Assembly: GCF_002302565.1 (NCBI RefSeq)
Contig: NZ_CP022382.1
Location: 1,435,001-1,499,000 of the forward strand
Source of the DNA: Capnocytophaga canimorsus
GTDB taxonomy: Bacteria; Bacteroidota; Bacteroidia; Flavobacteriales; Flavobacteriaceae
DNA length: 64,000 bases
Direction of reading: 5' to 3'
Part shown: piece by piece, positions 1 through 64,000 of the stretch
Position numbering within the stretch: position 1 is the stretch's first letter
How the letters are laid out: every line of letters starts with the position of its first letter
The notes under the pieces: model-generated
The model's database searches: none
What the model was told of the DNA's origin: nothing
Seen by the model: the letters and a program-made list of their open reading frames with translations, nothing else
Position numbers and translations under genes: made by a program

Positions 1-1140
1 GTAAGTAATTATTATTTGCCCTTCGCTGTGGCACCTAATTTTCTTATCAATGGTAAAACGTATACCGTTCCGATGGCAATTGAAGAAAGTTCGGTGGTGG
101 CAGCAGCTAGTAGAGCCGCTAAATTTTGGGAAAGTCGTGGCGGATTTAAAGCAACGGTGATTTCCACCGAGAAAAACGGACAAGTACATTTTATGTTTTA
201 TGGCGAAAAAGCCCGATTAGAAACCTTCTTTCAGCATATAAAGCCAATACTACTAGAAGCCGTAAAGCCCATTACAGCAAATATGGAAAAACGTGGCGGA
301 GGCATGACTAACCTACATTTGGTGGATAAAACGGCAGATTTACCCAATTACTATCAATTATTTGCCCGTTTTGAAACTTTAGATGCTATGGGGGCTAACT
401 TCATAAATAGCTGCTTGGAACAATTTGCCCACACCTTACAAGAAGAAGCTGAAAAAATCCCTGAAATAGGGCAGTTTCTGGAAATTATAATGAGCATACT
501 TTCCAATTATGTTCCCGAGTGTTTGGTAAAATCGGAGGTTTCTTGCCCTGTAGAACAACTTTCTTTTGGCAAGATTGAAGGAAAAGCATTTGCCGAAAAA
601 TTTGTAAAAGCCATCGCTATTGCCAATGCCGAAGTACGCCGAGCCACTACTCACAATAAAGGAATTATGAATGGCATTGATTCGGTAGTTTTAGCTACAG
701 GAAACGATTTTCGAGCGGTAGAAGCGGGGGTTCACGCTTACGCCTCACGAAGCGGAAAATATCAAAGTTTAAGCCACGCCTATATCGAAAACGGAATTTT
801 TTATTTTGAAATTCAAGTTCCTTTAGCTTTAGGTACTGTGGGCGGACTTACCAATTTGCACCCCTTGGTAAAAACCGCACTTCAAATTCTTGAAAAACCC
901 TCTGCATCCGAACTAATGCAAATTGCGGCCACTGTAGGCTTAGCACAGAATTTTGCCGCCATAGGGGCTTTAACCACCTCTGGAATTCAAAAAGGACATA
1001 TGAAAATGCACCTAATGAACATTTTAAACCAATTAGGAGCAACACAAAAACAAAAACAAATCATCAGCGATTATTTTAAAGATAAAACCATATCGCACAG
1101 CGAAGTAGTTAAAAAATTTGAAGAACTCAATGCACAATAA
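1..1140 (+). CDS. mvaA: Hydroxymethylglutaryl-CoA reductase, class II, 5'-truncated by window edge
   Basis: Mevalonate-pathway enzyme that reduces HMG-CoA to mevalonate. The frame is open from base 1 and the first visible residues (VSNYYLPFAVAPNF) match the class II family about 50 residues after its usual start, so the N-terminus lies outside the window; the TTG at 16 is not a real start. Visible family motifs: EESSVVAAAS (catalytic Glu), DAMGAN near visible residue 128, HNKG with the catalytic Lys, ATGND with the catalytic Asp, and a C-terminal KGHMKMH with the catalytic His. All expected catalytic residues are present. The stop overlaps the next gene, a GHMP kinase, which suggests a mevalonate operon. 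Confidence 0.93.
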   Translation, partial: VSNYYLPFAVAPNFLINGKTYTVPMAIEESSVVAAASRAAKFWESRGGFKATVISTEKNGQVHFMFYGEKARLETFFQHIKPILLEAVKPITANMEKRGGGMTNLHLVDKTADLPNYYQLFARFETLDAMGANFINSCLEQFAHTLQEEAEKIPEIGQFLEIIMSILSNYVPECLVKSEVSCPVEQLSFGKIEGKAFAEKFVKAIAIANAEVRRATTHNKGIMNGIDSVVLATGNDFRAVEAGVHAYASRSGKYQSLSHAYIENGIFYFEIQVPLALGTVGGLTNLHPLVKTALQILEKPSASELMQIAATVGLAQNFAAIGALTTSGIQKGHMKMHLMNILNQLGATQKQKQIISDYFKDKTISHSEVVKKFEELNAQ

Positions 1141-2032
1141 TCTTTCTTTTTACAGCCACGGAAAACTCCTACTCACGGGCGAATACGCCGTTTTAGACGG
1201 AGCTTTAAGCCTTGCCCTACCTTGTCAAAAAGGACAATGGCTAAAAGTATTTCCCTCTGAAAAAGAAGGTGTTTTCTGGAAAAGTAAAGATCTTAACGGA
1301 CAGATTTGGTTCGAAAAAGAAATTTTCAAAACTTCTGCAACAAACGACCCTATTGCTCACACTCTGGAAAAAATTCTAACAACGGCTTTGTATTTAAACC
1401 CTGATTTTGCCAAAAAATTACAAAACTGCACCGTTGAAACCGAATTGGAGTTTGAAAGAAATTGGGGGTTAGGCACTTCCTCTACGCTAATCAATAACAT
1501 CGCCCAATGGGCAGAGGTCAATGCCTTTGATTTACTCTTTAAAGGATTCGGAGGAAGTGGCTACGATATTGCTTGTGCCAAAAGCACAACTCCTATTTTA
1601 TATCAAACTCAAAATCAAGAACCTAAAACCTACCCCATTTGCTTTTCTCCCGATTTCAAAAAGCATTTATTTTTCGTACATCTCAACCAAAAACAAGATA
1701 GTAAAGTTGGGATAGCACACTACAAATCCATTAAAAAAGGGAAAAAAGCATTTATTGAAAAGATTACCCAAATTACTGAAGATGTGGTGCGTAGCAAATC
1801 GTTTACCGAGTTTTGCTCCTGCATCGACCTACACGAACAAATCACCTCTGATTTTATTGGGCTTGAACCCGTAAAAAGCAAATTGTTTTCTGATTTTCAA
1901 GGAAGTATAAAGAGTTTAGGAGCTTGGGGCGGTGATTTTGTGCTGGTTGCCTGTGAACAACCCGATGTAAAAACCTATTTTGAAAATAAAGGTTTTCACA
2001 CCGTTATTGCCTATCAGGAAATGGTTTTATAA
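1130..2032 (+). CDS. GHMP kinase, GYDIA family (mevalonate-pathway-type kinase)
   Basis: About 300 residues. GHMP small-molecule kinase of the Bacteroidota-typical group named for the motif GYDIA, seen here in GGSGYDIACAK. The N-terminal SHGKLLLTGEYAVLDGA is the usual GHMP substrate-side strand, and GLGTSSTLI is the ATP-binding glycine loop. The ATG at 1130 lies inside the last codons of the HMG-CoA reductase gene; the in-frame TTG at 1118 is less likely because the family core begins right after the ATG. The overlap implies translational coupling. A role in phosphorylating mevalonate or a derivative is inferred from position; the exact substrate cannot be read from sequence. Confidence 0.85.
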   Translation: MHNNLSFYSHGKLLLTGEYAVLDGALSLALPCQKGQWLKVFPSEKEGVFWKSKDLNGQIWFEKEIFKTSATNDPIAHTLEKILTTALYLNPDFAKKLQNCTVETELEFERNWGLGTSSTLINNIAQWAEVNAFDLLFKGFGGSGYDIACAKSTTPILYQTQNQEPKTYPICFSPDFKKHLFFVHLNQKQDSKVGIAHYKSIKKGKKAFIEKITQITEDVVRSKSFTEFCSCIDLHEQITSDFIGLEPVKSKLFSDFQGSIKSLGAWGGDFVLVACEQPDVKTYFENKGFHTVIAYQEMVL

Positions 2033-2039
2033 CCTCGCA

Positions 2040-3071
2040 CTACTTTATTTTTGAGGCTATTTCCTGCCAATCATAATATTGAAAAATTTTTCCGTTGCTC
2101 ATCACTACCAGCATTCCTTGAGGAAATTGCTCATTTAAGGGAATATTTGTAACATCAGCACCATCGCATTCAATTGAAGATAAGGGAATTTGAGCAAGTA
2201 ACGGATATTGATGCGGATTCCCTGCAATGCCCTCACGCGGATAAACCATAAAGGTATTTTTCTGCTGATTTGACACTAAAATATATCCGGTAGTATCCGT
2301 TTGGTGATAAATAGCAATGCCCTCGTGGTCACGCTTAAAACCTTCAGTGGCAAAAAGTGCCAATTCTTGATTGCCTTTTTTAGGGTCGGCGTAATATTTG
2401 CGAATGCCCACCGTTTCATCGCAATAATAAATATAGCCCAATTGATTATCCACCGCTATGGCTTCTATCTCTTTCTTTCCACTATATTTGCCAAATTCAC
2501 GGACTTTATACGCTGTTACCAACTCATTAGCAATCAGTTCATACTGCCAAAGGTAAGACTCGGAAGGACCTTCTTTTCTACCTACAATTACATAAATCTT
2601 TCCGTTTTCAGCATCGGAATATGTGGCAATACCCATAGGGTCACGCAATGTTTCTCCTTCAAAAACAGGAATTCCTCCTCCATCAATAGGCTGTAAATCA
2701 GGCAATGAAAACACTCGAATTTGATTTTTCTTGCGTTCGGTAACTACAGCAATATCCGTTTTTTGTCCGTTCAAAAGCATTCCGTAAGCTACATCTACAT
2801 TATTAGGTCTGTCCAAAGGCACAAATTTATTTACGATATTTCCTTTCAAATCAAAAAGATACAAGCCTCCATTAGCTTCATTTTTATCCGTCCCAAGTAC
2901 CAAACTTTGGGCAGGGTCAGTAGGATGTATCCATATAGCAGGGTCATCGGTGTCATTAGGCGTTTTTTGAGTAATTACCACAGGCGATAAAGCATCAGCG
3001 GCAACAGGTGCTAATTGGTTGTTACACGATATAAACATCGCAGAAAATACAAAAAACAATGTTTTTTTCAT
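2040..3071 (-). CDS. Beta-propeller phytase, lipoprotein
   Basis: 343 residues. Predicted calcium-dependent 3-phytase releasing phosphate from phytate. The N-terminus is a lipoprotein signal (MKKTLFFVFSAMFISC, lipobox Cys near residue 16). Family features: NDTDDPAIWIHPTDPAQS and VLGTDKN near the start, GLYLFDLKGN, RPNNVDVAYG, and a late HEGIAIYH strand, as in beta-propeller phytases. It lies directly downstream of a TonB-dependent receptor on the same strand; phytase-receptor pairs are a known arrangement in Bacteroidota and Proteobacteria. The stop is only 7 bp from the convergent GHMP kinase gene. Confidence 0.88.
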   Translation of the reverse strand: MKKTLFFVFSAMFISCNNQLAPVAADALSPVVITQKTPNDTDDPAIWIHPTDPAQSLVLGTDKNEANGGLYLFDLKGNIVNKFVPLDRPNNVDVAYGMLLNGQKTDIAVVTERKKNQIRVFSLPDLQPIDGGGIPVFEGETLRDPMGIATYSDAENGKIYVIVGRKEGPSESYLWQYELIANELVTAYKVREFGKYSGKKEIEAIAVDNQLGYIYYCDETVGIRKYYADPKKGNQELALFATEGFKRDHEGIAIYHQTDTTGYILVSNQQKNTFMVYPREGIAGNPHQYPLLAQIPLSSIECDGADVTNIPLNEQFPQGMLVVMSNGKIFQYYDWQEIASKIK

Positions 3072-3087
3072 TTTAAAATTGGTTTAA

Positions 3088-3120
3088 AAACGAAGAAAAT
3101 AGCTGTTATTTTCTTCGTTT
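3088..3120 (-). terminator. Strong hairpin between receptor and phytase genes
   Basis: A perfect 14-bp stem (AAACGAAGAAAATA and its complement) with a 5-base loop. Read on the minus strand it is followed by a T run, as in a Rho-independent terminator for the receptor transcript. It ends only 16 bp before the phytase ATG, so it could also act as an attenuator or mask phytase translation. Confidence 0.6.
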
Positions 3121-3209
3121 TGAGAAATAAAATAACTTTGGATAACTCTTTTTCAAGAACTTGTATTGATAATATTTTCTGTAAAAAATTGATTTTTTAT
3201 AACAAAAGA

Positions 3210-6038
3210 TTAAAAATCTAATTTTATACCGATTTTATACTTGGGGCGGTAGTATTCCACTTGCATAGTTCTTGCCGAAATACCTTGATAGTACCGCAAA
3301 GGTTGATTGGTTAAATTGTTAGCTTCCAGAAATATACTCATATTTTTAGTCGCCTTGTATGAAGCGTTAAAATCTAAAAAAGTTTGTTGGTCATAATAAC
3401 GATCTTCAAAGGGATTGCCCCCTAATTCATCTAAGTAATCAGATGTATGGTTGATTGAAATTCGTGCCAAGAGCCCTTTGTTTTCCCACGAAAGTGAAGC
3501 GTTAAGCATATGAGGTGCCGTTCCAGGAAGTCCTAAACCATCACGTTTTTCCCCTTGATTATTGGTAATTCCTTGAGCTTTGGATTGGGTATAAGTATAA
3601 TTCAGATAAGCCCCGAAACCTTTGAAGAATTTGCCAGGGAGAAAATCCAACTGACGCTGTGCAGCTAACTCAAATCCGTAAACGGCTACATTTTCTCCGT
3701 TTCGTTGTTGTTTGAATGACCAATGGTCTGCTCCCACATCAATAGGATTAGCTACATTAGGAAATTCTCGAGCAAATTGTTCGTGGGAGTACGTATTATT
3801 GGCAATATAGGTATAAATAAAATTATTAAGGTGCTTATAGAAGATGCCTCCAGAAAGAATTCCTACTGATTTGAAGTATTTCTCTGCCATCACATCAAAA
3901 TTGTACGAATAGGTAGCCTTGAGCTTCGGATTTCCTGCAAAAATTTTGTTATCTGCCGAGAAAACACTCACATAAGGGGCTAAAGCGTAATAATCAGGAC
4001 GAGCCAATGCCGTGCTAAAAGCAACACGCCATATAAAATCTTTCTTAAGGTCATACTTAAAGGCAACGCTTGGCAAGAAGTTAACATAATCATTTTTGTT
4101 GCTGATTTTTCCCGCCAAAGTGGTTTCGTTTAAAACGTGATTTCCGGTGTAATTGATGTCTGTTTTTTCAACCCTTACCCCTGCTATCATTGAAAATCGG
4201 TTGGAGAAATCTTGGTCCCATCGCAAGTAAGTCGCATAAATATTTTCCTTAGCATTATAGTTTAGGTTTAAGTACTCGGCGGGGACATCCTTTGTACTGA
4301 ATAGGGCTGGATTTTCTAAATCTAATGTACTTAGGTAATCAATTTGAGCAAAAGTACCTGCCACATATTGTTCACCTACTTGCCAATTTTTACCGTCTAA
4401 AAAAGTGGTTTTTACATCATTCAAAGTTTTCACAACACCTGCAATTTCTTTATGTTCATAGAAAATGTTGTCGCGTAATTTTTCTTTGAGTTTGAATCGC
4501 ACCCCGGTTCTAATACGCCCTTTTTGGTTTTCTATTACCGAAAAAGGAAAGCGTAAATTAAGTTTGAAACCTATTTCTTCCTCTTGGGTATAGTTATGGT
4601 TTGAGGTCAGTTTACGAAGGGCGTATTTCTCGGGGCTATTTTTACCATTTACAGTATATAGAGGTTTATTTTCGCTACCATTGAAGGTGAGTTTTTGTTT
4701 TCGATTATGAAATTCGATGTAGCGCTCATCGGGGCGATCTTCACTGGCTAAAGCATAGTTTACGCCCCACTGCAAATCTACCGAACTCCCTAACAAATGG
4801 TCCCCAGATAAGGCGTAATTTTGTACACGCTGATCTTCCAATCGTGCCTGTTTATTACGATGATTATCAGCACCCGCTTTGGTTTGGTTACGAATATCAC
4901 CTGTAAATCCAGTGAACGTTGCTCCTGAAAAAGTAGGAGTCACACCTCTTACGCGCGAACGAAAACGAGTCTCTCTATCATCACGCCAATTATATATTCC
5001 TTTGATTGACAAACTGTTGTTTTCATTGATTTTATAATCAAATGTGGTGGAAAAGCTACGTCTGATGCGTTGCACATCATATTTTCTGATGTCCATTTGT
5101 TCCACATATTCCAACATATTGCCATTTTTCTCCCATTTTTTCCAAATAGCCTCAACGTTGTCCGACCCAAAATGATTATCATTATACGATGCACTTAAAA
5201 TCACTCCAAGTTTATCATCAAAAAATCGATTTCCATACACCAAGCCCAGCGTAGTGTTTGCTCCGTGTCGGATGGGTGCATATCCTCCTGCCAAAGTAGC
5301 TGAAATGCGTTCTTTGTTAGGCGTAGCACGAGTAACCAGATTTACTGACCCTCCTATAGCATCGGCATCCATATCTGATGTAAGTGTTTTATTCACTTCT
5401 ATGGAGGCAATCATATCGGAAGGAATTAGGTCCATTTGCACGTTACGATTATCGCCTTCTGCCGAAGGAATACGATCACCATCAAGAGCAACGGAGTTTA
5501 GGTTAGGTGCCAGTCCGCGGATGATAATATTTCGGGCTTCGCCTTGATCGTTTTGCATAGTTATCCCTGCCACACGTTTTAGGGCATCTCCTATGTTGGA
5601 ATCTGGAAAACGCCCCACTTGGTCTGCCGAGATGATGTTACTGATATTTTGTCGATTTTTTTGTTGGTTGAGGGCTTTGGCTTGTCCTTTTAGAAAATCA
5701 CCCACAATCACTACTTCTTGTAAATGAATATCTTCTGCTTTTAGCGCAAAATTTATCACTGTATTTTCTCCTTTTTTAACCGTTACCTTTTGGATATATG
5801 ACTGATAACCCATATAATCCACCGAAATTTGATAAATACCTTCTGGAACGTGCAAGAATTGGAACAACCCATTAGTATCAGAAATGGTATATCTATTTTG
5901 AAAATCAAGCATAATGGTAGCACCAGGTAGTGAAAAGGCATCACGTGCATCGGTAATTTTTCCAGAAATCACTCCATTTTGCTGCGCAATAGCGAAAAAT
6001 GAACTTAGCCATAAGGTCAGTAAAAACAATTTTTTCAT
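3210..6038 (-). CDS. TonB-dependent receptor, phytase-linked
   Basis: About 942 residues from the ATG at 6038, chosen because it starts a clean signal peptide (MKKLFLLTLWLSSFFAIA). A CarboxypepD_reg-like beta-sandwich follows (roughly residues 20-105), then a plug domain with IIRGLAPN, ALDGDRIP and IGGSVNLVTR, then a beta-barrel of about 700 residues ending in Phe (YKIGIKLDF). The plug resembles the group of receptors with LKRVAGI and DADAIGGSVN. It is not a SusC: no SusD follows. The partner is the phytase just downstream, so uptake of phytate or its breakdown products is a reasonable inference. Confidence 0.9.
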   Translation of the reverse strand: MKKLFLLTLWLSSFFAIAQQNGVISGKITDARDAFSLPGATIMLDFQNRYTISDTNGLFQFLHVPEGIYQISVDYMGYQSYIQKVTVKKGENTVINFALKAEDIHLQEVVIVGDFLKGQAKALNQQKNRQNISNIISADQVGRFPDSNIGDALKRVAGITMQNDQGEARNIIIRGLAPNLNSVALDGDRIPSAEGDNRNVQMDLIPSDMIASIEVNKTLTSDMDADAIGGSVNLVTRATPNKERISATLAGGYAPIRHGANTTLGLVYGNRFFDDKLGVILSASYNDNHFGSDNVEAIWKKWEKNGNMLEYVEQMDIRKYDVQRIRRSFSTTFDYKINENNSLSIKGIYNWRDDRETRFRSRVRGVTPTFSGATFTGFTGDIRNQTKAGADNHRNKQARLEDQRVQNYALSGDHLLGSSVDLQWGVNYALASEDRPDERYIEFHNRKQKLTFNGSENKPLYTVNGKNSPEKYALRKLTSNHNYTQEEEIGFKLNLRFPFSVIENQKGRIRTGVRFKLKEKLRDNIFYEHKEIAGVVKTLNDVKTTFLDGKNWQVGEQYVAGTFAQIDYLSTLDLENPALFSTKDVPAEYLNLNYNAKENIYATYLRWDQDFSNRFSMIAGVRVEKTDINYTGNHVLNETTLAGKISNKNDYVNFLPSVAFKYDLKKDFIWRVAFSTALARPDYYALAPYVSVFSADNKIFAGNPKLKATYSYNFDVMAEKYFKSVGILSGGIFYKHLNNFIYTYIANNTYSHEQFAREFPNVANPIDVGADHWSFKQQRNGENVAVYGFELAAQRQLDFLPGKFFKGFGAYLNYTYTQSKAQGITNNQGEKRDGLGLPGTAPHMLNASLSWENKGLLARISINHTSDYLDELGGNPFEDRYYDQQTFLDFNASYKATKNMSIFLEANNLTNQPLRYYQGISARTMQVEYYRPKYKIGIKLDF

Positions 6039-6286
6039 ACGTTTTAGAATTAGTCTTCTTGAATCTTTCAATCGGAAGCAAAAATATAGGCTTTGAGCAG
6101 AATGTATGTTTCCAAAACTTTAAGGAAATTTTATAATTAGTTACACAAATGTGGCTTTATGTTAAGAGAATGTAAATTTGAAAAGGTTTTCAGATTTTCG
6201 CTCATCATAGAATAATTAAACAAAGTGGGGATTTTATAAAATTTCAAATAAGAATGTTATCATTTCAAAAACTTCAAAAAAATAAC

Positions 6287-6294
6287 TACTTTCG
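6287..6294 (+). promoter_or_regulatory. Candidate -7 element (TACTTTCG)
   Basis: Seven of eight matches to the Bacteroidota -7 consensus TAnnTTTG, 22 bp before the ATG at 6317. It supports that ATG over the upstream in-frame ATG at 6254. Confidence 0.4.
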
Positions 6295-6316
6295 CGGCAA
6301 TAAATTCGGCTTTTGT

Positions 6317-7810
6317 ATGAAACGATTTTTAAAATTTCCGACGCCCTACACGGTGTTGATGATTGTTATTGTTATTGCGGCAGGATTGACTTTTTTGTTG
6401 CCTTCGGGTAAGTACGATACGCTTTCTTACGATAGTGTGCAAAATGTGTTTGTGATAAACTCGAAGGGAGAAACGCAAACCTTACCAGCTACACAACAAA
6501 CCCTCGCCGAAAAGAATATTTCTATCAGCATTGAAAAATTCAAAGAGGGAAAAATTAAAAAACCAGTTTCTATTCCAAATACATATAAGCAAGATGAAGC
6601 CAAACCGCAAGGTTTTTTAGAAATTCTCTATGCTCCGATTAAGGGAATTTACGATACGATTGATATTATTTTATTCGTATTGGTTTTGGGTGGCTTTATC
6701 GGAATTTTTAATAGCTCAGGAACGCTGAATGAAGGGGTTGGCTATCTGGCTTACAGGCTGAAAGGCAGGGAAGGAATCCTTATTATTTTAGTTTTTACGC
6801 TCATCGCTTTAGGGGGTACTTTTTTCGGTTTGGCAGAAGAAACACTCGCCTTTTATCCGATGCTTATTCCTGTGTTTTTGGCAGCAGGATACGATTTGAT
6901 GGTCCCCCTGGCTGTGATTTATCTGGGGTCGTGTGTGGGGACGATGGCTTCGACAGTAAATCCGTTTTCGGTTATTATCGCCTCTGACGCAGTAGGAGTT
7001 GATTGGACAACAGGATTGGTAACACGCCTTGTAATGCTTGTACTTTCAACTGTAATTAGCTTGGTATACATTATTCGCTATGCAGAAAAGGTAAAACGCA
7101 ACCCACAAGCATCAGTGGCGTATGGTGCATCGCTTCCTGAATCGTTACATAATGAAAAAGCAGTTCCTGTGGAGCAACTTAAGCTATCAAGTAAACTTTT
7201 GCTCGTTGTTTTTGGGTTGTCTTTTCTGGTGATGATTCTTGGTGTTTCGCAATGGGGTTGGTGGTTTGAGGAAATGACGGCTTTATTTTTAGTTGCTTCC
7301 GTAATTATTGCTATTTTGCAGCGTACGGGCGAAGAACAATCCATTGCTCATTTTTTGACAGGTGCGAAAGATTTACTGGGTGTGGCTTTTATCATCGGTA
7401 TTGCCCGAGGAGTTACTTTCATTCTTAATGACGGACAAATCTCAGATACGATTCTTTATTACTCGTCGAACTTAGTAAGCGGAATGTCTCCTGCGTTGTT
7501 TTTGCCCGTGTTGATGTTTATTTTCGTGATACTCACCTTGTTTATTGCTTCTTCATCAGGAATGGCAGTAGTAACAATGCCTATTATGGGCGGATTAGCA
7601 TCAGTGGTGGGAGTAGAGGGGCAAAGTGTGGTAAATGCCTATTTATTTGGAATGGGATTGATGAGTTTTATTACTCCAACGGGACTAATTTTGCCTTCAC
7701 TTGCAATGGTAAACCTCAACTATAAACAATGGTTGCGGTTTGTGTCGCCTTTGATGCTTATTTTAGTGGTTTTAGCCATTGGTGTTTTATTGGTAGAGTA
7801 TTATTTGTAA
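6317..7810 (+). CDS. YfcC-family (DcuC-type) membrane transporter
   Basis: About 497 residues. Inner-membrane carrier of the YfcC group, related to C4-dicarboxylate and arginine/ornithine exchangers. The protein starts MKRFLKFPTPYTVLM, typical of the family, then a loop of about 100 residues, then roughly eleven hydrophobic segments. Conserved pieces are visible: EETLAFYPMLIPVF, STVNPFSVIIASDAVGV, and near the end FIASSSGMAVVTMPI and FITPTGLILPSLAM. The ATG at 6254 would add 21 non-hydrophobic residues and lies upstream of the likely promoter. Substrate unknown; a carboxylate or amino acid is the family expectation. It appears monocistronic. Confidence 0.82.
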   Translation: MKRFLKFPTPYTVLMIVIVIAAGLTFLLPSGKYDTLSYDSVQNVFVINSKGETQTLPATQQTLAEKNISISIEKFKEGKIKKPVSIPNTYKQDEAKPQGFLEILYAPIKGIYDTIDIILFVLVLGGFIGIFNSSGTLNEGVGYLAYRLKGREGILIILVFTLIALGGTFFGLAEETLAFYPMLIPVFLAAGYDLMVPLAVIYLGSCVGTMASTVNPFSVIIASDAVGVDWTTGLVTRLVMLVLSTVISLVYIIRYAEKVKRNPQASVAYGASLPESLHNEKAVPVEQLKLSSKLLLVVFGLSFLVMILGVSQWGWWFEEMTALFLVASVIIAILQRTGEEQSIAHFLTGAKDLLGVAFIIGIARGVTFILNDGQISDTILYYSSNLVSGMSPALFLPVLMFIFVILTLFIASSSGMAVVTMPIMGGLASVVGVEGQSVVNAYLFGMGLMSFITPTGLILPSLAMVNLNYKQWLRFVSPLMLILVVLAIGVLLVEYYL

Positions 7811-7928
7811 TCATATTGAAATTTTGCCTTTTATTGATATGATTACTATCACGACTCAAAAACAAAGGCATAAATTACTTTACATTTTTTACTTTTTATT
7901 TTATCCTTGTATTTTGTTACTTGAAAAT

Positions 7929-8114
7929 TCACCAATTTTGAGGGTCTTTATTAAAAATAATACAATACCAAAAAACAATAAAAGTAAAAAGTAAATAAAC
8001 AAAAGTAATTACTATAAACGGATAAGACAACACTATCCAAGTCTCAATGTCAATAAAGTACAGCAGTGAAAACCAAAACACGGTAAACAGTAATAACCAA
8101 TATCGCTTTTTCAT
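7929..8114 (-). CDS. Possible small membrane protein
   Basis: 61 residues from the ATG at 8114 (MKKRYWLLLFTVFWF...), with two hydrophobic segments (about residues 5-22 and 28-50) and a short polar C-terminus. No family recognised. It fills the otherwise empty gap between the YfcC gene and ssrA. Composition matches the neighbours. It could be a chance frame in AT-rich DNA. Confidence 0.35.
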   Translation of the reverse strand: MKKRYWLLLFTVFWFSLLYFIDIETWIVLSYPFIVITFVYLLFTFIVFWYCIIFNKDPQNW

Positions 8115-8165
8115 AGGGGTCAGAATTATACCACGAAGACACAAAAAATAGGGTGCATAAAAACA

Positions 8166-8196
8166 AAAAAAGTGTACAACATTTCGTACACTTTTT
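8166..8196 (-). terminator. Terminator of ssrA
   Basis: Inverted repeat AAAAAGTGTAC / GTACACTTTTT with an 8-base loop, followed by T residues on the minus strand, 29 bp after the tmRNA 3' end. The A/T flanks are symmetrical, so it may work in both directions. Confidence 0.75.
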
Positions 8197-8224
8197 ATAC
8201 TTTATTGATTTTGAATAAAGTTTG

Positions 8225-8624
8225 TGGAGTCGGAGAGAATCGAACTCTCGTCCAAATAAGCAATTCAAAGGCTTTCTACATACTTAGTTTTTGTTTGATT
8301 TTCGTCGGGTTGCTGACCAAAAACTGTCCACAACACGCTTAGTTTCCTGAAATCCGAATCTTCAGCGGAAACCATCATCCGATTCAATGTTGACTTTTGT
8401 GGTGCCTCTGTACGAACCGCCGTCAACAAGGGCTTTTCAGAGACATCTCGCTTCCCTACCTTGTAGAGACTTAGCCAGAAATCCTACTAAACTTCAGATT
8501 AGGCAGCAAGAGCGTAGTTATTCTCGCCATTTAAAAAGTTTGAAATAGAGATTAACGAGCATTAATTTCATAGCTCGGTATGCTTACATTTCAATTCGAC
8601 TTACTGTCAAAACCGATCGACCCC
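8225..8624 (-). ncRNA. ssrA: tmRNA (transfer-messenger RNA)
   Basis: Rescues stalled ribosomes. The 5' end GGGGTCG pairs fully with CGACTCC at the 3' end, including a G-U at the third pair, the alanine-tRNA identity signal. The T arm reads CGAGAGTTCGATTCTCTCCG. The resume reading frame contains codons for NGENNYALAA followed by TAA (about 8507-8537), an ALAA-ending tag as expected. Length 400 nt. The discriminator A is followed by CAA rather than CCA in the genome, so CCA must be added after transcription. Open frames drawn across this gene are spurious. Confidence 0.96.
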
Positions 8625-8652
8625 ATTCAAGGTTCCTTGTATAAACTTGGGG

Positions 8653-8660
8653 CAAAAGTA
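8653..8660 (-). promoter_or_regulatory. ssrA promoter -7 element (TACTTTTG)
   Basis: Perfect TAnnTTTG on the minus strand, about 28 bp before the mature 5' end, leaving a short leader to be trimmed. Confidence 0.55.
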
Positions 8661-8832
8661 GTTATTTTTTTTCAAAAAATTATTAGTGAGGGAATAAAAA
8701 CTTACTTACTCGGCGGCGAAAGACTCTCCGTCGATACAACCAAAGATTTGAGAAGTTACCATTAACAGCGTTTTTAAAGAAGCTTGATTGCATTGCAATT
8801 TAGCGGTGTTGGTGATTGTTTGAAACATAGGG

Positions 8833-9389
8833 TTATCTATTAAAGTATGGAGTATTCAATTTTTTTAATTTTTCTTTTTCAAAATAGCTTACTATTGTAT
8901 CGTTCAATTTTCCTTCTTTTATTTGTTCATTATAGAACAAGGTATTATTACTTAAAGACAACTTATTATGCTTTTTTAATAATTTAAAAAAATCAACAAA
9001 GCTAATATTTCTATAATCTTTACTATTTGAAAAAACAACTCCTAAAATTCTACTATCGTGCATATTTGCATATTTAATAGTAAAAAAAATAGAGTCCTAA
9101 ACTTTATAAATATTTTTCTCATCTCCATTTTTTTATTGTAATGGACTTCTATAAAACTATCAATTCCTTTTGTGTAAATATATAGGCTGTCTTCTTTTAC
9201 AAAGTTTTTGTTTATCAGTGGAAGTCCGTTCTTTTTTCTATAATTATCCATAAAAACTATTCTTTCTATCAGTTTTAGTTTTTGAACCTCTTCCTTTTGT
9301 ATTTGATTTCTTTTGTATTGAGAATAATAAAGACATACCCAACCTACTATTGTTAATAGAATAATTATTTTCAACAATTTATTTTTCAT
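8833..9389 (-). pseudogene. Small membrane-anchored protein gene, frameshifted in a poly-T run
   Basis: Two overlapping frames make one protein if one T is added to the eight-T run (plus-strand A run at 9082-9089). Part one (start ATG 9389): MKNKLLKIIILLTIVGWVCL, a signal anchor, then a charged region reaching KFRTLFF. Part two then continues in the other frame as TIKYANMHDSRILGVVFSNS and ends PYFNR at 8833. The joined product is about 185 residues. Without the correction, part one ends after 115 residues in the tail NMQICTIVEF. No family recognised. It could be a true pseudogene, a phase-variable gene, or a read error in a homopolymer. Confidence 0.55.
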
Positions 9390-9438
9390 AAATATCATTC
9401 TTTAGTTCTCCAATTATGGGAATGTAGCTAAGCTAAAA

Positions 9439-12400
9439 TCACCAATCATTTTTGATTTGTATGCTACTTTTACCATTGCCTTGCTTTTTAACTTCTATTT
9501 TTACAGCAATACGTTCAGTCATTTCTTGTACGTGAGAAATCACTCCTACTTTTTTACCCTGATGTTGTAAACTTTCAAGGGCATCCATAGCTATGGCAAG
9601 TGTTTTTGCATCTAAGGTACCGAAGCCTTCATCAATAAACAAGGTTTCGATATTCATTTTGGTAGAAGAAAGCGAGGAAAGTGCCAAGGCAAGCCCCAAA
9701 GACACCAAAAACGACTCCCCTCCCGAAAGCGAATATACCGAACGTACCTCATACCCCATTTCCTTATCTATCACCTGCAAACTGAGCGTATCGGAGATGC
9801 GCTCCAGCTGGTATCGTTGGTTAATACTACTCAAATGTACATTGGCATAACGCAGTAAAGTGTCCAGTGTAAATTCTTGTGCATACCTTTGAAAAACTTT
9901 ACCACTGCTGCTGCCAATAAGGCTGTTTATGACTTCCCATTGGGATAAAACTTGCTGTTTTTCCTCTCTTTGTCGCAATAAATCCTGATGTTTCTCTACT
10001 TCCTTTTGGTGCACAGCCCATTGATTGTGTAGCTTTCCGATGTCTTGCCTAACCTTAGCCTCACTCTCCTTGTTTTCAGCAAGTAACCTTTCACAATCTG
10101 ATTGAGATTGTTCAGGAATATTTTGATTTTGATGCCGTTTCAGACTATCACTACGATCTTTAAGTAAGGTTTGTGCCATCAGACACCCTTCTTCCAGTTG
10201 TTTTAATTGCAAACGCTCTTGATGTATCCAAAGATTATCCAAAGAAATCCAATAATGAAACTTTTGAGTGTTTAAATCCGCTTTGAAATCTGGGTTTTCT
10301 ATCATCCAATGCTCAATTCTCCCTTGTAAAGTTTCTCGCTCTTGCTTTAATTGGGCGAGAAACTGCTCTTGGGTTTGTTTTTTTGCCGAAATCTCTTGAA
10401 AATCAAGTGCATTTTTCTGATAATTCGTCAGATGCAACTCTATTTGTTTTTGAACTATTTTCAACTTATCATTGATTTGTCGCTCTACTTGGTCAGCATT
10501 TTTCCCTTCTAAAAGATTTTGACGCTCCAATTCCATTCCTGACAACAATTGTAACTCCCTATCATACAGCGTTTTTAAATCTTCCAACTGTTTAGCTTGG
10601 TCGAGCTGTTGCTGTGAAAGATGTAAAATATTCTGATTGACCGAAAGTTGCGATTGCTCTGCCAAACGTAAATTTTCTTGGCTTTGTTGCCAATCGTTAA
10701 CCGCTTTTGTTAGGCGATTTGCAAACTGTTCAGGGGTACTTTTCCATAGTAAAAACCACGATGGATTATCAAGTAGCTGGTTTACCGATTGTTCTTTTTC
10801 GGTAAGCACATTTTGTGCAGATTCAAGCAATCGTTGGGCTGAATCAAACCGATGAACAAGTTTTTGAGAAGCATTCTCTAAATCGTTTAATTTCCGATTT
10901 GAGCTTTCGAGCTGATTTAAGGCTTGATTAAAGCGAGTTTCTAAGGTGGTTTCTCTGGCTTTTAATCCTTGATAATCTGCAATTTTATCAACTATAACTG
11001 CTACATTATTTTGGTAGTCGGACAAAACCACTTTGATATTTTTTTCTAAAGTTTCAAGGTTATGCTCTTTTGCAATAAAATCATTTTCTAAAAATGATAT
11101 CTTTTTTCTTTCTTGATGTTGTATAACGATGCTTTCTTCTTCCTTTTGGGTCAAATTCTGAATTTCGGCTTCTGTTATTTTTTTATTGGAAAGCAAATCG
11201 TGTGCTTGATTTTGCAAACGAAAATGATTTTCTTGTGCCTCTTCAAATTGTCTTTCCAATTCTTGTAGCGCCCTATTCTCATATCTTTGCTCCTGATACG
11301 GATGATGAGTAGCACCACAAACTGGGCAAGGGGCATCTGGAATCAGTCCACGACGGAGATTTTCAACATTTTCTGAGCTTTCCAATTGTAACTTCTGCAA
11401 CAATTTTTCTAAAACGCTTACTTCTTGTTGGGCAAGGCTAACATCTGCTTGATTTTGGGTTAATTGCTGCTCAATTTGAATAAGTTGTTCCTTTTTTTGT
11501 TGTTTTTTCTGTTGAGTGCGCTGTACGTTTTGCCGCTCCTCTTGTAATTTTTGTATCGAATTTAAAATGTTTTTTTGTTGTTCAATTTTCTGAATAATTT
11601 CATTTTGCTCCGATATGAGTTTTTCAATATCAAACCCCTTAATGGCTTTTTTAAACTCGTCGTATGCTTGTTTTGCCAAGATGTGTTGCTGTACCAAGTT
11701 TTCATTTTTGGTTTTCTCCTCATTTACAAAAATTTCCACCTGATGTATCTGCCCTTTTAAATCTTCCACTTCTTTTCGGAACTTTTCCTTTTCAGAAATA
11801 GCTCTTTCAGCTTCTTTACAACTTACCCCAATAAGCGAATAATTTTCTGCAAATTTTTCAAAATAAGCATTTTGACTTTGCCACAACTTATTTTGATTGA
11901 TACGCTCTTTAATTTGGGCTAACGTTTGCTTTTCTACCTCTATTTTACCGATAAGCGCCTGATTATTTTGTTCAAAAGCTTGGATTTGTTGCATTTTGTC
12001 GGAAAGTATTTCCTTTTTTTGCTGAAGTTGAATGTCTAACACTCGAGCTTGTTGAATTTGAGGCAACCACTTTTCGTGCAATTGCAGAAGGGTTTGCTGA
12101 TGTTGTTTTTCCTTATCAAGAGCGTTTTGTATCACAAAGGCTTGTTGTTGAAGCTCGGTTATTTTTTGCGAAAAACCCTCAATGTCAAGCTCTACCGTAA
12201 AAATTTGTTTTTGAATATTTTCTTTTTGAAGCCAAATCGGTTTCAGAGGCTGTATTTTCTCTACCTTATCCAGTGTTTCAAACCGATGTTGTTGTTGATT
12301 TTTAGCCTCTTGTGCAATTTGTAAATTCGACGAAGCTTGACGGATTTGTTCAGTAAGTTGCTGGTTTTTCAAATGCCAATCTAGCTGTACTTGCAATTGT

Positions 12401-13161
12401 TTCTGAGCCGTAATAAGTTGGTTTTCTTGCTCTTTTAACTGATTTAATGCCAAATGTAACGTTTGTTGTTCTTTATCAGTAAGTAACTCAATGGATGAGA
12501 GTTGTGCATCAAAAAAAGTGATTTCTGTTTGTAAATCTTTATGCTTTTGAAAAATTTGAGCCGAAATTTTGGAATAAATTTCGGTACCTGTAAGCTTTTC
12601 CAAAATATCTGCTCGTTCGCTTTCCGTAGCTTTAAGAAAGTTAGCAAATTCGCCTTGTGCTAAAATGACTGACTTGGTAAATTGCTCAAAAGAAAGCCCT
12701 AACAAACGCTGTATTTCTTTAAGGACAAGCGTTTTATTTCTTTCTGGAAAAAGCGTTTTGTCTGAAAGATTTTCTAAAGTGATTATCTCATCTTGTATTC
12801 TGCCATAACCACGAGCCCTGCGTATCTTCCATTCACTGGCATAAATTTTATCGTCAATTGCTTTAAAAACCACCTTTGCAAAAGCGGCTTCTGCTCCTTT
12901 ACGCAAAAGCGTTTTCACATCGCGAACGGAAAGATTATTCTCGCCATCACCAATGTTTATGTAACTTTTGATGGGTGAAAGACGAGGGGTATTGTTATAT
13001 AAAGCCAAACAAATGGCATCTAAAATCGTAGATTTCCCCGAGCCTGTAGCTCCCGTTATAGCAAATAATCCTTCCGATTTTAAAGGTTCGCTTTCAAAAT
13101 CAATATGAAAAGGCCCCTCAATTGAAGCGATATTATACAAACTTACCGATAATATTTTCAT
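9439..13161 (-). CDS. sbcC: SbcC, ATPase subunit of SbcCD nuclease
   Basis: 1240 residues. SMC/Rad50-type ATPase which with SbcD cleaves hairpins and blocked DNA ends. Walker A GATGSGKST near residues 37-45; QGEFANFLKA Q-loop region; long Gln/Glu-rich coiled coils on both sides of a zinc hook CPVC near residue 612; ABC signature SLSGGES near 1145; Walker B TLFIDEGFGTLD near 1175. All elements are intact and in normal order. The start overlaps the sbcD stop by four bases, so the two are translationally coupled. The 40-bp gap after the stop holds nothing recognisable. Confidence 0.97.
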   Translation of the reverse strand: MKILSVSLYNIASIEGPFHIDFESEPLKSEGLFAITGATGSGKSTILDAICLALYNNTPRLSPIKSYINIGDGENNLSVRDVKTLLRKGAEAAFAKVVFKAIDDKIYASEWKIRRARGYGRIQDEIITLENLSDKTLFPERNKTLVLKEIQRLLGLSFEQFTKSVILAQGEFANFLKATESERADILEKLTGTEIYSKISAQIFQKHKDLQTEITFFDAQLSSIELLTDKEQQTLHLALNQLKEQENQLITAQKQLQVQLDWHLKNQQLTEQIRQASSNLQIAQEAKNQQQHRFETLDKVEKIQPLKPIWLQKENIQKQIFTVELDIEGFSQKITELQQQAFVIQNALDKEKQHQQTLLQLHEKWLPQIQQARVLDIQLQQKKEILSDKMQQIQAFEQNNQALIGKIEVEKQTLAQIKERINQNKLWQSQNAYFEKFAENYSLIGVSCKEAERAISEKEKFRKEVEDLKGQIHQVEIFVNEEKTKNENLVQQHILAKQAYDEFKKAIKGFDIEKLISEQNEIIQKIEQQKNILNSIQKLQEERQNVQRTQQKKQQKKEQLIQIEQQLTQNQADVSLAQQEVSVLEKLLQKLQLESSENVENLRRGLIPDAPCPVCGATHHPYQEQRYENRALQELERQFEEAQENHFRLQNQAHDLLSNKKITEAEIQNLTQKEEESIVIQHQERKKISFLENDFIAKEHNLETLEKNIKVVLSDYQNNVAVIVDKIADYQGLKARETTLETRFNQALNQLESSNRKLNDLENASQKLVHRFDSAQRLLESAQNVLTEKEQSVNQLLDNPSWFLLWKSTPEQFANRLTKAVNDWQQSQENLRLAEQSQLSVNQNILHLSQQQLDQAKQLEDLKTLYDRELQLLSGMELERQNLLEGKNADQVERQINDKLKIVQKQIELHLTNYQKNALDFQEISAKKQTQEQFLAQLKQERETLQGRIEHWMIENPDFKADLNTQKFHYWISLDNLWIHQERLQLKQLEEGCLMAQTLLKDRSDSLKRHQNQNIPEQSQSDCERLLAENKESEAKVRQDIGKLHNQWAVHQKEVEKHQDLLRQREEKQQVLSQWEVINSLIGSSSGKVFQRYAQEFTLDTLLRYANVHLSSINQRYQLERISDTLSLQVIDKEMGYEVRSVYSLSGGESFLVSLGLALALSSLSSTKMNIETLFIDEGFGTLDAKTLAIAMDALESLQHQGKKVGVISHVQEMTERIAVKIEVKKQGNGKSSIQIKNDW

Positions 13162-14399
13162 AGACTATCTTGCTGGTTTTCAATTTCGTTATAAATTTCA
13201 TTAAAAAGAACCTCGTATTTTTGGGGTAGCGCCTCTCCCTTTTGCTTTTCAAAAATTCTCCTGAAAACATCAATAGGTTTTAAGTCAAAAAGAGCAATTT
13301 CGGACTGATAGTCCTCCATTTCAGTCTTTATCCCCTTCATTTTTAAATCAATACGTACCAATCGAACATTTTTGTGGGCAACGGCTTTTTGAAGGATATT
13401 TTTTAAGTCAGGCAAGGGGGTGTCAAGCACTATTTTCACCTCCAAAAAGGGTTTTTCCTGCTGAGTATCCGTGGGAGGCAATAGCTCAAGGGCTGAAAGT
13501 ACTTGAGCCAAATTGCCGTGATTTTCAGGAAGACTTAAAAGTGGTTGTTTTACAGGGATTGGAACAGATTTTATATCCGTTAGCTTCCCCGCTTCCATTT
13601 GAAAAATAACCACCTGATGCTCATAGTTTCTTTCTGAAAACGAAAGCGGAATGGGACTACCGCTATATCGGATATGATTCTGACCTCCTACTTTTTGCCC
13701 CTTGTGAATATGCCCCAAAGCAACATATTGCAATTCAGCAGGAAACTCTCGGGCACTCATACACTCAATCCCTCCGATGATGGCGCGTTCCGCAGTATCA
13801 TTATCAGCAATATCGGCACCCACCACGTGCAGATGCCCCAAAGCAATCAATCCTTGATTTTCAGAACAATAATGAAGTGCTTTTTGAGTAATTTCACGAT
13901 AAAAAGTAGTTACTCCTGTGGCATAATCAGGTAAAGTTTCATCTTCATTTCGTGGATATTCCCCAAAACGCAAATAAGGCACCGCAAGACAAAAAACCTC
14001 CACCTTTTTATCTTTACCGCACAAAGGAATGATTAACGACTGATAATCAATAGAATTATCATAGCGTTTTACTTGACCTATCAGATGAATATTTGTGTTT
14101 TCCAGAAGCGGACGAGGCATTTCAAGTCGCGCTGGTGAATCGTGATTTCCTGCAATAAAAATCGCTTGTAAATGCGGAAAACGATGCGTAAGCTGATGCA
14201 AAAAACCATAAAACAAGGTTACCGACTGTATTTGCGGATTCGCCGTATCAAAAACATCACCACTAACTAAAAGCACATCAACATTTTCTTTTTCAATGGT
14301 TTGCAAAATCCAGTCTAAAAAGAAACGATGCTCGTTGTGGCGGTCGTGTTCGTAAAAAGTTTGCCCTAAATGCCAATCGGCAGTGTGTAAAAACTTCAT
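13158..14399 (-). CDS. sbcD: SbcD, nuclease subunit of SbcCD
   Basis: 413 residues. Mn-dependent calcineurin-like phosphodiesterase acting as 3'-5' double-strand exonuclease and single-strand endonuclease. Metal motifs appear in order: HTADWHLGQ (residues 5-13), SGDVFDTANP (about 46-55), AGNHDSPAR (about 102-110), GHLHVVG and GHIHKGQ. The C-terminal cap is of normal length. It is first in the operon, with sbcC overlapping. On the minus strand an imperfect -7 box (TACCTTTC) precedes it, divergent from ybeY. Confidence 0.97.
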   Translation of the reverse strand: MKFLHTADWHLGQTFYEHDRHNEHRFFLDWILQTIEKENVDVLLVSGDVFDTANPQIQSVTLFYGFLHQLTHRFPHLQAIFIAGNHDSPARLEMPRPLLENTNIHLIGQVKRYDNSIDYQSLIIPLCGKDKKVEVFCLAVPYLRFGEYPRNEDETLPDYATGVTTFYREITQKALHYCSENQGLIALGHLHVVGADIADNDTAERAIIGGIECMSAREFPAELQYVALGHIHKGQKVGGQNHIRYSGSPIPLSFSERNYEHQVVIFQMEAGKLTDIKSVPIPVKQPLLSLPENHGNLAQVLSALELLPPTDTQQEKPFLEVKIVLDTPLPDLKNILQKAVAHKNVRLVRIDLKMKGIKTEMEDYQSEIALFDLKPIDVFRRIFEKQKGEALPQKYEVLFNEIYNEIENQQDSL

Positions 14400-14488
14400 T
14401 AGATAAAATTAAGGTTGAAAGGTAATAAAAAATTAAAAAACACGGCTAAAAACCTTTCAAAACATCTGAATAAGTAAATAAAAAGGTG

Positions 14489-14496
14489 TAACTTTG
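14489..14496 (+). promoter_or_regulatory. ybeY promoter -7 element (TAACTTTG)
   Basis: Exact TAnnTTTG match, 20 bp upstream of the ybeY ATG, in the 116-bp divergent region shared with sbcD. Confidence 0.5.
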
Positions 14497-14515
14497 CTCA
14501 AAAGCATAGCTAATA

Positions 14516-14926
14516 ATGATAACATTTAATTACGAAATTGAATTTGAGCTTCCTGAGCAAGAAACTGTTTTTCAAGCGTGGATTGAAAAGATTATCGCTT
14601 CCGAACAAAAGGAATTGGGCGAATTAAATTACATCTTTTGTGATGATAATTATTTGCACCAAATCAACGTGCAATATCTTGACCACGACACACTTACCGA
14701 TATTATTACTTTTGATTATACGCAAGAGCAAACCATTTCGGGGGATATTTTTATTTCGGTGGAACGTGTTGCCGATAACGCCCAAGATTTCAATGTTGAT
14801 TTCCAAACAGAACTATTACGAGTGATGGCTCACGGCGTGCTACATTTATGCGGTTACAAAGACAAATCCGATGCTGAAAGTAAACAAATGCGAAGCAAAG
14901 AAGAGGAAAAAATGAGATTGTTTTAA
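14516..14926 (+). CDS. ybeY: rRNA maturation endoribonuclease YbeY
   Basis: 136 residues. Metal-dependent RNase in 16S rRNA 3' maturation and ribosome quality control. TDIITFDY and GDIFIS match the conserved core. The metal motif reads HGVLHLCGYKDKSD (about residues 105-118). The third canonical His of HGxLHLxGYDH is replaced, GYKD instead of GYDH, a pattern I recall from other Bacteroidota YbeY proteins. Length is normal for a short family member. It is probably transcribed alone or with the following secreted-protein gene 12 bp downstream. Confidence 0.93.
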   Translation: MITFNYEIEFELPEQETVFQAWIEKIIASEQKELGELNYIFCDDNYLHQINVQYLDHDTLTDIITFDYTQEQTISGDIFISVERVADNAQDFNVDFQTELLRVMAHGVLHLCGYKDKSDAESKQMRSKEEEKMRLF

Positions 14927-14938
14927 AACTAAATAATA

Positions 14939-15715
14939 ATGAGAAAATTGTTGTTTTTTGCTTTTTTATTCACATTATCAAGTGTATATGCTTGTAGTTG
15001 CGAATATCCGCCTTTTATGGAAAGATATATAAAAGCTGATTTTGTAGCACGAGTGAAAATCGTGAAAAATCATTTGCCTCAATCTGAATATTATAAGTCA
15101 GAAATTGAAACACTTGAGCTTTTTAAAGGAAAACCATTGACAGAAATTTACGTTTGGGGCGTTAGAACATCGTGTGAGATGTATATTTCTGAAAGCACAG
15201 AGGCTATCATCTTTGCCTATGAAGATAAAAATGGTAAATATACTATTGATGCTTGTTGTGAAATCATCAATTTATCGGAAAAATTTACAGATTTTGATAC
15301 TAATAACACAGAATTTCAGTCTTATATAAATCGAGTAGAAAACTCCAAGAATAGAAAAATAGAAGTTTTACGTTTCTTAAAATCCAAAAAAATTGATTTT
15401 ACAAGCAAAATAGAGTATTCTGAAATTGGACTACACGAAGCATTAAAAAAATTTGATGGAGTAAAATTCAAAAAAAGATTTGCTATTTTTGAAATTGCTT
15501 TTACTCACGATGTTAAAATAAAATCAATAAAGAAAATCAGTGGCTTCGGACGAAAAATTGATAAAGAAATCATACACATTTTGAAAAATCTTCAATGGAG
15601 TTCTTACGATAAAGGTATAAAAAATAAGATTCCTGAAGGAAGTAAAACTCTAATTGGGTTGTACCATATTGAGGACGATTTTGAACGTTCCAACTTCATA
15701 ACATATTTTTTGTAA
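14939..15715 (+). CDS. Secreted protein with TIMP/netrin-like N-terminus, unknown function
   Basis: 258 residues. A Sec signal (MRKLLFFAFLFTLSSVYA) is followed at once by CSCEYPPFMERYIKADFVARVKI. A Cys-X-Cys at the mature N-terminus, then a beta-strand pattern and further cysteines (RTSCEMYI, DACCEI), resembles the N-terminal fold of tissue-inhibitor-of-metalloproteinase-like bacterial proteins. The C-terminal half (about residues 150-258) is lysine-rich with no recognised family; its ISGFGRKIDKEIIHILKNL resembles a TonB-C-like segment. The resemblance is by motif only. It is 12 bp after ybeY. Confidence 0.6.
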   Translation: MRKLLFFAFLFTLSSVYACSCEYPPFMERYIKADFVARVKIVKNHLPQSEYYKSEIETLELFKGKPLTEIYVWGVRTSCEMYISESTEAIIFAYEDKNGKYTIDACCEIINLSEKFTDFDTNNTEFQSYINRVENSKNRKIEVLRFLKSKKIDFTSKIEYSEIGLHEALKKFDGVKFKKRFAIFEIAFTHDVKIKSIKKISGFGRKIDKEIIHILKNLQWSSYDKGIKNKIPEGSKTLIGLYHIEDDFERSNFITYFL

Positions 15716-15751
15716 ATAAACTGAATAACAAATCTATCAAACTAAATAACA

Positions 15752-16402
15752 ATGAAAAAAATAACCATATTATTAGCTGTAATGCTTTCATTTACTGCTT
15801 TTTCACAAGAGCAAAAGCATTCACATTTTTATTACCAACGTGCCGATTTTTTCAACAAATTTCCTATCACATCGAAAGATATTGTCTTCTTGGGTAATAG
15901 CATCACTAACGGATGCGAATGGGCGGAACTTTTCGGGAAGAAAAACATAAAAAACAGGGGAATTAGTGGCGATATTTCACAAGGAGTTTATGAAAGATTG
16001 GATAATATCGTGAACGGAAAACCCAAAAAAATATTTCTGCTGATTGGTGTCAATGATATTGCCCGAAAAATTCCAACAGCAACTACTTCACAAAACATTG
16101 AAAAAATTGTGATGAAAATCCAGCAAGTTTCTCCAAAAACGAAAATATATTTGCAAAGCGTTTTGCCTGTAAATGCTGATTTTAAGATGTTTGAAAACCA
16201 TCAGCAGCCTGAAAAAATACGTGAACTTAATGCCGAAATTCAGCGAATTTGTCAGAAATACAAAGTTACTTATGTGGATTTATATTCACACTTTATCCTA
16301 CCGAATACTGAAAAACTAAATCCTGAATACACCAACGATGGGCTTCATCTAATGGCGGAAGGATATTTGCTGTGGAAGAAAATCATTATGCCTTATTTGT
16401 AA
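15752..16402 (+). CDS. Secreted SGNH/GDSL-family hydrolase
   Basis: 216 residues. Esterase/acetylhydrolase-like enzyme with a signal peptide (MKKITILLAVMLSFTAFS). Block I GNSITNGCEW carries the nucleophile Ser (about residue 50), GISGDISQGV supplies the block II Gly, GVNDIA the block III Asn, and DGLHL near residue 196 the Asp-His pair. All four blocks are present, so it should be active. Similar proteins act on acetylated glycans, but the substrate is not shown here. It starts 36 bp after the preceding secreted-protein gene, probably the same transcript. Confidence 0.85.
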   Translation: MKKITILLAVMLSFTAFSQEQKHSHFYYQRADFFNKFPITSKDIVFLGNSITNGCEWAELFGKKNIKNRGISGDISQGVYERLDNIVNGKPKKIFLLIGVNDIARKIPTATTSQNIEKIVMKIQQVSPKTKIYLQSVLPVNADFKMFENHQQPEKIRELNAEIQRICQKYKVTYVDLYSHFILPNTEKLNPEYTNDGLHLMAEGYLLWKKIIMPYL

Positions 16403-16481
16403 CCTTTACATAAAGTAAAATCGAAAAATCGCCCCAAAACTAAGTTTTTTCACAAAAGGCAATACCAATCCATAAATTTCA

Positions 16482-16489
16482 TACTTTTG
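16482..16489 (+). promoter_or_regulatory. rlmN promoter -7 element (TACTTTTG)
   Basis: Exact TAnnTTTG match ending only four bases before the rlmN ATG, which would place transcription start at or next to the start codon. Confidence 0.45.
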
Positions 16490-16493
16490 CCCT

Positions 16494-17540
16494 ATGTTAC
16501 AACAGAAAAAAGATATACGGGCTTTAAGTAAGGAAGAGTTACGTGATTTTTTTGAAAACGCTGGAGATAAGGCTTTTCGAGGTAATCAGGTATATGAATG
16601 GCTTTGGACAAAAGGGGTACACACCTTTGAGCAAATGACCAATTTGCCCAAAAGTACGCGTGAAATGCTTACTGCAAACTTCGTGATCAATCACATAAAA
16701 GTAGATGTAATGCAACGCAGTACAGACGGAACTATCAAAAATGCAGTTCGTTTGCACGATGGGCTTTTGGTGGAATCAGTACTTATTCCCACCCCAACGC
16801 GAACTACGGCTTGTGTTTCCAGTCAAGTGGGCTGTAGTTTGGATTGTAAATTCTGTGCCACGGCACGTCTTAAGCGTATGCGCAATTTGCAACCCGATGA
16901 GATTTACGACCAAGTGAAAGTTATTGATACACAAAGCCGTACTTACTTTGGCAGACCCCTCTCCAACATCGTTTTTATGGGAATGGGTGAACCGCTAATG
17001 AATTACAATAATGTACTGAAAGCCATTGAAAAAATAACTTCCGACGAGGGACTTGCCCTATCGCCCAAACGCATCACGGTTTCCACCTCTGGAATACCTA
17101 AAATGATTCGTAAAATGGCTGACGATGCCGTGAAATTCAAATTAGCGGTTTCTTTGCATTCTGCTATCGACGAGGTTCGCACCTCTATTATGCCTTTTAA
17201 TGAAAATTTTCCGCTTACGGAACTTCGTAAAGCTTTGGAATATTGGTACTCCAAAACCAAAAGCCGAATCACGTATGAATATGTAGTTTGGAAAGGTATT
17301 AACGACAAGCGTAAAGATATTGAGGCGCTTATTAAATTTTGCCGATTTGCGCCTTCCAAAGTGAATTTGATTGAATACAATCCCATAGATGAAGGCGATT
17401 TTTTAAGTGCAGATTCAGAAGCTATTACACTATACCAGGAGTTACTTGAACAGGCAGGTATTACCGTTACGGTGCGCCGCTCCAGAGGAAAAGATATTGA
17501 TGCCGCCTGTGGACAATTAGCAAACAAAGGAAAGGTTTAA
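16494..17540 (+). CDS. rlmN: 23S rRNA (A2503-C2)/tRNA (A37-C2) methyltransferase RlmN
   Basis: 348 residues. Radical-SAM enzyme methylating A2503 of 23S rRNA and A37 of some tRNAs. The cluster motif CSLDCKFC lies near residues 112-119; GMGEPLMNY, the SAM-binding SVSTSGIP-type strand (VSTSGIP) and AVSLHSA follow. The C-terminal catalytic Cys is in DAACGQL. The family N-terminal domain begins right at this ATG (LSKEELRDFFENAGDKAFRG), so no upstream start is needed. Confidence 0.97.
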   Translation: MLQQKKDIRALSKEELRDFFENAGDKAFRGNQVYEWLWTKGVHTFEQMTNLPKSTREMLTANFVINHIKVDVMQRSTDGTIKNAVRLHDGLLVESVLIPTPTRTTACVSSQVGCSLDCKFCATARLKRMRNLQPDEIYDQVKVIDTQSRTYFGRPLSNIVFMGMGEPLMNYNNVLKAIEKITSDEGLALSPKRITVSTSGIPKMIRKMADDAVKFKLAVSLHSAIDEVRTSIMPFNENFPLTELRKALEYWYSKTKSRITYEYVVWKGINDKRKDIEALIKFCRFAPSKVNLIEYNPIDEGDFLSADSEAITLYQELLEQAGITVTVRRSRGKDIDAACGQLANKGKV

Positions 17541-17617
17541 TCTATTGATATCTAATATATTACTATCTAAGAAAATGAAATTTACATAGGATATACTTTT
17601 TGATTTCTAAAATGATG

Positions 17618-17625
17618 TATCTTTG
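17618..17625 (+). promoter_or_regulatory. hisS promoter -7 element (TATCTTTG)
   Basis: Exact TAnnTTTG match 39 bp upstream of the hisS ATG. Confidence 0.5.
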
Positions 17626-17664
17626 CCAAACGCAGTAATTTACTCCTAATAAAAAGATTTTTTA

Positions 17665-19041
17665 ATGGCAGTACAAAAACCCAGTTTGCCTAAAGGAACG
17701 AGGGATTTTTCCCCAGCAGAATTGGCAAAACGCAATTATATTACAGATAAAATACGAACCGAATTTATCAAATTTGGATTTCAACCTATTGAAACTCCGA
17801 GTTTTGAGAATTATGAAACCCTAATGGGGAAATACGGAGAAGAAGGTGACCGACTGATTTTCAAAATACTGAATTCTGGAAATTTTGCCGAGAAGGTAAA
17901 TTCAACCGATTGGGAAACAAAAAACGTAAGTAAACTCACTCCACAAATCTGTGAAAAAGCGTTGCGTTATGACCTTACTGTGCCTTTTGCTCGGTATGTG
18001 GTTCAGCATCAGAATGATATTACATTTCCGTTCAAACGTTTTCAAATTCAGCCTGTTTGGCGAGCCGATCGTCCGCAAAAAGGACGTTTTCGTGAGTTTT
18101 ACCAATGCGATGCCGATGTGGTGGGAAGCAATAGCCTTTGGCAAGAAGTAGAATTTGTACAATTGTATGATGCGGTTTTTACTTCATTGAATTTGAAAGG
18201 AGTAACCATAAAAATCAACAACCGAAAAATATTGAGTGGTTTTGCGGAGGTTATTGGCGAAAGCGAAAAGCTGATTGATTTTACAGTGGCTTTGGATAAA
18301 TTGGACAAAATTGGGCAAGAAGGCGTTATCAATGAAATGCTTTCCAAAGGGATTTCCAATCAAGCAATTGAAAAAATAAGTCCAATTTTTGGTCTTCGAG
18401 GTACTTTTTCTGAAAAAATAAATCTTCTGAAAGAAATTTTAAAAGACTCTGAAACAGGCAAAAAAGGCATTGAAGAGTTGGAATTCATCGAAAAAGCCAT
18501 AACACATTTGTCGCTACAAACTGCTATTTTGGATTTGGACGTAACCCTTGCTCGAGGGCTTAATTACTATACAGGAGCTATTTTTGAAGTAGCTGCCCCT
18601 GAGGGAGTTGCAATGGGTTCGATAGGTGGGGGCGGACGGTATGATGACCTCACCAGTATTTTCGGACTTAAAGGCATCAGCGGTGTGGGAATTTCCTTTG
18701 GGTTAGACCGAATTTGTTTGGTTATGGAGGAATTAAACCTGTTTCCGCAAGAAATTGGAGATACTTTGGACGTTTTGTTTATCAATTTTGGAGAAAAAGA
18801 AGCCTTACAAAGTCTAAAACTGATTCAAAAATTGCGTTCTTTTGGTAAAAAAGTGGAATTGTATCCTGAATCGGCAAAAATGAAAAAACAAATGGCATAT
18901 GCCGACAAACGAAATATTCCTTTTGTGGTTTTGATTGGTGAATCGGAATGCGAAAAGGAAAGTTTCATTCTAAAAAATATGAAAACTGGAGAGCAAAAAG
19001 AATATTTCATAACACAAGTGGAAAAAGGAATTTTCCAATAA
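17665..19041 (+). CDS. hisS: Histidyl-tRNA synthetase
   Basis: 458 residues. Class II synthetase charging tRNA-His. The N-terminus [11 protein letters not shown] is the family hallmark; motif 2 [10 protein letters not shown] lies near residues 139-148; the histidine-specific [15 protein letters not shown] and motif 3 GGGGRYDDL / GISFGLDR follow. A C-terminal anticodon-binding domain covers about residues 370-458. Length and motifs are complete. It is followed by a clear terminator, so it is probably a single-gene transcript. Confidence 0.97.
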
Positions 19042-19043
19042 AA

Positions 19044-19070
19044 AAGGTTGCTTAAAATCAAAGCAACCTT
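19044..19070 (+). terminator. Terminator of hisS
   Basis: AAGGTTGCTT / AAGCAACCTT stem with a 7-base loop, starting three bases after the hisS stop and flanked by A and T residues. Confidence 0.75.
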
Positions 19071-19170
19071 TCCGTGGACTATTATTCAAAAAGCATTTCA
19101 TTATAGAGACGTATAAAAATCAGTTTTGTTACAAGAAAATGTAAAATTTTATCATCTTAAATTATTTTTT

Positions 19171-21663
19171 ATGAAATTGAAGTTTTCAATACCTTTTTTG
19201 ATGCTTGGTTTGCTTTTAGGTGCTCCTAAGGCAAATGCACAGCTTTTCAAAAGCAAGAAGAAAAAAGCCCAAATCGAGGCTGAGGCAAAGAAAAAAGCCG
19301 AAGCCGCCAAACCTAAGGGATTTGATGCTGTTATCCCAAAAACGGCAAAAACTACACAAGGATTGTTTACCATTCATAAGGTGAACGACAAGTATTTTTA
19401 TCAGATTCCCGATTCGCTTTTAGGGAAAGAAATGCTGATGGTTACTCGTATTTCCAAAACGGCAACAGGCATCGGTTTTGGAGGAGAAGAGGCTAACAAT
19501 CAAGTAATTCGATGGGAAAAGAAAGATAAAAAAATATTAGTGAGAATGGTTTCACATAGCATCATTGCCAATGATAGTTTGCCTATTTATGAGGCAGTTA
19601 TCAACTCGAACGTCGAACCTATTTTAGCCAGTTTCGATATTAAAACACGAGGAAAAGACAGCATTTCATCTGTGATTGAAGTCAATGAGCTTTTTGAAAG
19701 AGATACCAAACCTTTCGGACTATCAGAGCATTACCGAAAACAATACAAAATTGGCGGAATAGACACTAAGCGAAGTTTTATTGAACGAATAAAAACATTC
19801 CCAAAAAATATTGAAGTGCGTAGTATAAAAACGTACAACGCTTCTGAGCCACCTGCTTATACCAGTCGCATTGCGGGAATTATCACTGTGGAAATCAACA
19901 ATTCAATGATTTTACTTCCTGAAAATCCTATGAAACGCAGGTATTTCGATGAGCGTGTAGGTTGGTTTACAACCAGTCAAACCGATTACGGACTTCCTGT
20001 ACAAAGAACAAAATCAGTAACTTATCTTGATAGATGGCGATTAGAAGTAAAAGAAGAAGACATCGAAAAATTCAAACGTGGCGAACTTGTTGAGCCTAAA
20101 AAACCTATCGTTTATTACATCGACCGAGCTACACCCAAAGAGTGGGCTCCGTACATAAAACAAGGTATCGAAGATTGGCAAAAAGCCTTTGAAGCTGCGG
20201 GATTCAAAAATGCCATCATCGCGAAAGACCCGCCAACAAAAGAAGAAGACCCTGATTGGGACCCTGACGATATGCGATACTCGGTGGTGCGTTACTTAGC
20301 ATCTCCCATACCAAATGCTAATGGCCCACACATTAGCGACCCACGCACAGGTGAAATTCTAAATGCCAATATCAATTGGTATCACAATGTTATGACCTTG
20401 CTTCGCAATTGGTTTTTTGTACAAACGGCAGCCATCAATCCTGATGCTCAAAAGCCGGAATTTAAAACCGAAATTATGGGACGTTTGATTCGATTTGTGT
20501 CTTCACACGAAGTGGGTCACACTCTCGGATTGCCTCATAATATGGGAAGTAGCCACGCTTATCCTGTAGATTCATTACGTTCGGCTTCTTTCACCAAAAA
20601 ACACGGAACTGCTCCTTCCATTATGGATTATGCCCGATTTAACTACATCGCTCAACCTGAGGATAAAGGTGTGGCTTTGATGCCTGAAATCGGGATTTAT
20701 GACAAATATGCCATCGCTTGGGGATATCGCCCTATTTTGGATAAATCTGCAGAAGAAGAGAAAGAAACACTGAATCAGTGGATTTTAAAACACGCGGGTG
20801 ACCCTCTCTATCGCTTTGGACATCAACAAGCAGGACACATTGTTGACCCAAGTTCACAATCGGAAGATTTAGGAAACGATGCGATGAAAGCAAGTGCCTA
20901 CGGAATTACTAACCTTAAACGTATCGTGCCAAATTTGATAAAATGGACAACCAAAGAAGGAGAAACGTATGAGGATTTAAAAAGCCTTTACGGTCAGGTT
21001 TTAGGGCAATATCGTCTTTATATCGGACACGTTTCGGCTAACGTTGGAGGTGTTTACGAACATTACAAAACCGCTGACCAATCGGGCGAAGTGTATGTTT
21101 ATGTTCCAAAAGACATTCAAAAAAGAGCCGTTCAATTCCTTAATAAAGAGGTATTTAAAACACCATCTTGGCTCATTGATAATGCCATCATCAAACGTAT
21201 TGAATATGCAGGAACATTGGAACGTATTAAAAATACACAAGCTATTGGTTTATCACATTTGCTAGACATCGCACGATTGCACAGAGTAATTGAAAATGAA
21301 GCTCTTAATGGAGAGAAAGCATACAAAATTACCGAATTGATTAGTGACATCCGAAAAGGCGTATGGACAGAACTTACAACAGGAGCAAAAATTGATGCTT
21401 ACCGCAGAAACTTACAACGTTCACACGTGGAAATTTTAGGAAAAATATTGCTCGAAACCAAAGCATTGCCTCCTGCTCCACCAAGTCCGTATTTTAAAGG
21501 AACGAGTGCTAATGCTCACACCTCGGACATTAAAGCGGCTGTTCGTGCCGAACTTTCACAAATTCGAACAATGGCTCGCTCAGCTTCTTCTGCAGATGCT
21601 ATGACCCAAAACCACCTGAAAGACATCGTTGCTCGTATTGACAAGCTATTTGATACGAAATAA
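19171..21663 (+). CDS. Secreted zinc-dependent metalloprotease (DUF5117/DUF5118 type)
   Basis: About 830 residues from the ATG at 19171, which opens a signal peptide (MKLKFSIPFLMLGLLLG...ANA). The ATG at 19126 would place 15 residues before it. A Lys/Ala/Glu-rich linker (about residues 25-50) precedes conserved DUF-type beta domains; the zinc motif HEVGHTLGLPH sits near 446-456, with a following Met-turn region SIMDYARFNY. The family is widespread in Bacteroidota as a large exported peptidase. Probable site is periplasm or cell surface. A strong terminator follows. Confidence 0.88.
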   Translation: MKLKFSIPFLMLGLLLGAPKANAQLFKSKKKKAQIEAEAKKKAEAAKPKGFDAVIPKTAKTTQGLFTIHKVNDKYFYQIPDSLLGKEMLMVTRISKTATGIGFGGEEANNQVIRWEKKDKKILVRMVSHSIIANDSLPIYEAVINSNVEPILASFDIKTRGKDSISSVIEVNELFERDTKPFGLSEHYRKQYKIGGIDTKRSFIERIKTFPKNIEVRSIKTYNASEPPAYTSRIAGIITVEINNSMILLPENPMKRRYFDERVGWFTTSQTDYGLPVQRTKSVTYLDRWRLEVKEEDIEKFKRGELVEPKKPIVYYIDRATPKEWAPYIKQGIEDWQKAFEAAGFKNAIIAKDPPTKEEDPDWDPDDMRYSVVRYLASPIPNANGPHISDPRTGEILNANINWYHNVMTLLRNWFFVQTAAINPDAQKPEFKTEIMGRLIRFVSSHEVGHTLGLPHNMGSSHAYPVDSLRSASFTKKHGTAPSIMDYARFNYIAQPEDKGVALMPEIGIYDKYAIAWGYRPILDKSAEEEKETLNQWILKHAGDPLYRFGHQQAGHIVDPSSQSEDLGNDAMKASAYGITNLKRIVPNLIKWTTKEGETYEDLKSLYGQVLGQYRLYIGHVSANVGGVYEHYKTADQSGEVYVYVPKDIQKRAVQFLNKEVFKTPSWLIDNAIIKRIEYAGTLERIKNTQAIGLSHLLDIARLHRVIENEALNGEKAYKITELISDIRKGVWTELTTGAKIDAYRRNLQRSHVEILGKILLETKALPPAPPSPYFKGTSANAHTSDIKAAVRAELSQIRTMARSASSADAMTQNHLKDIVARIDKLFDTK

Positions 21664-21684
21664 ATTTTGAGAATTAAATTCAAA

Positions 21685-21718
21685 AAAAGCAGTGTAAACT
21701 TCCGTTTACACTGCTTTT
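21685..21718 (+). terminator. Terminator of the metalloprotease gene
   Basis: AAAAGCAGTGTAAAC / GTTTACACTGCTTTT, a perfect 15-bp stem with a 4-base loop, 21 bp after the stop. It lies between convergent genes and could also end transcription of dapD. Confidence 0.85.
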
Positions 21719-21782
21719 CAATTAAAAAGTAATCCAAATAAAAAAACACTTAACAACTATCAACTAAATTATCAAACATTGC

Positions 21783-22598
21783 CTATACTGACACTCCGTA
21801 TTCACGTAACGCATCGTTAAGCGAGGTCTTTTTATCGGTTGATTCTTTACGTTTGCCTATAATCAAAGCGCAAGGCACTTGATACTCACCAGCAGGAAAA
21901 GACTTGGTGTAACTACCAGGAATAACCACCGAACGAGCAGGTACATACCCTTTGATTTCTACAGGATTTTGTCCAGTAACATCAATAATTTTGGTCGAAG
22001 CAGTAAGCACTACGTTTGCTCCCAAAACAGCTTCTTTTTCTACCCGAACTCCCTCTACCACAATACAACGCGAACCGATGAAGGCTCCGTCCTCAATCAC
22101 TACAGGAGCCGCCTGTAGGGGCTCTAATACCCCGCCGATACCAACACCTCCACTTAGGTGTACATTTTTACCAATTTGTGCGCAACTCCCCACCGTTGCC
22201 CAAGTATCCACCATTGTGCCTTCATCAACATAAGCACCAATGTTCACATAACTGGGCATTAAAATAACCCCTTTTGAAATGTAGGCTCCGTATCGGGCTA
22301 CAGCATTAGGCACTACGCGAATCCCCTTACTCTCAAATCCTTTTTTTAATGGAATTTTATCGTGATATTCAAAAATACCTGCCTCTAAAGTTTCCATCTT
22401 CTGAATAGGAAAATAAAGCACTACTGCTTTCTTTACCCATTGGTTTACTTGCCATCCGCTAGCGGTGGGTTGAGCTACCCGAAGTAGCCCTGCATCTAAC
22501 TGTTCAATTACTGCTCTGATCGCTTCTTGAGTGCTTTCTTCTTGCAAAAGCGCTCTATTTTCCCAAGCGGCTTCTACCTTATTTTGTAAATCTTTCAT
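21783..22598 (-). CDS. dapD: Tetrahydrodipicolinate N-succinyltransferase
   Basis: 271 residues. Catalyses succinylation of tetrahydrodipicolinate in lysine/diaminopimelate synthesis. The N-terminal helical domain is followed by a left-handed beta-helix of hexapeptide repeats (about residues 100-215) with VNIGAYVDEGTMVDTWATVG and GGVGIGGVLEP, as in DapD. Complete length. Divergent from rseP with promoters on each side. Confidence 0.95.
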   Translation of the reverse strand: MKDLQNKVEAAWENRALLQEESTQEAIRAVIEQLDAGLLRVAQPTASGWQVNQWVKKAVVLYFPIQKMETLEAGIFEYHDKIPLKKGFESKGIRVVPNAVARYGAYISKGVILMPSYVNIGAYVDEGTMVDTWATVGSCAQIGKNVHLSGGVGIGGVLEPLQAAPVVIEDGAFIGSRCIVVEGVRVEKEAVLGANVVLTASTKIIDVTGQNPVEIKGYVPARSVVIPGSYTKSFPAGEYQVPCALIIGKRKESTDKKTSLNDALREYGVSV

Positions 22599-22634
22599 AG
22601 CTTTTTATTATCTATCCCTTTTTTAGAATCATCG

Positions 22635-22642
22635 CAAATATA
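22635..22642 (-). promoter_or_regulatory. dapD promoter -7 element (TATATTTG)
   Basis: Exact TAnnTTTG on the minus strand, 36 bp before the dapD ATG. Confidence 0.5.
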
Positions 22643-22681
22643 CGACATTTAACAAACCCGCCGATAAAGAAATAGTTTTAT

Positions 22682-22689
22682 TATATTTG
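22682..22689 (+). promoter_or_regulatory. rseP promoter -7 element (TATATTTG)
   Basis: Exact TAnnTTTG match, 21 bp before the rseP ATG and back to back with the dapD element. Confidence 0.5.
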
Positions 22690-22710
22690 CCCAAATTTTA
22701 AAATAGTATA

Positions 22711-24039
22711 ATGGAAACATTCTTCATTAAGGCGGCTCAACTGATTTTGAGCTTATCTATATTGGTAGTACTGCACGAATTGGGGCATTTTATCCCTGCC
22801 AAAATTTTCAAAACCCGAGTAGAGAAATTCTTCTTATTTTTTGACGTAAAATTTGCACTATTCAAAAAGAAAATAGGCGAAACCGTTTATGGTATTGGGT
22901 GGTTGCCCTTGGGCGGATACGTTAAAATTTCAGGAATGATTGACGAGAGTATGGATAAAGAGCAAATGGCTCAACCGCCTCAGCCTTGGGAGTTTCGCAG
23001 CAAACCTGCTTGGCAACGCCTCATTATTATGATTGGCGGAGTTACCGTAAACTTACTTTTAGGTTTTTTTATCTATGCAATGATTTTATTCACTTGGGGC
23101 GAACATCAGGTGAAAGAAAACACCATCGAAGGCGGATTTGCCGTTACCAAAACTATGCGTGACTTTGGGGTACAAAATGGCGATATCGTAACCCAAATCA
23201 ACGGAAAACCTCTAGAGAACTTGCTTGATGTAAATCGGCATATTATGATGCGTAACGTAAGTAGCCTAACAGTAAAGCGCTTGGACGGCAGTACAAAAGA
23301 AATTTCCTTACCCGATTCTATCGGCAAGACCCTCTTTTTACGAGGCGAAATGACGCCTTTCAATGCAAAAATCAAACCAATAATTGACAGTGTTTTAGCC
23401 GATTCACCCGCATCAAAAGCAGGACTCAAAAAAGGAGACAAAATCATTGATATAAACGGAAGAATCATTCACTACCATTGTGATATTTCTCCCGCTATAG
23501 CTACTACTGCCGAAAACGGAAACGTAACTATCAATATAGAGCGCGACGGACAACACCAAGTTTTTAACATCTCATTGGATAAAAAACAAAGAATGGGCTT
23601 TGTATTCTCGCAACAAGAAGGGAAGATAAGCACCGTTACCAAAACATACGATTTCCTTTCAGCGCTATCCACTGGAATTTCATACGGATATTGGACCCTC
23701 CGCGATTATGTAGCCCAATTCAAATTCGTATTCACCAAAAAAGGAGCTACTGAAGTGGGTGGTTTTGCAGCCATAGGCAATATGTTTCCCCCTGTATGGG
23801 ATTGGAAAGCGTTTTGGCATACCACTGCTTTAATTTCCATAATGTTAGCTTTTATGAATATTTTACCAATTCCTGCTTTAGATGGCGGACACGTGATATT
23901 TCTACTCTATGAAATGGTTACTGGCAGAAAACCCAGTGACAAAGTTTTAGAATACGCCCAAATGGTAGGCTTTTTCATTCTGATTGCATTGCTGCTTTTT
24001 GCCAACGGTAACGACCTTTACAAGTGGCTATTTAAATAA
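22711..24039 (+). CDS. rseP: Site-2 intramembrane zinc metalloprotease RseP
   Basis: 442 residues. Inner-membrane protease cutting transmembrane substrates such as anti-sigma factors. Zinc motif HELGH is in the first membrane helix (residues 22-26). Two PDZ-like regions follow in the periplasmic part (roughly 115-200 and 205-290). The third zinc ligand is in NILPIPALDGGH near 383-394, and a last hydrophobic helix is at the C-terminus. All catalytic elements are present. It is followed by a terminator, so transcribed alone. Confidence 0.95.
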   Translation: METFFIKAAQLILSLSILVVLHELGHFIPAKIFKTRVEKFFLFFDVKFALFKKKIGETVYGIGWLPLGGYVKISGMIDESMDKEQMAQPPQPWEFRSKPAWQRLIIMIGGVTVNLLLGFFIYAMILFTWGEHQVKENTIEGGFAVTKTMRDFGVQNGDIVTQINGKPLENLLDVNRHIMMRNVSSLTVKRLDGSTKEISLPDSIGKTLFLRGEMTPFNAKIKPIIDSVLADSPASKAGLKKGDKIIDINGRIIHYHCDISPAIATTAENGNVTINIERDGQHQVFNISLDKKQRMGFVFSQQEGKISTVTKTYDFLSALSTGISYGYWTLRDYVAQFKFVFTKKGATEVGGFAAIGNMFPPVWDWKAFWHTTALISIMLAFMNILPIPALDGGHVIFLLYEMVTGRKPSDKVLEYAQMVGFFILIALLLFANGNDLYKWLFK

Positions 24040-24064
24040 ATGGAAGACTACTTTTTAAAATTTT

Positions 24065-24098
24065 AAGTGATAGGAACAAAATTATTCCTATCACTTTT
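24065..24098 (+). terminator. Terminator of rseP
   Basis: AAGTGATAGGAA / TTCCTATCACTT stem with an 8-base loop, then TT and more pyrimidines. The rest of the 24040-24243 gap shows nothing recognisable. Confidence 0.75.
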
Positions 24099-24243
24099 CT
24101 ATTTTTTGCTCTTATTGGCGGAGGAAAATAATCTGAATTTGAAAATAACAACCTTTGGCGCCGATAGAAAGTTCGTAAATGGGCTGATTATTAGCATTAT
24201 TTCTTTGTTTCTTTAACTAATGGTAAAAACCAATTGCCAAAGT

Positions 24244-24861
24244 TTATTTATCATCGTTTATGTAAATTTCATCTATCTGATTTAATTCAATTAAAAGATT
24301 ATCATACGGATAAGAATAAAAATTCAACCGAATTCTGTCCTTTTCTTTTTTATCTTTGAACTCAATTGTTTCTAAATGTACATAAACATCATTTGATTTG
24401 TACAAGTAGTTTTTATGATACATAAAAGTATTCTCATCAGAAATATCCTCTTCTAACCGCTCTTTGTTGGTTAAATCAACCATTTTAAATGATTGGTTTA
24501 AACTTTTTATGATTTCCTCGATTTTATTTTCATCGGTTTCGGCTTCTAATTCGAGGAAAATAAATTTATTTGTTCTTTTATTAACCCAAAATTGCATATA
24601 GTCGAAAATAATATTTGTACTGCCTATATTAAGTAAGATATTTTCGGGAGTATTAATGTTGTATAAAATTACTTTATCATCTACATTACCAATCACATAT
24701 TCCACATTTGATAGTAAAACCTCTTTATTCTCGTTAAATGAAAGTCTGTCCAAATAAAATATTTTATTTTTTTCACCTAACCCCTTAGGATTTTCTTTTT
24801 GTTGAGATTTGCAACTCATTATCAATAAAAAGCTTAATGTTAATACAAGTATTTTTTTCAT
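24244..24861 (-). CDS. Lipoprotein of unknown function
   Basis: About 205 residues from the ATG at 24861. Signal MKKILVLTLSFLLIMSC with lipobox Cys, followed by KSQQKE. The mature part is charged and AT-rich in codon use, with no recognised family. It is the first gene of the accessory island after rseP and is transcribed towards it. The upstream ATG at 24867 would add only two residues. Confidence 0.7.
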   Translation of the reverse strand: MKKILVLTLSFLLIMSCKSQQKENPKGLGEKNKIFYLDRLSFNENKEVLLSNVEYVIGNVDDKVILYNINTPENILLNIGSTNIIFDYMQFWVNKRTNKFIFLELEAETDENKIEEIIKSLNQSFKMVDLTNKERLEEDISDENTFMYHKNYLYKSNDVYVHLETIEFKDKKEKDRIRLNFYSYPYDNLLIELNQIDEIYINDDK

Positions 24862-24973
24862 TTCCATTATTTTTTATCTTTTTCAATATGAATTTTTCCT
24901 AAAATACATTCAACTTTTGTATTTTGTATGTCGCGAATTTATAAAAAATATATAGCTATTTGGTAGGAAATAT

Positions 24974-24981
24974 TATTTTTG
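24974..24981 (+). promoter_or_regulatory. Candidate -7 element (TATTTTTG)
   Basis: Exact TAnnTTTG match 25 bp before the ATG at 25007; likely drives the two following genes. Confidence 0.45.
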
Positions 24982-25006
24982 CAATTTATCTAAAAATGTA
25001 TTAAAA

Positions 25007-25438
25007 ATGAAAAAATTATTTTTCTTGGGAATGCTTTTCTTTTCCTTACAAGGGTTTTCACAAACCATTATTTCGCAAACGTATTACGAAGGCACTATCG
25101 GAACGGACTTGAAAGTAGGGCTTTACCTCGCCATTAAAGAAACCGGATGTCCAAACACCTATGCCGAAGCCTATTACAAATACGAAAAATCCAACGAACG
25201 CATTTTGTTAGAGCCTTTTATGGACCACAAAGAAGAAAGATTTACTTTCGTAGAATTCGGAAATACAGGCATTTTGTTGCTCCATCGCAAAGGCGAAACC
25301 TTGGAAGGACTTTGGATAGCCCCTGACGGAAAAAAACAACTCCAAGTAAAGCTCAAAGCCCTACCACAATCTGAAAAAAGTTATGAGCGTATGGAAGACC
25401 ATTACGAGCGACTCCATTACGAATCACACGACTGTTAA
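25007..25438 (+). CDS. Small secreted protein of unknown function
   Basis: 143 residues with a signal peptide (MKKLFFLGMLFFSLQGFSQ). The mature part (about 124 residues) looks like a small beta-rich domain: TYYEGTIGTDLKVGLYL, then alternating strands such as FVEFGNTGILLLHRKGETLEG and the motif GLWIAPDGKKQLQVKL. The end is rich in Glu, Arg and His and finishes in Cys. No family is recognised with confidence. The following lipoprotein gene starts 12 bp later, so they are likely co-transcribed. Confidence 0.7.
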   Translation: MKKLFFLGMLFFSLQGFSQTIISQTYYEGTIGTDLKVGLYLAIKETGCPNTYAEAYYKYEKSNERILLEPFMDHKEERFTFVEFGNTGILLLHRKGETLEGLWIAPDGKKQLQVKLKALPQSEKSYERMEDHYERLHYESHDC

Positions 25439-25450
25439 ACACCTGAATCT

Positions 25451-26677
25451 ATGAAAAATATATTATTTCTATTGCTATTATTCCTTTGTTCTTGTGATTT
25501 TTCTTCAAAGAAAAAACAAGAAAACAAAGAGGGCGTTTCAAACAATGAAATGTATAACAATGAAGCATCTAACAATGATTCAATAACAGAGGTAACGTAT
25601 ATCAAATCATTTTTTAATGAAGACTTACCCCTTGAAATTCATCAAATAAGCGAAAAGGAATTTCATACCGCTCAATCCAAAGCTCCAAAAAGCGATTCAA
25701 TCCCTAAAATTACAAACTTTGCTGAAGCGGAAAAACTCTTAAAAGACATCATAATATTCCGAAAATATGAGGAACGGATGCTCTTTCCGCAGGAAATCCG
25801 TTTTCGTAACGGACTCAAACTCGACACCATTTATGATTTGTTGAACGAAATTGGTTTTGCCGCTTATTTTCCTACCGAAGACATCGTACTTTTCGAGGGA
25901 GGGCATAGCTCTGATGTAAGTTTTAATCTCTCCAATGGCAAACAAACTGAGGAGGTCGGCAACCCTGATTTTGTGGTAGCTTCGCCTAATAATAAAGTTC
26001 GACTCAATGGCTTCTACGGAGGGCAAGAATGCGTGTTTTATTTTATTCAGCAGTACAAAAATGGTCAGTGGCAAAAAACCATCAACTTAGACCATATTTT
26101 TGAAAAAATTACGACAAAAATGCTTTGTAATCTCAGTGCTTTTTGGGCAGATGACACTACCTTGTATCTTGCACATCCCAATTATGATGAGCAGGGGACA
26201 ATGGAATTTATCCATTATAAAATCATTCTAAAACCTACCGTTTCTGATGTAACGTGGTCTGATTTTCCAACAATTTCTTTTCCTAAAAAGGAACAAGCCA
26301 ACGCCGATAATTACGATTTGTTACCTGCATTAAGCAGCCGTCAAGCCCGATTATTACTTTCAGGATTGTTCCCTGATGCGGAAAATTTTAAACGCGTTTA
26401 TAGCGTACCTTTCTCGGACGATTTTACTTCCGTAGTGGTGGCTTTTCAACAGGGAGAACATCAATTTTCAACGATACTTTTTAATTTGGATAAAAACAAT
26501 CAAATTATTGATTATCTTTTGATTGCTTATGATGAAATTGCCGAAAGTGCCGTATTTACAGAGTCCGTTTTAAACAAAAATTCGATTGTTGTAAGAAAAG
26601 AATTTTACGAAAATGTGATAACATTTACCTATGAAATCAGTCCGAAAGGGGAGTTTGTTTTGAAAAAAATAGAATAA
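25451..26677 (+). CDS. Large lipoprotein of unknown function
   Basis: 408 residues. Lipoprotein signal MKNILFLLLLFLCSC (Cys near 15), then a Ser/Asn/Glu linker (about residues 17-45) with repeated SNNE-like words. The rest may be one or two beta domains with the WADDTTLYLAHP stretch typical of envelope proteins of unknown role. No family identified. Spacing of 12 bp to the preceding gene suggests one operon. Confidence 0.7.
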   Translation: MKNILFLLLLFLCSCDFSSKKKQENKEGVSNNEMYNNEASNNDSITEVTYIKSFFNEDLPLEIHQISEKEFHTAQSKAPKSDSIPKITNFAEAEKLLKDIIIFRKYEERMLFPQEIRFRNGLKLDTIYDLLNEIGFAAYFPTEDIVLFEGGHSSDVSFNLSNGKQTEEVGNPDFVVASPNNKVRLNGFYGGQECVFYFIQQYKNGQWQKTINLDHIFEKITTKMLCNLSAFWADDTTLYLAHPNYDEQGTMEFIHYKIILKPTVSDVTWSDFPTISFPKKEQANADNYDLLPALSSRQARLLLSGLFPDAENFKRVYSVPFSDDFTSVVVAFQQGEHQFSTILFNLDKNNQIIDYLLIAYDEIAESAVFTESVLNKNSIVVRKEFYENVITFTYEISPKGEFVLKKIE

Positions 26678-27000
26678 AATGATACGCAAAAAACGTATGA
26701 TCATATGGAAGAGCATTAAAATAACTCAATTATGAAACATATAGCTAATCCTCTTTAAATTGTCGTTCTTTTCAAGAGTGAGTTTATGACCTTGGAGACG
26801 AAGCGTTAAAAAAAACAATGAATGGAGCGTGGAAAATATCCATTGTTTGAGCGAAGCGAGTTTGGAGATTTTCAGTGAAATTCATCTGATTTTTAGCGAA
26901 GTATCCAAAGTCTTGAATTTTTGGTTCTTTTGTTTCAAGACAAAAGAACAGAAAAAAAGACAAATTATATAGAGTTAGCTATACAATAAAACACCTCACA
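26678..27000. other. Intergenic region with a perfect palindrome
   Basis: 323 bp without a gene. At 26924-26949 the inverted repeat GTTCTTTTGT / ACAAAAGAAC (6-base loop) is preceded by a stretch containing GAGCGAAGCGAG and TTTAGCGAAGTATCC, which looks like a degraded conserved element rather than random DNA. I have seen similar text in intergenic DNA of other Bacteroidota, but cannot name a class for it. No promoter was found for the gene at 27001. Confidence 0.5.
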
Positions 27001-27825
27001 ATGAAAAAAATAATCACACTCGCACTAATTTTCCTAAATGGAATGCTCTTGGCACAGCAATACAGACCGCTCTCCGAACAGAAAAACGGACTGATACTCT
27101 CAAAATTAGATTGGCAAAACGACCTACAATCCGAAAACCTCAAAGGAAAAATAAAATCAATCGAAACTTATTTTTATAACGAAGGTTCGCTTTCTCCGCA
27201 GGGAAAAGAATTTATGAAGCAGGAAAAACGATTTTTTGAATTGTTTAACTATAACCCACACGGAAACCTCACTGAACACTATCCCCCACACGATTCTATT
27301 CCCGTGGTTTGGAAGTATAACCCAAACCATCAGCCGATTGCGGTGAGCAGTCGTTGGGCAAATATTCAATATTTTTATGAAAACGGACTACTTGTGGGAG
27401 CTGTTTTAAAGACAGAAAATACCGTTACCGAAAGTAAAATTATTCTTAATGAGAAGGGAAATGTCATAAAACAAACGCTTTCCCGAAAAAAAATATCAGT
27501 AGGAGAGCATAATTTGGAATATGATGAAAATGGCTATCTTTCTAAAATTCAGGAAGTAAGTCCGCTCGGAATTTTGGATATTCTTTACACCAACGATTCG
27601 CACGGAAGGGTTTTAAAGGAAACGATACTTGAAAACGATGCTGTTGTAAAAACAAAAACGATGCAATACAACCCCAATGGCGATTTGATACAGGAAATAG
27701 ACGGAGCATATACCAAAACATTTTCGTATGAGTATGATAATCAAGGTAATTGGATGCTTCGATATGAATACATTAACGATAAACGAACGGGCATCACCGA
27801 AAGAGTCATTACCTATTATGAATAA
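27001..27825 (+). CDS. Secreted YD-repeat-like protein
   Basis: 274 residues. Signal peptide MKKIITLALIFLNGMLLA. The body carries repeats of the form (F/Y)xYNPxGNLTE, YDENGYLSKI, NDSHGRVLKE, YNPNGDLIQE and YEYDNQGNWMLRYEY, about 20 residues apart. These resemble the YD repeats of Rhs/teneurin shells, but the protein is far too short to form a toxin cocoon and has no core-terminal cleavage motif. A role in the envelope is inferred only from the signal. It lies just upstream of the immunity bank. Confidence 0.7.
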   Translation: MKKIITLALIFLNGMLLAQQYRPLSEQKNGLILSKLDWQNDLQSENLKGKIKSIETYFYNEGSLSPQGKEFMKQEKRFFELFNYNPHGNLTEHYPPHDSIPVVWKYNPNHQPIAVSSRWANIQYFYENGLLVGAVLKTENTVTESKIILNEKGNVIKQTLSRKKISVGEHNLEYDENGYLSKIQEVSPLGILDILYTNDSHGRVLKETILENDAVVKTKTMQYNPNGDLIQEIDGAYTKTFSYEYDNQGNWMLRYEYINDKRTGITERVITYYE

Positions 27826-27866
27826 CGCCTTTTTGGAAACCTTCAACGGAAGCGGTTACATTGTTA

Positions 27867-27906
27867 AACGGGAGCGTACCTTTTAGTAAATAGGTACGCT
27901 CCCGTT
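27867..27906. terminator. Strong inverted repeat after the YD-like gene
   Basis: AACGGGAGCGTACC / GGTACGCTCCCGTT, a perfect 14-bp stem with a 12-base loop, 41 bp after the stop. It is GC-rich for this region. No long T run follows, so it may end transcription or stabilise the mRNA 3' end. Confidence 0.55.
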
Positions 27907-27983
27907 AATCAATAGATACGTATCGGTTGAGGTAATCAAGCGGAAGCATTAAAATAATATCAACTTTTTAACATAGAAAAATG

Positions 27984-28760
27984 ATGAACAAAAAACTAAA
28001 AATTCAGCATTTACTGAAATTATTTGTCGCTTTGGCGATGTATTCTTGTAGTAACGGACAAACGCCAACTACGTACCACATCGGAAAAATTCCTCAATTG
28101 GAACGATTTGAAACGCTGACTAAAAACGAAATCCGTTTGGATTCTTTGAAAGACAAGCACCAAAAAGAAGAACTACAAATGATGCTTGACGGCAAAGCCT
28201 TTATAGCGGAAGCACCCCAAGAGTTTGTTCAAAAAATGATTGAAAAACATAAAATTACCGCTCTGCGATACAAAGATAACCGCAGCCGATACTTTATCAA
28301 AACTTTGGCAAAAGGCAAGGAATATCCCTTTTTAAGCGCGGAAGAGGAGCCTTTCACCACCGATTGTACGTGCGTGTTGGATAACGATACCATCAAAATA
28401 CGAATGGGAATTTGGGTTTTCGGAGGTTTTCAGTTTAATATCAATCTGAGTAAGAACGATTTCCAAACCCTTTATTGGGAAGATACGCACGAGCGAAACA
28501 CTTATAAACAAACTCTTTCCGATACACTAACGGACAATATCACTCTTGAAATGCAACAGCAAAAACTCATTTTGGCAAAAAAGCCTACTTTTACCCTCGG
28601 AGAGGAATTGTTGGGGCATCTTACCTTCAAAACGAATGAATTTTATCAACAGACAGAAGAAATTGATGCGGAAAATAGCCAAGATATGCTAAAAGTAGCT
28701 AAGGCGGGAGAGCTTTATTTCCGTTGCCAAGTACGGCAAAAAACGGAGGACGACAAATAA
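27984..28760 (+). CDS. Lipoprotein-like protein of unknown function
   Basis: 258 residues from the second ATG (the ORF also allows the ATG three bases earlier). N-terminal hydrophobic stretch ending in ALAMYSC, a probable lipobox, after a short basic stretch (NKKLKIQHLLKLF). No family is recognised. The mature part contains TDCTCVLDNDTIKIRMGIWVF, a beta-strand pattern with a Cys-Thr-Cys. Orientation and spacing link it to the YD-like gene group rather than to the immunity genes downstream. Confidence 0.6.
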   Translation: MNKKLKIQHLLKLFVALAMYSCSNGQTPTTYHIGKIPQLERFETLTKNEIRLDSLKDKHQKEELQMMLDGKAFIAEAPQEFVQKMIEKHKITALRYKDNRSRYFIKTLAKGKEYPFLSAEEEPFTTDCTCVLDNDTIKIRMGIWVFGGFQFNINLSKNDFQTLYWEDTHERNTYKQTLSDTLTDNITLEMQQQKLILAKKPTFTLGEELLGHLTFKTNEFYQQTEEIDAENSQDMLKVAKAGELYFRCQVRQKTEDDK

Positions 28761-28844
28761 TGGTATTGTTGGGGCTTATCGGAATCAGTTACAAACAAAT
28801 GATGATGTAGTCGCAGGAAATTAGTAAAAAGTTTAAAAAATACA

Positions 28845-29798
28845 ATGATGAATATTATAAAAGAAGTAGAGGTAAACAATTATCCTGAGGATAACACCCC
28901 CGTTATCAATGTGTTTGATAATGGTACGAGTTTTTTGTTGTTTGAAGAATTTCCTATGGATGAAGAGGAAAATTATTTTTCGGAAGAGGAAAGTGACAAT
29001 TTTGAGCAGATTTTATCCGAACTGATAGGCGTTAAAGTTGCTCAAGAAGACAGAGGGTGTTTTGTTTTAATGACCAATGACCTGCAAAAAATACAACAGG
29101 TAAAGGATTATTTAGAGGGGAAAAAGGTTGTTAAGAACAAAGTGCGGAAGAATCTGAGAGCAAGAGAAATAGATGCTATTATTAAAGAGCAAACCGAAGC
29201 GTTTTTTAAACAAGAAGGTTTTAAGTATGTAAAAAAGAGTATTGGTTATGTAAAGAAAACAAAAGACTATCATATTTCTTATGGTTTTGTACATTGTGAA
29301 TATCACCCTGAATATATGTATGATATTGTACTTTTTGTACAGCTTACAGAAGTAGAAAAAATATTCGGTAAAATAGATGGATTTGGGATTTTAGGACATA
29401 CCTTCGTTTTTGAATTATCTTATTTCTTAGACATAGAATACTGGTTCAACTATAACCCTAAATGGCGTATAAGAACAGAGGAAGATATTCCAGCTTTTAG
29501 TCAGGCGCTAATAGATTCTTATACTAAATATGTAAAAGATTTTATTCCCTTTATTACCCAACCTGAGAATATGCTGAATTTTTTATTAGAGCAGATAGCT
29601 ACAGGGGCAAGATATGCTAATGATGAAAATGTTTTTATAAGGGCTTTAATTTTGATGAAACTTTTAAATTATCCGATAGAAGAAATACAAAAAAGATTAG
29701 CGGAATTTAAGTCTAAATTGGCTAATTATCGGGAAGATTTAAAACAAAGGTATTATAAACAAATGGACGATGTGGTTGCGGGAAATTGGTATGAATGA
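28845..29798 (+). CDS. Unknown cytoplasmic protein at head of the immunity cluster
   Basis: 317 residues, no signal peptide and no membrane segment; very acidic N-terminus. The middle (about residues 110-190) has EAFFKQEGFKYVKKSIGYVKK followed by beta strands ending in YDIVLFVQL, faintly like DUF4304-type proteins that occur among toxin-immunity genes. The C-terminal third is helical. Codon use is strongly AT-rich like the following genes. I assign no function; its position suggests it belongs to the immunity bank. Confidence 0.55.
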   Translation: MMNIIKEVEVNNYPEDNTPVINVFDNGTSFLLFEEFPMDEEENYFSEEESDNFEQILSELIGVKVAQEDRGCFVLMTNDLQKIQQVKDYLEGKKVVKNKVRKNLRAREIDAIIKEQTEAFFKQEGFKYVKKSIGYVKKTKDYHISYGFVHCEYHPEYMYDIVLFVQLTEVEKIFGKIDGFGILGHTFVFELSYFLDIEYWFNYNPKWRIRTEEDIPAFSQALIDSYTKYVKDFIPFITQPENMLNFLLEQIATGARYANDENVFIRALILMKLLNYPIEEIQKRLAEFKSKLANYREDLKQRYYKQMDDVVAGNWYE

Positions 29799-29873
29799 CA
29801 GTATTTTTAAAGACAACTCATACTCCCCATACGATATGGTGCATTGGCAAGGGTAAATTAAAATAAAAACATT

Positions 29874-30296
29874 ATGGAATTTTCACAAACAGAACAAAAG
29901 CTTACCTTGGCGGATATGGATGATTTTGAAAGAAAAATCGGGCTAAAACTTCCGCAAGATTTTAAAGAACACTATCTAAAATTCAACGGAGGCTATCCTT
30001 CTTTTGAGTATGTAAAAGGGCTGAGAAATATTTTTACGATAAATGGTTTTGATTCCATTAAATATGGAGCACTTCCCATAGAAAAACTAATAGACGACTT
30101 TCGAGAAAGTGGTGTGGATTTTAATAATAAAATTCCTTTTGCAAATGATAATGGCGATAATATCTTCTTAATTTCATTAGATGATTCAGATTATGGTAAG
30201 ATTTATATCATTGAAGCCGAATTTTTAGAGGATAAAAATTATATTTTAGTTTCCGAATCTTTTACGGATTTTCTAAATTCGTTCTTTAATGAGTGA
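29874..30296 (+). CDS. SMI1/KNR4-family immunity protein
   Basis: 140 residues. The family opening is clear: LTLADMDDFERKIGLKLPQDF, then HYLKFNGGYPSFEY, then a late IPFANDNGDNIFLISLD. This fold is one of the most common immunity proteins of bacterial polymorphic toxins, binding its cognate toxin in the cytoplasm. No cognate toxin is seen next to it. A fragment of the toxin-junction peptide lies 14 bp after its stop, on the same strand, which fits a cassette left behind by recombination. Confidence 0.82.
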   Translation: MEFSQTEQKLTLADMDDFERKIGLKLPQDFKEHYLKFNGGYPSFEYVKGLRNIFTINGFDSIKYGALPIEKLIDDFRESGVDFNNKIPFANDNGDNIFLISLDDSDYGKIYIIEAEFLEDKNYILVSESFTDFLNSFFNE

Positions 30297-30309
30297 TTTT
30301 TTTGCATAA

Positions 30310-30372
30310 TATCATCAAGAAAAAGTTTATAACTTTGACATCGCTGACAACATCGGTTCAAAAATAAATTAG
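30310..30372 (+). pseudogene. Orphan fragment of polymorphic-toxin junction (VYNFDIADN)
   Basis: In one frame the DNA reads YHQEKVYNFDIADN, then IGSKIN and a stop. VYNF-(D/E)-(I/V)-ADN is the conserved end of HINT/pretoxin regions in Rhs-type polymorphic toxins, just before the variable toxin domain. The bases around it closely match a longer copy at 33152. No start codon or upstream shell exists here, so this is a relic of a displaced toxin tip. Confidence 0.65.
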
Positions 30373-30380
30373 CTATAAAA

Positions 30381-30839
30381 ATGGAAAAATTCAAAGTGAA
30401 AGAATTAGAAAATAAGTTTGAAAACTTTATTTTCAACATAGATGATTATTTGGAAAGTATTCAGAATAAAGCAAAATCGCAAGGTTTAGACTTTGATTTG
30501 AGTATCAAAAGTGTAGATTTGATAGAAAAATATATCGTAAATAACGATATTACTATCGAAAACGATGATTACAACGATTTGTCGGCATATTTAGGAGAAG
30601 TTATTAGACGAAATTTTCAAAATGCACAATGGAAATGCAACTTAGACAAAGAAAATAATTCGCTTTATTATGGTTTTCCTGCGATAGAAGGACACTCAAC
30701 GGAAGGGATATTGTTGTCTCCTTTTCATCTGATAAAAGCATTTATTTTACGCAAAAAAGAAAGACTATTATTGGGAGCTATTGAAAACCAAATAAATCCT
30801 GAATTGATAGATTGGTCTAATTTCCCAACCGAAAAATAG
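30381..30839 (+). CDS. Immunity-like protein, IDD/LGE-family paralogue A
   Basis: 152 residues, cytoplasmic. One of four related genes in a row (see 30899, 31396, 31965). Shared pattern: FIFxIDDxLE near residues 13-22, a helix with LD(F/Y)S(I/L)xS(L/V)xxLExxI, then Y(L/I)GE(V/T)(I/F)R, GxW, and a late (R/K)KK stretch. This copy keeps the tail INPELIDWSNFPTEK, also seen in paralogue B. I do not know a family name. Small, acidic, serially duplicated genes beside SMI1 and SUFU genes are typical of immunity proteins. It starts 8 bp after the junction fragment. Confidence 0.6.
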   Translation: MEKFKVKELENKFENFIFNIDDYLESIQNKAKSQGLDFDLSIKSVDLIEKYIVNNDITIENDDYNDLSAYLGEVIRRNFQNAQWKCNLDKENNSLYYGFPAIEGHSTEGILLSPFHLIKAFILRKKERLLLGAIENQINPELIDWSNFPTEK

Positions 30840-30898
30840 CTTAACCGAATACTTCACAGTTTATTATCTAAATATAGAATAGTCAGTCCGTTATAAAG

Positions 30899-31366
30899 AT
30901 GAAACAAAGATTAAATAAAAAAATAGAGCAAGAAAAATTACAACAATTTATTTTTGAAATAGATGATATTCTTGAAAAGTTTATAGATGAATTAAGTCAA
31001 GAGGGATATGATTTGGATTATACTCTTGAAAGCCTTTCTACTTTAGAGAAGTTTATTCTTAATAAAGACATAACCAACCAAGATGAGCATATAAACATCA
31101 GGACATATTGTTGGATATATTTGGGAGAGACTTTTAGGCGTATTGCCCAAAAAGGAATTTGGGAAGTAAGTATGAATGAAGATAACACAATGAACTATGG
31201 CTTATATGTAATTGCACATTACAATGAAGAAGAAACGGAGTTTGTTCCTATAAGATATATCAAAGCATTTATAATCAAAAAAGAACAAGGTTTTTTAAAA
31301 TCTGTTATTAAAAATCATATCAATCCTGATGTTATTGATTTAGAAAATTTCCCAACCGAAAAATAG
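30899..31366 (+). CDS. Immunity-like protein, IDD/LGE-family paralogue B
   Basis: 155 residues. Second paralogue: FIFEIDDILEKF, LDYTLESLSTLEKFI, YLGETFRR and the tail INPDVIDLENFPTEK. It is only moderately similar to paralogue A, so this duplication is old compared with that of C and D. No signal peptide. Function inferred from neighbours only. Confidence 0.6.
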   Translation: MKQRLNKKIEQEKLQQFIFEIDDILEKFIDELSQEGYDLDYTLESLSTLEKFILNKDITNQDEHINIRTYCWIYLGETFRRIAQKGIWEVSMNEDNTMNYGLYVIAHYNEEETEFVPIRYIKAFIIKKEQGFLKSVIKNHINPDVIDLENFPTEK

Positions 31367-31395
31367 CTTAACCTAATATGTAAAAAGGAAATGTT

Positions 31396-31839
31396 ATGAG
31401 CTACACACAAGATAATTTCCAAGATTGGATTTTTTATATTGATGATAAAATGGACGATTTTACCCAAAATTTCGCCCAACAACATCATCTTATATTGGAT
31501 TATAGTATCCAATCTTTGGATGATTTAGAACAATGGATATTTACCAACTTTGAGAATAATACGCTGTTAATAGAAAATGCAAAACTATTAGATTTATTAA
31601 CGATATATATCGGAGAAACATTTAGAAAGCATATCGGTGGAAAATGGGTTATGGATACCGAAAATAAAAAAAACGCTTACTATATGTTTCCTGTATTATG
31701 GAGTGAAAACTTCAAGGGAGTTATTTATAAATCTCCTAGAACTTATGCTACCGCTTGTATTTCCAGAAAAAAAGGAAATTATATCAGCACGATTTTAAAA
31801 AATAATATGGCAGATATGGGAATTGAAGTTGGGGAGTGA
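31396..31839 (+). CDS. Immunity-like protein, IDD/LGE-family paralogue C
   Basis: 147 residues. First gene of the recent tandem pair: WIFYIDDKMDDF, LDYSIQSLDDLEQWI, YIGETFRKH, and CISRKKGNYISTILKNN. It lacks the FPTEK tail of paralogues A and B. It differs from copy D mainly in one block (about residues 98-112), where C reads LWSENFKGVIYKSPR. Change confined to one patch would fit selection on a binding surface. Confidence 0.62.
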   Translation: MSYTQDNFQDWIFYIDDKMDDFTQNFAQQHHLILDYSIQSLDDLEQWIFTNFENNTLLIENAKLLDLLTIYIGETFRKHIGGKWVMDTENKKNAYYMFPVLWSENFKGVIYKSPRTYATACISRKKGNYISTILKNNMADMGIEVGE

Positions 31840-31964
31840 TTTTTTAATGAGTAAATATTTTTTTAGAACAATGAAGCCAAGTCAATATCAAATCTAATGT
31901 GATAGATTGGTCTGATTTCCCAACCGAAAAACAAATTGACCCAATATGTAAAAAAAGAAATATT

Positions 31965-32408
31965 ATGAGCTACACACAAGATAATTTCCAAGATTGGATT
32001 TTTTATATTGATGATAAAATGGATGATTTTACCCAAAATTTTGCCCAACAACATCATCTTACATTGGATTATAGTATCCAATCTTTGGATGATTTGGAAC
32101 AATGGATATTTACCAACTTTGAGAATAATACGCTGTTGATAGAAAATGCAAAACTATTAGATTTATTAACGATATATATCGGAGAAACATTTAGAAAACA
32201 TATCGGCGGAAAATGGGTTATGGATACCGAAAATAAAAAAAACGCTTACTATATGTTGCCTGTTTTAACAGATAAAAAATATAAAGTAGAAAAATATGTT
32301 GCTCCTTCAACATTTGCTACCGCTTGTATTTCCAGAAAAAAAGGAAATTATATCAGCACGATTTTAAAAAATAATATGGCAGATATGGGAATTGCAATTG
32401 GGGAGTGA
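31965..32408 (+). CDS. Immunity-like protein, IDD/LGE-family paralogue D
   Basis: 147 residues from the ATG at 31965, the exact equivalent of the start of copy C. A longer reading from 31899 would include IDWSDFPTEK, a leftover tail of another paralogue, and is a duplication artefact. Near-identical to C except a variable patch reading LTDKKYKVEKYVAPS and the last residues. Confidence 0.62.
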   Translation: MSYTQDNFQDWIFYIDDKMDDFTQNFAQQHHLTLDYSIQSLDDLEQWIFTNFENNTLLIENAKLLDLLTIYIGETFRKHIGGKWVMDTENKKNAYYMLPVLTDKKYKVEKYVAPSTFATACISRKKGNYISTILKNNMADMGIAIGE

Positions 32409-32440
32409 TTTTTTAATGAGTAAATTATTTTTTTAGAACA

Positions 32441-33001
32441 ATGAAACCAAGTCAATATCAAATTAATTTATTTAAAAAATTGTCCCCAATACTTGGGACA
32501 CAGCCAAAAGTAGAGCTTTATGGTGACGAAACAGGGGATTTTTCTATAAGGATACTCTCTTGTCCTGACCCTGTCGATGAAAAAGTACTTTTTTATAGTA
32601 CATTAGGGTTGTCTGAATTAGCTTCTGAGAATAATCATACAGAAATATTAGCAGCTTCTTATGTTCAGTTTAAAGATTTTTCTAATGTATTAAGCTCTAT
32701 TGCTTTTTTTATTTTGAAAGATAAATGGAAATCAGTAGAAGGAGCTGTTTTCCAAACTTTAATAGAAATGTATTATCCAAATATAGAAATGAAGCATATT
32801 TACTTTACTTCCCCTTTCTTGTGGGAAGATAAATTGGAGGAATTTTCTATAAATGAAGTTAATACTAATTTTTTATTAGCAATTCCCATTTCTAATAATG
32901 AGTTAGAGTATTTAACTCAATATGGAAAAGATGCTTTGGAAGATTTATTTGAGCAAAAGAATATTGATATTTTTGATATTGAAAGAGAATCTGTGTTATA
33001 A
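32441..33001 (+). CDS. SUFU-domain (suppressor-of-fused-like) immunity protein
   Basis: 186 residues. Family pattern visible: YSTLGLSELASE in the first third, then LLAIPISNNELEYLTQYG and a C-terminal LEDLFEQKNIDIFDIERESV, the usual ending of bacterial SUFU-domain proteins. These are predicted immunity factors for polymorphic toxins. It is cytoplasmic, with no signal peptide. The gene start was copied into the tandem duplication upstream. A cognate toxin is not visible in the window. Confidence 0.8.
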   Translation: MKPSQYQINLFKKLSPILGTQPKVELYGDETGDFSIRILSCPDPVDEKVLFYSTLGLSELASENNHTEILAASYVQFKDFSNVLSSIAFFILKDKWKSVEGAVFQTLIEMYYPNIEMKHIYFTSPFLWEDKLEEFSINEVNTNFLLAIPISNNELEYLTQYGKDALEDLFEQKNIDIFDIERESVL

Positions 33002-33009
33002 ATACATAA

Positions 33010-33129
33010 AAAAGAAATAAAAAACCACGCGTGGTTTTATCTAAGACCTAATGTGGTTTTGCTCAAAACCTAATGTGGTTTCACTCAAAACATAGCTATG
33101 TTTTTATTGAAATGTAGTTATGTTTTTTT
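33010..33129. repeat. Hairpin-rich repeat block R1
   Basis: Starts nine bases after the SUFU stop. Contains the perfect palindromes AAAACCACGCGTGGTTTT (33021-33038) and AAAACATAGCTATGTTTT (33087-33104), and two copies of CCTAATGTGGTTT. Nearly the same block recurs at 33716. The first palindrome may end SUFU transcription. Confidence 0.8.
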
Positions 33130-33139
33130 ATAAACATAG

Positions 33140-33310
33140 CGGTTTTACCCTCATTACCAAAAAGTTTATAACTTTGACATCGCCGACAATGAAAATTATT
33201 ATGTTGCCGAAGATTGTATTTTGGTGCATAATGGAATGTACAAGCATTGGATAGTAGTGGCGGTTATTTACTTGATAGTGCATATCCATCTATCCTTAAA
33301 ATTAATCACT
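33140..33310 (+). pseudogene. Remnant of polymorphic-toxin C-terminus (HINT/pretoxin junction)
   Basis: The frame opens after a stop at 33137-33139 and reads HYQKVYNFDIADN, then ENYYVAEDCILVHNG (to 33235). This is the standard end of the HINT/pretoxin region of Rhs-type toxins; the variable toxin domain begins right after LVHN. After HNGMY the same frame becomes hydrophobic and unlike a toxin, while another frame reads LDSSGGYLLDSAYPSILKIN, so the toxin tip seems frameshifted and truncated. There is no start codon and no shell gene upstream. Confidence 0.7.
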
Positions 33311-33679
33311 ATGGAAAAAGAAATAGAATTATTAAAAGCAATTTTGGCTGAAAACTTCAAATATTATAAATATAATGAAGCTGTTAAGAGAGTAATTGTA
33401 ACTTTGGAAAAAGGAAATATTTCTAATGAAATATGGATTAAAATAAAAATTCTTATAAATAATAGATTATTACCAAAAGGGGCAGCCTTTGATTTGGTTG
33501 CTTATGATGCAAATTTACCTCTTAATGAAGATACGGAGCAGGAAGCTTATAGATGGCTAGATTTATTTATTAAGAATGTAGAAAATAAAAATAATATTGT
33601 TGAGTATGGTCAAGAATTAGAAAATAATAAATCCTCCCACAACAGCATCAATGGTAGGGGCTTTACGAAGGAAGAATGA
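33311..33679 (+). CDS. Putative immunity protein following the toxin remnant
   Basis: 122 residues from the ATG at 33311, chosen because upstream in-frame sequence is toxin-junction relic. Helical, acidic, with the pattern RLLPKGAAFDLVAYDANLPL in the middle; no named family. A small acidic gene immediately after a toxin tip is the standard place for the cognate immunity gene. The last residues (NGRGFTKEE) may be a junction artefact, as an alternative frame there (TTASMVGALRRKNER) also looks protein-like. Confidence 0.55.
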   Translation: MEKEIELLKAILAENFKYYKYNEAVKRVIVTLEKGNISNEIWIKIKILINNRLLPKGAAFDLVAYDANLPLNEDTEQEAYRWLDLFIKNVENKNNIVEYGQELENNKSSHNSINGRGFTKEE

Positions 33680-33715
33680 GAGACTCTATCAAGAAAGATT
33701 ATCGCAAATACATTG

Positions 33716-33812
33716 AAAAGAAATAAAAAACCACGCGTAGTTTTATCTAAAACCTAATGTGGTTTCACTCAAAACATAGCTATGTTTTTATTGAAATGTA
33801 GTTATGTTTTTT
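33716..33812. repeat. Hairpin-rich repeat block R2
   Basis: Second copy of block R1, shorter by one CCTAATGTGGTTT unit and with one change in the first palindrome (CCACGCGTAG). R1 and R2 lie in direct orientation and bracket the toxin remnant and the 33311 gene, a possible cassette of about 700 bp. Confidence 0.8.
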
Positions 33813-33872
33813 GAAAAAAGAAAATGAAAATAACATCAAAATAGTCATTATAGCAAACAAAGATTTATAAAA

Positions 33873-34441
33873 ATGAAAAACAGATTTTACCATTTCATAA
33901 TGTTCGTTTTTCCCTTATTGGTTACCATTTTTTTATATCTGTTGTAAAGAAAACAGATTCCAATTTACAGCCTGTCAGAGAAATGGTAGTTGCTGAAAAA
34001 TTGAAAACAAATAAAATAACAATTGATAAACACGCCAGTAAAAGAAGGGTTTATTTTTTCGTTGAAAAACAAAATCAAAAAATAAAATTTGAAAGAAAAT
34101 ATAATGGCTTCGTTACCAATTGGGCAAAAGCGGCAGAATATAAAAAATACGAAAATAACGAGACACAATATTTCTTTGTAGAAAAAAATACACCGTTCAA
34201 CGCCAAGGAAAGTATTCCTTTTTTCGGGCTTAATCAGTCTGAAAAAAATCTTGCCTATTATTGGGATATTTTTCTTTTTTTTAGAGAGAAATATTTTTTT
34301 GCATTGCTATCATTATTTATTGGCTTTATCTTTGGCGGTGGTTATTTGGTTGATAATTCTGGCGGAATTTCTTCAAATAAATCGTTGAGTATTATGTTCT
34401 TCTTAAATATTGTTTATTTGTTGTTTTTAATGATTGGCTGA
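33873..34441 (+). pseudogene. Membrane protein gene interrupted by a poly-T frameshift
   Basis: The ATG at 33873 opens MKNRFYHFIMFVFPLLVT, a first membrane segment, but this frame stops at 33945-33947 shortly after a run of seven T (33928-33934). Shifting frame at this run continues as ISVVKKTDSNLQPVREM and then the long frame from 33983 to 34441, with a soluble part and two more hydrophobic segments near the end. The joined product would be about 190 residues. No family known. It may be a pseudogene, a phase-variable gene or a homopolymer error. Confidence 0.55.
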
Positions 34442-34464
34442 TAACACAGATACATTTTCATATT

Positions 34465-34692
34465 ATGAGAAAAAGGAATAAAAAATATGGGGTTGCAATG
34501 GTCGGTTTTTTGGCAGGTGTAATTTTCTATCTGTTTGGCGTAATGGTGTCCAATTCAGAAGTTTCGTCGGTAGCTCCTACGCTCAGAGAACTATTGCGAA
34601 ACGTGGACTACGTTTTTTTGTTTTTATACGGAATTATAGGCTTTATAACGCTATATATTGTGATAAAAATGTTTAATAAATTGACCCAATAG
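34465..34692 (+). CDS. Small two-helix membrane protein
   Basis: 75 residues: a basic start (MRKRNKKYG), then hydrophobic segments at about 9-27 and 48-68. No family recognised. It starts 23 bp after the frameshifted gene and ends 7 bp before the next, suggesting a run of co-transcribed small membrane proteins. Confidence 0.55.
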   Translation: MRKRNKKYGVAMVGFLAGVIFYLFGVMVSNSEVSSVAPTLRELLRNVDYVFLFLYGIIGFITLYIVIKMFNKLTQ

Positions 34693-34699
34693 ATTAAAG

Positions 34700-35185
34700 A
34701 TGAATATATTTAGCGTTTTATTTGTACTATGTAGCCTGATTACTTTTGGGCTTTGCTTTTTAATCATTGCAAAAATAATTCTTTTGTACAAACAAGCACA
34801 AGGCGATACATCGCCACCTTTTCAAGTGCCTAAGGGGTTTCCGAGATTTAAAAACAAATGGATAGATAGGTTGGTTATCTTACTGATTTTTAATCTTCTT
34901 GGCTTGTCTGTGCTTTTTTCATCGGGGCGGCTTTCTGGTGGGCGTGGCATTCCTTTGGATGTATTTGTTGAAAATATCGGTAATTATTTGATTATTATTA
35001 CTACGATTAATCTGCTGATGTTGAGTTTGATGTATCTTTTTAATAAAACCCAAATGCTTTGGCTTAAAAGACTAAAAATGGCGTGGTATTATGAAGCTAT
35101 TTTATGGGCTGTATTGCTCTTACTGACTTTATATTTAGGGCTTTCTGTGCAAAACAAAATAGAAATACTAATGATGGCAGGTTGA
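34700..35185 (+). CDS. Four-helix membrane protein of unknown function
   Basis: 161 residues with hydrophobic segments at about 2-27, 53-72, 88-112 and 130-150. A Pro-rich loop (SPPFQVPKGFPRFKNKW) separates the first two. No family recognised. The next gene begins four bases after the stop, so the genes are probably translated from one mRNA. Confidence 0.6.
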   Translation: MNIFSVLFVLCSLITFGLCFLIIAKIILLYKQAQGDTSPPFQVPKGFPRFKNKWIDRLVILLIFNLLGLSVLFSSGRLSGGRGIPLDVFVENIGNYLIIITTINLLMLSLMYLFNKTQMLWLKRLKMAWYYEAILWAVLLLLTLYLGLSVQNKIEILMMAG

Positions 35186-35189
35186 TTTT

Positions 35190-35477
35190 ATGAAAGAAGA
35201 TTGTATTTATTTTATAGGAATTACGTTTTATCTATTGGTATTGGCATTGTGTATGATTTTATTTCGTAAGAAAAACATCACAAGCCTTCGATTTCTTTTA
35301 TTATCGGCTTTGTTTTTATTGATGCTCAATATCATATATTGGGTTGCGATAAGGATGTTTACTAATTCGTATGAGGGCGTGCTTTTGGTTTATGCCGCAG
35401 TGGTGCTAAATGTCATCGCCATTCCAACCATAGCCATATTGTCAATGTTAAAACATAAAAAAAAATCAAAAATTTAA
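35190..35477 (+). CDS. Small three-helix membrane protein
   Basis: 95 residues, hydrophobic segments at about 6-24, 31-53 and 62-86, and a basic C-terminus (KHKKKSKI). No family recognised. It follows the previous gene by four bases. Confidence 0.55.
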   Translation: MKEDCIYFIGITFYLLVLALCMILFRKKNITSLRFLLLSALFLLMLNIIYWVAIRMFTNSYEGVLLVYAAVVLNVIAIPTIAILSMLKHKKKSKI

Positions 35478-35489
35478 ACTTTAAAACCC

Positions 35490-35497
35490 TAATTTTG
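35490..35497 (+). promoter_or_regulatory. Candidate -7 element (TAATTTTG)
   Basis: Exact TAnnTTTG match, but only three bases before the ATG at 35501, so a transcript from it would be nearly leaderless. It may be a chance match. Confidence 0.25.
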
Positions 35498-35500
35498 CAT

Positions 35501-36958
35501 ATGATTTCACAAAAAAACATAAAACAGCTACTGATGATGGCACTTATCGCACTGGGCGGATTGGCATTGCTAATTGTATTGGCTTTGATGAATAATCTTT
35601 CACAGCCCAATTTGGCGACAGCACAGCGTATTGGCACGTCTATTTTTTATCATCACGACAAAAAAGTTTATGCCGAAGTGGCAGGGGCTGGATATTTGCC
35701 AATATATGGTGCTGACCCCGAATCATTTGAGGCGTTAGAAGGCATTAATCAGTCCGTCGGTTGGGATAAAAACAAGGTCTATTGTGGCAATGGCGTTCTT
35801 GACGGAATGAAAGGCCCCGTAAAGGCGTTGGGCAACGGACTTTATAGCGATGGCACCACTACTTATTATTGTTCATTTACCGCAGAAAACATCAAAACCA
35901 ATATGGTTGTTTATTTTTTAAAGTCAGTATTTTATACACTGACAGGTAAAAAATATTCTGACTATCAATACACAACCATTAAAATAGATGATACAGGAAA
36001 AGAATTTCACCCCATAAATGACATTTACGCACTCAGCTCTGATAGTACACAGTTTTATTATAAAGGACAGCTTATTCAAGGGGCGAAAGCGCGTATTTTT
36101 GCCATTGCCGATGCCACCGATTATTTTAGCGATGGTAAGCAACTATTTTATCAAAGCAACCCGCTGGATGCTACTTATAGTCCCGATTGGGCATCCGCTC
36201 GTTATAGTGCGTGGGGCGATTTTCAGGTGCTGTATCATAAAAACGGCGGACAGATTTTTGTAGATGGCAAAGAACTCAATCCCAATCAACCGCCTTATAA
36301 AGTGTTTTCACTAAGTGAACTTTACGCACAGCATTTGTTTTTTTACGACGATAATACGATTTATGCCTATGATAATCAGCAAAATAAAGCGATAGCAATC
36401 GGCAAAAACCATTTGAACTTGGGCAAATTTACTGAGTTTTCCGATGGCTATTTCACTGATGGTAAAGATATTTTGTATTTTAGCTCTTACGAAGACTGGC
36501 CGCAAGGTCGCCGTAATAATTATATGGGGCTAAGGGCATTTACCACGATGCTGAACAAGGTCAAAACTTCATCGGCAGGGGCGTGGACAAGCTGGGGCAA
36601 TCCTAAGCTAAATCTGTGGCAAAAAGGCGATGAGCTTTATTATTTTGACACACACGGACGCGGTCAATATGGCTTCCTTTCTGAAAAAGCCAAAGAGGGT
36701 GAAATCATTGCGGGGGCGTATCGCATTGCCGATCGTGATGCCTTGCAAGCTGCCATACAGCACGACAGCCAATTATCAGACAGTAAAGTAGAGCAGCTGA
36801 TTGACGATGGCGTTTTTGTTGTCGCAGAAAATGACGTTTTGTTTTCTGTTACCACCAAAATAAAAGACGACACTTCTCATCTGGTGTTTTGGGTGTTGAT
36901 TTTTGGCGTTGCCATTGCCGCTTTGGTGCTGTATTATTTAAAGTTTTCAAAAAGATAG
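35501..36958 (+). CDS. DKNYY-repeat membrane-anchored protein
   Basis: 485 residues from the ATG at 35501. One N-terminal membrane segment (about 9-32), a long extracytoplasmic part of repeats such as VGWDKNKVYCGN, LSSDSTQFYYKGQLI, YFSDGKQLFYQSNPL and DDNTIYAYDNQQNKA, then a second membrane segment near the C-terminus (about 462-480). This is the DKNYY repeat pattern of unknown function. Base use is clearly more GC-rich, and it uses codons such as CTG and GGC more than the immunity genes just upstream, which suggests transfer from another lineage. Confidence 0.75.
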   Translation: MISQKNIKQLLMMALIALGGLALLIVLALMNNLSQPNLATAQRIGTSIFYHHDKKVYAEVAGAGYLPIYGADPESFEALEGINQSVGWDKNKVYCGNGVLDGMKGPVKALGNGLYSDGTTTYYCSFTAENIKTNMVVYFLKSVFYTLTGKKYSDYQYTTIKIDDTGKEFHPINDIYALSSDSTQFYYKGQLIQGAKARIFAIADATDYFSDGKQLFYQSNPLDATYSPDWASARYSAWGDFQVLYHKNGGQIFVDGKELNPNQPPYKVFSLSELYAQHLFFYDDNTIYAYDNQQNKAIAIGKNHLNLGKFTEFSDGYFTDGKDILYFSSYEDWPQGRRNNYMGLRAFTTMLNKVKTSSAGAWTSWGNPKLNLWQKGDELYYFDTHGRGQYGFLSEKAKEGEIIAGAYRIADRDALQAAIQHDSQLSDSKVEQLIDDGVFVVAENDVLFSVTTKIKDDTSHLVFWVLIFGVAIAALVLYYLKFSKR

Positions 36959-36975
36959 TCCATCAATCCTAAAAA

Positions 36976-37551
36976 ATGATGAAAGACGTAAAATTACAAT
37001 TTAGAAGACATAGCCTATCAGCCTTATGGAAAAGTGTATTGCTTTTTTTAATTTTATTTCTTTTGTGGGATAATTCGTTTTTATCCAAATTTTTAAGTAC
37101 AACAAGCTCAATGGCTATAATAACGCTACTATGTATGTGGGTGAATGTACATTTTTCTAAAATCATCTCAATTCAAGTCAGTGACGATGTTATAAAAATT
37201 ATTGATGTAAAAACCAATAAGGCGACCATATTTTTAAACCATACGATTAACAATTATCATTTTACGACTTCTAAAAAAGGTTGGTTGGATATTTTGAGGA
37301 TACAAGTTGATGGAAGAAATAAATATTTTTGGTTAGGCAACATAAATTTTGAAGGATTGGATAAAGCCGATGTGTTAAATAAGCATTGCTTATCAGAAAA
37401 GTTAGAAAAAGCGTTTCCGACAAGGAAAAAGAAAACCAATATAGATTTTGTCATATTATTTTCAGGGACGAAACTGCCTTATATCTTGGCTGTTATGGCA
37501 ATTGGTATGGTAATATTCCTTTTGGTTTATGTTTTCTTTTTTATAGAATGA
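36976..37551 (+). CDS. Membrane protein of unknown function
   Basis: 191 residues: two hydrophobic segments near the start (about 18-36 and 44-62), a beta-rich cytoplasmic or external part with ISIQVSDDVIKIID, and a last segment (about 167-190). The layout resembles small PH-like membrane proteins, but I cannot assign a family. AT-rich codons return here, unlike the genes on both sides. Confidence 0.55.
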   Translation: MMKDVKLQFRRHSLSALWKSVLLFLILFLLWDNSFLSKFLSTTSSMAIITLLCMWVNVHFSKIISIQVSDDVIKIIDVKTNKATIFLNHTINNYHFTTSKKGWLDILRIQVDGRNKYFWLGNINFEGLDKADVLNKHCLSEKLEKAFPTRKKKTNIDFVILFSGTKLPYILAVMAIGMVIFLLVYVFFFIE

Positions 37552-37577
37552 AATAAATGTTTAAGGTAAAAAAATTT

Positions 37578-38192
37578 ATGAACAAAAATTCTAACACACC
37601 GACCCCAAACAAACGCACAGAAGTCATCCGACTTTTTGCCATTCTAATACCTACTAGTTTTGTGCTCTTCTTTGGCTGGCTGGGCTTGGTGATTCTGTTC
37701 GGTAAAATGGGCTTGGAGCTGTCTGCCGAACGCGTATTATTGGGCGTTATCGCTCTGATGATTGGCGTGGGGTGGGCTTGGCTGAGCCTAAAAGGAAGAA
37801 TGCCCCTCCAAGAGGGCGAAACTCTGTCCAGTCCGCCGCCCCCTGCAAGAAATCTTATAGAAAAACTGATGCGAGGGCTGTTTTTGCTGGTCGGAATCGT
37901 GGTTTATGTGGCTGTGGCAATGATGCCCGATGCGATGACGTCTTCTTTTTTGCGTATCTTTTCTTTTGGACGCGTAGGCGATACACTGGGAATGTTGGCT
38001 TTATTGGGAATGCTTTTGGTGGCTGGCGTGTTTTATCTGATTGCCACCATAAAAAACAAACTCCTGCCCCATAAAAAATCCCTAGAAGAAAGCCCCTATG
38101 CCCATTGGTATTTAATGGCTATGCTCAACTGGGTGATGTTTTTCGTGATTATTGCCCTTGCGATGCTTGGGATTGAGATAACTATGAAATAG
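37578..38192 (+). CDS. Membrane protein, tandem copy 1
   Basis: 204 residues from the ATG at 37578, which aligns with the start of copy 2. Four or five hydrophobic segments; a conserved centre with WLSLKGRMPLQEGETL and SPPPPARNLIEKLMRG. No family recognised. Base use is GC-richer like the DKNYY gene. Copy 2 begins 657 bp later; the middle about 300 bp are nearly identical in DNA, the ends differ. Confidence 0.6.
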   Translation: MNKNSNTPTPNKRTEVIRLFAILIPTSFVLFFGWLGLVILFGKMGLELSAERVLLGVIALMIGVGWAWLSLKGRMPLQEGETLSSPPPPARNLIEKLMRGLFLLVGIVVYVAVAMMPDAMTSSFLRIFSFGRVGDTLGMLALLGMLLVAGVFYLIATIKNKLLPHKKSLEESPYAHWYLMAMLNWVMFFVIIALAMLGIEITMK

Positions 38193-38234
38193 CGACATCA
38201 ACAATTTTTAAACCGTAAAAAAAACGAAACAACA

Positions 38235-38846
38235 ATGAACACACCCCCTAACACACCGACCCCAAACAAACGCAAGGGAATCTTGCAGTTGCTTTTAGCA
38301 ATGCTAACTATGTTTGTGTTTTTTTTCACTTGGCTGGGCTTGGTAATTCTGGGCAATAAAATGGGCTTGGAGCTGTCTGCCACACGCTTATTTTTGAGTC
38401 TTATTGCTCTGGCAATTGGTGGAGCATGGGTTTGGCTGAGCCTAAAAGGAAGAATGCCCCTCCAAGAGGGCGAAACTCTGTACAGTCCGCCGCCCCCTGC
38501 AAGAAATCTTATAGAAAAACTGATGCGAGGGCTGTTTTTACTGGTCGGAATCGTGGTTTATGTGGCTGTGGCAATGCTACCCGATGCGATGGTGTCTTCT
38601 TTTTTGCGTATCTTTTCTTTTGGACGCGTAGGCGATACACTGGGAATGTTGGCTTTGTTAGGAATGTTTTTGGTGGCTGGCGTGTTCTACCTGATTGCCG
38701 CCATAAAAAACAAACTTTCGCCCCATAAAAAATCCGAAGAATACAACCCTTATGCTCATTGGTATGTAACGACTATGATCAACTGGGTGCTATTTTTCGT
38801 GGTCATTGTCCTTGGAATGTATATGATTGAGAGATTGGTGAAATAG
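38235..38846 (+). CDS. Membrane protein, tandem copy 2
   Basis: 203 residues, paralogue of the preceding gene. The centre (about residues 65-170) is almost the same; the first helix and C-terminal helix differ (ITMK versus MIERLVK). The pattern fits duplication followed by gene conversion of the middle. An open second frame of about 100 codons over the same conserved stretch in both copies is a by-product of the identity, not a gene. Confidence 0.6.
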   Translation: MNTPPNTPTPNKRKGILQLLLAMLTMFVFFFTWLGLVILGNKMGLELSATRLFLSLIALAIGGAWVWLSLKGRMPLQEGETLYSPPPPARNLIEKLMRGLFLLVGIVVYVAVAMLPDAMVSSFLRIFSFGRVGDTLGMLALLGMFLVAGVFYLIAAIKNKLSPHKKSEEYNPYAHWYVTTMINWVLFFVVIVLGMYMIERLVK

Positions 38847-38903
38847 CGATAAAATAGCCATATCGGTCATTTTAAACCCAAAAATTTATACCTTTACGAA
38901 AAA

Positions 38904-39227
38904 TTGAGGCTAAAAAACGCTAAAAAAGCCCCAATTAAAACCATTAATACGAATGTAATGTGGAACAACCTATCGGATGTCAAGGTAGAAGAGCATGTAA
39001 ACCACAGCCTATCGGCAATGAAATTCTGCGGTATGCAGCTGGAGGATAATGTTACGAGCTACAGTGTTTTAAGCCGATTTCGCCCCGAGATTACCGAAAA
39101 GAAAGCCTTTGATTCTTTGCTTTCTGAAATCAATCATCAGTTAGAAAAACATAGGATCATCATTCATCAAGGCGTAAAGGTAGATGCCAGTATCACGCAG
39201 CTAATGATACTTGACCTTATCCATTAA
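38904..39227 (+). pseudogene. IS5-type transposase remnant (N-terminal part)
   Basis: About 90 codons of a transposase N-terminus: MWNNLSDVKVEEHVNHSL, FCGMQLEDNV, SYSVLSRFR, FDSLLSEINHQLEKH and GVKVDASIT. The family would continue into a DDE domain of over 200 residues, but the frame ends after ITQLMILDLIH. The first 18 residues do not match the family and are probably read-through. Only a decayed insertion sequence remains, at the edge between the accessory island and the sugar locus. I saw no clear terminal inverted repeats. Confidence 0.75.
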
Positions 39228-39305
39228 TATGAATGAACTAAACCAGTCTTAATTTTACGAATTCATCGTTATAAATAAAATAGCTATGAACTAATTTTAT
39301 GAACT

Positions 39306-41159
39306 TTACAACTTAAACACGAGTGATTGTAATGGAGCAACATCCACACGCATTTTTCCTTGTCCGTTGGTGACGTGTAGGATTGTTTTTTGGTTTTCGT
39401 AAAGGACATCGGTTGTGGTGTACGCCCCGTCGTTTAAAAACCAACTTCCAACCACAAACTGAGGAATTTGCAAATCAAATCCAAATGCGTCCGTATCACT
39501 AAAATTCACAACAATAATCCACTGGTTTTCTTCATCACCTCGTACAAAAGCATACACTTTATCATTGTAGAATTCGGTATGTTTTCGGTTATGTTCGTGT
39601 ATGTCAGCATAAAATCCGTTTACGTCCAAATTAAGCAAACGTTTGTAGAAATCACGAAGTTGTTTCTCATTTTCAGAAAGTTGTCCTCCGTCAAATTGCT
39701 TATTATTTACCCAACGTTGGTGTGCGGGAACGCCCACATAATCGAAAATGGAAGTACGTGACGGACTACCAAAACCGCCTCGTTCTGCTCCTTTTTCGCC
39801 CACTTCTTGTCCAAAATATATCATTATAGGTGCATCACTAATGAGAGAGGAAACCACCATGGCGGGTTTTGCTTTTTCAGCATATCCAGCAAATTCAGGC
39901 GAGGCGATACGCTGCTCGTCGTGATTTTCTAAAAAGTGAAGCATATTTTCTGAAATATCCGATAACTCCTTCTGTATGGGAGCAATAGCATCGGTGGTGC
40001 GTCCGTGTGAGATAATCCCTCGAAGTGTGTCGTACAATTGTACTTTATCGTATAAATAGTCCATTTTTCCTTTACGGATATAATCGCGGTAGGCTTTTGG
40101 GTTGTAGATTTCTGCCAACAAAAAAGCATCAGGATTTTTCATTTTGATGTTGGAATTCAGATAACTCCAAAATTCTACGGGAACCATCTCTGCCATATCA
40201 AAACGGAAGCCATCTACTCCTAAATCAAGCCAAAAAAGTGCAATATCTCTGAATTTTATCCACGTATTGGGCAGATTTTTTCCTTCCCAAAAAGAAAAAT
40301 GTGCTTTGTAATCCTTGTCGTTGAAATCGTCCGAAAGTTCGGGAAAATCTTTTGTGCCATCGGGACGGATACCAAAATTAAGTTTTACGGTTTCGTACCA
40401 ATCATTGAAGTCAGGTTTGGATTTGCGTGAGCCATTGCCTGTCCATTTCGCAGGAAATTCGTGAAATTTTTGCTTTTCAGTGAAAGATTCGCCACCCAAA
40501 GGCAAATAACCTTCGGCATAATTAGGTACTTCAAAGGCTTCACTAGGGTTGTAGTAAAAGTTATTGTTCACATCGTATTGTACAGAAGTGTTGTCTTCTT
40601 CCCCAAAACCTTTGATTCCGTTTGGTTTTGAGATACTTTCGTACTTACGAGCCACGTGATTGGGAACAATATCGATGATTACCTTGAGTCCGTTTTTGTG
40701 GGTGCGTTCAATCAAGGCTTTGAATTCCTCCAAGCGATTTTCGGGATTGTCTGCCAAATCGGGATTTACGTTGTAGTAATCTTTCACGGCATAAGGCGAA
40801 CCAGCACGTCCTTTTACCACTTCGGGAGAGTCGTCAGACACGCCAATAGCCCTGTAATCACCCACCAAAGCGTGATGCGGAACGCCTGTAAACCAGATGT
40901 GTGTAGCTCCCAAATCCTTAATTTCTTGCAGAGCTTTGTCGGTAAAATCCGAAAATTTACCCACACCATTTTCTTCTTTTGTTCCCCAAGGTTTGTTGTT
41001 TGTATTGGTATTGCCAAAAAGACGCGTAAATACCTGATAGATTACTTTTTTTTCTCGTTTCATCGAATCTGAATTTGTTTTTTCGGGTACAGAGACATCC
41101 TTACAAGAAAATATCCCTAAAAGGATTACTACTGAAAGGGCAAAAATACTTTTTTTCAT
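39306..41159 (-). CDS. GH13 alpha-amylase-family lipoprotein (617 residues)
   Basis: Start ATG 41159 opens the lipoprotein signal MKKSIFALSVVILLGIFSC; the ORF extends 21 residues further up without a signal. The GH13 barrel is complete: conserved VIIDIVPNHV (region I), GFRFDMAEM with the Asp nucleophile (II), AEIYN with the acid/base Glu (III) and LENHDEQR with the third Asp (IV). Likely an outer-membrane or periplasmic alpha-amylase acting on starch fragments. It ends the minus-strand series of sugar genes; GH97 lies upstream. Confidence 0.88.
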   Translation of the reverse strand: MKKSIFALSVVILLGIFSCKDVSVPEKTNSDSMKREKKVIYQVFTRLFGNTNTNNKPWGTKEENGVGKFSDFTDKALQEIKDLGATHIWFTGVPHHALVGDYRAIGVSDDSPEVVKGRAGSPYAVKDYYNVNPDLADNPENRLEEFKALIERTHKNGLKVIIDIVPNHVARKYESISKPNGIKGFGEEDNTSVQYDVNNNFYYNPSEAFEVPNYAEGYLPLGGESFTEKQKFHEFPAKWTGNGSRKSKPDFNDWYETVKLNFGIRPDGTKDFPELSDDFNDKDYKAHFSFWEGKNLPNTWIKFRDIALFWLDLGVDGFRFDMAEMVPVEFWSYLNSNIKMKNPDAFLLAEIYNPKAYRDYIRKGKMDYLYDKVQLYDTLRGIISHGRTTDAIAPIQKELSDISENMLHFLENHDEQRIASPEFAGYAEKAKPAMVVSSLISDAPIMIYFGQEVGEKGAERGGFGSPSRTSIFDYVGVPAHQRWVNNKQFDGGQLSENEKQLRDFYKRLLNLDVNGFYADIHEHNRKHTEFYNDKVYAFVRGDEENQWIIVVNFSDTDAFGFDLQIPQFVVGSWFLNDGAYTTTDVLYENQKTILHVTNGQGKMRVDVAPLQSLVFKL

Positions 41160-41268
41160 AATATGACTAAAATAGCGAGTAAAAAGACTACCCAAAAACA
41201 AATATCTAATCATTTGTTTCAATTAGCCATTTATTTGAGTAGTCTTCTTTAAACTATGAATAAACTTT

Positions 41269-43395
<2,127 letters not shown>

Positions 43396-43400
43396 TTAAT

Positions 43401-43506
43401 TATGAACTACGAGAACCAATTACGAATTACGAGAGTCAATTACGAATTACGGCTCTAACTTTCGTAATTCGTAATTCGAAATTTGTAATTTAAAATTCGC
43501 AATTCA
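43401..43506. repeat. Short-word repeat array A, downstream of the four-helix-bundle gene
   Basis: Two to three units of AATTACGAATTACG with spacers GAGAGTC and GAGAACC, closed by GGCTCTAACTTTC and then inverted words GTAATTCGTAATTCG. The ordering is the same as in array B on the other side of the gene, and the GCTCTAACTTTCGTAATT segment is shared. The array lies between the stop of the four-helix-bundle gene and the GH97 start. Confidence 0.9.
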
Positions 43507-43509
43507 TTA

Positions 43510-43872
43510 TTATGTTTTTAGTTTATTTTTAATTGTTATTTGTATTTTCCCAATGATTTTAGCTATTTCTTTGGCGTCGTTTAGCAAACTGATACTTTGT
43601 TCTTCTGTGAGAAAATCGGTTGCTTCTAATAATCGTAGCCAATATATCGTTTCTCGAGTTTCTTTATAAGCAATACTTATCTTTGATAAAAAATCTTTAT
43701 CCGATTGTGCTCCAATAGCTTCTTCAACATTTGCCCCAATTGATGTGCCACACCTCAGCAACTGCTTCGACAAAACCCGTTCGTTATACTCTGAAACTAT
43801 ATAACGATATACATTCACAATCCGAACTGCAAAAGCAAATGTTTTCTCTTGAATGATATTGTCTTTCCTCAT
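43510..43872 (-). CDS. Four-helix-bundle protein (Avd/IVP-like, TIGR02436 type)
   Basis: 120 residues, all alpha. Family signs: LLRCGTSIGANVEEAIGAQSDKDFLSK in the second half of the bundle (quoted as RCGTSIGANVEEA) and a helix with KETRETIYWLRLL. Relatives occur as 23S rRNA intervening-sequence proteins and as the Avd accessory protein of diversity-generating retroelements; Avd binds nucleic acid. No reverse transcriptase is near. The gene is bracketed by arrays A and B and sits inside the sugar operon with no role in sugar use. Confidence 0.85.
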   Translation of the reverse strand: MRKDNIIQEKTFAFAVRIVNVYRYIVSEYNERVLSKQLLRCGTSIGANVEEAIGAQSDKDFLSKISIAYKETRETIYWLRLLEATDFLTEEQSISLLNDAKEIAKIIGKIQITIKNKLKT

Positions 43873-43887
43873 CTTAACACTTAAATT

Positions 43888-44096
43888 AATTACGAATTAC
43901 GGAACCAATTACGAATTACGAGAACCAATTACGAATTACGGAATCAATTACGAATTACGAGAATTAATTACGAATTACGAGAATTAATTACGAATTACGA
44001 GAATCAATTACGAATTACGGAACCAATTACGAATTACGGCTCTAACTTTCGTAATTTGTAATTCGTAATTTGTAATTTAAAAATCGAAATCCGTAA
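43888..44096. repeat. Short-word repeat array B, upstream of the four-helix-bundle gene
   Basis: Eight units beginning at 43888, 43907, 43927, 43946, 43966, 43986, 44006 and 44025. Each unit is AATTACGAATTACG plus a 5-6 base spacer that is either GAACC/GAATC or AGAAYY, giving 19- and 20-bp spacing. The last unit runs into GGCTCTAACTTTC and then inverted words (GTAATTTGTAATTCG), so the end can fold with 13-base arms. The array fills the gap between two genes completely. Confidence 0.93.
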
Positions 44097-45509
44097 TTAT
44101 TTTGAAATTGACCAAACCCCATAGCTATTTGCTCCCACCGTGATGGTTACCTTTCCGTTAGCATCGGTGACAGGACGTGTGGCACTCTGTTGGGTATAAT
44201 CTATCAAAGTTTTGTTTTTCCAATGTGTAGGAATGGTACGCGTAGCAGGGGCATTTCCACTGTTGAGGAAAAGCATCAATCCAGGGCTGTTTTCATCGCC
44301 TAAACGGAAATCAATAAATTCGGTATCGGAAGCCAAATAGAATTTCTCCTCGCCTACGGCCAAACTACGGTGAATGAGTAACAGATTCTGTATTTTGGCT
44401 TTGAATTCATCATTTTCGTAATCCGAAATAAAAATAGTTGGATAGCCGCTATGGGTGAGCATATAGGCATACGCCAAGAGTTTTCGTTCTTTACTGATTA
44501 TATTATCAAGATTTTTGTCTTTCTCGGTATCGTGATTAGCAACGAAAGTAACCGCCTTATCAGGATAGATGGTTCGAAGCATTTGGTTGCCCATTAAGTG
44601 TCGCATATCATTTTTGTCCAAAGCCTGTTCCAATTTATAGAAACACGCAAAGTCAAAAGCCGGAACTCCTCCGCTTTCATCTACCCAATTTTTGAGCTTT
44701 TGAGCGTCGCCGTCCCAATATTCTCCTACGGCAAAGCCCCCTACCGAAGCCATCCAATCTTTCACTACCCAAGCGCCAAAACTTTTGACATAATCGAAAC
44801 GCCATCCGTCAAATTTCATTGTGTTTTTGTAATATTTGGCTACAGACTCATCCGATTTCCAAAGCCAATTCTGTACATATTCCTTATGATGGCAGAGGTC
44901 TTGTTCTGAAAAGAAATCAGCAGCTTCATCACAACAATGGTAATCATTCGGATGGAAGTCCAAATGACTGCGGTTGAATTTTCCCGAAGCATTGCCGTGT
45001 TGCTCGTTGAACATCGTGTAAGTGTCTTTCCCACGCGTGATGTTATGTTCTAATCCGCCCCCCGAATTATGCCCCAATACCATATCGGCAATAACCTCTA
45101 AGCCGTTGTCGTGGGCTTTTTTTATTAGATTTTCCAATTCGGCACGCGAGCCAAAACGGGTCTCTACGGTGCCGTGTTGGTTATATTCGCCAAAATCAAA
45201 GTAATCCGACGGGTCATACCCCATTGAATACCCTCCTGATTGCCCCTTGGTGGCAGGTGGCAACCAAATTCGGTTTACGCCATTAGCTTTCCAATCGGTG
45301 AGTTTGGTAGCTGTCAAATTCCACCAATCGCCACGAGGTTCTACATCCCAATAAAAAGTCTGCATCATTACCCGATTGCCGTTATCCATTGCCGAGAGAT
45401 TCAGCGGAGTAACCTCCTGTGGCGGTGTGGGAGCATCGTTATTATCCTTTTTACCGCATTGAAACAGTAGCAGACTAACGAAAACCATTGTTAAAATATT
45501 TTTTTTCAT
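44097..45509 (-). CDS. GH13 alpha-amylase lipoprotein (470 residues)
   Basis: Lipoprotein signal MKKNILTMVFVSLLLFQC. A linker of Asp/Pro (DNNDAPTPPQE) then a GH13 barrel of the bacterial alpha-amylase type: MMQTFYWDVEP, VIADMVLGHN (region I), GWRFDYVKSF (II, Asp nucleophile), VGEYWDGD (III, acid/base Glu), FVANHDTEK (IV). The C-terminal beta domain ends SYGVWSISK. Placed downstream of the SusE/F-like and DUF6261-like genes, it is the best candidate for the surface amylase (SusG role), though SusG itself is larger. Confidence 0.9.
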   Translation of the reverse strand: MKKNILTMVFVSLLLFQCGKKDNNDAPTPPQEVTPLNLSAMDNGNRVMMQTFYWDVEPRGDWWNLTATKLTDWKANGVNRIWLPPATKGQSGGYSMGYDPSDYFDFGEYNQHGTVETRFGSRAELENLIKKAHDNGLEVIADMVLGHNSGGGLEHNITRGKDTYTMFNEQHGNASGKFNRSHLDFHPNDYHCCDEAADFFSEQDLCHHKEYVQNWLWKSDESVAKYYKNTMKFDGWRFDYVKSFGAWVVKDWMASVGGFAVGEYWDGDAQKLKNWVDESGGVPAFDFACFYKLEQALDKNDMRHLMGNQMLRTIYPDKAVTFVANHDTEKDKNLDNIISKERKLLAYAYMLTHSGYPTIFISDYENDEFKAKIQNLLLIHRSLAVGEEKFYLASDTEFIDFRLGDENSPGLMLFLNSGNAPATRTIPTHWKNKTLIDYTQQSATRPVTDANGKVTITVGANSYGVWSISK

Positions 45510-45519
45510 AAGTATGAAA

Positions 45520-45682
45520 TCAATTACGAATTACGAGTTACAAATTACGAATTACGGTTCTTGCCCCTTGTTACTTTTTCCTTGTTTCTTGAAACTTGGA
45601 ACTTGAAACTTGGAACTTGGAACTTGAAACTTTATCCTTTTAACTTTATCCTTGATTCTTGAAACTTGAAACTTTTCCCTTG
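45520..45682. repeat. Short-word repeat array C, upstream of the 470-residue amylase
   Basis: Two kinds of word side by side. Near the gene: CAATTACGAATTACGAG, ACAAATTACGAATTACGG (same word as arrays A and B). Further up: six or more copies of CTTGAAACTTGGAA-type units and ACTTTATCC twice. The whole gap between the amylase start and the DUF6261-like stop is made of these words. Confidence 0.88.
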
Positions 45683-45683
45683 A

Positions 45684-46361
45684 CTATTGAGTTACTTTTT
45701 TTATCTCTTCATTGATAGAATTTACCAAATTTTGATATGCTTGTATTCCTTTTACGATGGTCAAACCATTGATTAGAGTAATAAGTTTGGTAAATGTTGT
45801 TTGCATTTGGGCACGAGTGGTTTGGGTTTTGCCCACCTCAACGGCTCCTTGCTCTTGGGTGCGGTCGGTGTGAATTGAAGCAAAGGCTTCATTAACTTGT
45901 GCAAGTTGCTCAATCCATTGCTCGGCTCCGATGAGCGTTACCATAGCTTTTACTTGAGTAGCGGCTAAATCATCGAGCAGATTACGAATGATAGCCGTTT
46001 CTTCACGGAAGGATTGCTTCTGTGGTGATTTACCATATTTTTCGTTGATTAGTACCAATTTTTTAGCAGCTTCAGCCTTCTCTTTCACCGGAAAATTCAC
46101 AAATAACTTACAATGCCCAATGTAGCCCATCAGTAGTATATCGCGCTGATTGTCCAATTCGGTGATTCGTTGCGTGTACTCGCTCTTTCGCACGGGCTTT
46201 AACGAGGCTTCAAAGGCATTAAAATCTCGGTCAAAATCCGTTTTAATAGCCGTAAGTTCCAAATTAGCAAGATCTTCTTTCTCTAAAAAGTTTTTTACAT
46301 TCGCCATCACTTGGGCAAATTCCATCAGGCGAACTCTTGATAAATTATGCTTCGAAATCAT
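45684..46361 (-). CDS. DUF6261-like all-helical protein
   Basis: 225 residues, helical throughout, without signal peptide or membrane segment. Pattern RVRLMEFAQVMANVKNFLE near the start, DNQRDILLMGYIGHCKLF in the middle, ending NSINEEIKKVTQ. I believe it matches DUF6261 of Bacteroidota, sometimes labelled haemagglutinin HagB-like, but cannot check. It lies between array C and the 42-bp tandem repeat and has no obvious role in starch use. Confidence 0.6.
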   Translation of the reverse strand: MISKHNLSRVRLMEFAQVMANVKNFLEKEDLANLELTAIKTDFDRDFNAFEASLKPVRKSEYTQRITELDNQRDILLMGYIGHCKLFVNFPVKEKAEAAKKLVLINEKYGKSPQKQSFREETAIIRNLLDDLAATQVKAMVTLIGAEQWIEQLAQVNEAFASIHTDRTQEQGAVEVGKTQTTRAQMQTTFTKLITLINGLTIVKGIQAYQNLVNSINEEIKKVTQ

Positions 46362-46476
46362 ATTTTTATATTTTTTTATGTTTTTACTTGATGTTTATAG
46401 GTAAGTTTATATAATTTGTCTTCTACTTCTGTTCTTTTTAAAGTAATTTTTCTCTTTTTATTTATTACAATAGTAC

Positions 46477-46644
46477 AAAACCCACCGATCTTATGTTTTT
46501 GTACCCTTACAAAAGTGGAAATCTGCCCGATTTTATACCCTTGTTGGCTTACAACAGAGTAAAACCCACCGATTTTGTGCTTTTGTACCCTTACAAAAAT
46601 GCAAATCTGTCTGATTTTATAGATTTGTATCCTTACAAGAGGAT
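46477..46644. repeat. Four tandem copies of a 42-bp repeat
   Basis: Four 42-bp units in a row; units 1 and 3 start AAAACCCACCGAT and contain TTTTGTACCCTTACAAAA, units 2 and 4 start AAATCTG and contain CTTACAA, so the arrangement is also two 84-bp repeats. Because 42 is a multiple of three, a minus-strand frame stays open over about 100 codons with a 14-residue period (QKHKIGG), but it has no ATG, GTG or TTG start. The remainder of 46362-46837 shows nothing else. Confidence 0.9.
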
Positions 46645-46837
46645 AAAATTCAGGATTTAGAAAGACATAAACATTACATACAGACCCCGAAGTTACATAT
46701 TTTTAAAACATAAAGCAAACATTTACCTGATTTTTAACATATTACCTCTTCCTCATCGTATAAAAAAACTTCGACTCTCTGCCCTGCGTATTAACAAAAT
46801 TGCTTAGCCTAAGAGTCGAAGTTTGTCATTATAAAAC

Positions 46838-47842
46838 CTATTTGATGGAATATGTAGGCGGTGTTACTGAGAAATCGACCGTAATGGTATATGTTCCTGC
46901 GGTAACGGGAATGTTAGCCCCTCCGGCTTCTAATACGCCATCAGCTTTATCATCTCCGTAGTTAGTATCCCAAGCATTATTCAAGCGAAATTTTATTTCG
47001 CCATTGACAAGGGTAACTGTTTTCTTCCAAGTATTGGTAGTTCCGTCATATTCTAATGGAATATCATCGTTATCTCCCCATCCTTTGGCTCCGTGTCCAA
47101 TAATTCCCCACGTATATTTCTCAATGGTGTAGGTGTTTTCGTTAATGTTCCAAACGATTTTGTATATCCCTGCCGTAACAGGAATGTTAGCCCCTCCGTT
47201 TTCAAGGCTTCCATTTTTCCCGTCATCACCATAATTTTCTGCCCAAGCATTGTTTTTACGAAATTTGATTTCGCCGTCTTTCAAAGCCACATAAGCTATC
47301 CTTTCATTGCTATTGGTGGGGTTTTTCCAAAATGGAAGATCGGGACCATCCCACCCATTAGGTGTTGCGTGTCCTACAATACCCCATTCGGTGGGCTCGA
47401 TAAGGTCAGCATAAGGTGTTATTTTAATGGTTTTTGCTTGGGTAGGAATACTATACGTATTACTAACGGCATCTTTAAGCGTTACTTTTACTTCTGCCTC
47501 TGTTCCTGCGGCAAGCTCTAAGTTGGCAAGTAAAATTTTGTTAAGTTCAACGTGAGAAAAACTATATGGCGATTTGGTTACGGATACCTCTTTGCTTTTT
47601 CCGTTGCTTTCCAACAAAATGCTGTACGAATGCCCCAAATTTAGGTTCAGCTGTTGCGTTTCCCACGAAACGCTAAGCGCTGTTTCACTTCCTTTCTCTT
47701 TGTCCAAAGCCAACGTATTGGCAGACAAACTCATTTCTATTTTAGCTTCGGCATTAAGCACCGCTTTCTCTTCATCTTTCTCACACGATGTGGCGACAAA
47801 TAGCAGCCCGAATAATGTCCCTGCTTTGAATATATTTTTCAT
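46838..47842 (-). CDS. SusE/SusF-like starch-binding outer-membrane lipoprotein
   Basis: 334 residues from the ATG at 47842. Lipoprotein signal MKNIFKAGTLFGLLFVATSC. N-terminal SusE-type Ig-like domain (about 25-145), then two tandem carbohydrate-binding modules: WGIVGHATPNGWDGPD and WGIIGHGAKGWGDNDD, each ending in an IKFRxNNAW ... NYGDD ... GANIPVTAG strand set. Two modules are typical of SusE. It probably holds starch at the cell surface next to SusCD; it follows susD with 18 bp between. Confidence 0.9.
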   Translation of the reverse strand: MKNIFKAGTLFGLLFVATSCEKDEEKAVLNAEAKIEMSLSANTLALDKEKGSETALSVSWETQQLNLNLGHSYSILLESNGKSKEVSVTKSPYSFSHVELNKILLANLELAAGTEAEVKVTLKDAVSNTYSIPTQAKTIKITPYADLIEPTEWGIVGHATPNGWDGPDLPFWKNPTNSNERIAYVALKDGEIKFRKNNAWAENYGDDGKNGSLENGGANIPVTAGIYKIVWNINENTYTIEKYTWGIIGHGAKGWGDNDDIPLEYDGTTNTWKKTVTLVNGEIKFRLNNAWDTNYGDDKADGVLEAGGANIPVTAGTYTITVDFSVTPPTYSIK

Positions 47843-47860
47843 ACCCATTTATTTTTACAA

Positions 47861-49441
47861 TTAATATCCCGTATTTTGTTTTAAGTTCGGATTTGCCAAT
47901 AGTACACTTGCCGGTATGGGGAAGATATTTCTGTGCTCACCTGTACCTACCCCTGTGATGGCACCTCCTTTGAATGTCCATAGATAGTCGGCTGTGGTGA
48001 ATTTTCCGTAGCGAATCAAATCGGTACGACGCAATCCTTCCCAATACAACTCACGAGCACGTTCATCTAAGATAAAATCGGCGGTAAGTTCTGCTTCGGT
48101 AATAGGGGTTGCTCCTGCACGTGTGCGTAGTTGATTTACATAGCCTACCGCAGTTGCTTTGCTTCCACCTCCGCCACGTACTACAGCCTCAGCATAGTTC
48201 AAATAAATCTCTGCCAAACGAATGATAGGCAAATCCGTATCAGGGTGTTTCCCTGACGGGTCTTTTCCTTTGCCTCCTGTTGAAGTACGATTGGTAAACT
48301 TAGGCAGTGCGTAGCCTTCGGTGAATTTACTAATATCGCTGATTTCGTAGGACTGTCCATCGGTATAAAACATTGCTCGTTGGTCGTTCCAAGCTGTTGG
48401 CTCTCCGTTGGCATTGGTGGTTTTGGTCTCAAACTTGGCAACCAATTCCTTAGTGGTTCTAAGTCCCGCCCAATTCTCGGTAGTTCCGTAATTATCACGA
48501 TTCATTGACCCACCTATAGATGCATTCACTAAGAAAGTAGTACCTCCCCACGTATTGGATTGAATTCCGTCATAACTCAACACGAAAATAAATTCGTTTT
48601 GAGCTCCGTTGGTATCGTTATCTGCCATAAACAATTGTCTGTAATCATTATGCAAGGCATATCCTGAGTTGATTACTTTTTCGGCATACGCAACACAATC
48701 AGCATAACGCTCGGTGCCTACCCACATTTGTGCATTCAGATACAAACGGCTCAGTAGCGCTTGTGCAGCGGCAGCATCTACACGACCGTACTCGTTGGAT
48801 TTGGTAGCTTTCAATTCGCCCTCAATGGCTTTCAATTCGCTTTCTACAAATTGGAATATTTCCTGACGGTTGCTTTGCGTAGGTAAAGTAGCTTGTACTT
48901 TGGTAGCTAATGGCACATTGGCAAACAAATCCATCAAGCAATAGTACGAATAGGCACGTAAGAAACGAGCCTCAGCAATGAATGTTCTCACCTGAGCATC
49001 GGAGCTTAACGCTTCTGCATTGGTGATAAATGAATTGGCAAAGGAAATTTGTTGCCCCAAGCGGTTGTACAATCCGTTAAGAAATACATCGGAACTTGAC
49101 CAACTTAGATGATGAAAATCCTTAATGGTTTGGTCAGCCCACCCTATTACAGCGGTTTCTGTAGTAAGCTCTTGTGCTTGGAAGTATAGCCGCGTGAATT
49201 GTGAAAATCCTTCATCTATTCCGGCTACATCACCTTGCCCTGCGGGTCCTTGTTGTCCGGTTAAGGCATAGGAAGCATAGACCTTAGCCAAAGCACTTTT
49301 GGCTTGTGATGGATTGGCGAACACTTCTTTATCGGTAAAGCTATCGGGGTCAATAGGCGACTGATCAAGGTCTTTCATACAGCTCGTTAGCGACAAGGCT
49401 AAAGCTAATCCGAATATCTTATATGTGGTATATCTTTTCAT
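47861..49441 (-). CDS. susD: SusD/RagB-family starch-binding lipoprotein
   Basis: 526 residues. Lipoprotein signal ending ALSLTSC (Cys about 21). SusD features: KDLDQSPIDPDSFTDKEVF near the N-terminus, helical TPR-like core with AEARFLRAYSYYCLMDLF, and the C-terminal family segment LNYAEAVVRGGGG, DERARELYWEGLRRTDLIRYG (quoted in part) and NIFPIP. It caps the SusC channel. It begins 30 bp after the susC stop and is followed by the SusE/F-like gene: the usual susCDE order. Confidence 0.95.
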   Translation of the reverse strand: MKRYTTYKIFGLALALSLTSCMKDLDQSPIDPDSFTDKEVFANPSQAKSALAKVYASYALTGQQGPAGQGDVAGIDEGFSQFTRLYFQAQELTTETAVIGWADQTIKDFHHLSWSSSDVFLNGLYNRLGQQISFANSFITNAEALSSDAQVRTFIAEARFLRAYSYYCLMDLFANVPLATKVQATLPTQSNRQEIFQFVESELKAIEGELKATKSNEYGRVDAAAAQALLSRLYLNAQMWVGTERYADCVAYAEKVINSGYALHNDYRQLFMADNDTNGAQNEFIFVLSYDGIQSNTWGGTTFLVNASIGGSMNRDNYGTTENWAGLRTTKELVAKFETKTTNANGEPTAWNDQRAMFYTDGQSYEISDISKFTEGYALPKFTNRTSTGGKGKDPSGKHPDTDLPIIRLAEIYLNYAEAVVRGGGGSKATAVGYVNQLRTRAGATPITEAELTADFILDERARELYWEGLRRTDLIRYGKFTTADYLWTFKGGAITGVGTGEHRNIFPIPASVLLANPNLKQNTGY

Positions 49442-49471
49442 TTTTCAAAAATTTTATTCGTTGTATTTTGA

Positions 49472-52417
49472 CTAAAAATTCACGCTCAAACCTACCAAAT
49501 AGGTTTTCGGACGAGGATAGAAGTTTGTATCAATACCGTGCTTAACCCCTATAACATCAGGTACAAGAACCTCAGGGTCTAAGCCTTTGTACTTAGTAAG
49601 CGTCAATACATTTTGCATTGTTCCGTATAGGCGAATATTGTATTTTGTAGTTGGGAATGTGTACCCTAAAGTAATGTTATCCAACTTAAAGAAGGAGGCA
49701 TTCTCTACAAAATAATCACTTTTTATGCCCAATCCGCTAAGTTCTCTGAATTTGGTATCGTTATAATTTGACATTAAGTTATCCAAGTACTCTCTGTCGG
49801 TAGCTACTTCAAACTGACTTAAAGAAGATTGCGTGTTGTTGTACACATAGTTACCGATATTGGCACGTGTAATAATGTTCAAATCCCAATTTTTGTAGTT
49901 GAAATCCATCGTTAATCCCATTGTTACAGGAGCAAATGGTGATTTGTAGAAATAGCGGTCGTCGTCATTGATAACTCCATCGCTGTTTCTATCAACGAAT
50001 ACGTTTTCAATAGGCTTACCATTAGCATCATACACTTGTTGGAATACGAAGAACGCAAACGGAATTTGACCCTCTTGGTGGCGTTGTATATTGTTACCCG
50101 TACCACCTCCAATACCTCCTACATCTTGTACTTTCGGAAGTTTCGTCAATTTATTTTCGTTGTAGGCAACATTGTAATTGATTGTCCAACGGAAATCATC
50201 GGTACGGAAAGGAGTGTAACTAAGTCCGAACTCAATACCTCTGTTTTCCATATTACCAATGTTAGCATTTACTTCATTACCAAAGTTGGTAAAGGTATCC
50301 ACAGTGCTTGGCGCAATCAAATCTTTGGTTAGTTTACGATATACATCAATAGTTCCTGTTAAGCGATTTTGCCAAAAACCAAAATCAATACCTGCATTGA
50401 TCGTATTACCGATTTCCCAACGCAAGTCGGTGTTTACTACACTTGGTCGGTAGGTTTGGTAGAAGTTATCGCCAAACTGATAAGAAGCTCCGTTTGTACT
50501 ACGTGTATAGTTGGTTAAGAAAATATAATCTCCTAATCCGTTAACGTTACCCACTTCACCATATCCTAAACGTAATTTCAACTCATTAACCGTTTCGTTT
50601 TCTTTTAGGAAATTCTCATTAGCGATGTTCCACGCCAATGCTACCGATGGGAAATATCCCCAACGATGCTCTTTTGCTAATTTAGATGAGGCATCAGCAC
50701 GAAGTGTTGCTGTGAGCAAATATTTATCTTTGTAGCTGTAATTGGCACGACCAAAGAAAGACATCAACACGTTTTTGCTTTTATCAATTTTTGGTGTTTC
50801 TTTATTATCCCCCGGATTTACAAAGGTTTCATAAAAGGTTTCGTGATTGTCAAATTCAAAAGATTGATAAGAATGCCCTACCATCAAACCGATGTTGTGA
50901 TTGTTTACCTCATTGTTGTAATTCAAATAAGCATCGAATAACTTGTTAGTGGTTTTGTTATCATAAACTTTATGATTTCCTGCAAAGTTGCTTGACGAAT
51001 TGGGGTAGCGAGGGTCGATAATTCTATCTCCTTTACCATTACTGTGGTCTAACCCTACATTCACCGTAGCGATTACCTCAGGAAAGAAAGGTAATTTGTA
51101 ATCGGCTTTTAAATTTCCGATGAAGTTATACACTTTGGAGTTGTCATCAGTAAGGAATAACATCGCCATTGGGTTAAGCGGAGCTAAACCTCCGAGAAGC
51201 CCTGTTACCGAGTCTGACCACGCACTATAACCTGCATAACGTGAAGTTGGGTCATAAACCGGTTTGGTTGGGTCATAGCCTACGGCTGCACCAATAGCAC
51301 CCTTTTCAGCAAAACGGTTTTTCATAAATGTTCCGTTAGCATTCAGCTCTAATTTTAGGTGATTGTCCAACAAACTTGGTGTCAATGTTACTTTGGCAGT
51401 AGTACGTTGGAAGTTATCGGTACGAAGTACGCCATCGGCATACGAATGCCCCACAGAAACACGGTAAGGTACTACCCCACCTGCCGAAACACTCAAAGTG
51501 CTGTTACTCATTGGTGCTGTCTGATAGATTTGTTTTTGCCAATGGGTATCAGCCGTTCCTAAACGAGCTATCAGATTGGCTTTTCCGGTGCTTGTAATGA
51601 GGTCTCTGTACTGAGAAGCGCTCATCACATCTACATAATCACTTACGTTTTGTAAAGATAAGCTCGTATTGAAATTGATTTTCATATCCTGACCCGCTTT
51701 TCCTTTTTTGGTGGTAATCATAATTACCCCATTGGCGGCACGTGATCCGAAAATAGCTGTTGATGAAGCGTCTTTAAGTACCGTCATACTTTCGATATCT
51801 TCAGGGTTTACCAAATTAAAGATACTACGTGATCCTCCAACGCCTCCGTCGTTCATAGGCACGCCATCAATTACAATAAGCGGATTTGAAGATAAGGATA
51901 ACGAACCATTACCACGCACACGGATGGTTTGCCCCTCACCTACAGCCCCTCCTGCTGAGGTCATCTGTACTCCTGCCACTTTACCCTGCAACAATTGATC
52001 GGCATTTACCGCCGGTGCTTTGTTAAAATCTTTCTCATTTACCAAATTTACCGAACCGGTAACATCTTTTTTCTTAGCAACACCGTAACCAATAACTACA
52101 ACGTCATCGAGTTGTTGTAAATCCTCCTCCATAACAATGTTGATAATCATCGGGGTTGCACTTCCACTTACCGTTTTTGTTTGTGTACGATACCCAATGT
52201 AACTAAATTCCAAAACAGCTCCTTTGCTCACGGTAATTTCATAATTTCCGTCGAAATCGGTGGTCGTTCCTTGTGTGGTTCCCTTGATGACAACATTTAC
52301 ACCTGGAAGTTCCATTCCTGAAGCATCTTTCACCATTCCCTTTACCACTTGTTGAGCATAAGCCCCCATTGCAGCAAAAAGAAACGAAAGCAAAACATAA
52401 ACGTTTTTACTTTTCAT
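49472..52417 (-). CDS. susC: SusC/RagA-family TonB-linked outer-membrane transporter
   Basis: About 981 residues from the ATG at 52417, which opens the signal MKSKNVYVLLSFLFAAMGAYA. CarboxypepD_reg-like domain (about 22-105) with GVNVVIKGTTQGTTTDFDG, TonB box region DVVVIGYG, plug with VRGNGSLSLSSNPLIVIDG and STAIFGSRAANGVIMITT, then the beta-barrel ending LVGLSVNF. All hallmarks of SusC. It imports malto-oligosaccharides with SusD. It is the first gene of the susCDE operon, divergent from the LacI regulator. Confidence 0.96.
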   Translation of the reverse strand: MKSKNVYVLLSFLFAAMGAYAQQVVKGMVKDASGMELPGVNVVIKGTTQGTTTDFDGNYEITVSKGAVLEFSYIGYRTQTKTVSGSATPMIINIVMEEDLQQLDDVVVIGYGVAKKKDVTGSVNLVNEKDFNKAPAVNADQLLQGKVAGVQMTSAGGAVGEGQTIRVRGNGSLSLSSNPLIVIDGVPMNDGGVGGSRSIFNLVNPEDIESMTVLKDASSTAIFGSRAANGVIMITTKKGKAGQDMKINFNTSLSLQNVSDYVDVMSASQYRDLITSTGKANLIARLGTADTHWQKQIYQTAPMSNSTLSVSAGGVVPYRVSVGHSYADGVLRTDNFQRTTAKVTLTPSLLDNHLKLELNANGTFMKNRFAEKGAIGAAVGYDPTKPVYDPTSRYAGYSAWSDSVTGLLGGLAPLNPMAMLFLTDDNSKVYNFIGNLKADYKLPFFPEVIATVNVGLDHSNGKGDRIIDPRYPNSSSNFAGNHKVYDNKTTNKLFDAYLNYNNEVNNHNIGLMVGHSYQSFEFDNHETFYETFVNPGDNKETPKIDKSKNVLMSFFGRANYSYKDKYLLTATLRADASSKLAKEHRWGYFPSVALAWNIANENFLKENETVNELKLRLGYGEVGNVNGLGDYIFLTNYTRSTNGASYQFGDNFYQTYRPSVVNTDLRWEIGNTINAGIDFGFWQNRLTGTIDVYRKLTKDLIAPSTVDTFTNFGNEVNANIGNMENRGIEFGLSYTPFRTDDFRWTINYNVAYNENKLTKLPKVQDVGGIGGGTGNNIQRHQEGQIPFAFFVFQQVYDANGKPIENVFVDRNSDGVINDDDRYFYKSPFAPVTMGLTMDFNYKNWDLNIITRANIGNYVYNNTQSSLSQFEVATDREYLDNLMSNYNDTKFRELSGLGIKSDYFVENASFFKLDNITLGYTFPTTKYNIRLYGTMQNVLTLTKYKGLDPEVLVPDVIGVKHGIDTNFYPRPKTYLVGLSVNF

Positions 52418-52726
52418 ATAAATATCTTTTAGATTAAACAATAATTAAAAACAATAATTTTTTACTTCTCGAGGCTAAATTACGCATATTTTGATTACGA
52501 AAATTTTCTTTTCGCAACAAAACGAAACGAAAACGTTATAATGTGGATAACTTTTTGAACTAACATACAGGCAAGTATTCGCCAGTAAGGTATAGCATTA
52601 GTCACTAGCTTTTTATCCTTGAAACCAAATTTGCTTTATTGAATATTATTACGTATGTTTACGGAGATAATCAAGTTCACTTGTTGTAAATAATCCTATT
52701 GCAAAGTGAGTAAAAATCCCTTCTCA
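52418..52726. promoter_or_regulatory. Divergent control region between susC and the LacI-type gene
   Basis: About 310 bp without a gene. At 52531-52540 lies AAAACGTTAT, a near-palindrome with a central CG as in LacI-family operators, next to the repeated word AACGAAACGAAAACG. A weak minus-strand -7 box (TAATTTAG) is at 52475-52482. The regulator gene next door makes this the likely control point, but the operator assignment is a guess. Confidence 0.35.
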
Positions 52727-53752
52727 ATGAAAAAACGTATTACGATTAAAGAAATCGCTAAAGAGCTGAATGTAAGTATTTCTACTGTCTCAAAATCACT
52801 AAACAACAGCCCTGAAATCAGCAAAGAAACCAAAGAACTCGTAAAGACATTCGCAAAGGCGCATAACTACAAACCCAATAGTATTGCCCTAAGCCTAAAG
52901 AATAAAAAAACAAAAAACATAGGGATTATTATTCCAGAAATTGCTCACGACTTTTTTTCAACAGTGGTTACAGGCATTGAAATGATTGCCTCTCAAAACG
53001 GATACAACGTCATTACTTGCTTTTCAAACGAAATGTTTGAGCAAGAGGTGAAAAATATCGAAACCTTAGCCGAAAGCAATGTTGATGGTTTTATCATTGC
53101 TCTTTCCAAAGAAACACAACAACGAGGCGATTATCACCATTTAAGAGAAGTTATCAACCAAGGATTTTCTTTGGTAATGATTGACCGCGTAGCACAAGAT
53201 ATCTATTGTGATAAAGTCATCGTTGATGATGCTATGGCATCATACAAGGCAGTTAATTATCTGATTGAAAACGGATATCGAAAAATAGGAATGCTTACCG
53301 TACCCGATTACATCAGTATAGGGAATTTACGCACCAAAGGCTACAAAAATGCGCTTTCCGATGCCAAACTTCCTATTGATGAAAACCTCATTTTAGTCAT
53401 TGAAGACATCCAATCCGATGATATTATATCCAATTATTTCGACCAACAACAATTCGACGCCTTACTATGCAGCAACGAGTTTTTAGCCGTTAAAGCCATA
53501 CGCCAAGCCCACAACCGAAAAATCAATATCCCTGAAGAATTGGGCGTAATTGGGTTTGCAGATGGTTTTTTGGCACAGAATTCATACCCTACCCTAACGG
53601 CAATTGACCAACACGGACTGGAAATCGGAAAAAAAGCCACTCAAATGCTTATTGAAAATATCGAAGGAGAAAAAGAAAACTCCCGCACCGAAATTATCAA
53701 AACCTCTTTAATTGTGCGAGAGTCTACACGAGCAATAAATATAAAACCTTAG
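52727..53752 (+). CDS. LacI-family transcriptional regulator of the maltodextrin locus
   Basis: About 341 residues from the ATG at 52727; the GTG at 52706 adds seven residues outside the family. Helix-turn-helix TIKEIAKELNVSISTVSKSL at the N-terminus, hinge NYKPNSIALSLKNKKT, then a periplasmic-binding-protein-like sensor (about 60-335). The only plus-strand gene inside the sugar locus, divergent from susC. Presumed to sense maltose or a derivative, like MalR in related Bacteroidota. Confidence 0.9.
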   Translation: MKKRITIKEIAKELNVSISTVSKSLNNSPEISKETKELVKTFAKAHNYKPNSIALSLKNKKTKNIGIIIPEIAHDFFSTVVTGIEMIASQNGYNVITCFSNEMFEQEVKNIETLAESNVDGFIIALSKETQQRGDYHHLREVINQGFSLVMIDRVAQDIYCDKVIVDDAMASYKAVNYLIENGYRKIGMLTVPDYISIGNLRTKGYKNALSDAKLPIDENLILVIEDIQSDDIISNYFDQQQFDALLCSNEFLAVKAIRQAHNRKINIPEELGVIGFADGFLAQNSYPTLTAIDQHGLEIGKKATQMLIENIEGEKENSRTEIIKTSLIVRESTRAINIKP

Positions 53753-53781
53753 AGAAATAAAACAAAGTTGGTTATCAATTG

Positions 53782-55614
53782 CTATTTTTTCAGCTCAATA
53801 ATCATACTTGTCTTTCCTGCTATTTGAAGATTATCTGTGAATGATAATTGGGTATCTGTAATTATATCATAACCTGACACATACCCTTTCAAACTCTCCG
53901 CAAATCGTGAAAGTTGCAGGTTCTTTGTCTTTTCGTTTTTGTTGATGATTACCATTACGGCTTTTTCTTCATTATATCGGAAATAAACATAACATTCCTC
54001 ATCGGGTAAATACTGCTTGGTTTTTCCGTAATGGATTACATTTTGATTTTTACGCCAATTGAAAAGTTTAGATGTAAAGTCAAAATATTGTTTTTGTACA
54101 TCAGTTCTTTGCTTAGTATCAAAAGCATTTTGATTATCTTCTGCCCAGCCACCTGGAAAATCCTCACGAATATAAGCGTCACCTTTACTTTTGTCGCCTC
54201 GCATACCAATTTCACTACCATAGTAAAGTTGCGGAATACCCCGAGCTGTAGCTAAAAGCGTCATTATAAGTTTATAATCTGCCACATCAGAATAAATTTC
54301 GTTGATTCTTGAAGTATCGTGGTTTTCGGCAAAAATCAAAAGATTATTGACATCTGAATAAAGAAAATCATTAACAAAATTCTCGTAAAACTGAATCATT
54401 CCCTTATCCCACGAAGGGGCTGCTTTTAAAGCTTCTCCAAAAGCATCGTGCAGGGTAAAATCCATCACAGCAGGTAAATACGTATTGTAATTCTGAATGG
54501 CGCTTATAGGACTGTCTTTTTGCCAATAAGAGATTTGAGCTTGGTGGTGCAACCATACTTCGCCAACAATGTTAAAATTAGGGTATTCCTCCATAATGGC
54601 TTTAGTCCATTTACTGATGCTTTCCTTGTCGTTATATGAATAGGTATCTACTCTAAATCCATCTAAGTCAGCATACTCTACCCACCAAATTGCATTTTGT
54701 ATCAAATAATTTAACACTAAAGGGTTACTTTGATTTAAATCAGGCATTGATTCTACAAACCAACCATCAACACAATATTTTTTATCTATTTGGGAAGCGT
54801 TTACATCCATTTGTGTGCTCATTCGGTAATTGCTTTGGGCATACCCAGGAAACTGATGCACCCAGTCGTAAGTGGGCAAATCTTTAATTATCCAATGCTG
54901 TGCCCCCCAATGGTTGGTTACATAATCTTTGATAAGTTTCATTCCGCGTTTATGCAACTCCGAAGAAAGCCGCTTGTAATCTTCATTGCTTCCGTAACGA
55001 GCATCAATATTATAAACATCGCTCTGCCCGTAGGTATGGTAGGAATAGGCAGGGTCGTTATCCTCGCACAAAGGCGTACTCCAAATGGCTGTTGCTCCAA
55101 GCGATTGAATATAATCTAAATGATCAATAATTCCTTGTATATCACCTCCGTGTCTTCCACCTGAAAGCTCTCGGTTAGCTTTTTCATTGAGATGTTTTTG
55201 TGAATCATTTTTCGGATTTCCGTTAGCAAAACGGTCAGGCATAAGCAAATACACCATATCGGAACTATCAAAACCTTTGCGAAGTGCAGAACCCTCACGA
55301 CGCTTTTTCAACTCATAGTCAATCGATTTTACTTTTTTATTCTTATTTAGAAGACTGATTTTATACTTGCCCTCACTTTTATTTTGAGTATCAACAGTTA
55401 CAAAAATATAATTCGGGTTTTCAGTTTTAGTAATATTCACTATAGGAAGTTCACTCACCACTGAAAACTGAGCTATTTCTTTACCATAAAGCATAATTTG
55501 CAGCTGTGAGTGACGCATATCTGTCCACCAAAAAGGCGGCTCAACCCTTTGAATTTGTGCATAAATTGATGACAAACCTAGCGTAAAGAACAAAAAAAAG
55601 ATTACTTTTTTCAT
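53782..55614 (-). CDS. GH13 neopullulanase/cyclomaltodextrinase (SusA-like), secreted
   Basis: 610 residues. Signal peptide MKKVIFFLFFTLGLSSIYA. N-terminal Ig-like cyclomaltodextrinase domain with VEPPFWWTDMRHSQLQIM (about 24-110), catalytic barrel with LIKDYVTNH (I), DGFRVDTYSY (II, Asp nucleophile), VGEVW (III, Glu) and FAENHDTSR (IV), C-terminal beta domain. It converts incoming maltodextrins to smaller sugars in the periplasm. The following gene upstream (GH65) is 14 bp away, on the same transcript. Confidence 0.9.
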   Translation of the reverse strand: MKKVIFFLFFTLGLSSIYAQIQRVEPPFWWTDMRHSQLQIMLYGKEIAQFSVVSELPIVNITKTENPNYIFVTVDTQNKSEGKYKISLLNKNKKVKSIDYELKKRREGSALRKGFDSSDMVYLLMPDRFANGNPKNDSQKHLNEKANRELSGGRHGGDIQGIIDHLDYIQSLGATAIWSTPLCEDNDPAYSYHTYGQSDVYNIDARYGSNEDYKRLSSELHKRGMKLIKDYVTNHWGAQHWIIKDLPTYDWVHQFPGYAQSNYRMSTQMDVNASQIDKKYCVDGWFVESMPDLNQSNPLVLNYLIQNAIWWVEYADLDGFRVDTYSYNDKESISKWTKAIMEEYPNFNIVGEVWLHHQAQISYWQKDSPISAIQNYNTYLPAVMDFTLHDAFGEALKAAPSWDKGMIQFYENFVNDFLYSDVNNLLIFAENHDTSRINEIYSDVADYKLIMTLLATARGIPQLYYGSEIGMRGDKSKGDAYIREDFPGGWAEDNQNAFDTKQRTDVQKQYFDFTSKLFNWRKNQNVIHYGKTKQYLPDEECYVYFRYNEEKAVMVIINKNEKTKNLQLSRFAESLKGYVSGYDIITDTQLSFTDNLQIAGKTSMIIELKK

Positions 55615-55628
55615 AAGAAATAAAAATT

Positions 55629-57935
55629 TTATCTTACTATTTTTATAGGTTGGTTACTTACCTCAACTTCCTTTCCAAAAACACACATTTTCAGCGATGT
55701 ACCTCCTTGATTAGAAACTACTACCGATTCTGGAAAAACTTCTAAAGTAACAATGTGATTTCGAAAATTCACTTTAAACGAATAACTTTTCCATTGCGAT
55801 GGAATTTGCGGATTCAGGTGTAACATTCCGTTTCGCATACGCAAACCACCAAAGCCTTCCACGATGCTCATCCACGTTCCTGCCATTGAGGTAATGTGCA
55901 ATCCTTCGTGAACTTCTTTGTTGTAATCGTCCAAATCGAGGCGAGAAGTACGCAAATAGAACGTGTAAGCGTGTTCCATTCTCCCCAAAGAAGCTGCCAA
56001 AATGCTATGTACGCACGGAGAAAGTGACGATTCGTGTACCGTAAAAGGTTCGTAAAAATCGTAATGACGAGCCAATTCTTCCTTCGTGAAATGGTCTTCA
56101 AAGAAGTAGAAACCTTGCAATGTATCCGCTTGTTTGATGTAAGGCGAACGCAAAATCCTATCCCACGACCAATGCTGATTGATAGGACGTTCTTTTTTAT
56201 CCAACTCTGCCACTGTGATGAGTTCTTTATCCAAAAAGCCATCTTGTTGCAGATAAATATTCAATTCTTCCGAATACGGATAATACATATTTTCGGCAAC
56301 TGCTAACCATTGCTCTATTTCGTTTTCGGAAAGATTAGTTTTCTTCCAAACTCGCTCAAAATCATCACTATAAGAAGTTTTCACTTTATCCAAACATTCC
56401 TTAGCATATTTGATACACCATTGAGCGATGTAGTTCGTATAGAAATTGTTATTGATATTATTTTCGTATTCGTTAGGACCTGTTACTCCGAGAATTACGT
56501 ATTTATTCTTATCCTTTGAAAAGGTCGCTCTTTGGTGCCAGAAACGTGCAATTCCGATAAGTACTTCCAAGCCCATTTCAGGAACGTACGCAAAGTCATT
56601 CGTGTAACGCACATAATTGTAAATCGCAAACGCAATAGCTCCATTACGATGGATTTCCTCAAAGGTGATTTCCCACTCGTTGTGACATTCTTCGCCATTC
56701 ATCGTTACCATTGGGTAGAGAGCTGCTCCGTTTTTGAAACCTAATTTTTCAGCATTTTCGATGGCTTTCCCCAATTGGTCATATCTATATTTCAACAAAT
56801 TACGAGCCACTTCGGCGTTTTTGGTCGCCATATAGAAAGGCAAACAATAGGCTTCGGTATCCCAATAGGTACTTCCTCCATATTTTTCACCTGTAAATCC
56901 TTTCGGACCAATATTCAAACGAGCATCTTTACCCGAATACGTTTGATTCAATTGGAAAATATTAAAACGAATTGCTTGTTGTGCTTTGACATCGCCTTCG
57001 ATAGTGATATCCGCCATTTGCCAAACCTCAGCCCAATCTTCTTTCTGTTTTTTCAATAATTCGTTGAAGCCTAAAGCAGTAATTTTCAGCAATAATTGCT
57101 CCGTTTCTTCAATCAATTTTTCTTTCGGATGATTGAATGAAGTTACATATCCTGCATACTTTTCAAATTGAGCGGTTTGATTTTTCTCTGCCGAAGTTTC
57201 ATATACGAAACCGATGTAGTTCTCTTTTTGATTTACCTTTTGAATGTTAGAAACTACGCCGTTTACTTCCAACCGATTTTCCATAAAGGTACAAACACGA
57301 AAGGCTGTCTTTTTAGTTTCCGCTACGATAAAGCCTCTGTTTCCTACTTGCTTGACATCGAGTGTATTCCAGAATTTTTCTTCCCAGTTTGTATCGTGAT
57401 TTTCAATAGAACTATCCAAATACGACTCAAACGTAATAGTAGCTTTTTCGGTAAGAGGAGTAACCTCATAACGAATTACGCCCACTTCATCGTATTGCAA
57501 TGAAAGAAAACGAGTTACGTTTACCTGAATTTCCATTCCGCTTGGGAGTGTCGCCACAAACGAACGCGTGTAAACCCCCTCTTTCATATTTAGTACGCGT
57601 TTGAAATTTCTGACCGATTTGCACGTATTCAAATCCAATTCATTTCCGTTGACTTTCACACGAATACCTATCCAACTTGGAGCGTTTAACACTTTGGCAA
57701 AATACTCCGGATAGCCGTTTTTCCACCAACCCACTTTGGTTTTGTCGGGATAATAGACCCCTCCGATATAACTTCCTTGAAAGGTTTTTCCTGAGTAATG
57801 TTCCTCGAAATTAGCACGTTGCCCCATCGCTCCGTTACCCAAACTGAACAAACTCTCGGACTGCATTACGCGGTCTTTTTCAAATCCTTCTTCTATGATG
57901 CACCAATTATCCGGCACGATATAATCTTGATTCAT
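55629..57935 (-). CDS. GH65 phosphorylase (maltose phosphorylase-like)
   Basis: 768 residues, no signal peptide, so cytoplasmic. GH65 features: VMQSESLFSLGNGAMGQRAN at the N-terminus, ARLNIGPKGFTGEKYGGSTYWDTE, GVTGPNEYENNINNNFYTNY with the catalytic Glu, and INQHWSWDRILRS. It splits maltose with phosphate into glucose and beta-glucose-1-phosphate, which the nearby pgmB product converts to glucose-6-phosphate. Kojibiose or trehalose phosphorylase are alternatives in the family; the context favours maltose. Confidence 0.9.
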   Translation of the reverse strand: MNQDYIVPDNWCIIEEGFEKDRVMQSESLFSLGNGAMGQRANFEEHYSGKTFQGSYIGGVYYPDKTKVGWWKNGYPEYFAKVLNAPSWIGIRVKVNGNELDLNTCKSVRNFKRVLNMKEGVYTRSFVATLPSGMEIQVNVTRFLSLQYDEVGVIRYEVTPLTEKATITFESYLDSSIENHDTNWEEKFWNTLDVKQVGNRGFIVAETKKTAFRVCTFMENRLEVNGVVSNIQKVNQKENYIGFVYETSAEKNQTAQFEKYAGYVTSFNHPKEKLIEETEQLLLKITALGFNELLKKQKEDWAEVWQMADITIEGDVKAQQAIRFNIFQLNQTYSGKDARLNIGPKGFTGEKYGGSTYWDTEAYCLPFYMATKNAEVARNLLKYRYDQLGKAIENAEKLGFKNGAALYPMVTMNGEECHNEWEITFEEIHRNGAIAFAIYNYVRYTNDFAYVPEMGLEVLIGIARFWHQRATFSKDKNKYVILGVTGPNEYENNINNNFYTNYIAQWCIKYAKECLDKVKTSYSDDFERVWKKTNLSENEIEQWLAVAENMYYPYSEELNIYLQQDGFLDKELITVAELDKKERPINQHWSWDRILRSPYIKQADTLQGFYFFEDHFTKEELARHYDFYEPFTVHESSLSPCVHSILAASLGRMEHAYTFYLRTSRLDLDDYNKEVHEGLHITSMAGTWMSIVEGFGGLRMRNGMLHLNPQIPSQWKSYSFKVNFRNHIVTLEVFPESVVVSNQGGTSLKMCVFGKEVEVSNQPIKIVR

Positions 57936-58039
57936 TCTATGTATGATTTTATTTTTTCACTTAATTCTTATAAAATATTTATTTTTTTGAGTATTCGTTT
58001 AAAAATTTTTCATTTTCAAACATAATTCCTTAAACAAAT

Positions 58040-58570
58040 TTACATTTTCTTACGAAACTTATGAAATTTCGACGCCCAAAAGAATGCTAACGGAAAACTT
58101 ACAATAGTTACTACAATTCCTCCGACTGTCCACCAAAACATCTCTTCAAAAGACAGAATATCAGATTCAACAAACTTCCAAAATGTATAAAAACAATATG
58201 GAAGCGACAGTAGGGAGATGATTATCACTGGGACATACTTTCCATACACAAGCCATTGCACGATGTGCATCCATAAATGAATGAAAAACGCCATAAATCC
58301 GGCAAACCACCAACCATAACTCCCAAACCAAACCGACAAATAACAAACAACTGAAAGCAATAAAAATTCGTGGGCTACCGCTACCGCAAAATCGGCTGTG
58401 GAATATGCAAAAAAATTATTGCGAGTCAGGAATTTTTCCAGTTTCGGGAAACGTTGCCTCAATTCATCTCGATTTTTGGAAAGCCACGTCTCGAACATTA
58501 CAACTTCCTCAAAATCGTGCACCATAAATACCACAGGAAGCAACACCATAAGTAATTGTAATTCTGACAT
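58040..58570 (-). CDS. HXXEE-domain membrane protein
   Basis: About 176 residues from the ATG at 58570; the ORF start at 58579 is a TTG. Motif HDFEE at about residues 18-22 gives the domain its name, and four to five membrane segments follow. Function unknown. It lies between the GH65 gene and a GNAT gene on the same strand, inside the sugar locus but with no evident link. Confidence 0.8.
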   Translation of the reverse strand: MSELQLLMVLLPVVFMVHDFEEVVMFETWLSKNRDELRQRFPKLEKFLTRNNFFAYSTADFAVAVAHEFLLLSVVCYLSVWFGSYGWWFAGFMAFFIHLWMHIVQWLVYGKYVPVIIISLLSLPYCFYTFWKFVESDILSFEEMFWWTVGGIVVTIVSFPLAFFWASKFHKFRKKM

Positions 58571-58593
58571 TTTATTCAAATCTCGTTCAATTG

Positions 58594-59091
58594 TTAATGT
58601 GTATTTGTCGAATTCAAATCAATCACCATCACATAATCTTCGTCATTTTCCTTGACGACATAAAACCCCATTTTCAAATACATTTTTGCTGCATAATTGG
58701 CTTTCTGCACAGATAATGAAGCTTTTTCGTAGCCCTCCTCAGCAAGTTGGTCAAGCAATTTTTGAAATAATTTTGTACCAATACCTTGATTTCGATATTC
58801 TGAATAAAGCGAAATAGAAAGTGAGGGAGTTTGGTCGTCAATATGTCCGTAATCGTTGATAATTCTTGCCCACGCCGCACCAATTATCCGTTCCGAAGCT
58901 GTTGCCACTACGGCTACATCACCTTTTTGTGAACCAAAATCAGCAAAATAGATGCGTAGTTCGGGGTGAAAGACAATATCACGCGGTGGCGGTGTAACGC
59001 CTTCGGGCAAAAATATGGCTTCGTACAAAAAATCCTGCAATAACGAATACTCGCTCGGATTCATCGGACGTATATTCACAATGTTTTTCAT
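58594..59091 (-). CDS. GNAT-family N-acetyltransferase
   Basis: 165 residues. Acetyl-CoA-binding motif A EYRNQGIGTKLFQKLLD near residues 95-112, preceded by VAVVATASERIIGAAWARI and followed by ASLSVQKANYAAKMYLKMGF. Complete GNAT fold; substrate unknown. It starts 78 bp before the unknown gene's stop and ends 23 bp before the HXXEE gene, so it is probably co-transcribed with that gene. Confidence 0.85.
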   Translation of the reverse strand: MKNIVNIRPMNPSEYSLLQDFLYEAIFLPEGVTPPPRDIVFHPELRIYFADFGSQKGDVAVVATASERIIGAAWARIINDYGHIDDQTPSLSISLYSEYRNQGIGTKLFQKLLDQLAEEGYEKASLSVQKANYAAKMYLKMGFYVVKENDEDYVMVIDLNSTNTH

Positions 59092-59169
59092 CGGTCATAT
59101 ATGGTTTATAGCTTTATACCATCAGATTGAAAACTTAAATCGACAGGATTTTATTTTTTATTGATAAAT

Positions 59170-59664
59170 TTACTCTTCAAAAAGTTCTTTTCTTAATTCT
59201 TCACAGATTTCTGCTATTTCCAACATCACTTCTTCTGGACACATTTCACTCAAATCGTATGATAAAGGTTCTGCTACAAAATCTTTCAAAGCTTTATTCA
59301 TTTGTTTATTTTCCTCTTGAGTTGAAATGATTTTAATATTCAATGAAGTAGCATCAAAATTTCCTTCCGAAAGTTCGCTCAAATTAACACTTCCATTCTT
59401 TTTACATTCCAAAAGTAATGCCGCTAAATCAGTAATTAAATCAATTGCATAATAAAACTCGCGTTGAATTCCTTGTTTATCAGTATAAATAAGTAAAGTA
59501 TCTGTTTGACGAAAATTCCAATTCAGGCGTTCTAAACTTGTATCAGAGAAGATTTCACTCAAGGTAATTTCTTCCTTTTGCTTGTCTAAAAGATAATCCA
59601 CTAATGTCAAACTATCATCTGTATCACCAATATAGTTATTCCAGTATTTACCTGTAATATACAT
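59170..59664 (-). CDS. Protein of unknown function
   Basis: About 164 residues from the ATG at 59664 (MYITGKYWNNYIGDTDDSLT). The longer reading from 59775 overlaps pgmB and is unlikely. Acidic, soluble; N-terminal half has TLVDYLLDKQKEEITLSEIF. No family recognised. It follows pgmB by 34 bp. Confidence 0.65.
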   Translation of the reverse strand: MYITGKYWNNYIGDTDDSLTLVDYLLDKQKEEITLSEIFSDTSLERLNWNFRQTDTLLIYTDKQGIQREFYYAIDLITDLAALLLECKKNGSVNLSELSEGNFDATSLNIKIISTQEENKQMNKALKDFVAEPLSYDLSEMCPEEVMLEIAEICEELRKELFEE

Positions 59665-59698
59665 ACTTATAAGTTTTAAAATTAAAAAGATAGGATTT

Positions 59699-60331
59699 CT
59701 ATTTTTCCACACGTAATATTTCTTCAAAACCGGAAAAAACCTCATCGGCTTGATGTAGCACGTCTGCACTTCCAATTCCGATAGCTTTCATTCCTGCCGT
59801 TTTGGCCGCTTGAACTCCTGCTTCCGAATCTTCAAAAACCACGCAATCTTCATTTTGAACACCTAATTTTTGAGCTGCAATCACAAAAACTTCGGGGTCG
59901 GGTTTGGCTTTGCTAACGTCATTTCCATCAACAATGGCATCAAAATACGAAATAATTCCGAGTTTTTGCAAAATCGGACGGGCATTTTTACTTGCCGAAC
60001 CCAAAGCAATCCTTATATTTTTTTGCTTTGCCTGTTCCAAAAATGTTTTTACACCAGGTAAGATATCGTTTTCGTTCATTTGAGCCACATAGCTTAAATA
60101 ATCTTCATTTTTGCGTGTTGCTAACTCATCAAATTTTTCTTCGGAAACAGAAACACCTGCCCAATTCAATATTTTTTGAAGCGAATCAACACGGCTTACG
60201 CCCTTAAGCTGTTCGTTAAGTTCGTGTGTGAGTTCAAACCCAAATTCTTGTCCAATTTTCTTCCACGCTATAAAGTGAAATTTTGCTGTATCGACGATAA
60301 CGCCATCTAAATCAAATATGTATGCTTTCAT
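59699..60331 (-). CDS. pgmB: Beta-phosphoglucomutase
   Basis: 210 residues from the ATG at 60331; the earlier in-frame start at 60364 lies in the repeat array and adds a non-family leader. HAD-superfamily: FDLDGVIVDTAKFHFIAW (residues 5-22, nucleophile and acid/base Asp), LKGVSRVDSL cap, GSASKNA, and KPDPEVF with VVFEDSEAGVQAA. It converts beta-glucose-1-phosphate from the GH65 enzyme to glucose-6-phosphate. Array D precedes it. Confidence 0.93.
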   Translation of the reverse strand: MKAYIFDLDGVIVDTAKFHFIAWKKIGQEFGFELTHELNEQLKGVSRVDSLQKILNWAGVSVSEEKFDELATRKNEDYLSYVAQMNENDILPGVKTFLEQAKQKNIRIALGSASKNARPILQKLGIISYFDAIVDGNDVSKAKPDPEVFVIAAQKLGVQNEDCVVFEDSEAGVQAAKTAGMKAIGIGSADVLHQADEVFSGFEEILRVEK

Positions 60332-60354
60332 TTTAAGTATAAATTTAAAAGTTT

Positions 60355-60480
60355 TAAGAAACAAGTACCGAGTTACAAGGATAAAGTAAAAAGGAACAAG
60401 TTACAAGTACCAAGTTACAAGTACCAAGTTGCAAGTGCTAACCACTATTTACTAATTACTAATCCCTATTTTCTATTGCC
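60355..60480. repeat. Short-word repeat array D, between pgmB and the MFS gene
   Basis: Repeated words ACAAGTACCAAGTT (three times, with small changes), GTTACAAG, and GGATAAAGTAAAAAGGA, then a second kind of text ACTATTTACTAATTACTAAT. The gap is fully composed of these words. GGATAAAG is shared with arrays C and E. Confidence 0.85.
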
Positions 60481-61973
60481 TACTTTATAGAATCTTTCAC
60501 TCCAAGAGTCAAAAATCCTGATAAAATCATCGCTACACCTCCTACAACCAGCGCATATACAGGTTCGTTATTAAACAAATTGTGTACGATAACTCCTAAA
60601 ATTGTTGCAGCAACTATCTGTGGAAGTACAATAAAAAAATTAAATACCCCCATATAATACCCCATTTTATCCGAAGGCAATGCTCCAGAAAGAATTGCGT
60701 ACGGCATCGAAAGGATACTCGCCCAAGCAATCCCTACACCAACCATCGAAACGATAAGCATATTCGGGTCACTTATAAAATACACCGAAATAAGCCCTAA
60801 TCCTCCCAATAACAAACAGATAAAGTGAGTAACCTTACGGCTAGTAGCTTTTGCCAAAACAGGAAGCAAGAATGCCACCAATGCTGCTACCCCATTGTAC
60901 ACAGCGAAAAGCAATGTAACCCAATCTGCTCCCTCGTTATACAAAGGAGAGGAAGTATCCGTAGTTCCATAGATACGCCCCGTTACCGTTGCCGTAGTGT
61001 AAATCCACATTGCAAAAAGCGAAAACCACGAAAAGAACTGAACCAAAGCCAATTGCTTCATCGTTTTGGGCATATAAAGCATATCTGTAGTGATAGAAAT
61101 AAAGCCATTCTCTTTCACCTTTCTTTTATGCAGATAAGACGTAAACAAGAACGAAAATCCTAACATTGCCATTCCGATAGCCAAAATGTACAACTCTTTT
61201 TCCATTTTGAAAAAATAAAGAAAAATTGTTGAAATAACCCCCACGACAGCAAAAATTGCTCCGTAAAAGTTTAGTTTTTTTGCTTTTTCTTCGGAAGAAA
61301 CTTCGTTTTTGTAGGTATTGACATCTTTCTTTTCAAAGGCTTCCAACTCGGCAGGAGAATATTCTTTAGAAGAGAAAACCGTCCATAGTACAGCCACCAG
61401 AAAAACGATAGCTCCTGCATAGAATGACCATTTTACTGAATCGGGAATGACCCCTTCGGGAGCTGTATTGCTGATTCCCAAATAATTCGTATAAATATAA
61501 GGCAAAGCCGAACCTACCACAGCTCCCACTCCGATGAAGAAACTTTGCATTGCAAATCCGGTAGTACGTTGTTCATCAGGCAGATTATCCCCTACGAAAG
61601 CACGGAAAGGTTCCATTGAAATATTGATGGAGGCATCCATAATCCAGAGCGTTCCAGCGGCAATCCATAGTGAAGGTGAATTCGGCATAATACATAATGC
61701 GATAGAAGAGAGAATCGCACCGATTAAAAAATACGGACGACGGCGACCCAATCGCGTCCACGTTCGGTCGCTCATATATCCAATAATAGGCTGAATAATT
61801 AGCCCAGTAACAGGAGCGGCAATCCACAAAATTGGGATATCTTCAACTTTGGCTCCTAATGTTTCAAAAATACGAGATGTATTGGCATTCTGCAAGGCAA
61901 AACCAAATTGGATACCCAAAAAACCAAAACTCATATTCCATATTTCCCAAAAACTTAATCTTCGTTTTTCCAT
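60480..61973 (-). CDS. MFS sugar transporter (SLC45/maltose-type)
   Basis: About 497 residues from the ATG at 61973. Twelve membrane segments; the family motif GYMSDRTWTRLGRRRPYFLIG between helices 2 and 3 (quoted as DRTWTRLGRRRP) is typical of the sugar-proton symporters found in Bacteroidota maltose loci. A large loop sits in the middle (about 205-250). It imports maltose or similar from the periplasm to feed GH65. The first gene of the minus-strand operon, with its own promoter. Confidence 0.88.
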   Translation of the reverse strand: MEKRRLSFWEIWNMSFGFLGIQFGFALQNANTSRIFETLGAKVEDIPILWIAAPVTGLIIQPIIGYMSDRTWTRLGRRRPYFLIGAILSSIALCIMPNSPSLWIAAGTLWIMDASINISMEPFRAFVGDNLPDEQRTTGFAMQSFFIGVGAVVGSALPYIYTNYLGISNTAPEGVIPDSVKWSFYAGAIVFLVAVLWTVFSSKEYSPAELEAFEKKDVNTYKNEVSSEEKAKKLNFYGAIFAVVGVISTIFLYFFKMEKELYILAIGMAMLGFSFLFTSYLHKRKVKENGFISITTDMLYMPKTMKQLALVQFFSWFSLFAMWIYTTATVTGRIYGTTDTSSPLYNEGADWVTLLFAVYNGVAALVAFLLPVLAKATSRKVTHFICLLLGGLGLISVYFISDPNMLIVSMVGVGIAWASILSMPYAILSGALPSDKMGYYMGVFNFFIVLPQIVAATILGVIVHNLFNNEPVYALVVGGVAMILSGFLTLGVKDSIK

Positions 61974-62119
61974 TGTAATCATATTTGCACAAGTACTCAA
62001 TTGGCATTACTACCCACCAAGATAACTTACTGCGTTTTTTTTAATAGGAAGCAACCTCCCCAACACTAAAATTAAACGGGCAGATTACTATTTTTGAGAA
62101 GTATGTAAAATTGTTGTGA

Positions 62120-62151
62120 CAAATATAGGTGATTATTTCGGCTTTTGCAAA
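62120..62151 (-). promoter_or_regulatory. MFS-operon promoter (TTTG-N20-TATATTTG)
   Basis: On the minus strand a -33 TTTG (plus strand 62148-62151) and a -7 TATATTTG (62120-62127) are separated by exactly 20 bp, the ideal Bacteroidota primary-sigma promoter. The start codon is about 147 bp downstream, giving a long leader in which I saw no riboswitch. Confidence 0.65.
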
Positions 62152-62214
62152 TAGAAATCTTTAAATTATATCCTTGATTTATAATATTTTCTACTATTTC
62201 GTTTTCGATAAAAA

Positions 62215-62250
62215 TAAAAAAGCCACTTCAATGATTGAAGTGACTTTTAC
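62215..62250 (-). terminator. Terminator of rfbB
   Basis: AAAAGCCACTTCA / TGAAGTGACTTTT stem with a 5-base loop, 20 bp after the rfbB stop, with one mismatch and flanking A/T. It separates the rhamnose operon from the sugar locus. Confidence 0.75.
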
Positions 62251-62269
62251 GCATTTTCTATAACTAATA

Positions 62270-63328
62270 CTACCTATTTTTATACATCTGGTCGTAATAT
62301 TTTTGGTAGTCGCCACTGGTGATAGTATCTAGCCATTCTTGATTTTGCAGATACCAAGCTACGGTACGCTGAATTCCCTCTTCGAACTGTAAGGAAGGTT
62401 CCCAACCAAGTTCTTCTTTAATTTTTGTAGCGTCAATAGCATAACGAAGGTCGTGCCCTGCTCGGTCAGTAACAAACGTAATGAGTTTTTCTGAGCTTCC
62501 TTCAGGGCGACCTAGCTGCTTATCTACTTCTTTGATGATGACGCGTATCAAGTCGATGTTTTTCCACTCGTTAAAGCCCCCGATGTTGTATGTATCGCCA
62601 ATTTTACCCTTGTGGAATATTACGTCAATTGCTCTGGCGTGGTCTTCAACGTAGAGCCAATCTCGCACGTTTTCACCTCGTCCGTAAACGGGTAGCGGCT
62701 TATTACTGCGAATGTTATTGATGAATAGGGGGATTAATTTTTCAGGAAACTGATAGCTTCCGTAGTTATTGGAGCAGTTGGAGATAACTGTCGGAAGTCC
62801 GTAGGTATCTTGATAAGCTCGAACGAAGTGGTCGGACGAGGCTTTCGATGCCGAATAGGGCGAATGTGGGTCGTACTTTGTGTTTTCTGTAAAAAGCGTA
62901 TTGTCCATCTGCAAAGCACCATACACTTCATCGGTGGAGACGTGATAGAACAGTTTCCCGTCCCAATTGCCGTTCCAAACCTCACGTGCTGCCTGTAGAA
63001 GTGATAGCGTACCCATAACATTGGTCTTCGCGAAGGTGAAAGGGTCTTTAATGCTGCGGTCTACGTGGCTTTCTGCTGCCAAATGGATTATTCCGCTGAT
63101 GTTTTTGCTCTCGATGAGTTGCTTCATAGCCTGAAAGTCGCAGATATCAGCCTTTACGAACTCGTAGTTAGGTGATTTCTCTACATCTTTGAGGTTTTCC
63201 AAGTTTCCGGCATACGTTAGTAAATCCAAATTGATGATTCTGTAGTCAGGATATTTGTTTACAAACAACCGAACCACGTGCGAGCCTATAAATCCAGCTC
63301 CGCCTGTTATTAAAATGTTTTTTTTCAT
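62270..63328 (-). CDS. rfbB: dTDP-glucose 4,6-dehydratase
   Basis: 352 residues. Second step of dTDP-L-rhamnose synthesis. NAD-binding GGAGFIGSHV (residues 8-17), LAAESHVDRSI, STDEVYG with the catalytic Thr/Asp/Glu, and the YSASKASSD active-site Tyr-Lys. C-terminal part has the family DRAGHDLRYAIDATK. Complete length. The four-helix gene lies just upstream on the same strand, then rfbD. Confidence 0.95.
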   Translation of the reverse strand: MKKNILITGGAGFIGSHVVRLFVNKYPDYRIINLDLLTYAGNLENLKDVEKSPNYEFVKADICDFQAMKQLIESKNISGIIHLAAESHVDRSIKDPFTFAKTNVMGTLSLLQAAREVWNGNWDGKLFYHVSTDEVYGALQMDNTLFTENTKYDPHSPYSASKASSDHFVRAYQDTYGLPTVISNCSNNYGSYQFPEKLIPLFINNIRSNKPLPVYGRGENVRDWLYVEDHARAIDVIFHKGKIGDTYNIGGFNEWKNIDLIRVIIKEVDKQLGRPEGSSEKLITFVTDRAGHDLRYAIDATKIKEELGWEPSLQFEEGIQRTVAWYLQNQEWLDTITSGDYQKYYDQMYKNR

Positions 63329-63329
63329 T

Positions 63330-63381
63330 TGAAGTGTTTTTTTGTTAAGGATAAAGGATAAAGTGGAAAGGATAAAAAATG
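63330..63381. repeat. Short-word repeat array E, downstream of the second four-helix gene
   Basis: Contains AAGGATAAAGGATAAAGTGGAAAGGATAAA (quoted as AAGGATAAAGGATAAAGT), three copies of GGATAAA. The upstream side of the same gene (63726-63760) reads TATCCTTTATACTTTTTA, the complementary words, so they are inverted. Fewer units than arrays A-D. Confidence 0.7.
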
Positions 63382-63735
63382 CTAAGTTGATTTTTTTCTC
63401 ATTTTTGAATGTATGGCACCTATAATGCTCATCAACTCCTTACTTTCTTGCTCCAAATCTTTCCAATTCCTATTATCGTCATAAATTCTAATAAGTATTC
63501 GTATCCAATAGTTTGTTTCTCTTATCTCTTTCAAGCAGATGCCAATTTTATTGGTAAAGTCGGCTTGTGATACTGCTCCTTGCGATTCTTCGTAGTTGGC
63601 TCCGACAGAAGTTGCCGACCTTATCAGCTGATGGGCAATCAATTTGTACTCAATGCCAATAGGAAGCTTTCTGACTTCGTTAATGGCTGATATGGAGAAT
63701 TCAAATAACCGATTTTGAAGGTTTATACTTTTCAC
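63382..63735 (-). CDS. Four-helix-bundle protein (Avd/IVP-like), second copy
   Basis: 117 residues from a GTG (63735); no ATG is available. Family signs: LIRSATSVGANYEESQGAVS and KEIRETNYWIRILIR, the same helices as the gene at 43510, but the sequences are otherwise divergent. It interrupts the rfb genes and, like the first copy, is bracketed by short-word repeats. An alternative start further upstream cannot be excluded. Confidence 0.83.
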   Translation of the reverse strand: MKSINLQNRLFEFSISAINEVRKLPIGIEYKLIAHQLIRSATSVGANYEESQGAVSQADFTNKIGICLKEIRETNYWIRILIRIYDDNRNWKDLEQESKELMSIIGAIHSKMRKKST

Positions 63736-63757
63736 TTTATCCTTTATACTTTTTATT

Positions 63758-64000
63758 TTATTTCCCTTTTAAAGCCTCTTTCCAATGTGAAATTGTATAA
63801 TTAAAATCGTTTTTTAGTTTTGATTTGTCCAAAACCGAATAACTTGGACGTTTTACCTTACTTGGGAACTCGCTCGACAAGCAAGGTTTAACCAGACAAT
63901 CATTCCCCGACATACGAACGATTTCGGTAGCGAAGTCGAACCACGAGCATACGCCTTCATTTGAGAAATGATACACCTCGCGTTTTTTGCACAAATCTTT
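63758..64000 (-). CDS. rfbD: dTDP-4-dehydrorhamnose reductase, C-terminal part (cut by window edge)
   Basis: The frame stays open to the last base. Visible residues HFSNEGVCSWFDFATEI and KRPSYSVLDKSKL are the C-terminal signature of RfbD, the last enzyme of dTDP-L-rhamnose synthesis. The N-terminal NADPH-binding part lies outside the window. It precedes the four-helix gene and rfbB on the same strand. Confidence 0.85.
   Translation of the reverse strand, partial: KDLCKKREVYHFSNEGVCSWFDFATEIVRMSGNDCLVKPCLSSEFPSKVKRPSYSVLDKSKLKNDFNYTISHWKEALKGK

What the first reader, a model, noticed from the sequence alone, without database searches (positions are those of the whole stretch)
43401..44096. 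Four-helix-bundle gene framed by two arrays of a 19-20-bp palindromic-word repeat
Seen: gene 43510-43872 sits between arrays A and B, which share the word AATTACGAATTACG, the GCTCTAACTTTC spacer and the inverted ending. Array B has eight units with two alternating spacer types (GGAAYC, AGAAYY). Known: this protein family includes the Avd accessory protein of diversity-generating retroelements, a nucleic-acid binder. Inference: gene and arrays form one mobile or self-maintained unit in which the protein, or an RNA from the repeats, acts on the array. The unit sits in a sugar operon without helping sugar use.
Basis: partly seen in the sequence, partly recalled or inferred. Interest (0 to 1): 0.82.

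Follow-up and report, generated by a model that had tools for sequence, protein, structure and literature searches.

The report
One-gene element with private repeat arms
A small gene of unknown function sits between two runs of a short repeated DNA word found almost nowhere else in its genome; most of its relatives, in many phyla, sit between mirrored runs of a word of their own, which looks like an unrecognised kind of tiny mobile element and a possible source of unexplained bacterial repeats.

Summary
Confirmed, and larger than reported. The gene 43510-43872(-) is a PF05635 (23S_rRNA_IVP, four-helix-bundle) gene framed by AATTACG arrays whose 14-mer occurs exactly 13 times in the genome, all within 2.2 kb here. 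This is the family's usual plan. In 78 IVP loci, mostly from other phyla, the upstream flank matches the reverse complement of the downstream flank (score >=28) in 52, against 5 of 140 other genes of the same loci and 2.3% of swapped flanks. The arms are tandem 7-nt (some 8-nt) words that differ between loci, G-rich strand upstream in 60 of 61 armed loci. Most empty junctions in related species lack arms. Both arms tend to change word together. Word and period follow the protein's lineage, partly across gene contexts. Luteimonas and Dyella arms are GGGAATC, a published unexplained heptamer. Best reading: a transposase-free one-gene mobile element whose pentameric protein recognises its own arms, with 23S rRNA intervening sequences as rRNA-resident members. 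Binding and movement are inferred. Against: no transposition was caught, arrays also occur without the gene, the period signal weakens after dereplication, and the window's own arms fold on themselves, not across the gene.

The parts
43510..43872 (-). IVP gene: four-helix-bundle protein, 120 aa, PF05635 / TIGR02436
   Evidence: PDB relative 2rld (5 chains) E=3e-33
43884..44038 (.). array B, direct part (upstream of the gene): eight AATTACGAATTACG words, 19-20 bp apart; reads (CGTAATT)n in the gene's sense
44039..44098 (.). array B, spacer GCTCTAACTTT and inverted outer heptads; folds back on the direct part
43398..43451 (.). array A, direct part (downstream side): two exact words and one degenerate unit
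43452..43505 (.). array A, spacer GCTCTAACTTT and inverted heptads next to the gene's stop
45522..45556 (.). array C: same word, no IVP gene of its own, just upstream of the alpha-amylase start; shorter here than in G002
45588..45674 (.). orphan heptad array of other words (CTTGAAA/CTTGGAA, ACTTTATCC)
60361..60477 (.). orphan heptad arrays (ACAAGTACCAAGTT, AAGGATAAAGT, ACTAACC-type words)
63421..63711 (-). second IVP gene in the window (PF05635 51 bits; start codon uncertain)
63347..63376 (.). arm of the second IVP gene, word AAGGATA
   Evidence: up/down inverted score 45
63722..63761 (.). opposite arm of the second IVP gene, the same word inverted (TTTATAC/ACTTTATCC)

Best explanation
It is one member of a widespread class of minimal mobile elements: a single PF05635 gene enclosed by two arms made of tandem repeats of a short word (7 nt, in some protein clades 8) of its own, the downstream arm being the reverse complement of the upstream one. 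Shown: the arms go with the gene in loci of most sampled phyla, their polarity is fixed, they are missing from most empty sites, the two arms tend to change word together, and word and period are associated with the protein's lineage. Inferred: the pentameric protein recognises its own words (in the arms of the RNA or of the DNA) and so marks or mobilises the element, which settles in spacers between genes, or in rRNA; the arms usually pair in the transcript and enclose the ORF in a loop, as in 23S rRNA intervening sequences that RNase III cuts out; orphan arrays of the same word are gene-less derivatives served in trans, as REPINs are by RAYTs.
For: Inverted arms (>=28): 52 of 78 wide loci against 5 of 140 control ORFs, 2.3% of 1544 swapped flank pairs and 0 of 390 shuffles. 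Arms >=24 or a clear period-7/8/9 array: 72 of 79 wide, 50 of 53 genus, 28 of 30 phylum, 12 of 12 plasmid loci, against 27 of 144 and 107 of 421 control ORFs of the wide and genus loci. Period 7 (0.400 against 0.288) and 14 stand out, 8 slightly. Polarity: upstream arm G>C in 60 of 61 armed wide loci, control genes 89 of 161. Empty sites: 14-16-nt junction without arms in 8 of 11 IVP-less sdhB sites; no recognisable arms in 13 of 14 IVP-less groEL sites. Concerted arms: in 38 independent pairs the within-element match is higher in 26, lower in 6, equal in 6, P=5e-4. Word sharing (>=20) in different contexts, different genomes: 14 of 41 pairs at 60-70% identity, 3 of 3 at 70-85% (three cyanobacterial plasmid loci), about 5% below 45%. 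Period 7/8 on the tree: 9 changes, shuffled mean 21.5. dN/dS 0.03-0.23 in 17 of 18 pairs. Cross-gene pairing in transcripts: mean 31.6 against 12.9. Orphans match their own genome's IVP flanks (25 better, 10 worse, P=0.017).
Against: No transposition was caught: no IVP pair from different genomes and different contexts reaches 85% identity, and the closest pair within one genus genome is 69%. The window's own arms give 0 cross-gene pairs in the MFE fold; each array folds on itself. After dereplication the period-tree signal shrinks (n=76: 6 changes, shuffled mean 9.5, lowest 7) and in the wide set alone it is not significant (n=38: 5, mean 6.5, lowest 4). Co-directional neighbours in the wide set, 44 of 61, hardly exceed control genes, 61 of 99. 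Word sharing is 8-13% at 50-60% identity, and between phyla it does not rise evenly; co-inheritance cannot be told from recognition. Arrays occur in G013 without any IVP match, and none was found in 80 kb of G084 with 11 IVPs. 7 of 79 wide loci show neither arms nor array. Adjacent orphan arrays counted separately are not independent.
Confidence: 0.62

Rival explanations
1. RNA insulation only: the arms are a processing hairpin. Paired in the polycistronic mRNA they are cut by RNase III, so the ORF does no harm in an operon; the protein does not read the arms.
For: At least 12 cross-gene pairs in 100 of 125 IVP transcripts against 53 of 115 controls; the IVS of Coxiella forms a 28-bp stem and is cut by RNase III in vitro (PMC4990558, passages); 47 of 51 genus loci co-directional with both neighbours against 243 of 366 control genes.
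Against: A stem alone needs no 7- or 8-nt period, no fixed G-rich polarity (60 of 61) and no period following the protein tree; the window element makes separate hairpins; outside the genus co-direction is weak.
Confidence: 0.18
2. Autoregulator: the protein ring binds the repeated words in its own leader, as TRAP binds spaced triplets (recalled), and controls its own or its neighbours' translation; the element is resident, not mobile.
For: Commonest array length 4-5 words (148 of 265 arrays, median 4.7), fitting a pentamer (2gsc and 2rld have 5 chains each); G-rich words on the leader strand.
Against: Does not explain the complementary downstream arm, the empty sites, different elements at one junction in close species or orphan arrays. 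The short-array mode is partly a detection limit.
Confidence: 0.08
3. Reverse-transcriptase partner: like Avd, the protein helps an RT copy the element or the words (DGR- or retron-like).
For: PF05635 resembles Avd of DGRs (PMC10053308, passage).
Against: No RVT_1 match in the window's genome, which has four IVPs; RT present in 40 of 90 IVP-bearing and 11 of 28 IVP-less genomes (lists compared by hand).
Confidence: 0.06
4. Coincidence of intergenic microsatellites: heptads expand by slippage in spacers, and the gene merely lives in spacers.
For: Heptad arrays occur without the gene (54 in the genus stretches; G013). In the genus, strict period-7 arrays are only about 3-fold denser beside IVPs than in other spacers (798 against 249 per Mb).
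Against: Inversion across the gene, the same word on both sides and polarity are not expected from slippage.
Confidence: 0.04

Closest known systems
23S rRNA intervening sequences (IVS) with the S23p/IVP ORF, e.g. of Coxiella
   Same: Same protein family; complementary ends; in Coxiella two to three tandem heptamers (GACAGAT), varying between strains, stand before the ORF (PMC4990558, abstract and passages).
   Different: The window element lies in a protein operon, not in an rRNA gene; a 23S core motif (recalled, up to 4 errors) was found in none of 133 wide and genus loci. Heptads as a general feature, words of each element's own and a protein-linked period are not in the passages read.
Avd accessory protein of diversity-generating retroelements
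   Same: Homologous four-helix-bundle family (PMC10053308, passage).
   Different: No RT match in this genome; a sequence search of the PDB (E up to 1) listed 2rld and one weak hit of another kind, no Avd.
REPIN/RAYT
   Same: Works alike: small intergenic hairpin repeats plus one cognate gene per type; gene-less copies elsewhere in the genome.
   Different: The RAYT transposase is another family (recalled; PMC3116915 seen only as a search listing); here the repeats are tandem 7/8-mers that enclose the gene.
Unexplained bacterial heptamer repeats: Xanthomonas GGGAATC and Nostoc GGGGAYT (PMC4692102, passages), Beggiatoaceae TAACTGA (PMC4679880, abstract and passages), cyanobacterial STRR (recalled)
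   Same: Same period, intergenic; GGGAATC forms the arms of IVP genes in Luteimonas and Dyella (L222, L223), GGGATTC, one base off, in Rhodanobacter and Dokdonella (L224, L225; L225 has no clear opposite arm).
   Different: No Xanthomonas, Calothrix or Beggiatoaceae locus was examined here. Term searches of the two papers found no S23 or four-helix; 'IVP' was not searched in them.
CRISPR adaptation modules listed with 23S rRNA IVP (PMC10910872, one figure legend)
   Same: IVP genes between cas2 and cas1 on Anabaena and Nostoc plasmids, and before cas1 in Pseudanabaena.
   Different: These too have inverted arms (scores 25, 61, 24), so insertion of an element could explain the association as well as a CRISPR function.

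Membership tests
PF05635 / TIGR02436 (23S rRNA IVP, four helix bundle) | Score over the curated cut-off | tested here: met
   92.7 bits against 33.8; 99.8 against 24
PF05635 / TIGR02436 (23S rRNA IVP, four helix bundle) | Pentamer of four-helix bundles | not testable with these tools
23S rRNA intervening sequence | Lies inside an rRNA gene | tested here: not met
   Between the GH97 and alpha-amylase genes
23S rRNA intervening sequence | Complementary ends closing the ORF in one stem | tested here: not met
   0 cross-gene pairs in the MFE of the window element, though sequence complementarity across the gene exists (inverted score 51)
23S rRNA intervening sequence | Excision by RNase III | not testable with these tools
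   needs RNA
Diversity-generating retroelement | Reverse transcriptase with TR/VR | tested here: not met
   No RVT_1 match in G000
REPIN/RAYT | RAYT (Y1-type) transposase beside the repeats | tested here: not met
   The gene between the arrays is PF05635 and the neighbours are GH97 and an amylase; the rest of the genome was not searched for RAYT
Heptad-arm element as defined here | Arms of one tandem word on both sides, inverted across the gene | tested here: met
   Inverted score 51, direct 164: both arrangements present, because each side carries both orientations
Heptad-arm element as defined here | Protein binds its own words | not testable with these tools
   needs a binding assay

The most novel reading that the evidence does not exclude
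PF05635 proteins each read, and help to propagate, a private 7- or 8-nt word whose period is set by the geometry of the protein ring; they are the hidden cause of the heptamer repeats seen for decades in Xanthomonas, cyanobacteria, Beggiatoaceae and Bacteroidota, and 23S rRNA intervening sequences are one niche of this transposase-free element class.
Probability: 0.35. Interest if true: 0.95.

Novelty: categorically new. Interest (0 to 1): 0.87.

Why it matters
It gives a very common uncharacterised protein family (PF05635: 90 of 118 sampled Bacteroidota genomes; 4884 relatives of this one protein in the protein database) a testable job, and could tie three puzzles together: what the ORF in 23S rRNA intervening sequences is for, why bacterial microsatellites so often have a 7-bp period, and how tiny elements without a transposase come to sit in so many phyla. 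A family of proteins, each paired with its own short word, would also be a ready-made set of sequence-specific binders.

Tried and rejected
Tried without result: structure prediction (not completed), so no fold comparison with Avd. RT dependence was tested and dropped. A 23S core motif was looked for in 133 wide and genus loci and not found, so no rRNA-resident member was seen here; that link rests on PMC4990558 and PMC11270868. DUF6261 as a second heptad-linked family was rejected: its loci show 41-43-bp arrays (13 of 30), and 7-bp ones only in the G002 counterpart of this window. Viral origin: only 12 loci in 2.9 million viral contigs; 10 were looked at, 6 scored >=24, some of them near-identical. 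Co-directional insertion as a general rule was dropped: strong in the genus (47 of 51 against 243 of 366), weak elsewhere (44 of 61 against 61 of 99).

Rows left out: three sub-cut-off matches (L106-L108, ~190-aa frames) were fetched but not counted, and rows of one broken gene were counted once; two genus loci at stretch ends (L054, L070) are missing from the 51; L246 (run of N) and L257 (short flank) were skipped, L257 also; of 13 plasmid loci L185 was read but not scored; pairs are from different genomes only; 4 orphans of G013 could not enter the own-genome test. Start codons of IVP genes were chosen by a simple rule (nearest ATG). 'Same context' means any homologous ORF within 2 kb (blastp 1e-8).

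Full report
What is in the window. The ORF 43510-43872(-) is a PF05635 protein. On its upstream side lies array B (43884-44098), on its downstream side array A (43398-43505). Both are built of the heptamer AATTACG: two heptads plus a 5-6-nt spacer give the 19-20-bp unit, and each array ends in inverted heptads after an 11-nt spacer. The 14-mer AATTACGAATTACG occurs exactly 13 times in the 2.41-Mb genome, all within window 43418-45556, against a chance level of about one match per window even with two mismatches allowed. A third array of the same word, without an IVP gene of its own, stands at 45522-45556. The neighbours are a GH97 enzyme and an alpha-amylase. A second PF05635 gene in the window (63421-63711) has arms of another word, AAGGATA.

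From one locus to a rule in the genus. PF05635 occurs in 18 of 20 genomes of the (unnamed) genus. I fetched 53 loci with about 7 kb on each side where available. Reading the flanks showed the same plan in most: previous stop codon, tandem 7-nt words, IVP gene, the same words reverse-complemented, next gene. The word differs from locus to locus, except among close relatives at the same junction. Scored within true spacers, the upstream spacer matches the reverse complement of the downstream spacer at >=24 in 33 of 51 IVP genes and 31 of 204 control genes with both spacers at least 40 bp, at >=30 in 23 against 7, at >=40 in 11 against 2; a period-7 array alone (score >=12) is found in 29 of 51 against 54 of 204. 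With fixed 200-bp flanks it is >=24 in 44 of 53 against 50 of 421. Strict period-7 arrays are denser beside IVPs (798 per Mb) than in other spacers (249) or coding DNA (8).

Across phyla. Thirteen plasmid loci (Cyanobacteria, Spirochaetota, Chloroflexota, Bacillota and one Bacteroidota) were opened; 12 were scored and all 12 have arms at >=24. Nostoc C052 and Dolichospermum use the same word as the window, in the same orientation ((CGTAATT)n upstream), with proteins 53% and 47% identical over the matched part. Thirty loci from other Bacteroidota have arms in 18 and arms or array in 28. Eighty named loci from genome contigs come from 20 phyla or candidate divisions, two loci being archaeal; arms >=24 were seen in 17 of the 20, arms or an array in 18, neither in the single loci of Elusimicrobiota and Latescibacterota. 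In 78 usable loci the inverted match is >=28 in 52 against 5 of 140 other ORFs of the same loci (Fisher P about 1e-24), 2.3% of 1544 mismatched flank pairs and 0 of 390 shuffles; without Bacteroidota it is 33 of 51. Direct (not inverted) matches >=28 are also commoner than in controls, 16 of 78 against 4 of 140; over all sets the inverted match is the better one in 101 loci, the direct in 24. Of periods 3 to 15 only 7 and its multiple 14 stand out strongly, and 8 slightly. In Luteimonas and Dyella the arms are GGGAATC, in Rhodanobacter and Dokdonella GGGATTC; GGGAATC is the heptamer reported as an unexplained Xanthomonas repeat (PMC4692102, passages). I did not examine a Xanthomonas locus, but the solved PF05635 structure 2gsc is a protein called XCC0516, which PMC10053308 cites as from Xanthomonas campestris.

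What the arms tell. (a) Polarity: of 61 wide loci with arms >=24 the upstream arm is the G-rich strand in 60 and the downstream arm C-rich in 59, against 89 of 161 and 69 of 160 for other genes; over all 133 armed loci G>C in 114, C>G in 14, the exceptions lying mostly in the plasmid (6 of 12) and genus (7 of 42) sets. (b) The arms come with the gene: at the sdhA-sdhB junction 8 of 11 IVP-less genomes have 14-16 nt and no arms, one (G006) has a gene-less heptad hairpin, one (G007) 109 nt of unclear origin, one (G017) another layout; upstream of groEL 13 of 14 IVP-less sites show no recognisable arms (three AT-rich junctions reach 11 on the period-7 score, and in some the upstream gene is not groES), and the window's genome has a decayed element. 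(c) Concerted change: in 38 independent pairs of elements in the same context (protein identity 50-97%) the two arms of one element match each other better than those of its partner in 26, worse in 6, equal in 6 (P=5e-4). (d) Word follows protein: in different contexts 14 of 41 pairs at 60-70% identity share a word (>=20), 3 of 3 at 70-85% (all cyanobacterial plasmids), about 5% below 45%; the antisense comparison stays at 1-5%. Between phyla, at the stricter >=24, sharing is 1.6% below 45%, 17 of 396 at 50-55%, 2 of 62 at 55-60% and 2 of 12 at 60-75%, so the rise is weak and uneven; antisense is 0.5% or less. (e) Period follows protein: 20 of 23 period-8 elements have a period-8 nearest neighbour on the tree; 9 changes against a shuffled mean of 21.5. 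With related rows removed it is 6 against 9.5, and in the wide set alone not significant; the tree rests on 123 columns with many unresolved forks.

The protein matters and has no RT partner at home. dN/dS is 0.03-0.23 in 17 of 18 close pairs (overlapping pairs, two with dS above 1); the exception, 0.47, involves a copy with a stop. Reverse transcriptases are about as frequent with IVPs (40 of 90 genomes) as without (11 of 28), and the window's genome has no RVT_1 match.

RNA level. Folded with 120 nt on each side, IVP transcripts make on average 31.6 base pairs between the two flanks, control ORFs 12.9 (125 against 115 sequences; at least 12 pairs in 100 against 53). The window element is an exception: no cross-gene pair in the best fold, each array folding on itself. 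The layout [X-X']-gene-[X-X'] also gives ~80-bp direct repeats round the gene. The sister genome G002, whose GH97 protein is 100% identical over 702 of 703 residues, has a single array and no gene at this junction. Its array begins like the outer end of the left copy here and continues like the right copy, as expected if the gene was lost by recombination between the repeats, although gain in the opposite direction could look the same.

Arrays without the gene. Heptad arrays more than 450 bp from the IVP of their stretch are common in the genus (54 in the stretches read). They match genus arms (>=28 in 39 of 54) more than arms from elsewhere (mean 20.8 of 54) or the reversed-sequence control (21). 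Those more than 2.5 kb away match the IVP flanks of their own genome better than equal numbers from other genomes (25 better, 10 worse, P=0.017); neighbouring arrays of one hairpin are counted apart there. G007 has orphans with the words of four of its own IVPs; G019 has a hairpin resembling its sdhA-sdhB word, though not significantly on its own (p 0.12-0.14). But G013, with no IVP match, has 4 arrays in 140 kb; three IVP-less genomes outside the genus have none in 240 kb; G084 with 11 IVPs has none in 80 kb. Array C also differs in length between G000 and G002.

Mechanism. The best-supported reading is a one-gene element whose protein recognises its own arms. A pentamer is the solved form of relatives (five chains in 2gsc and 2rld; 'five four-helix bundles' in a reference title seen in PMC10053308), and arrays most often hold 4-5 words (148 of 265), so one word per subunit is attractive but unproven; short arrays also lie near the detection limit. 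In the transcript the arms usually pair and isolate the ORF, the layout of 23S rRNA intervening sequences, where Coxiella has a 28-bp terminal stem, RNase III excision and two or three tandem heptamers before the ORF (PMC4990558, passages), and where IVP ORFs are also reported in insertions of 16S and 23S genes of CPR bacteria (PMC11270868, passages). How the element moves is unknown. One junction holds different IVPs in close species: the same downstream gene follows one type in G000, G004, G005 and G019 and another in G002 and G003, so turnover is real, but I caught no recent copy at two sites.

Novelty. Searches of open-access full text listed papers on heptamers and papers on IVPs; in the listings and passages I saw, none joins them apart from the Coxiella heptamers. 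Most subscription papers are not in that library, so an earlier report cannot be excluded. I rate it categorically new because rRNA location (for IVS), RT (for DGR) and RAYT (for REPIN) are each missing here; a cautious reader may prefer 'IVS generalised'.

Noticed in passing
45684-46361 and 46465-46638; loci L354-L383: DUF6261 (PF19775) is highly multi-copy in the genus: 9 matches in this genome, 29 in G003, 25 in G005, none in 6 of 20 genomes. 13 of 30 loci looked at have a 41-43-bp tandem array near the gene, of different sequence in nearly every case. A separate, unexplained repeat-linked gene family.
   Followed up: partly
L180, L182, L191: On cyanobacterial plasmids IVP genes with arms lie between cas2 and cas1, or just before cas1; the reported link of IVP to CRISPR adaptation may be element insertion.
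   Followed up: partly
L095, L096 (G009, G010): A GH97 homologue (76-78% identical) has a different, period-8 IVP element on its downstream side in two other species.
   Followed up: partly
L088 (G018): About 20 copies of AAGTGAA on one side of an IVP gene, with the other arm matching in direct rather than inverted orientation.
   Followed up: no
L116 (G006), sdhA-sdhB junction: A gene-less hairpin of heptads (AGGTAAC-type) where other species carry an IVP element.
   Followed up: no
L314-L333 (20 stretches of three genus genomes): Period-11 arrays are also frequent in the genus (G013 7.1, G007 4.3, G019 0 per 100 kb; 14 in spacers away from IVPs and none beside them); not explained.
   Followed up: no
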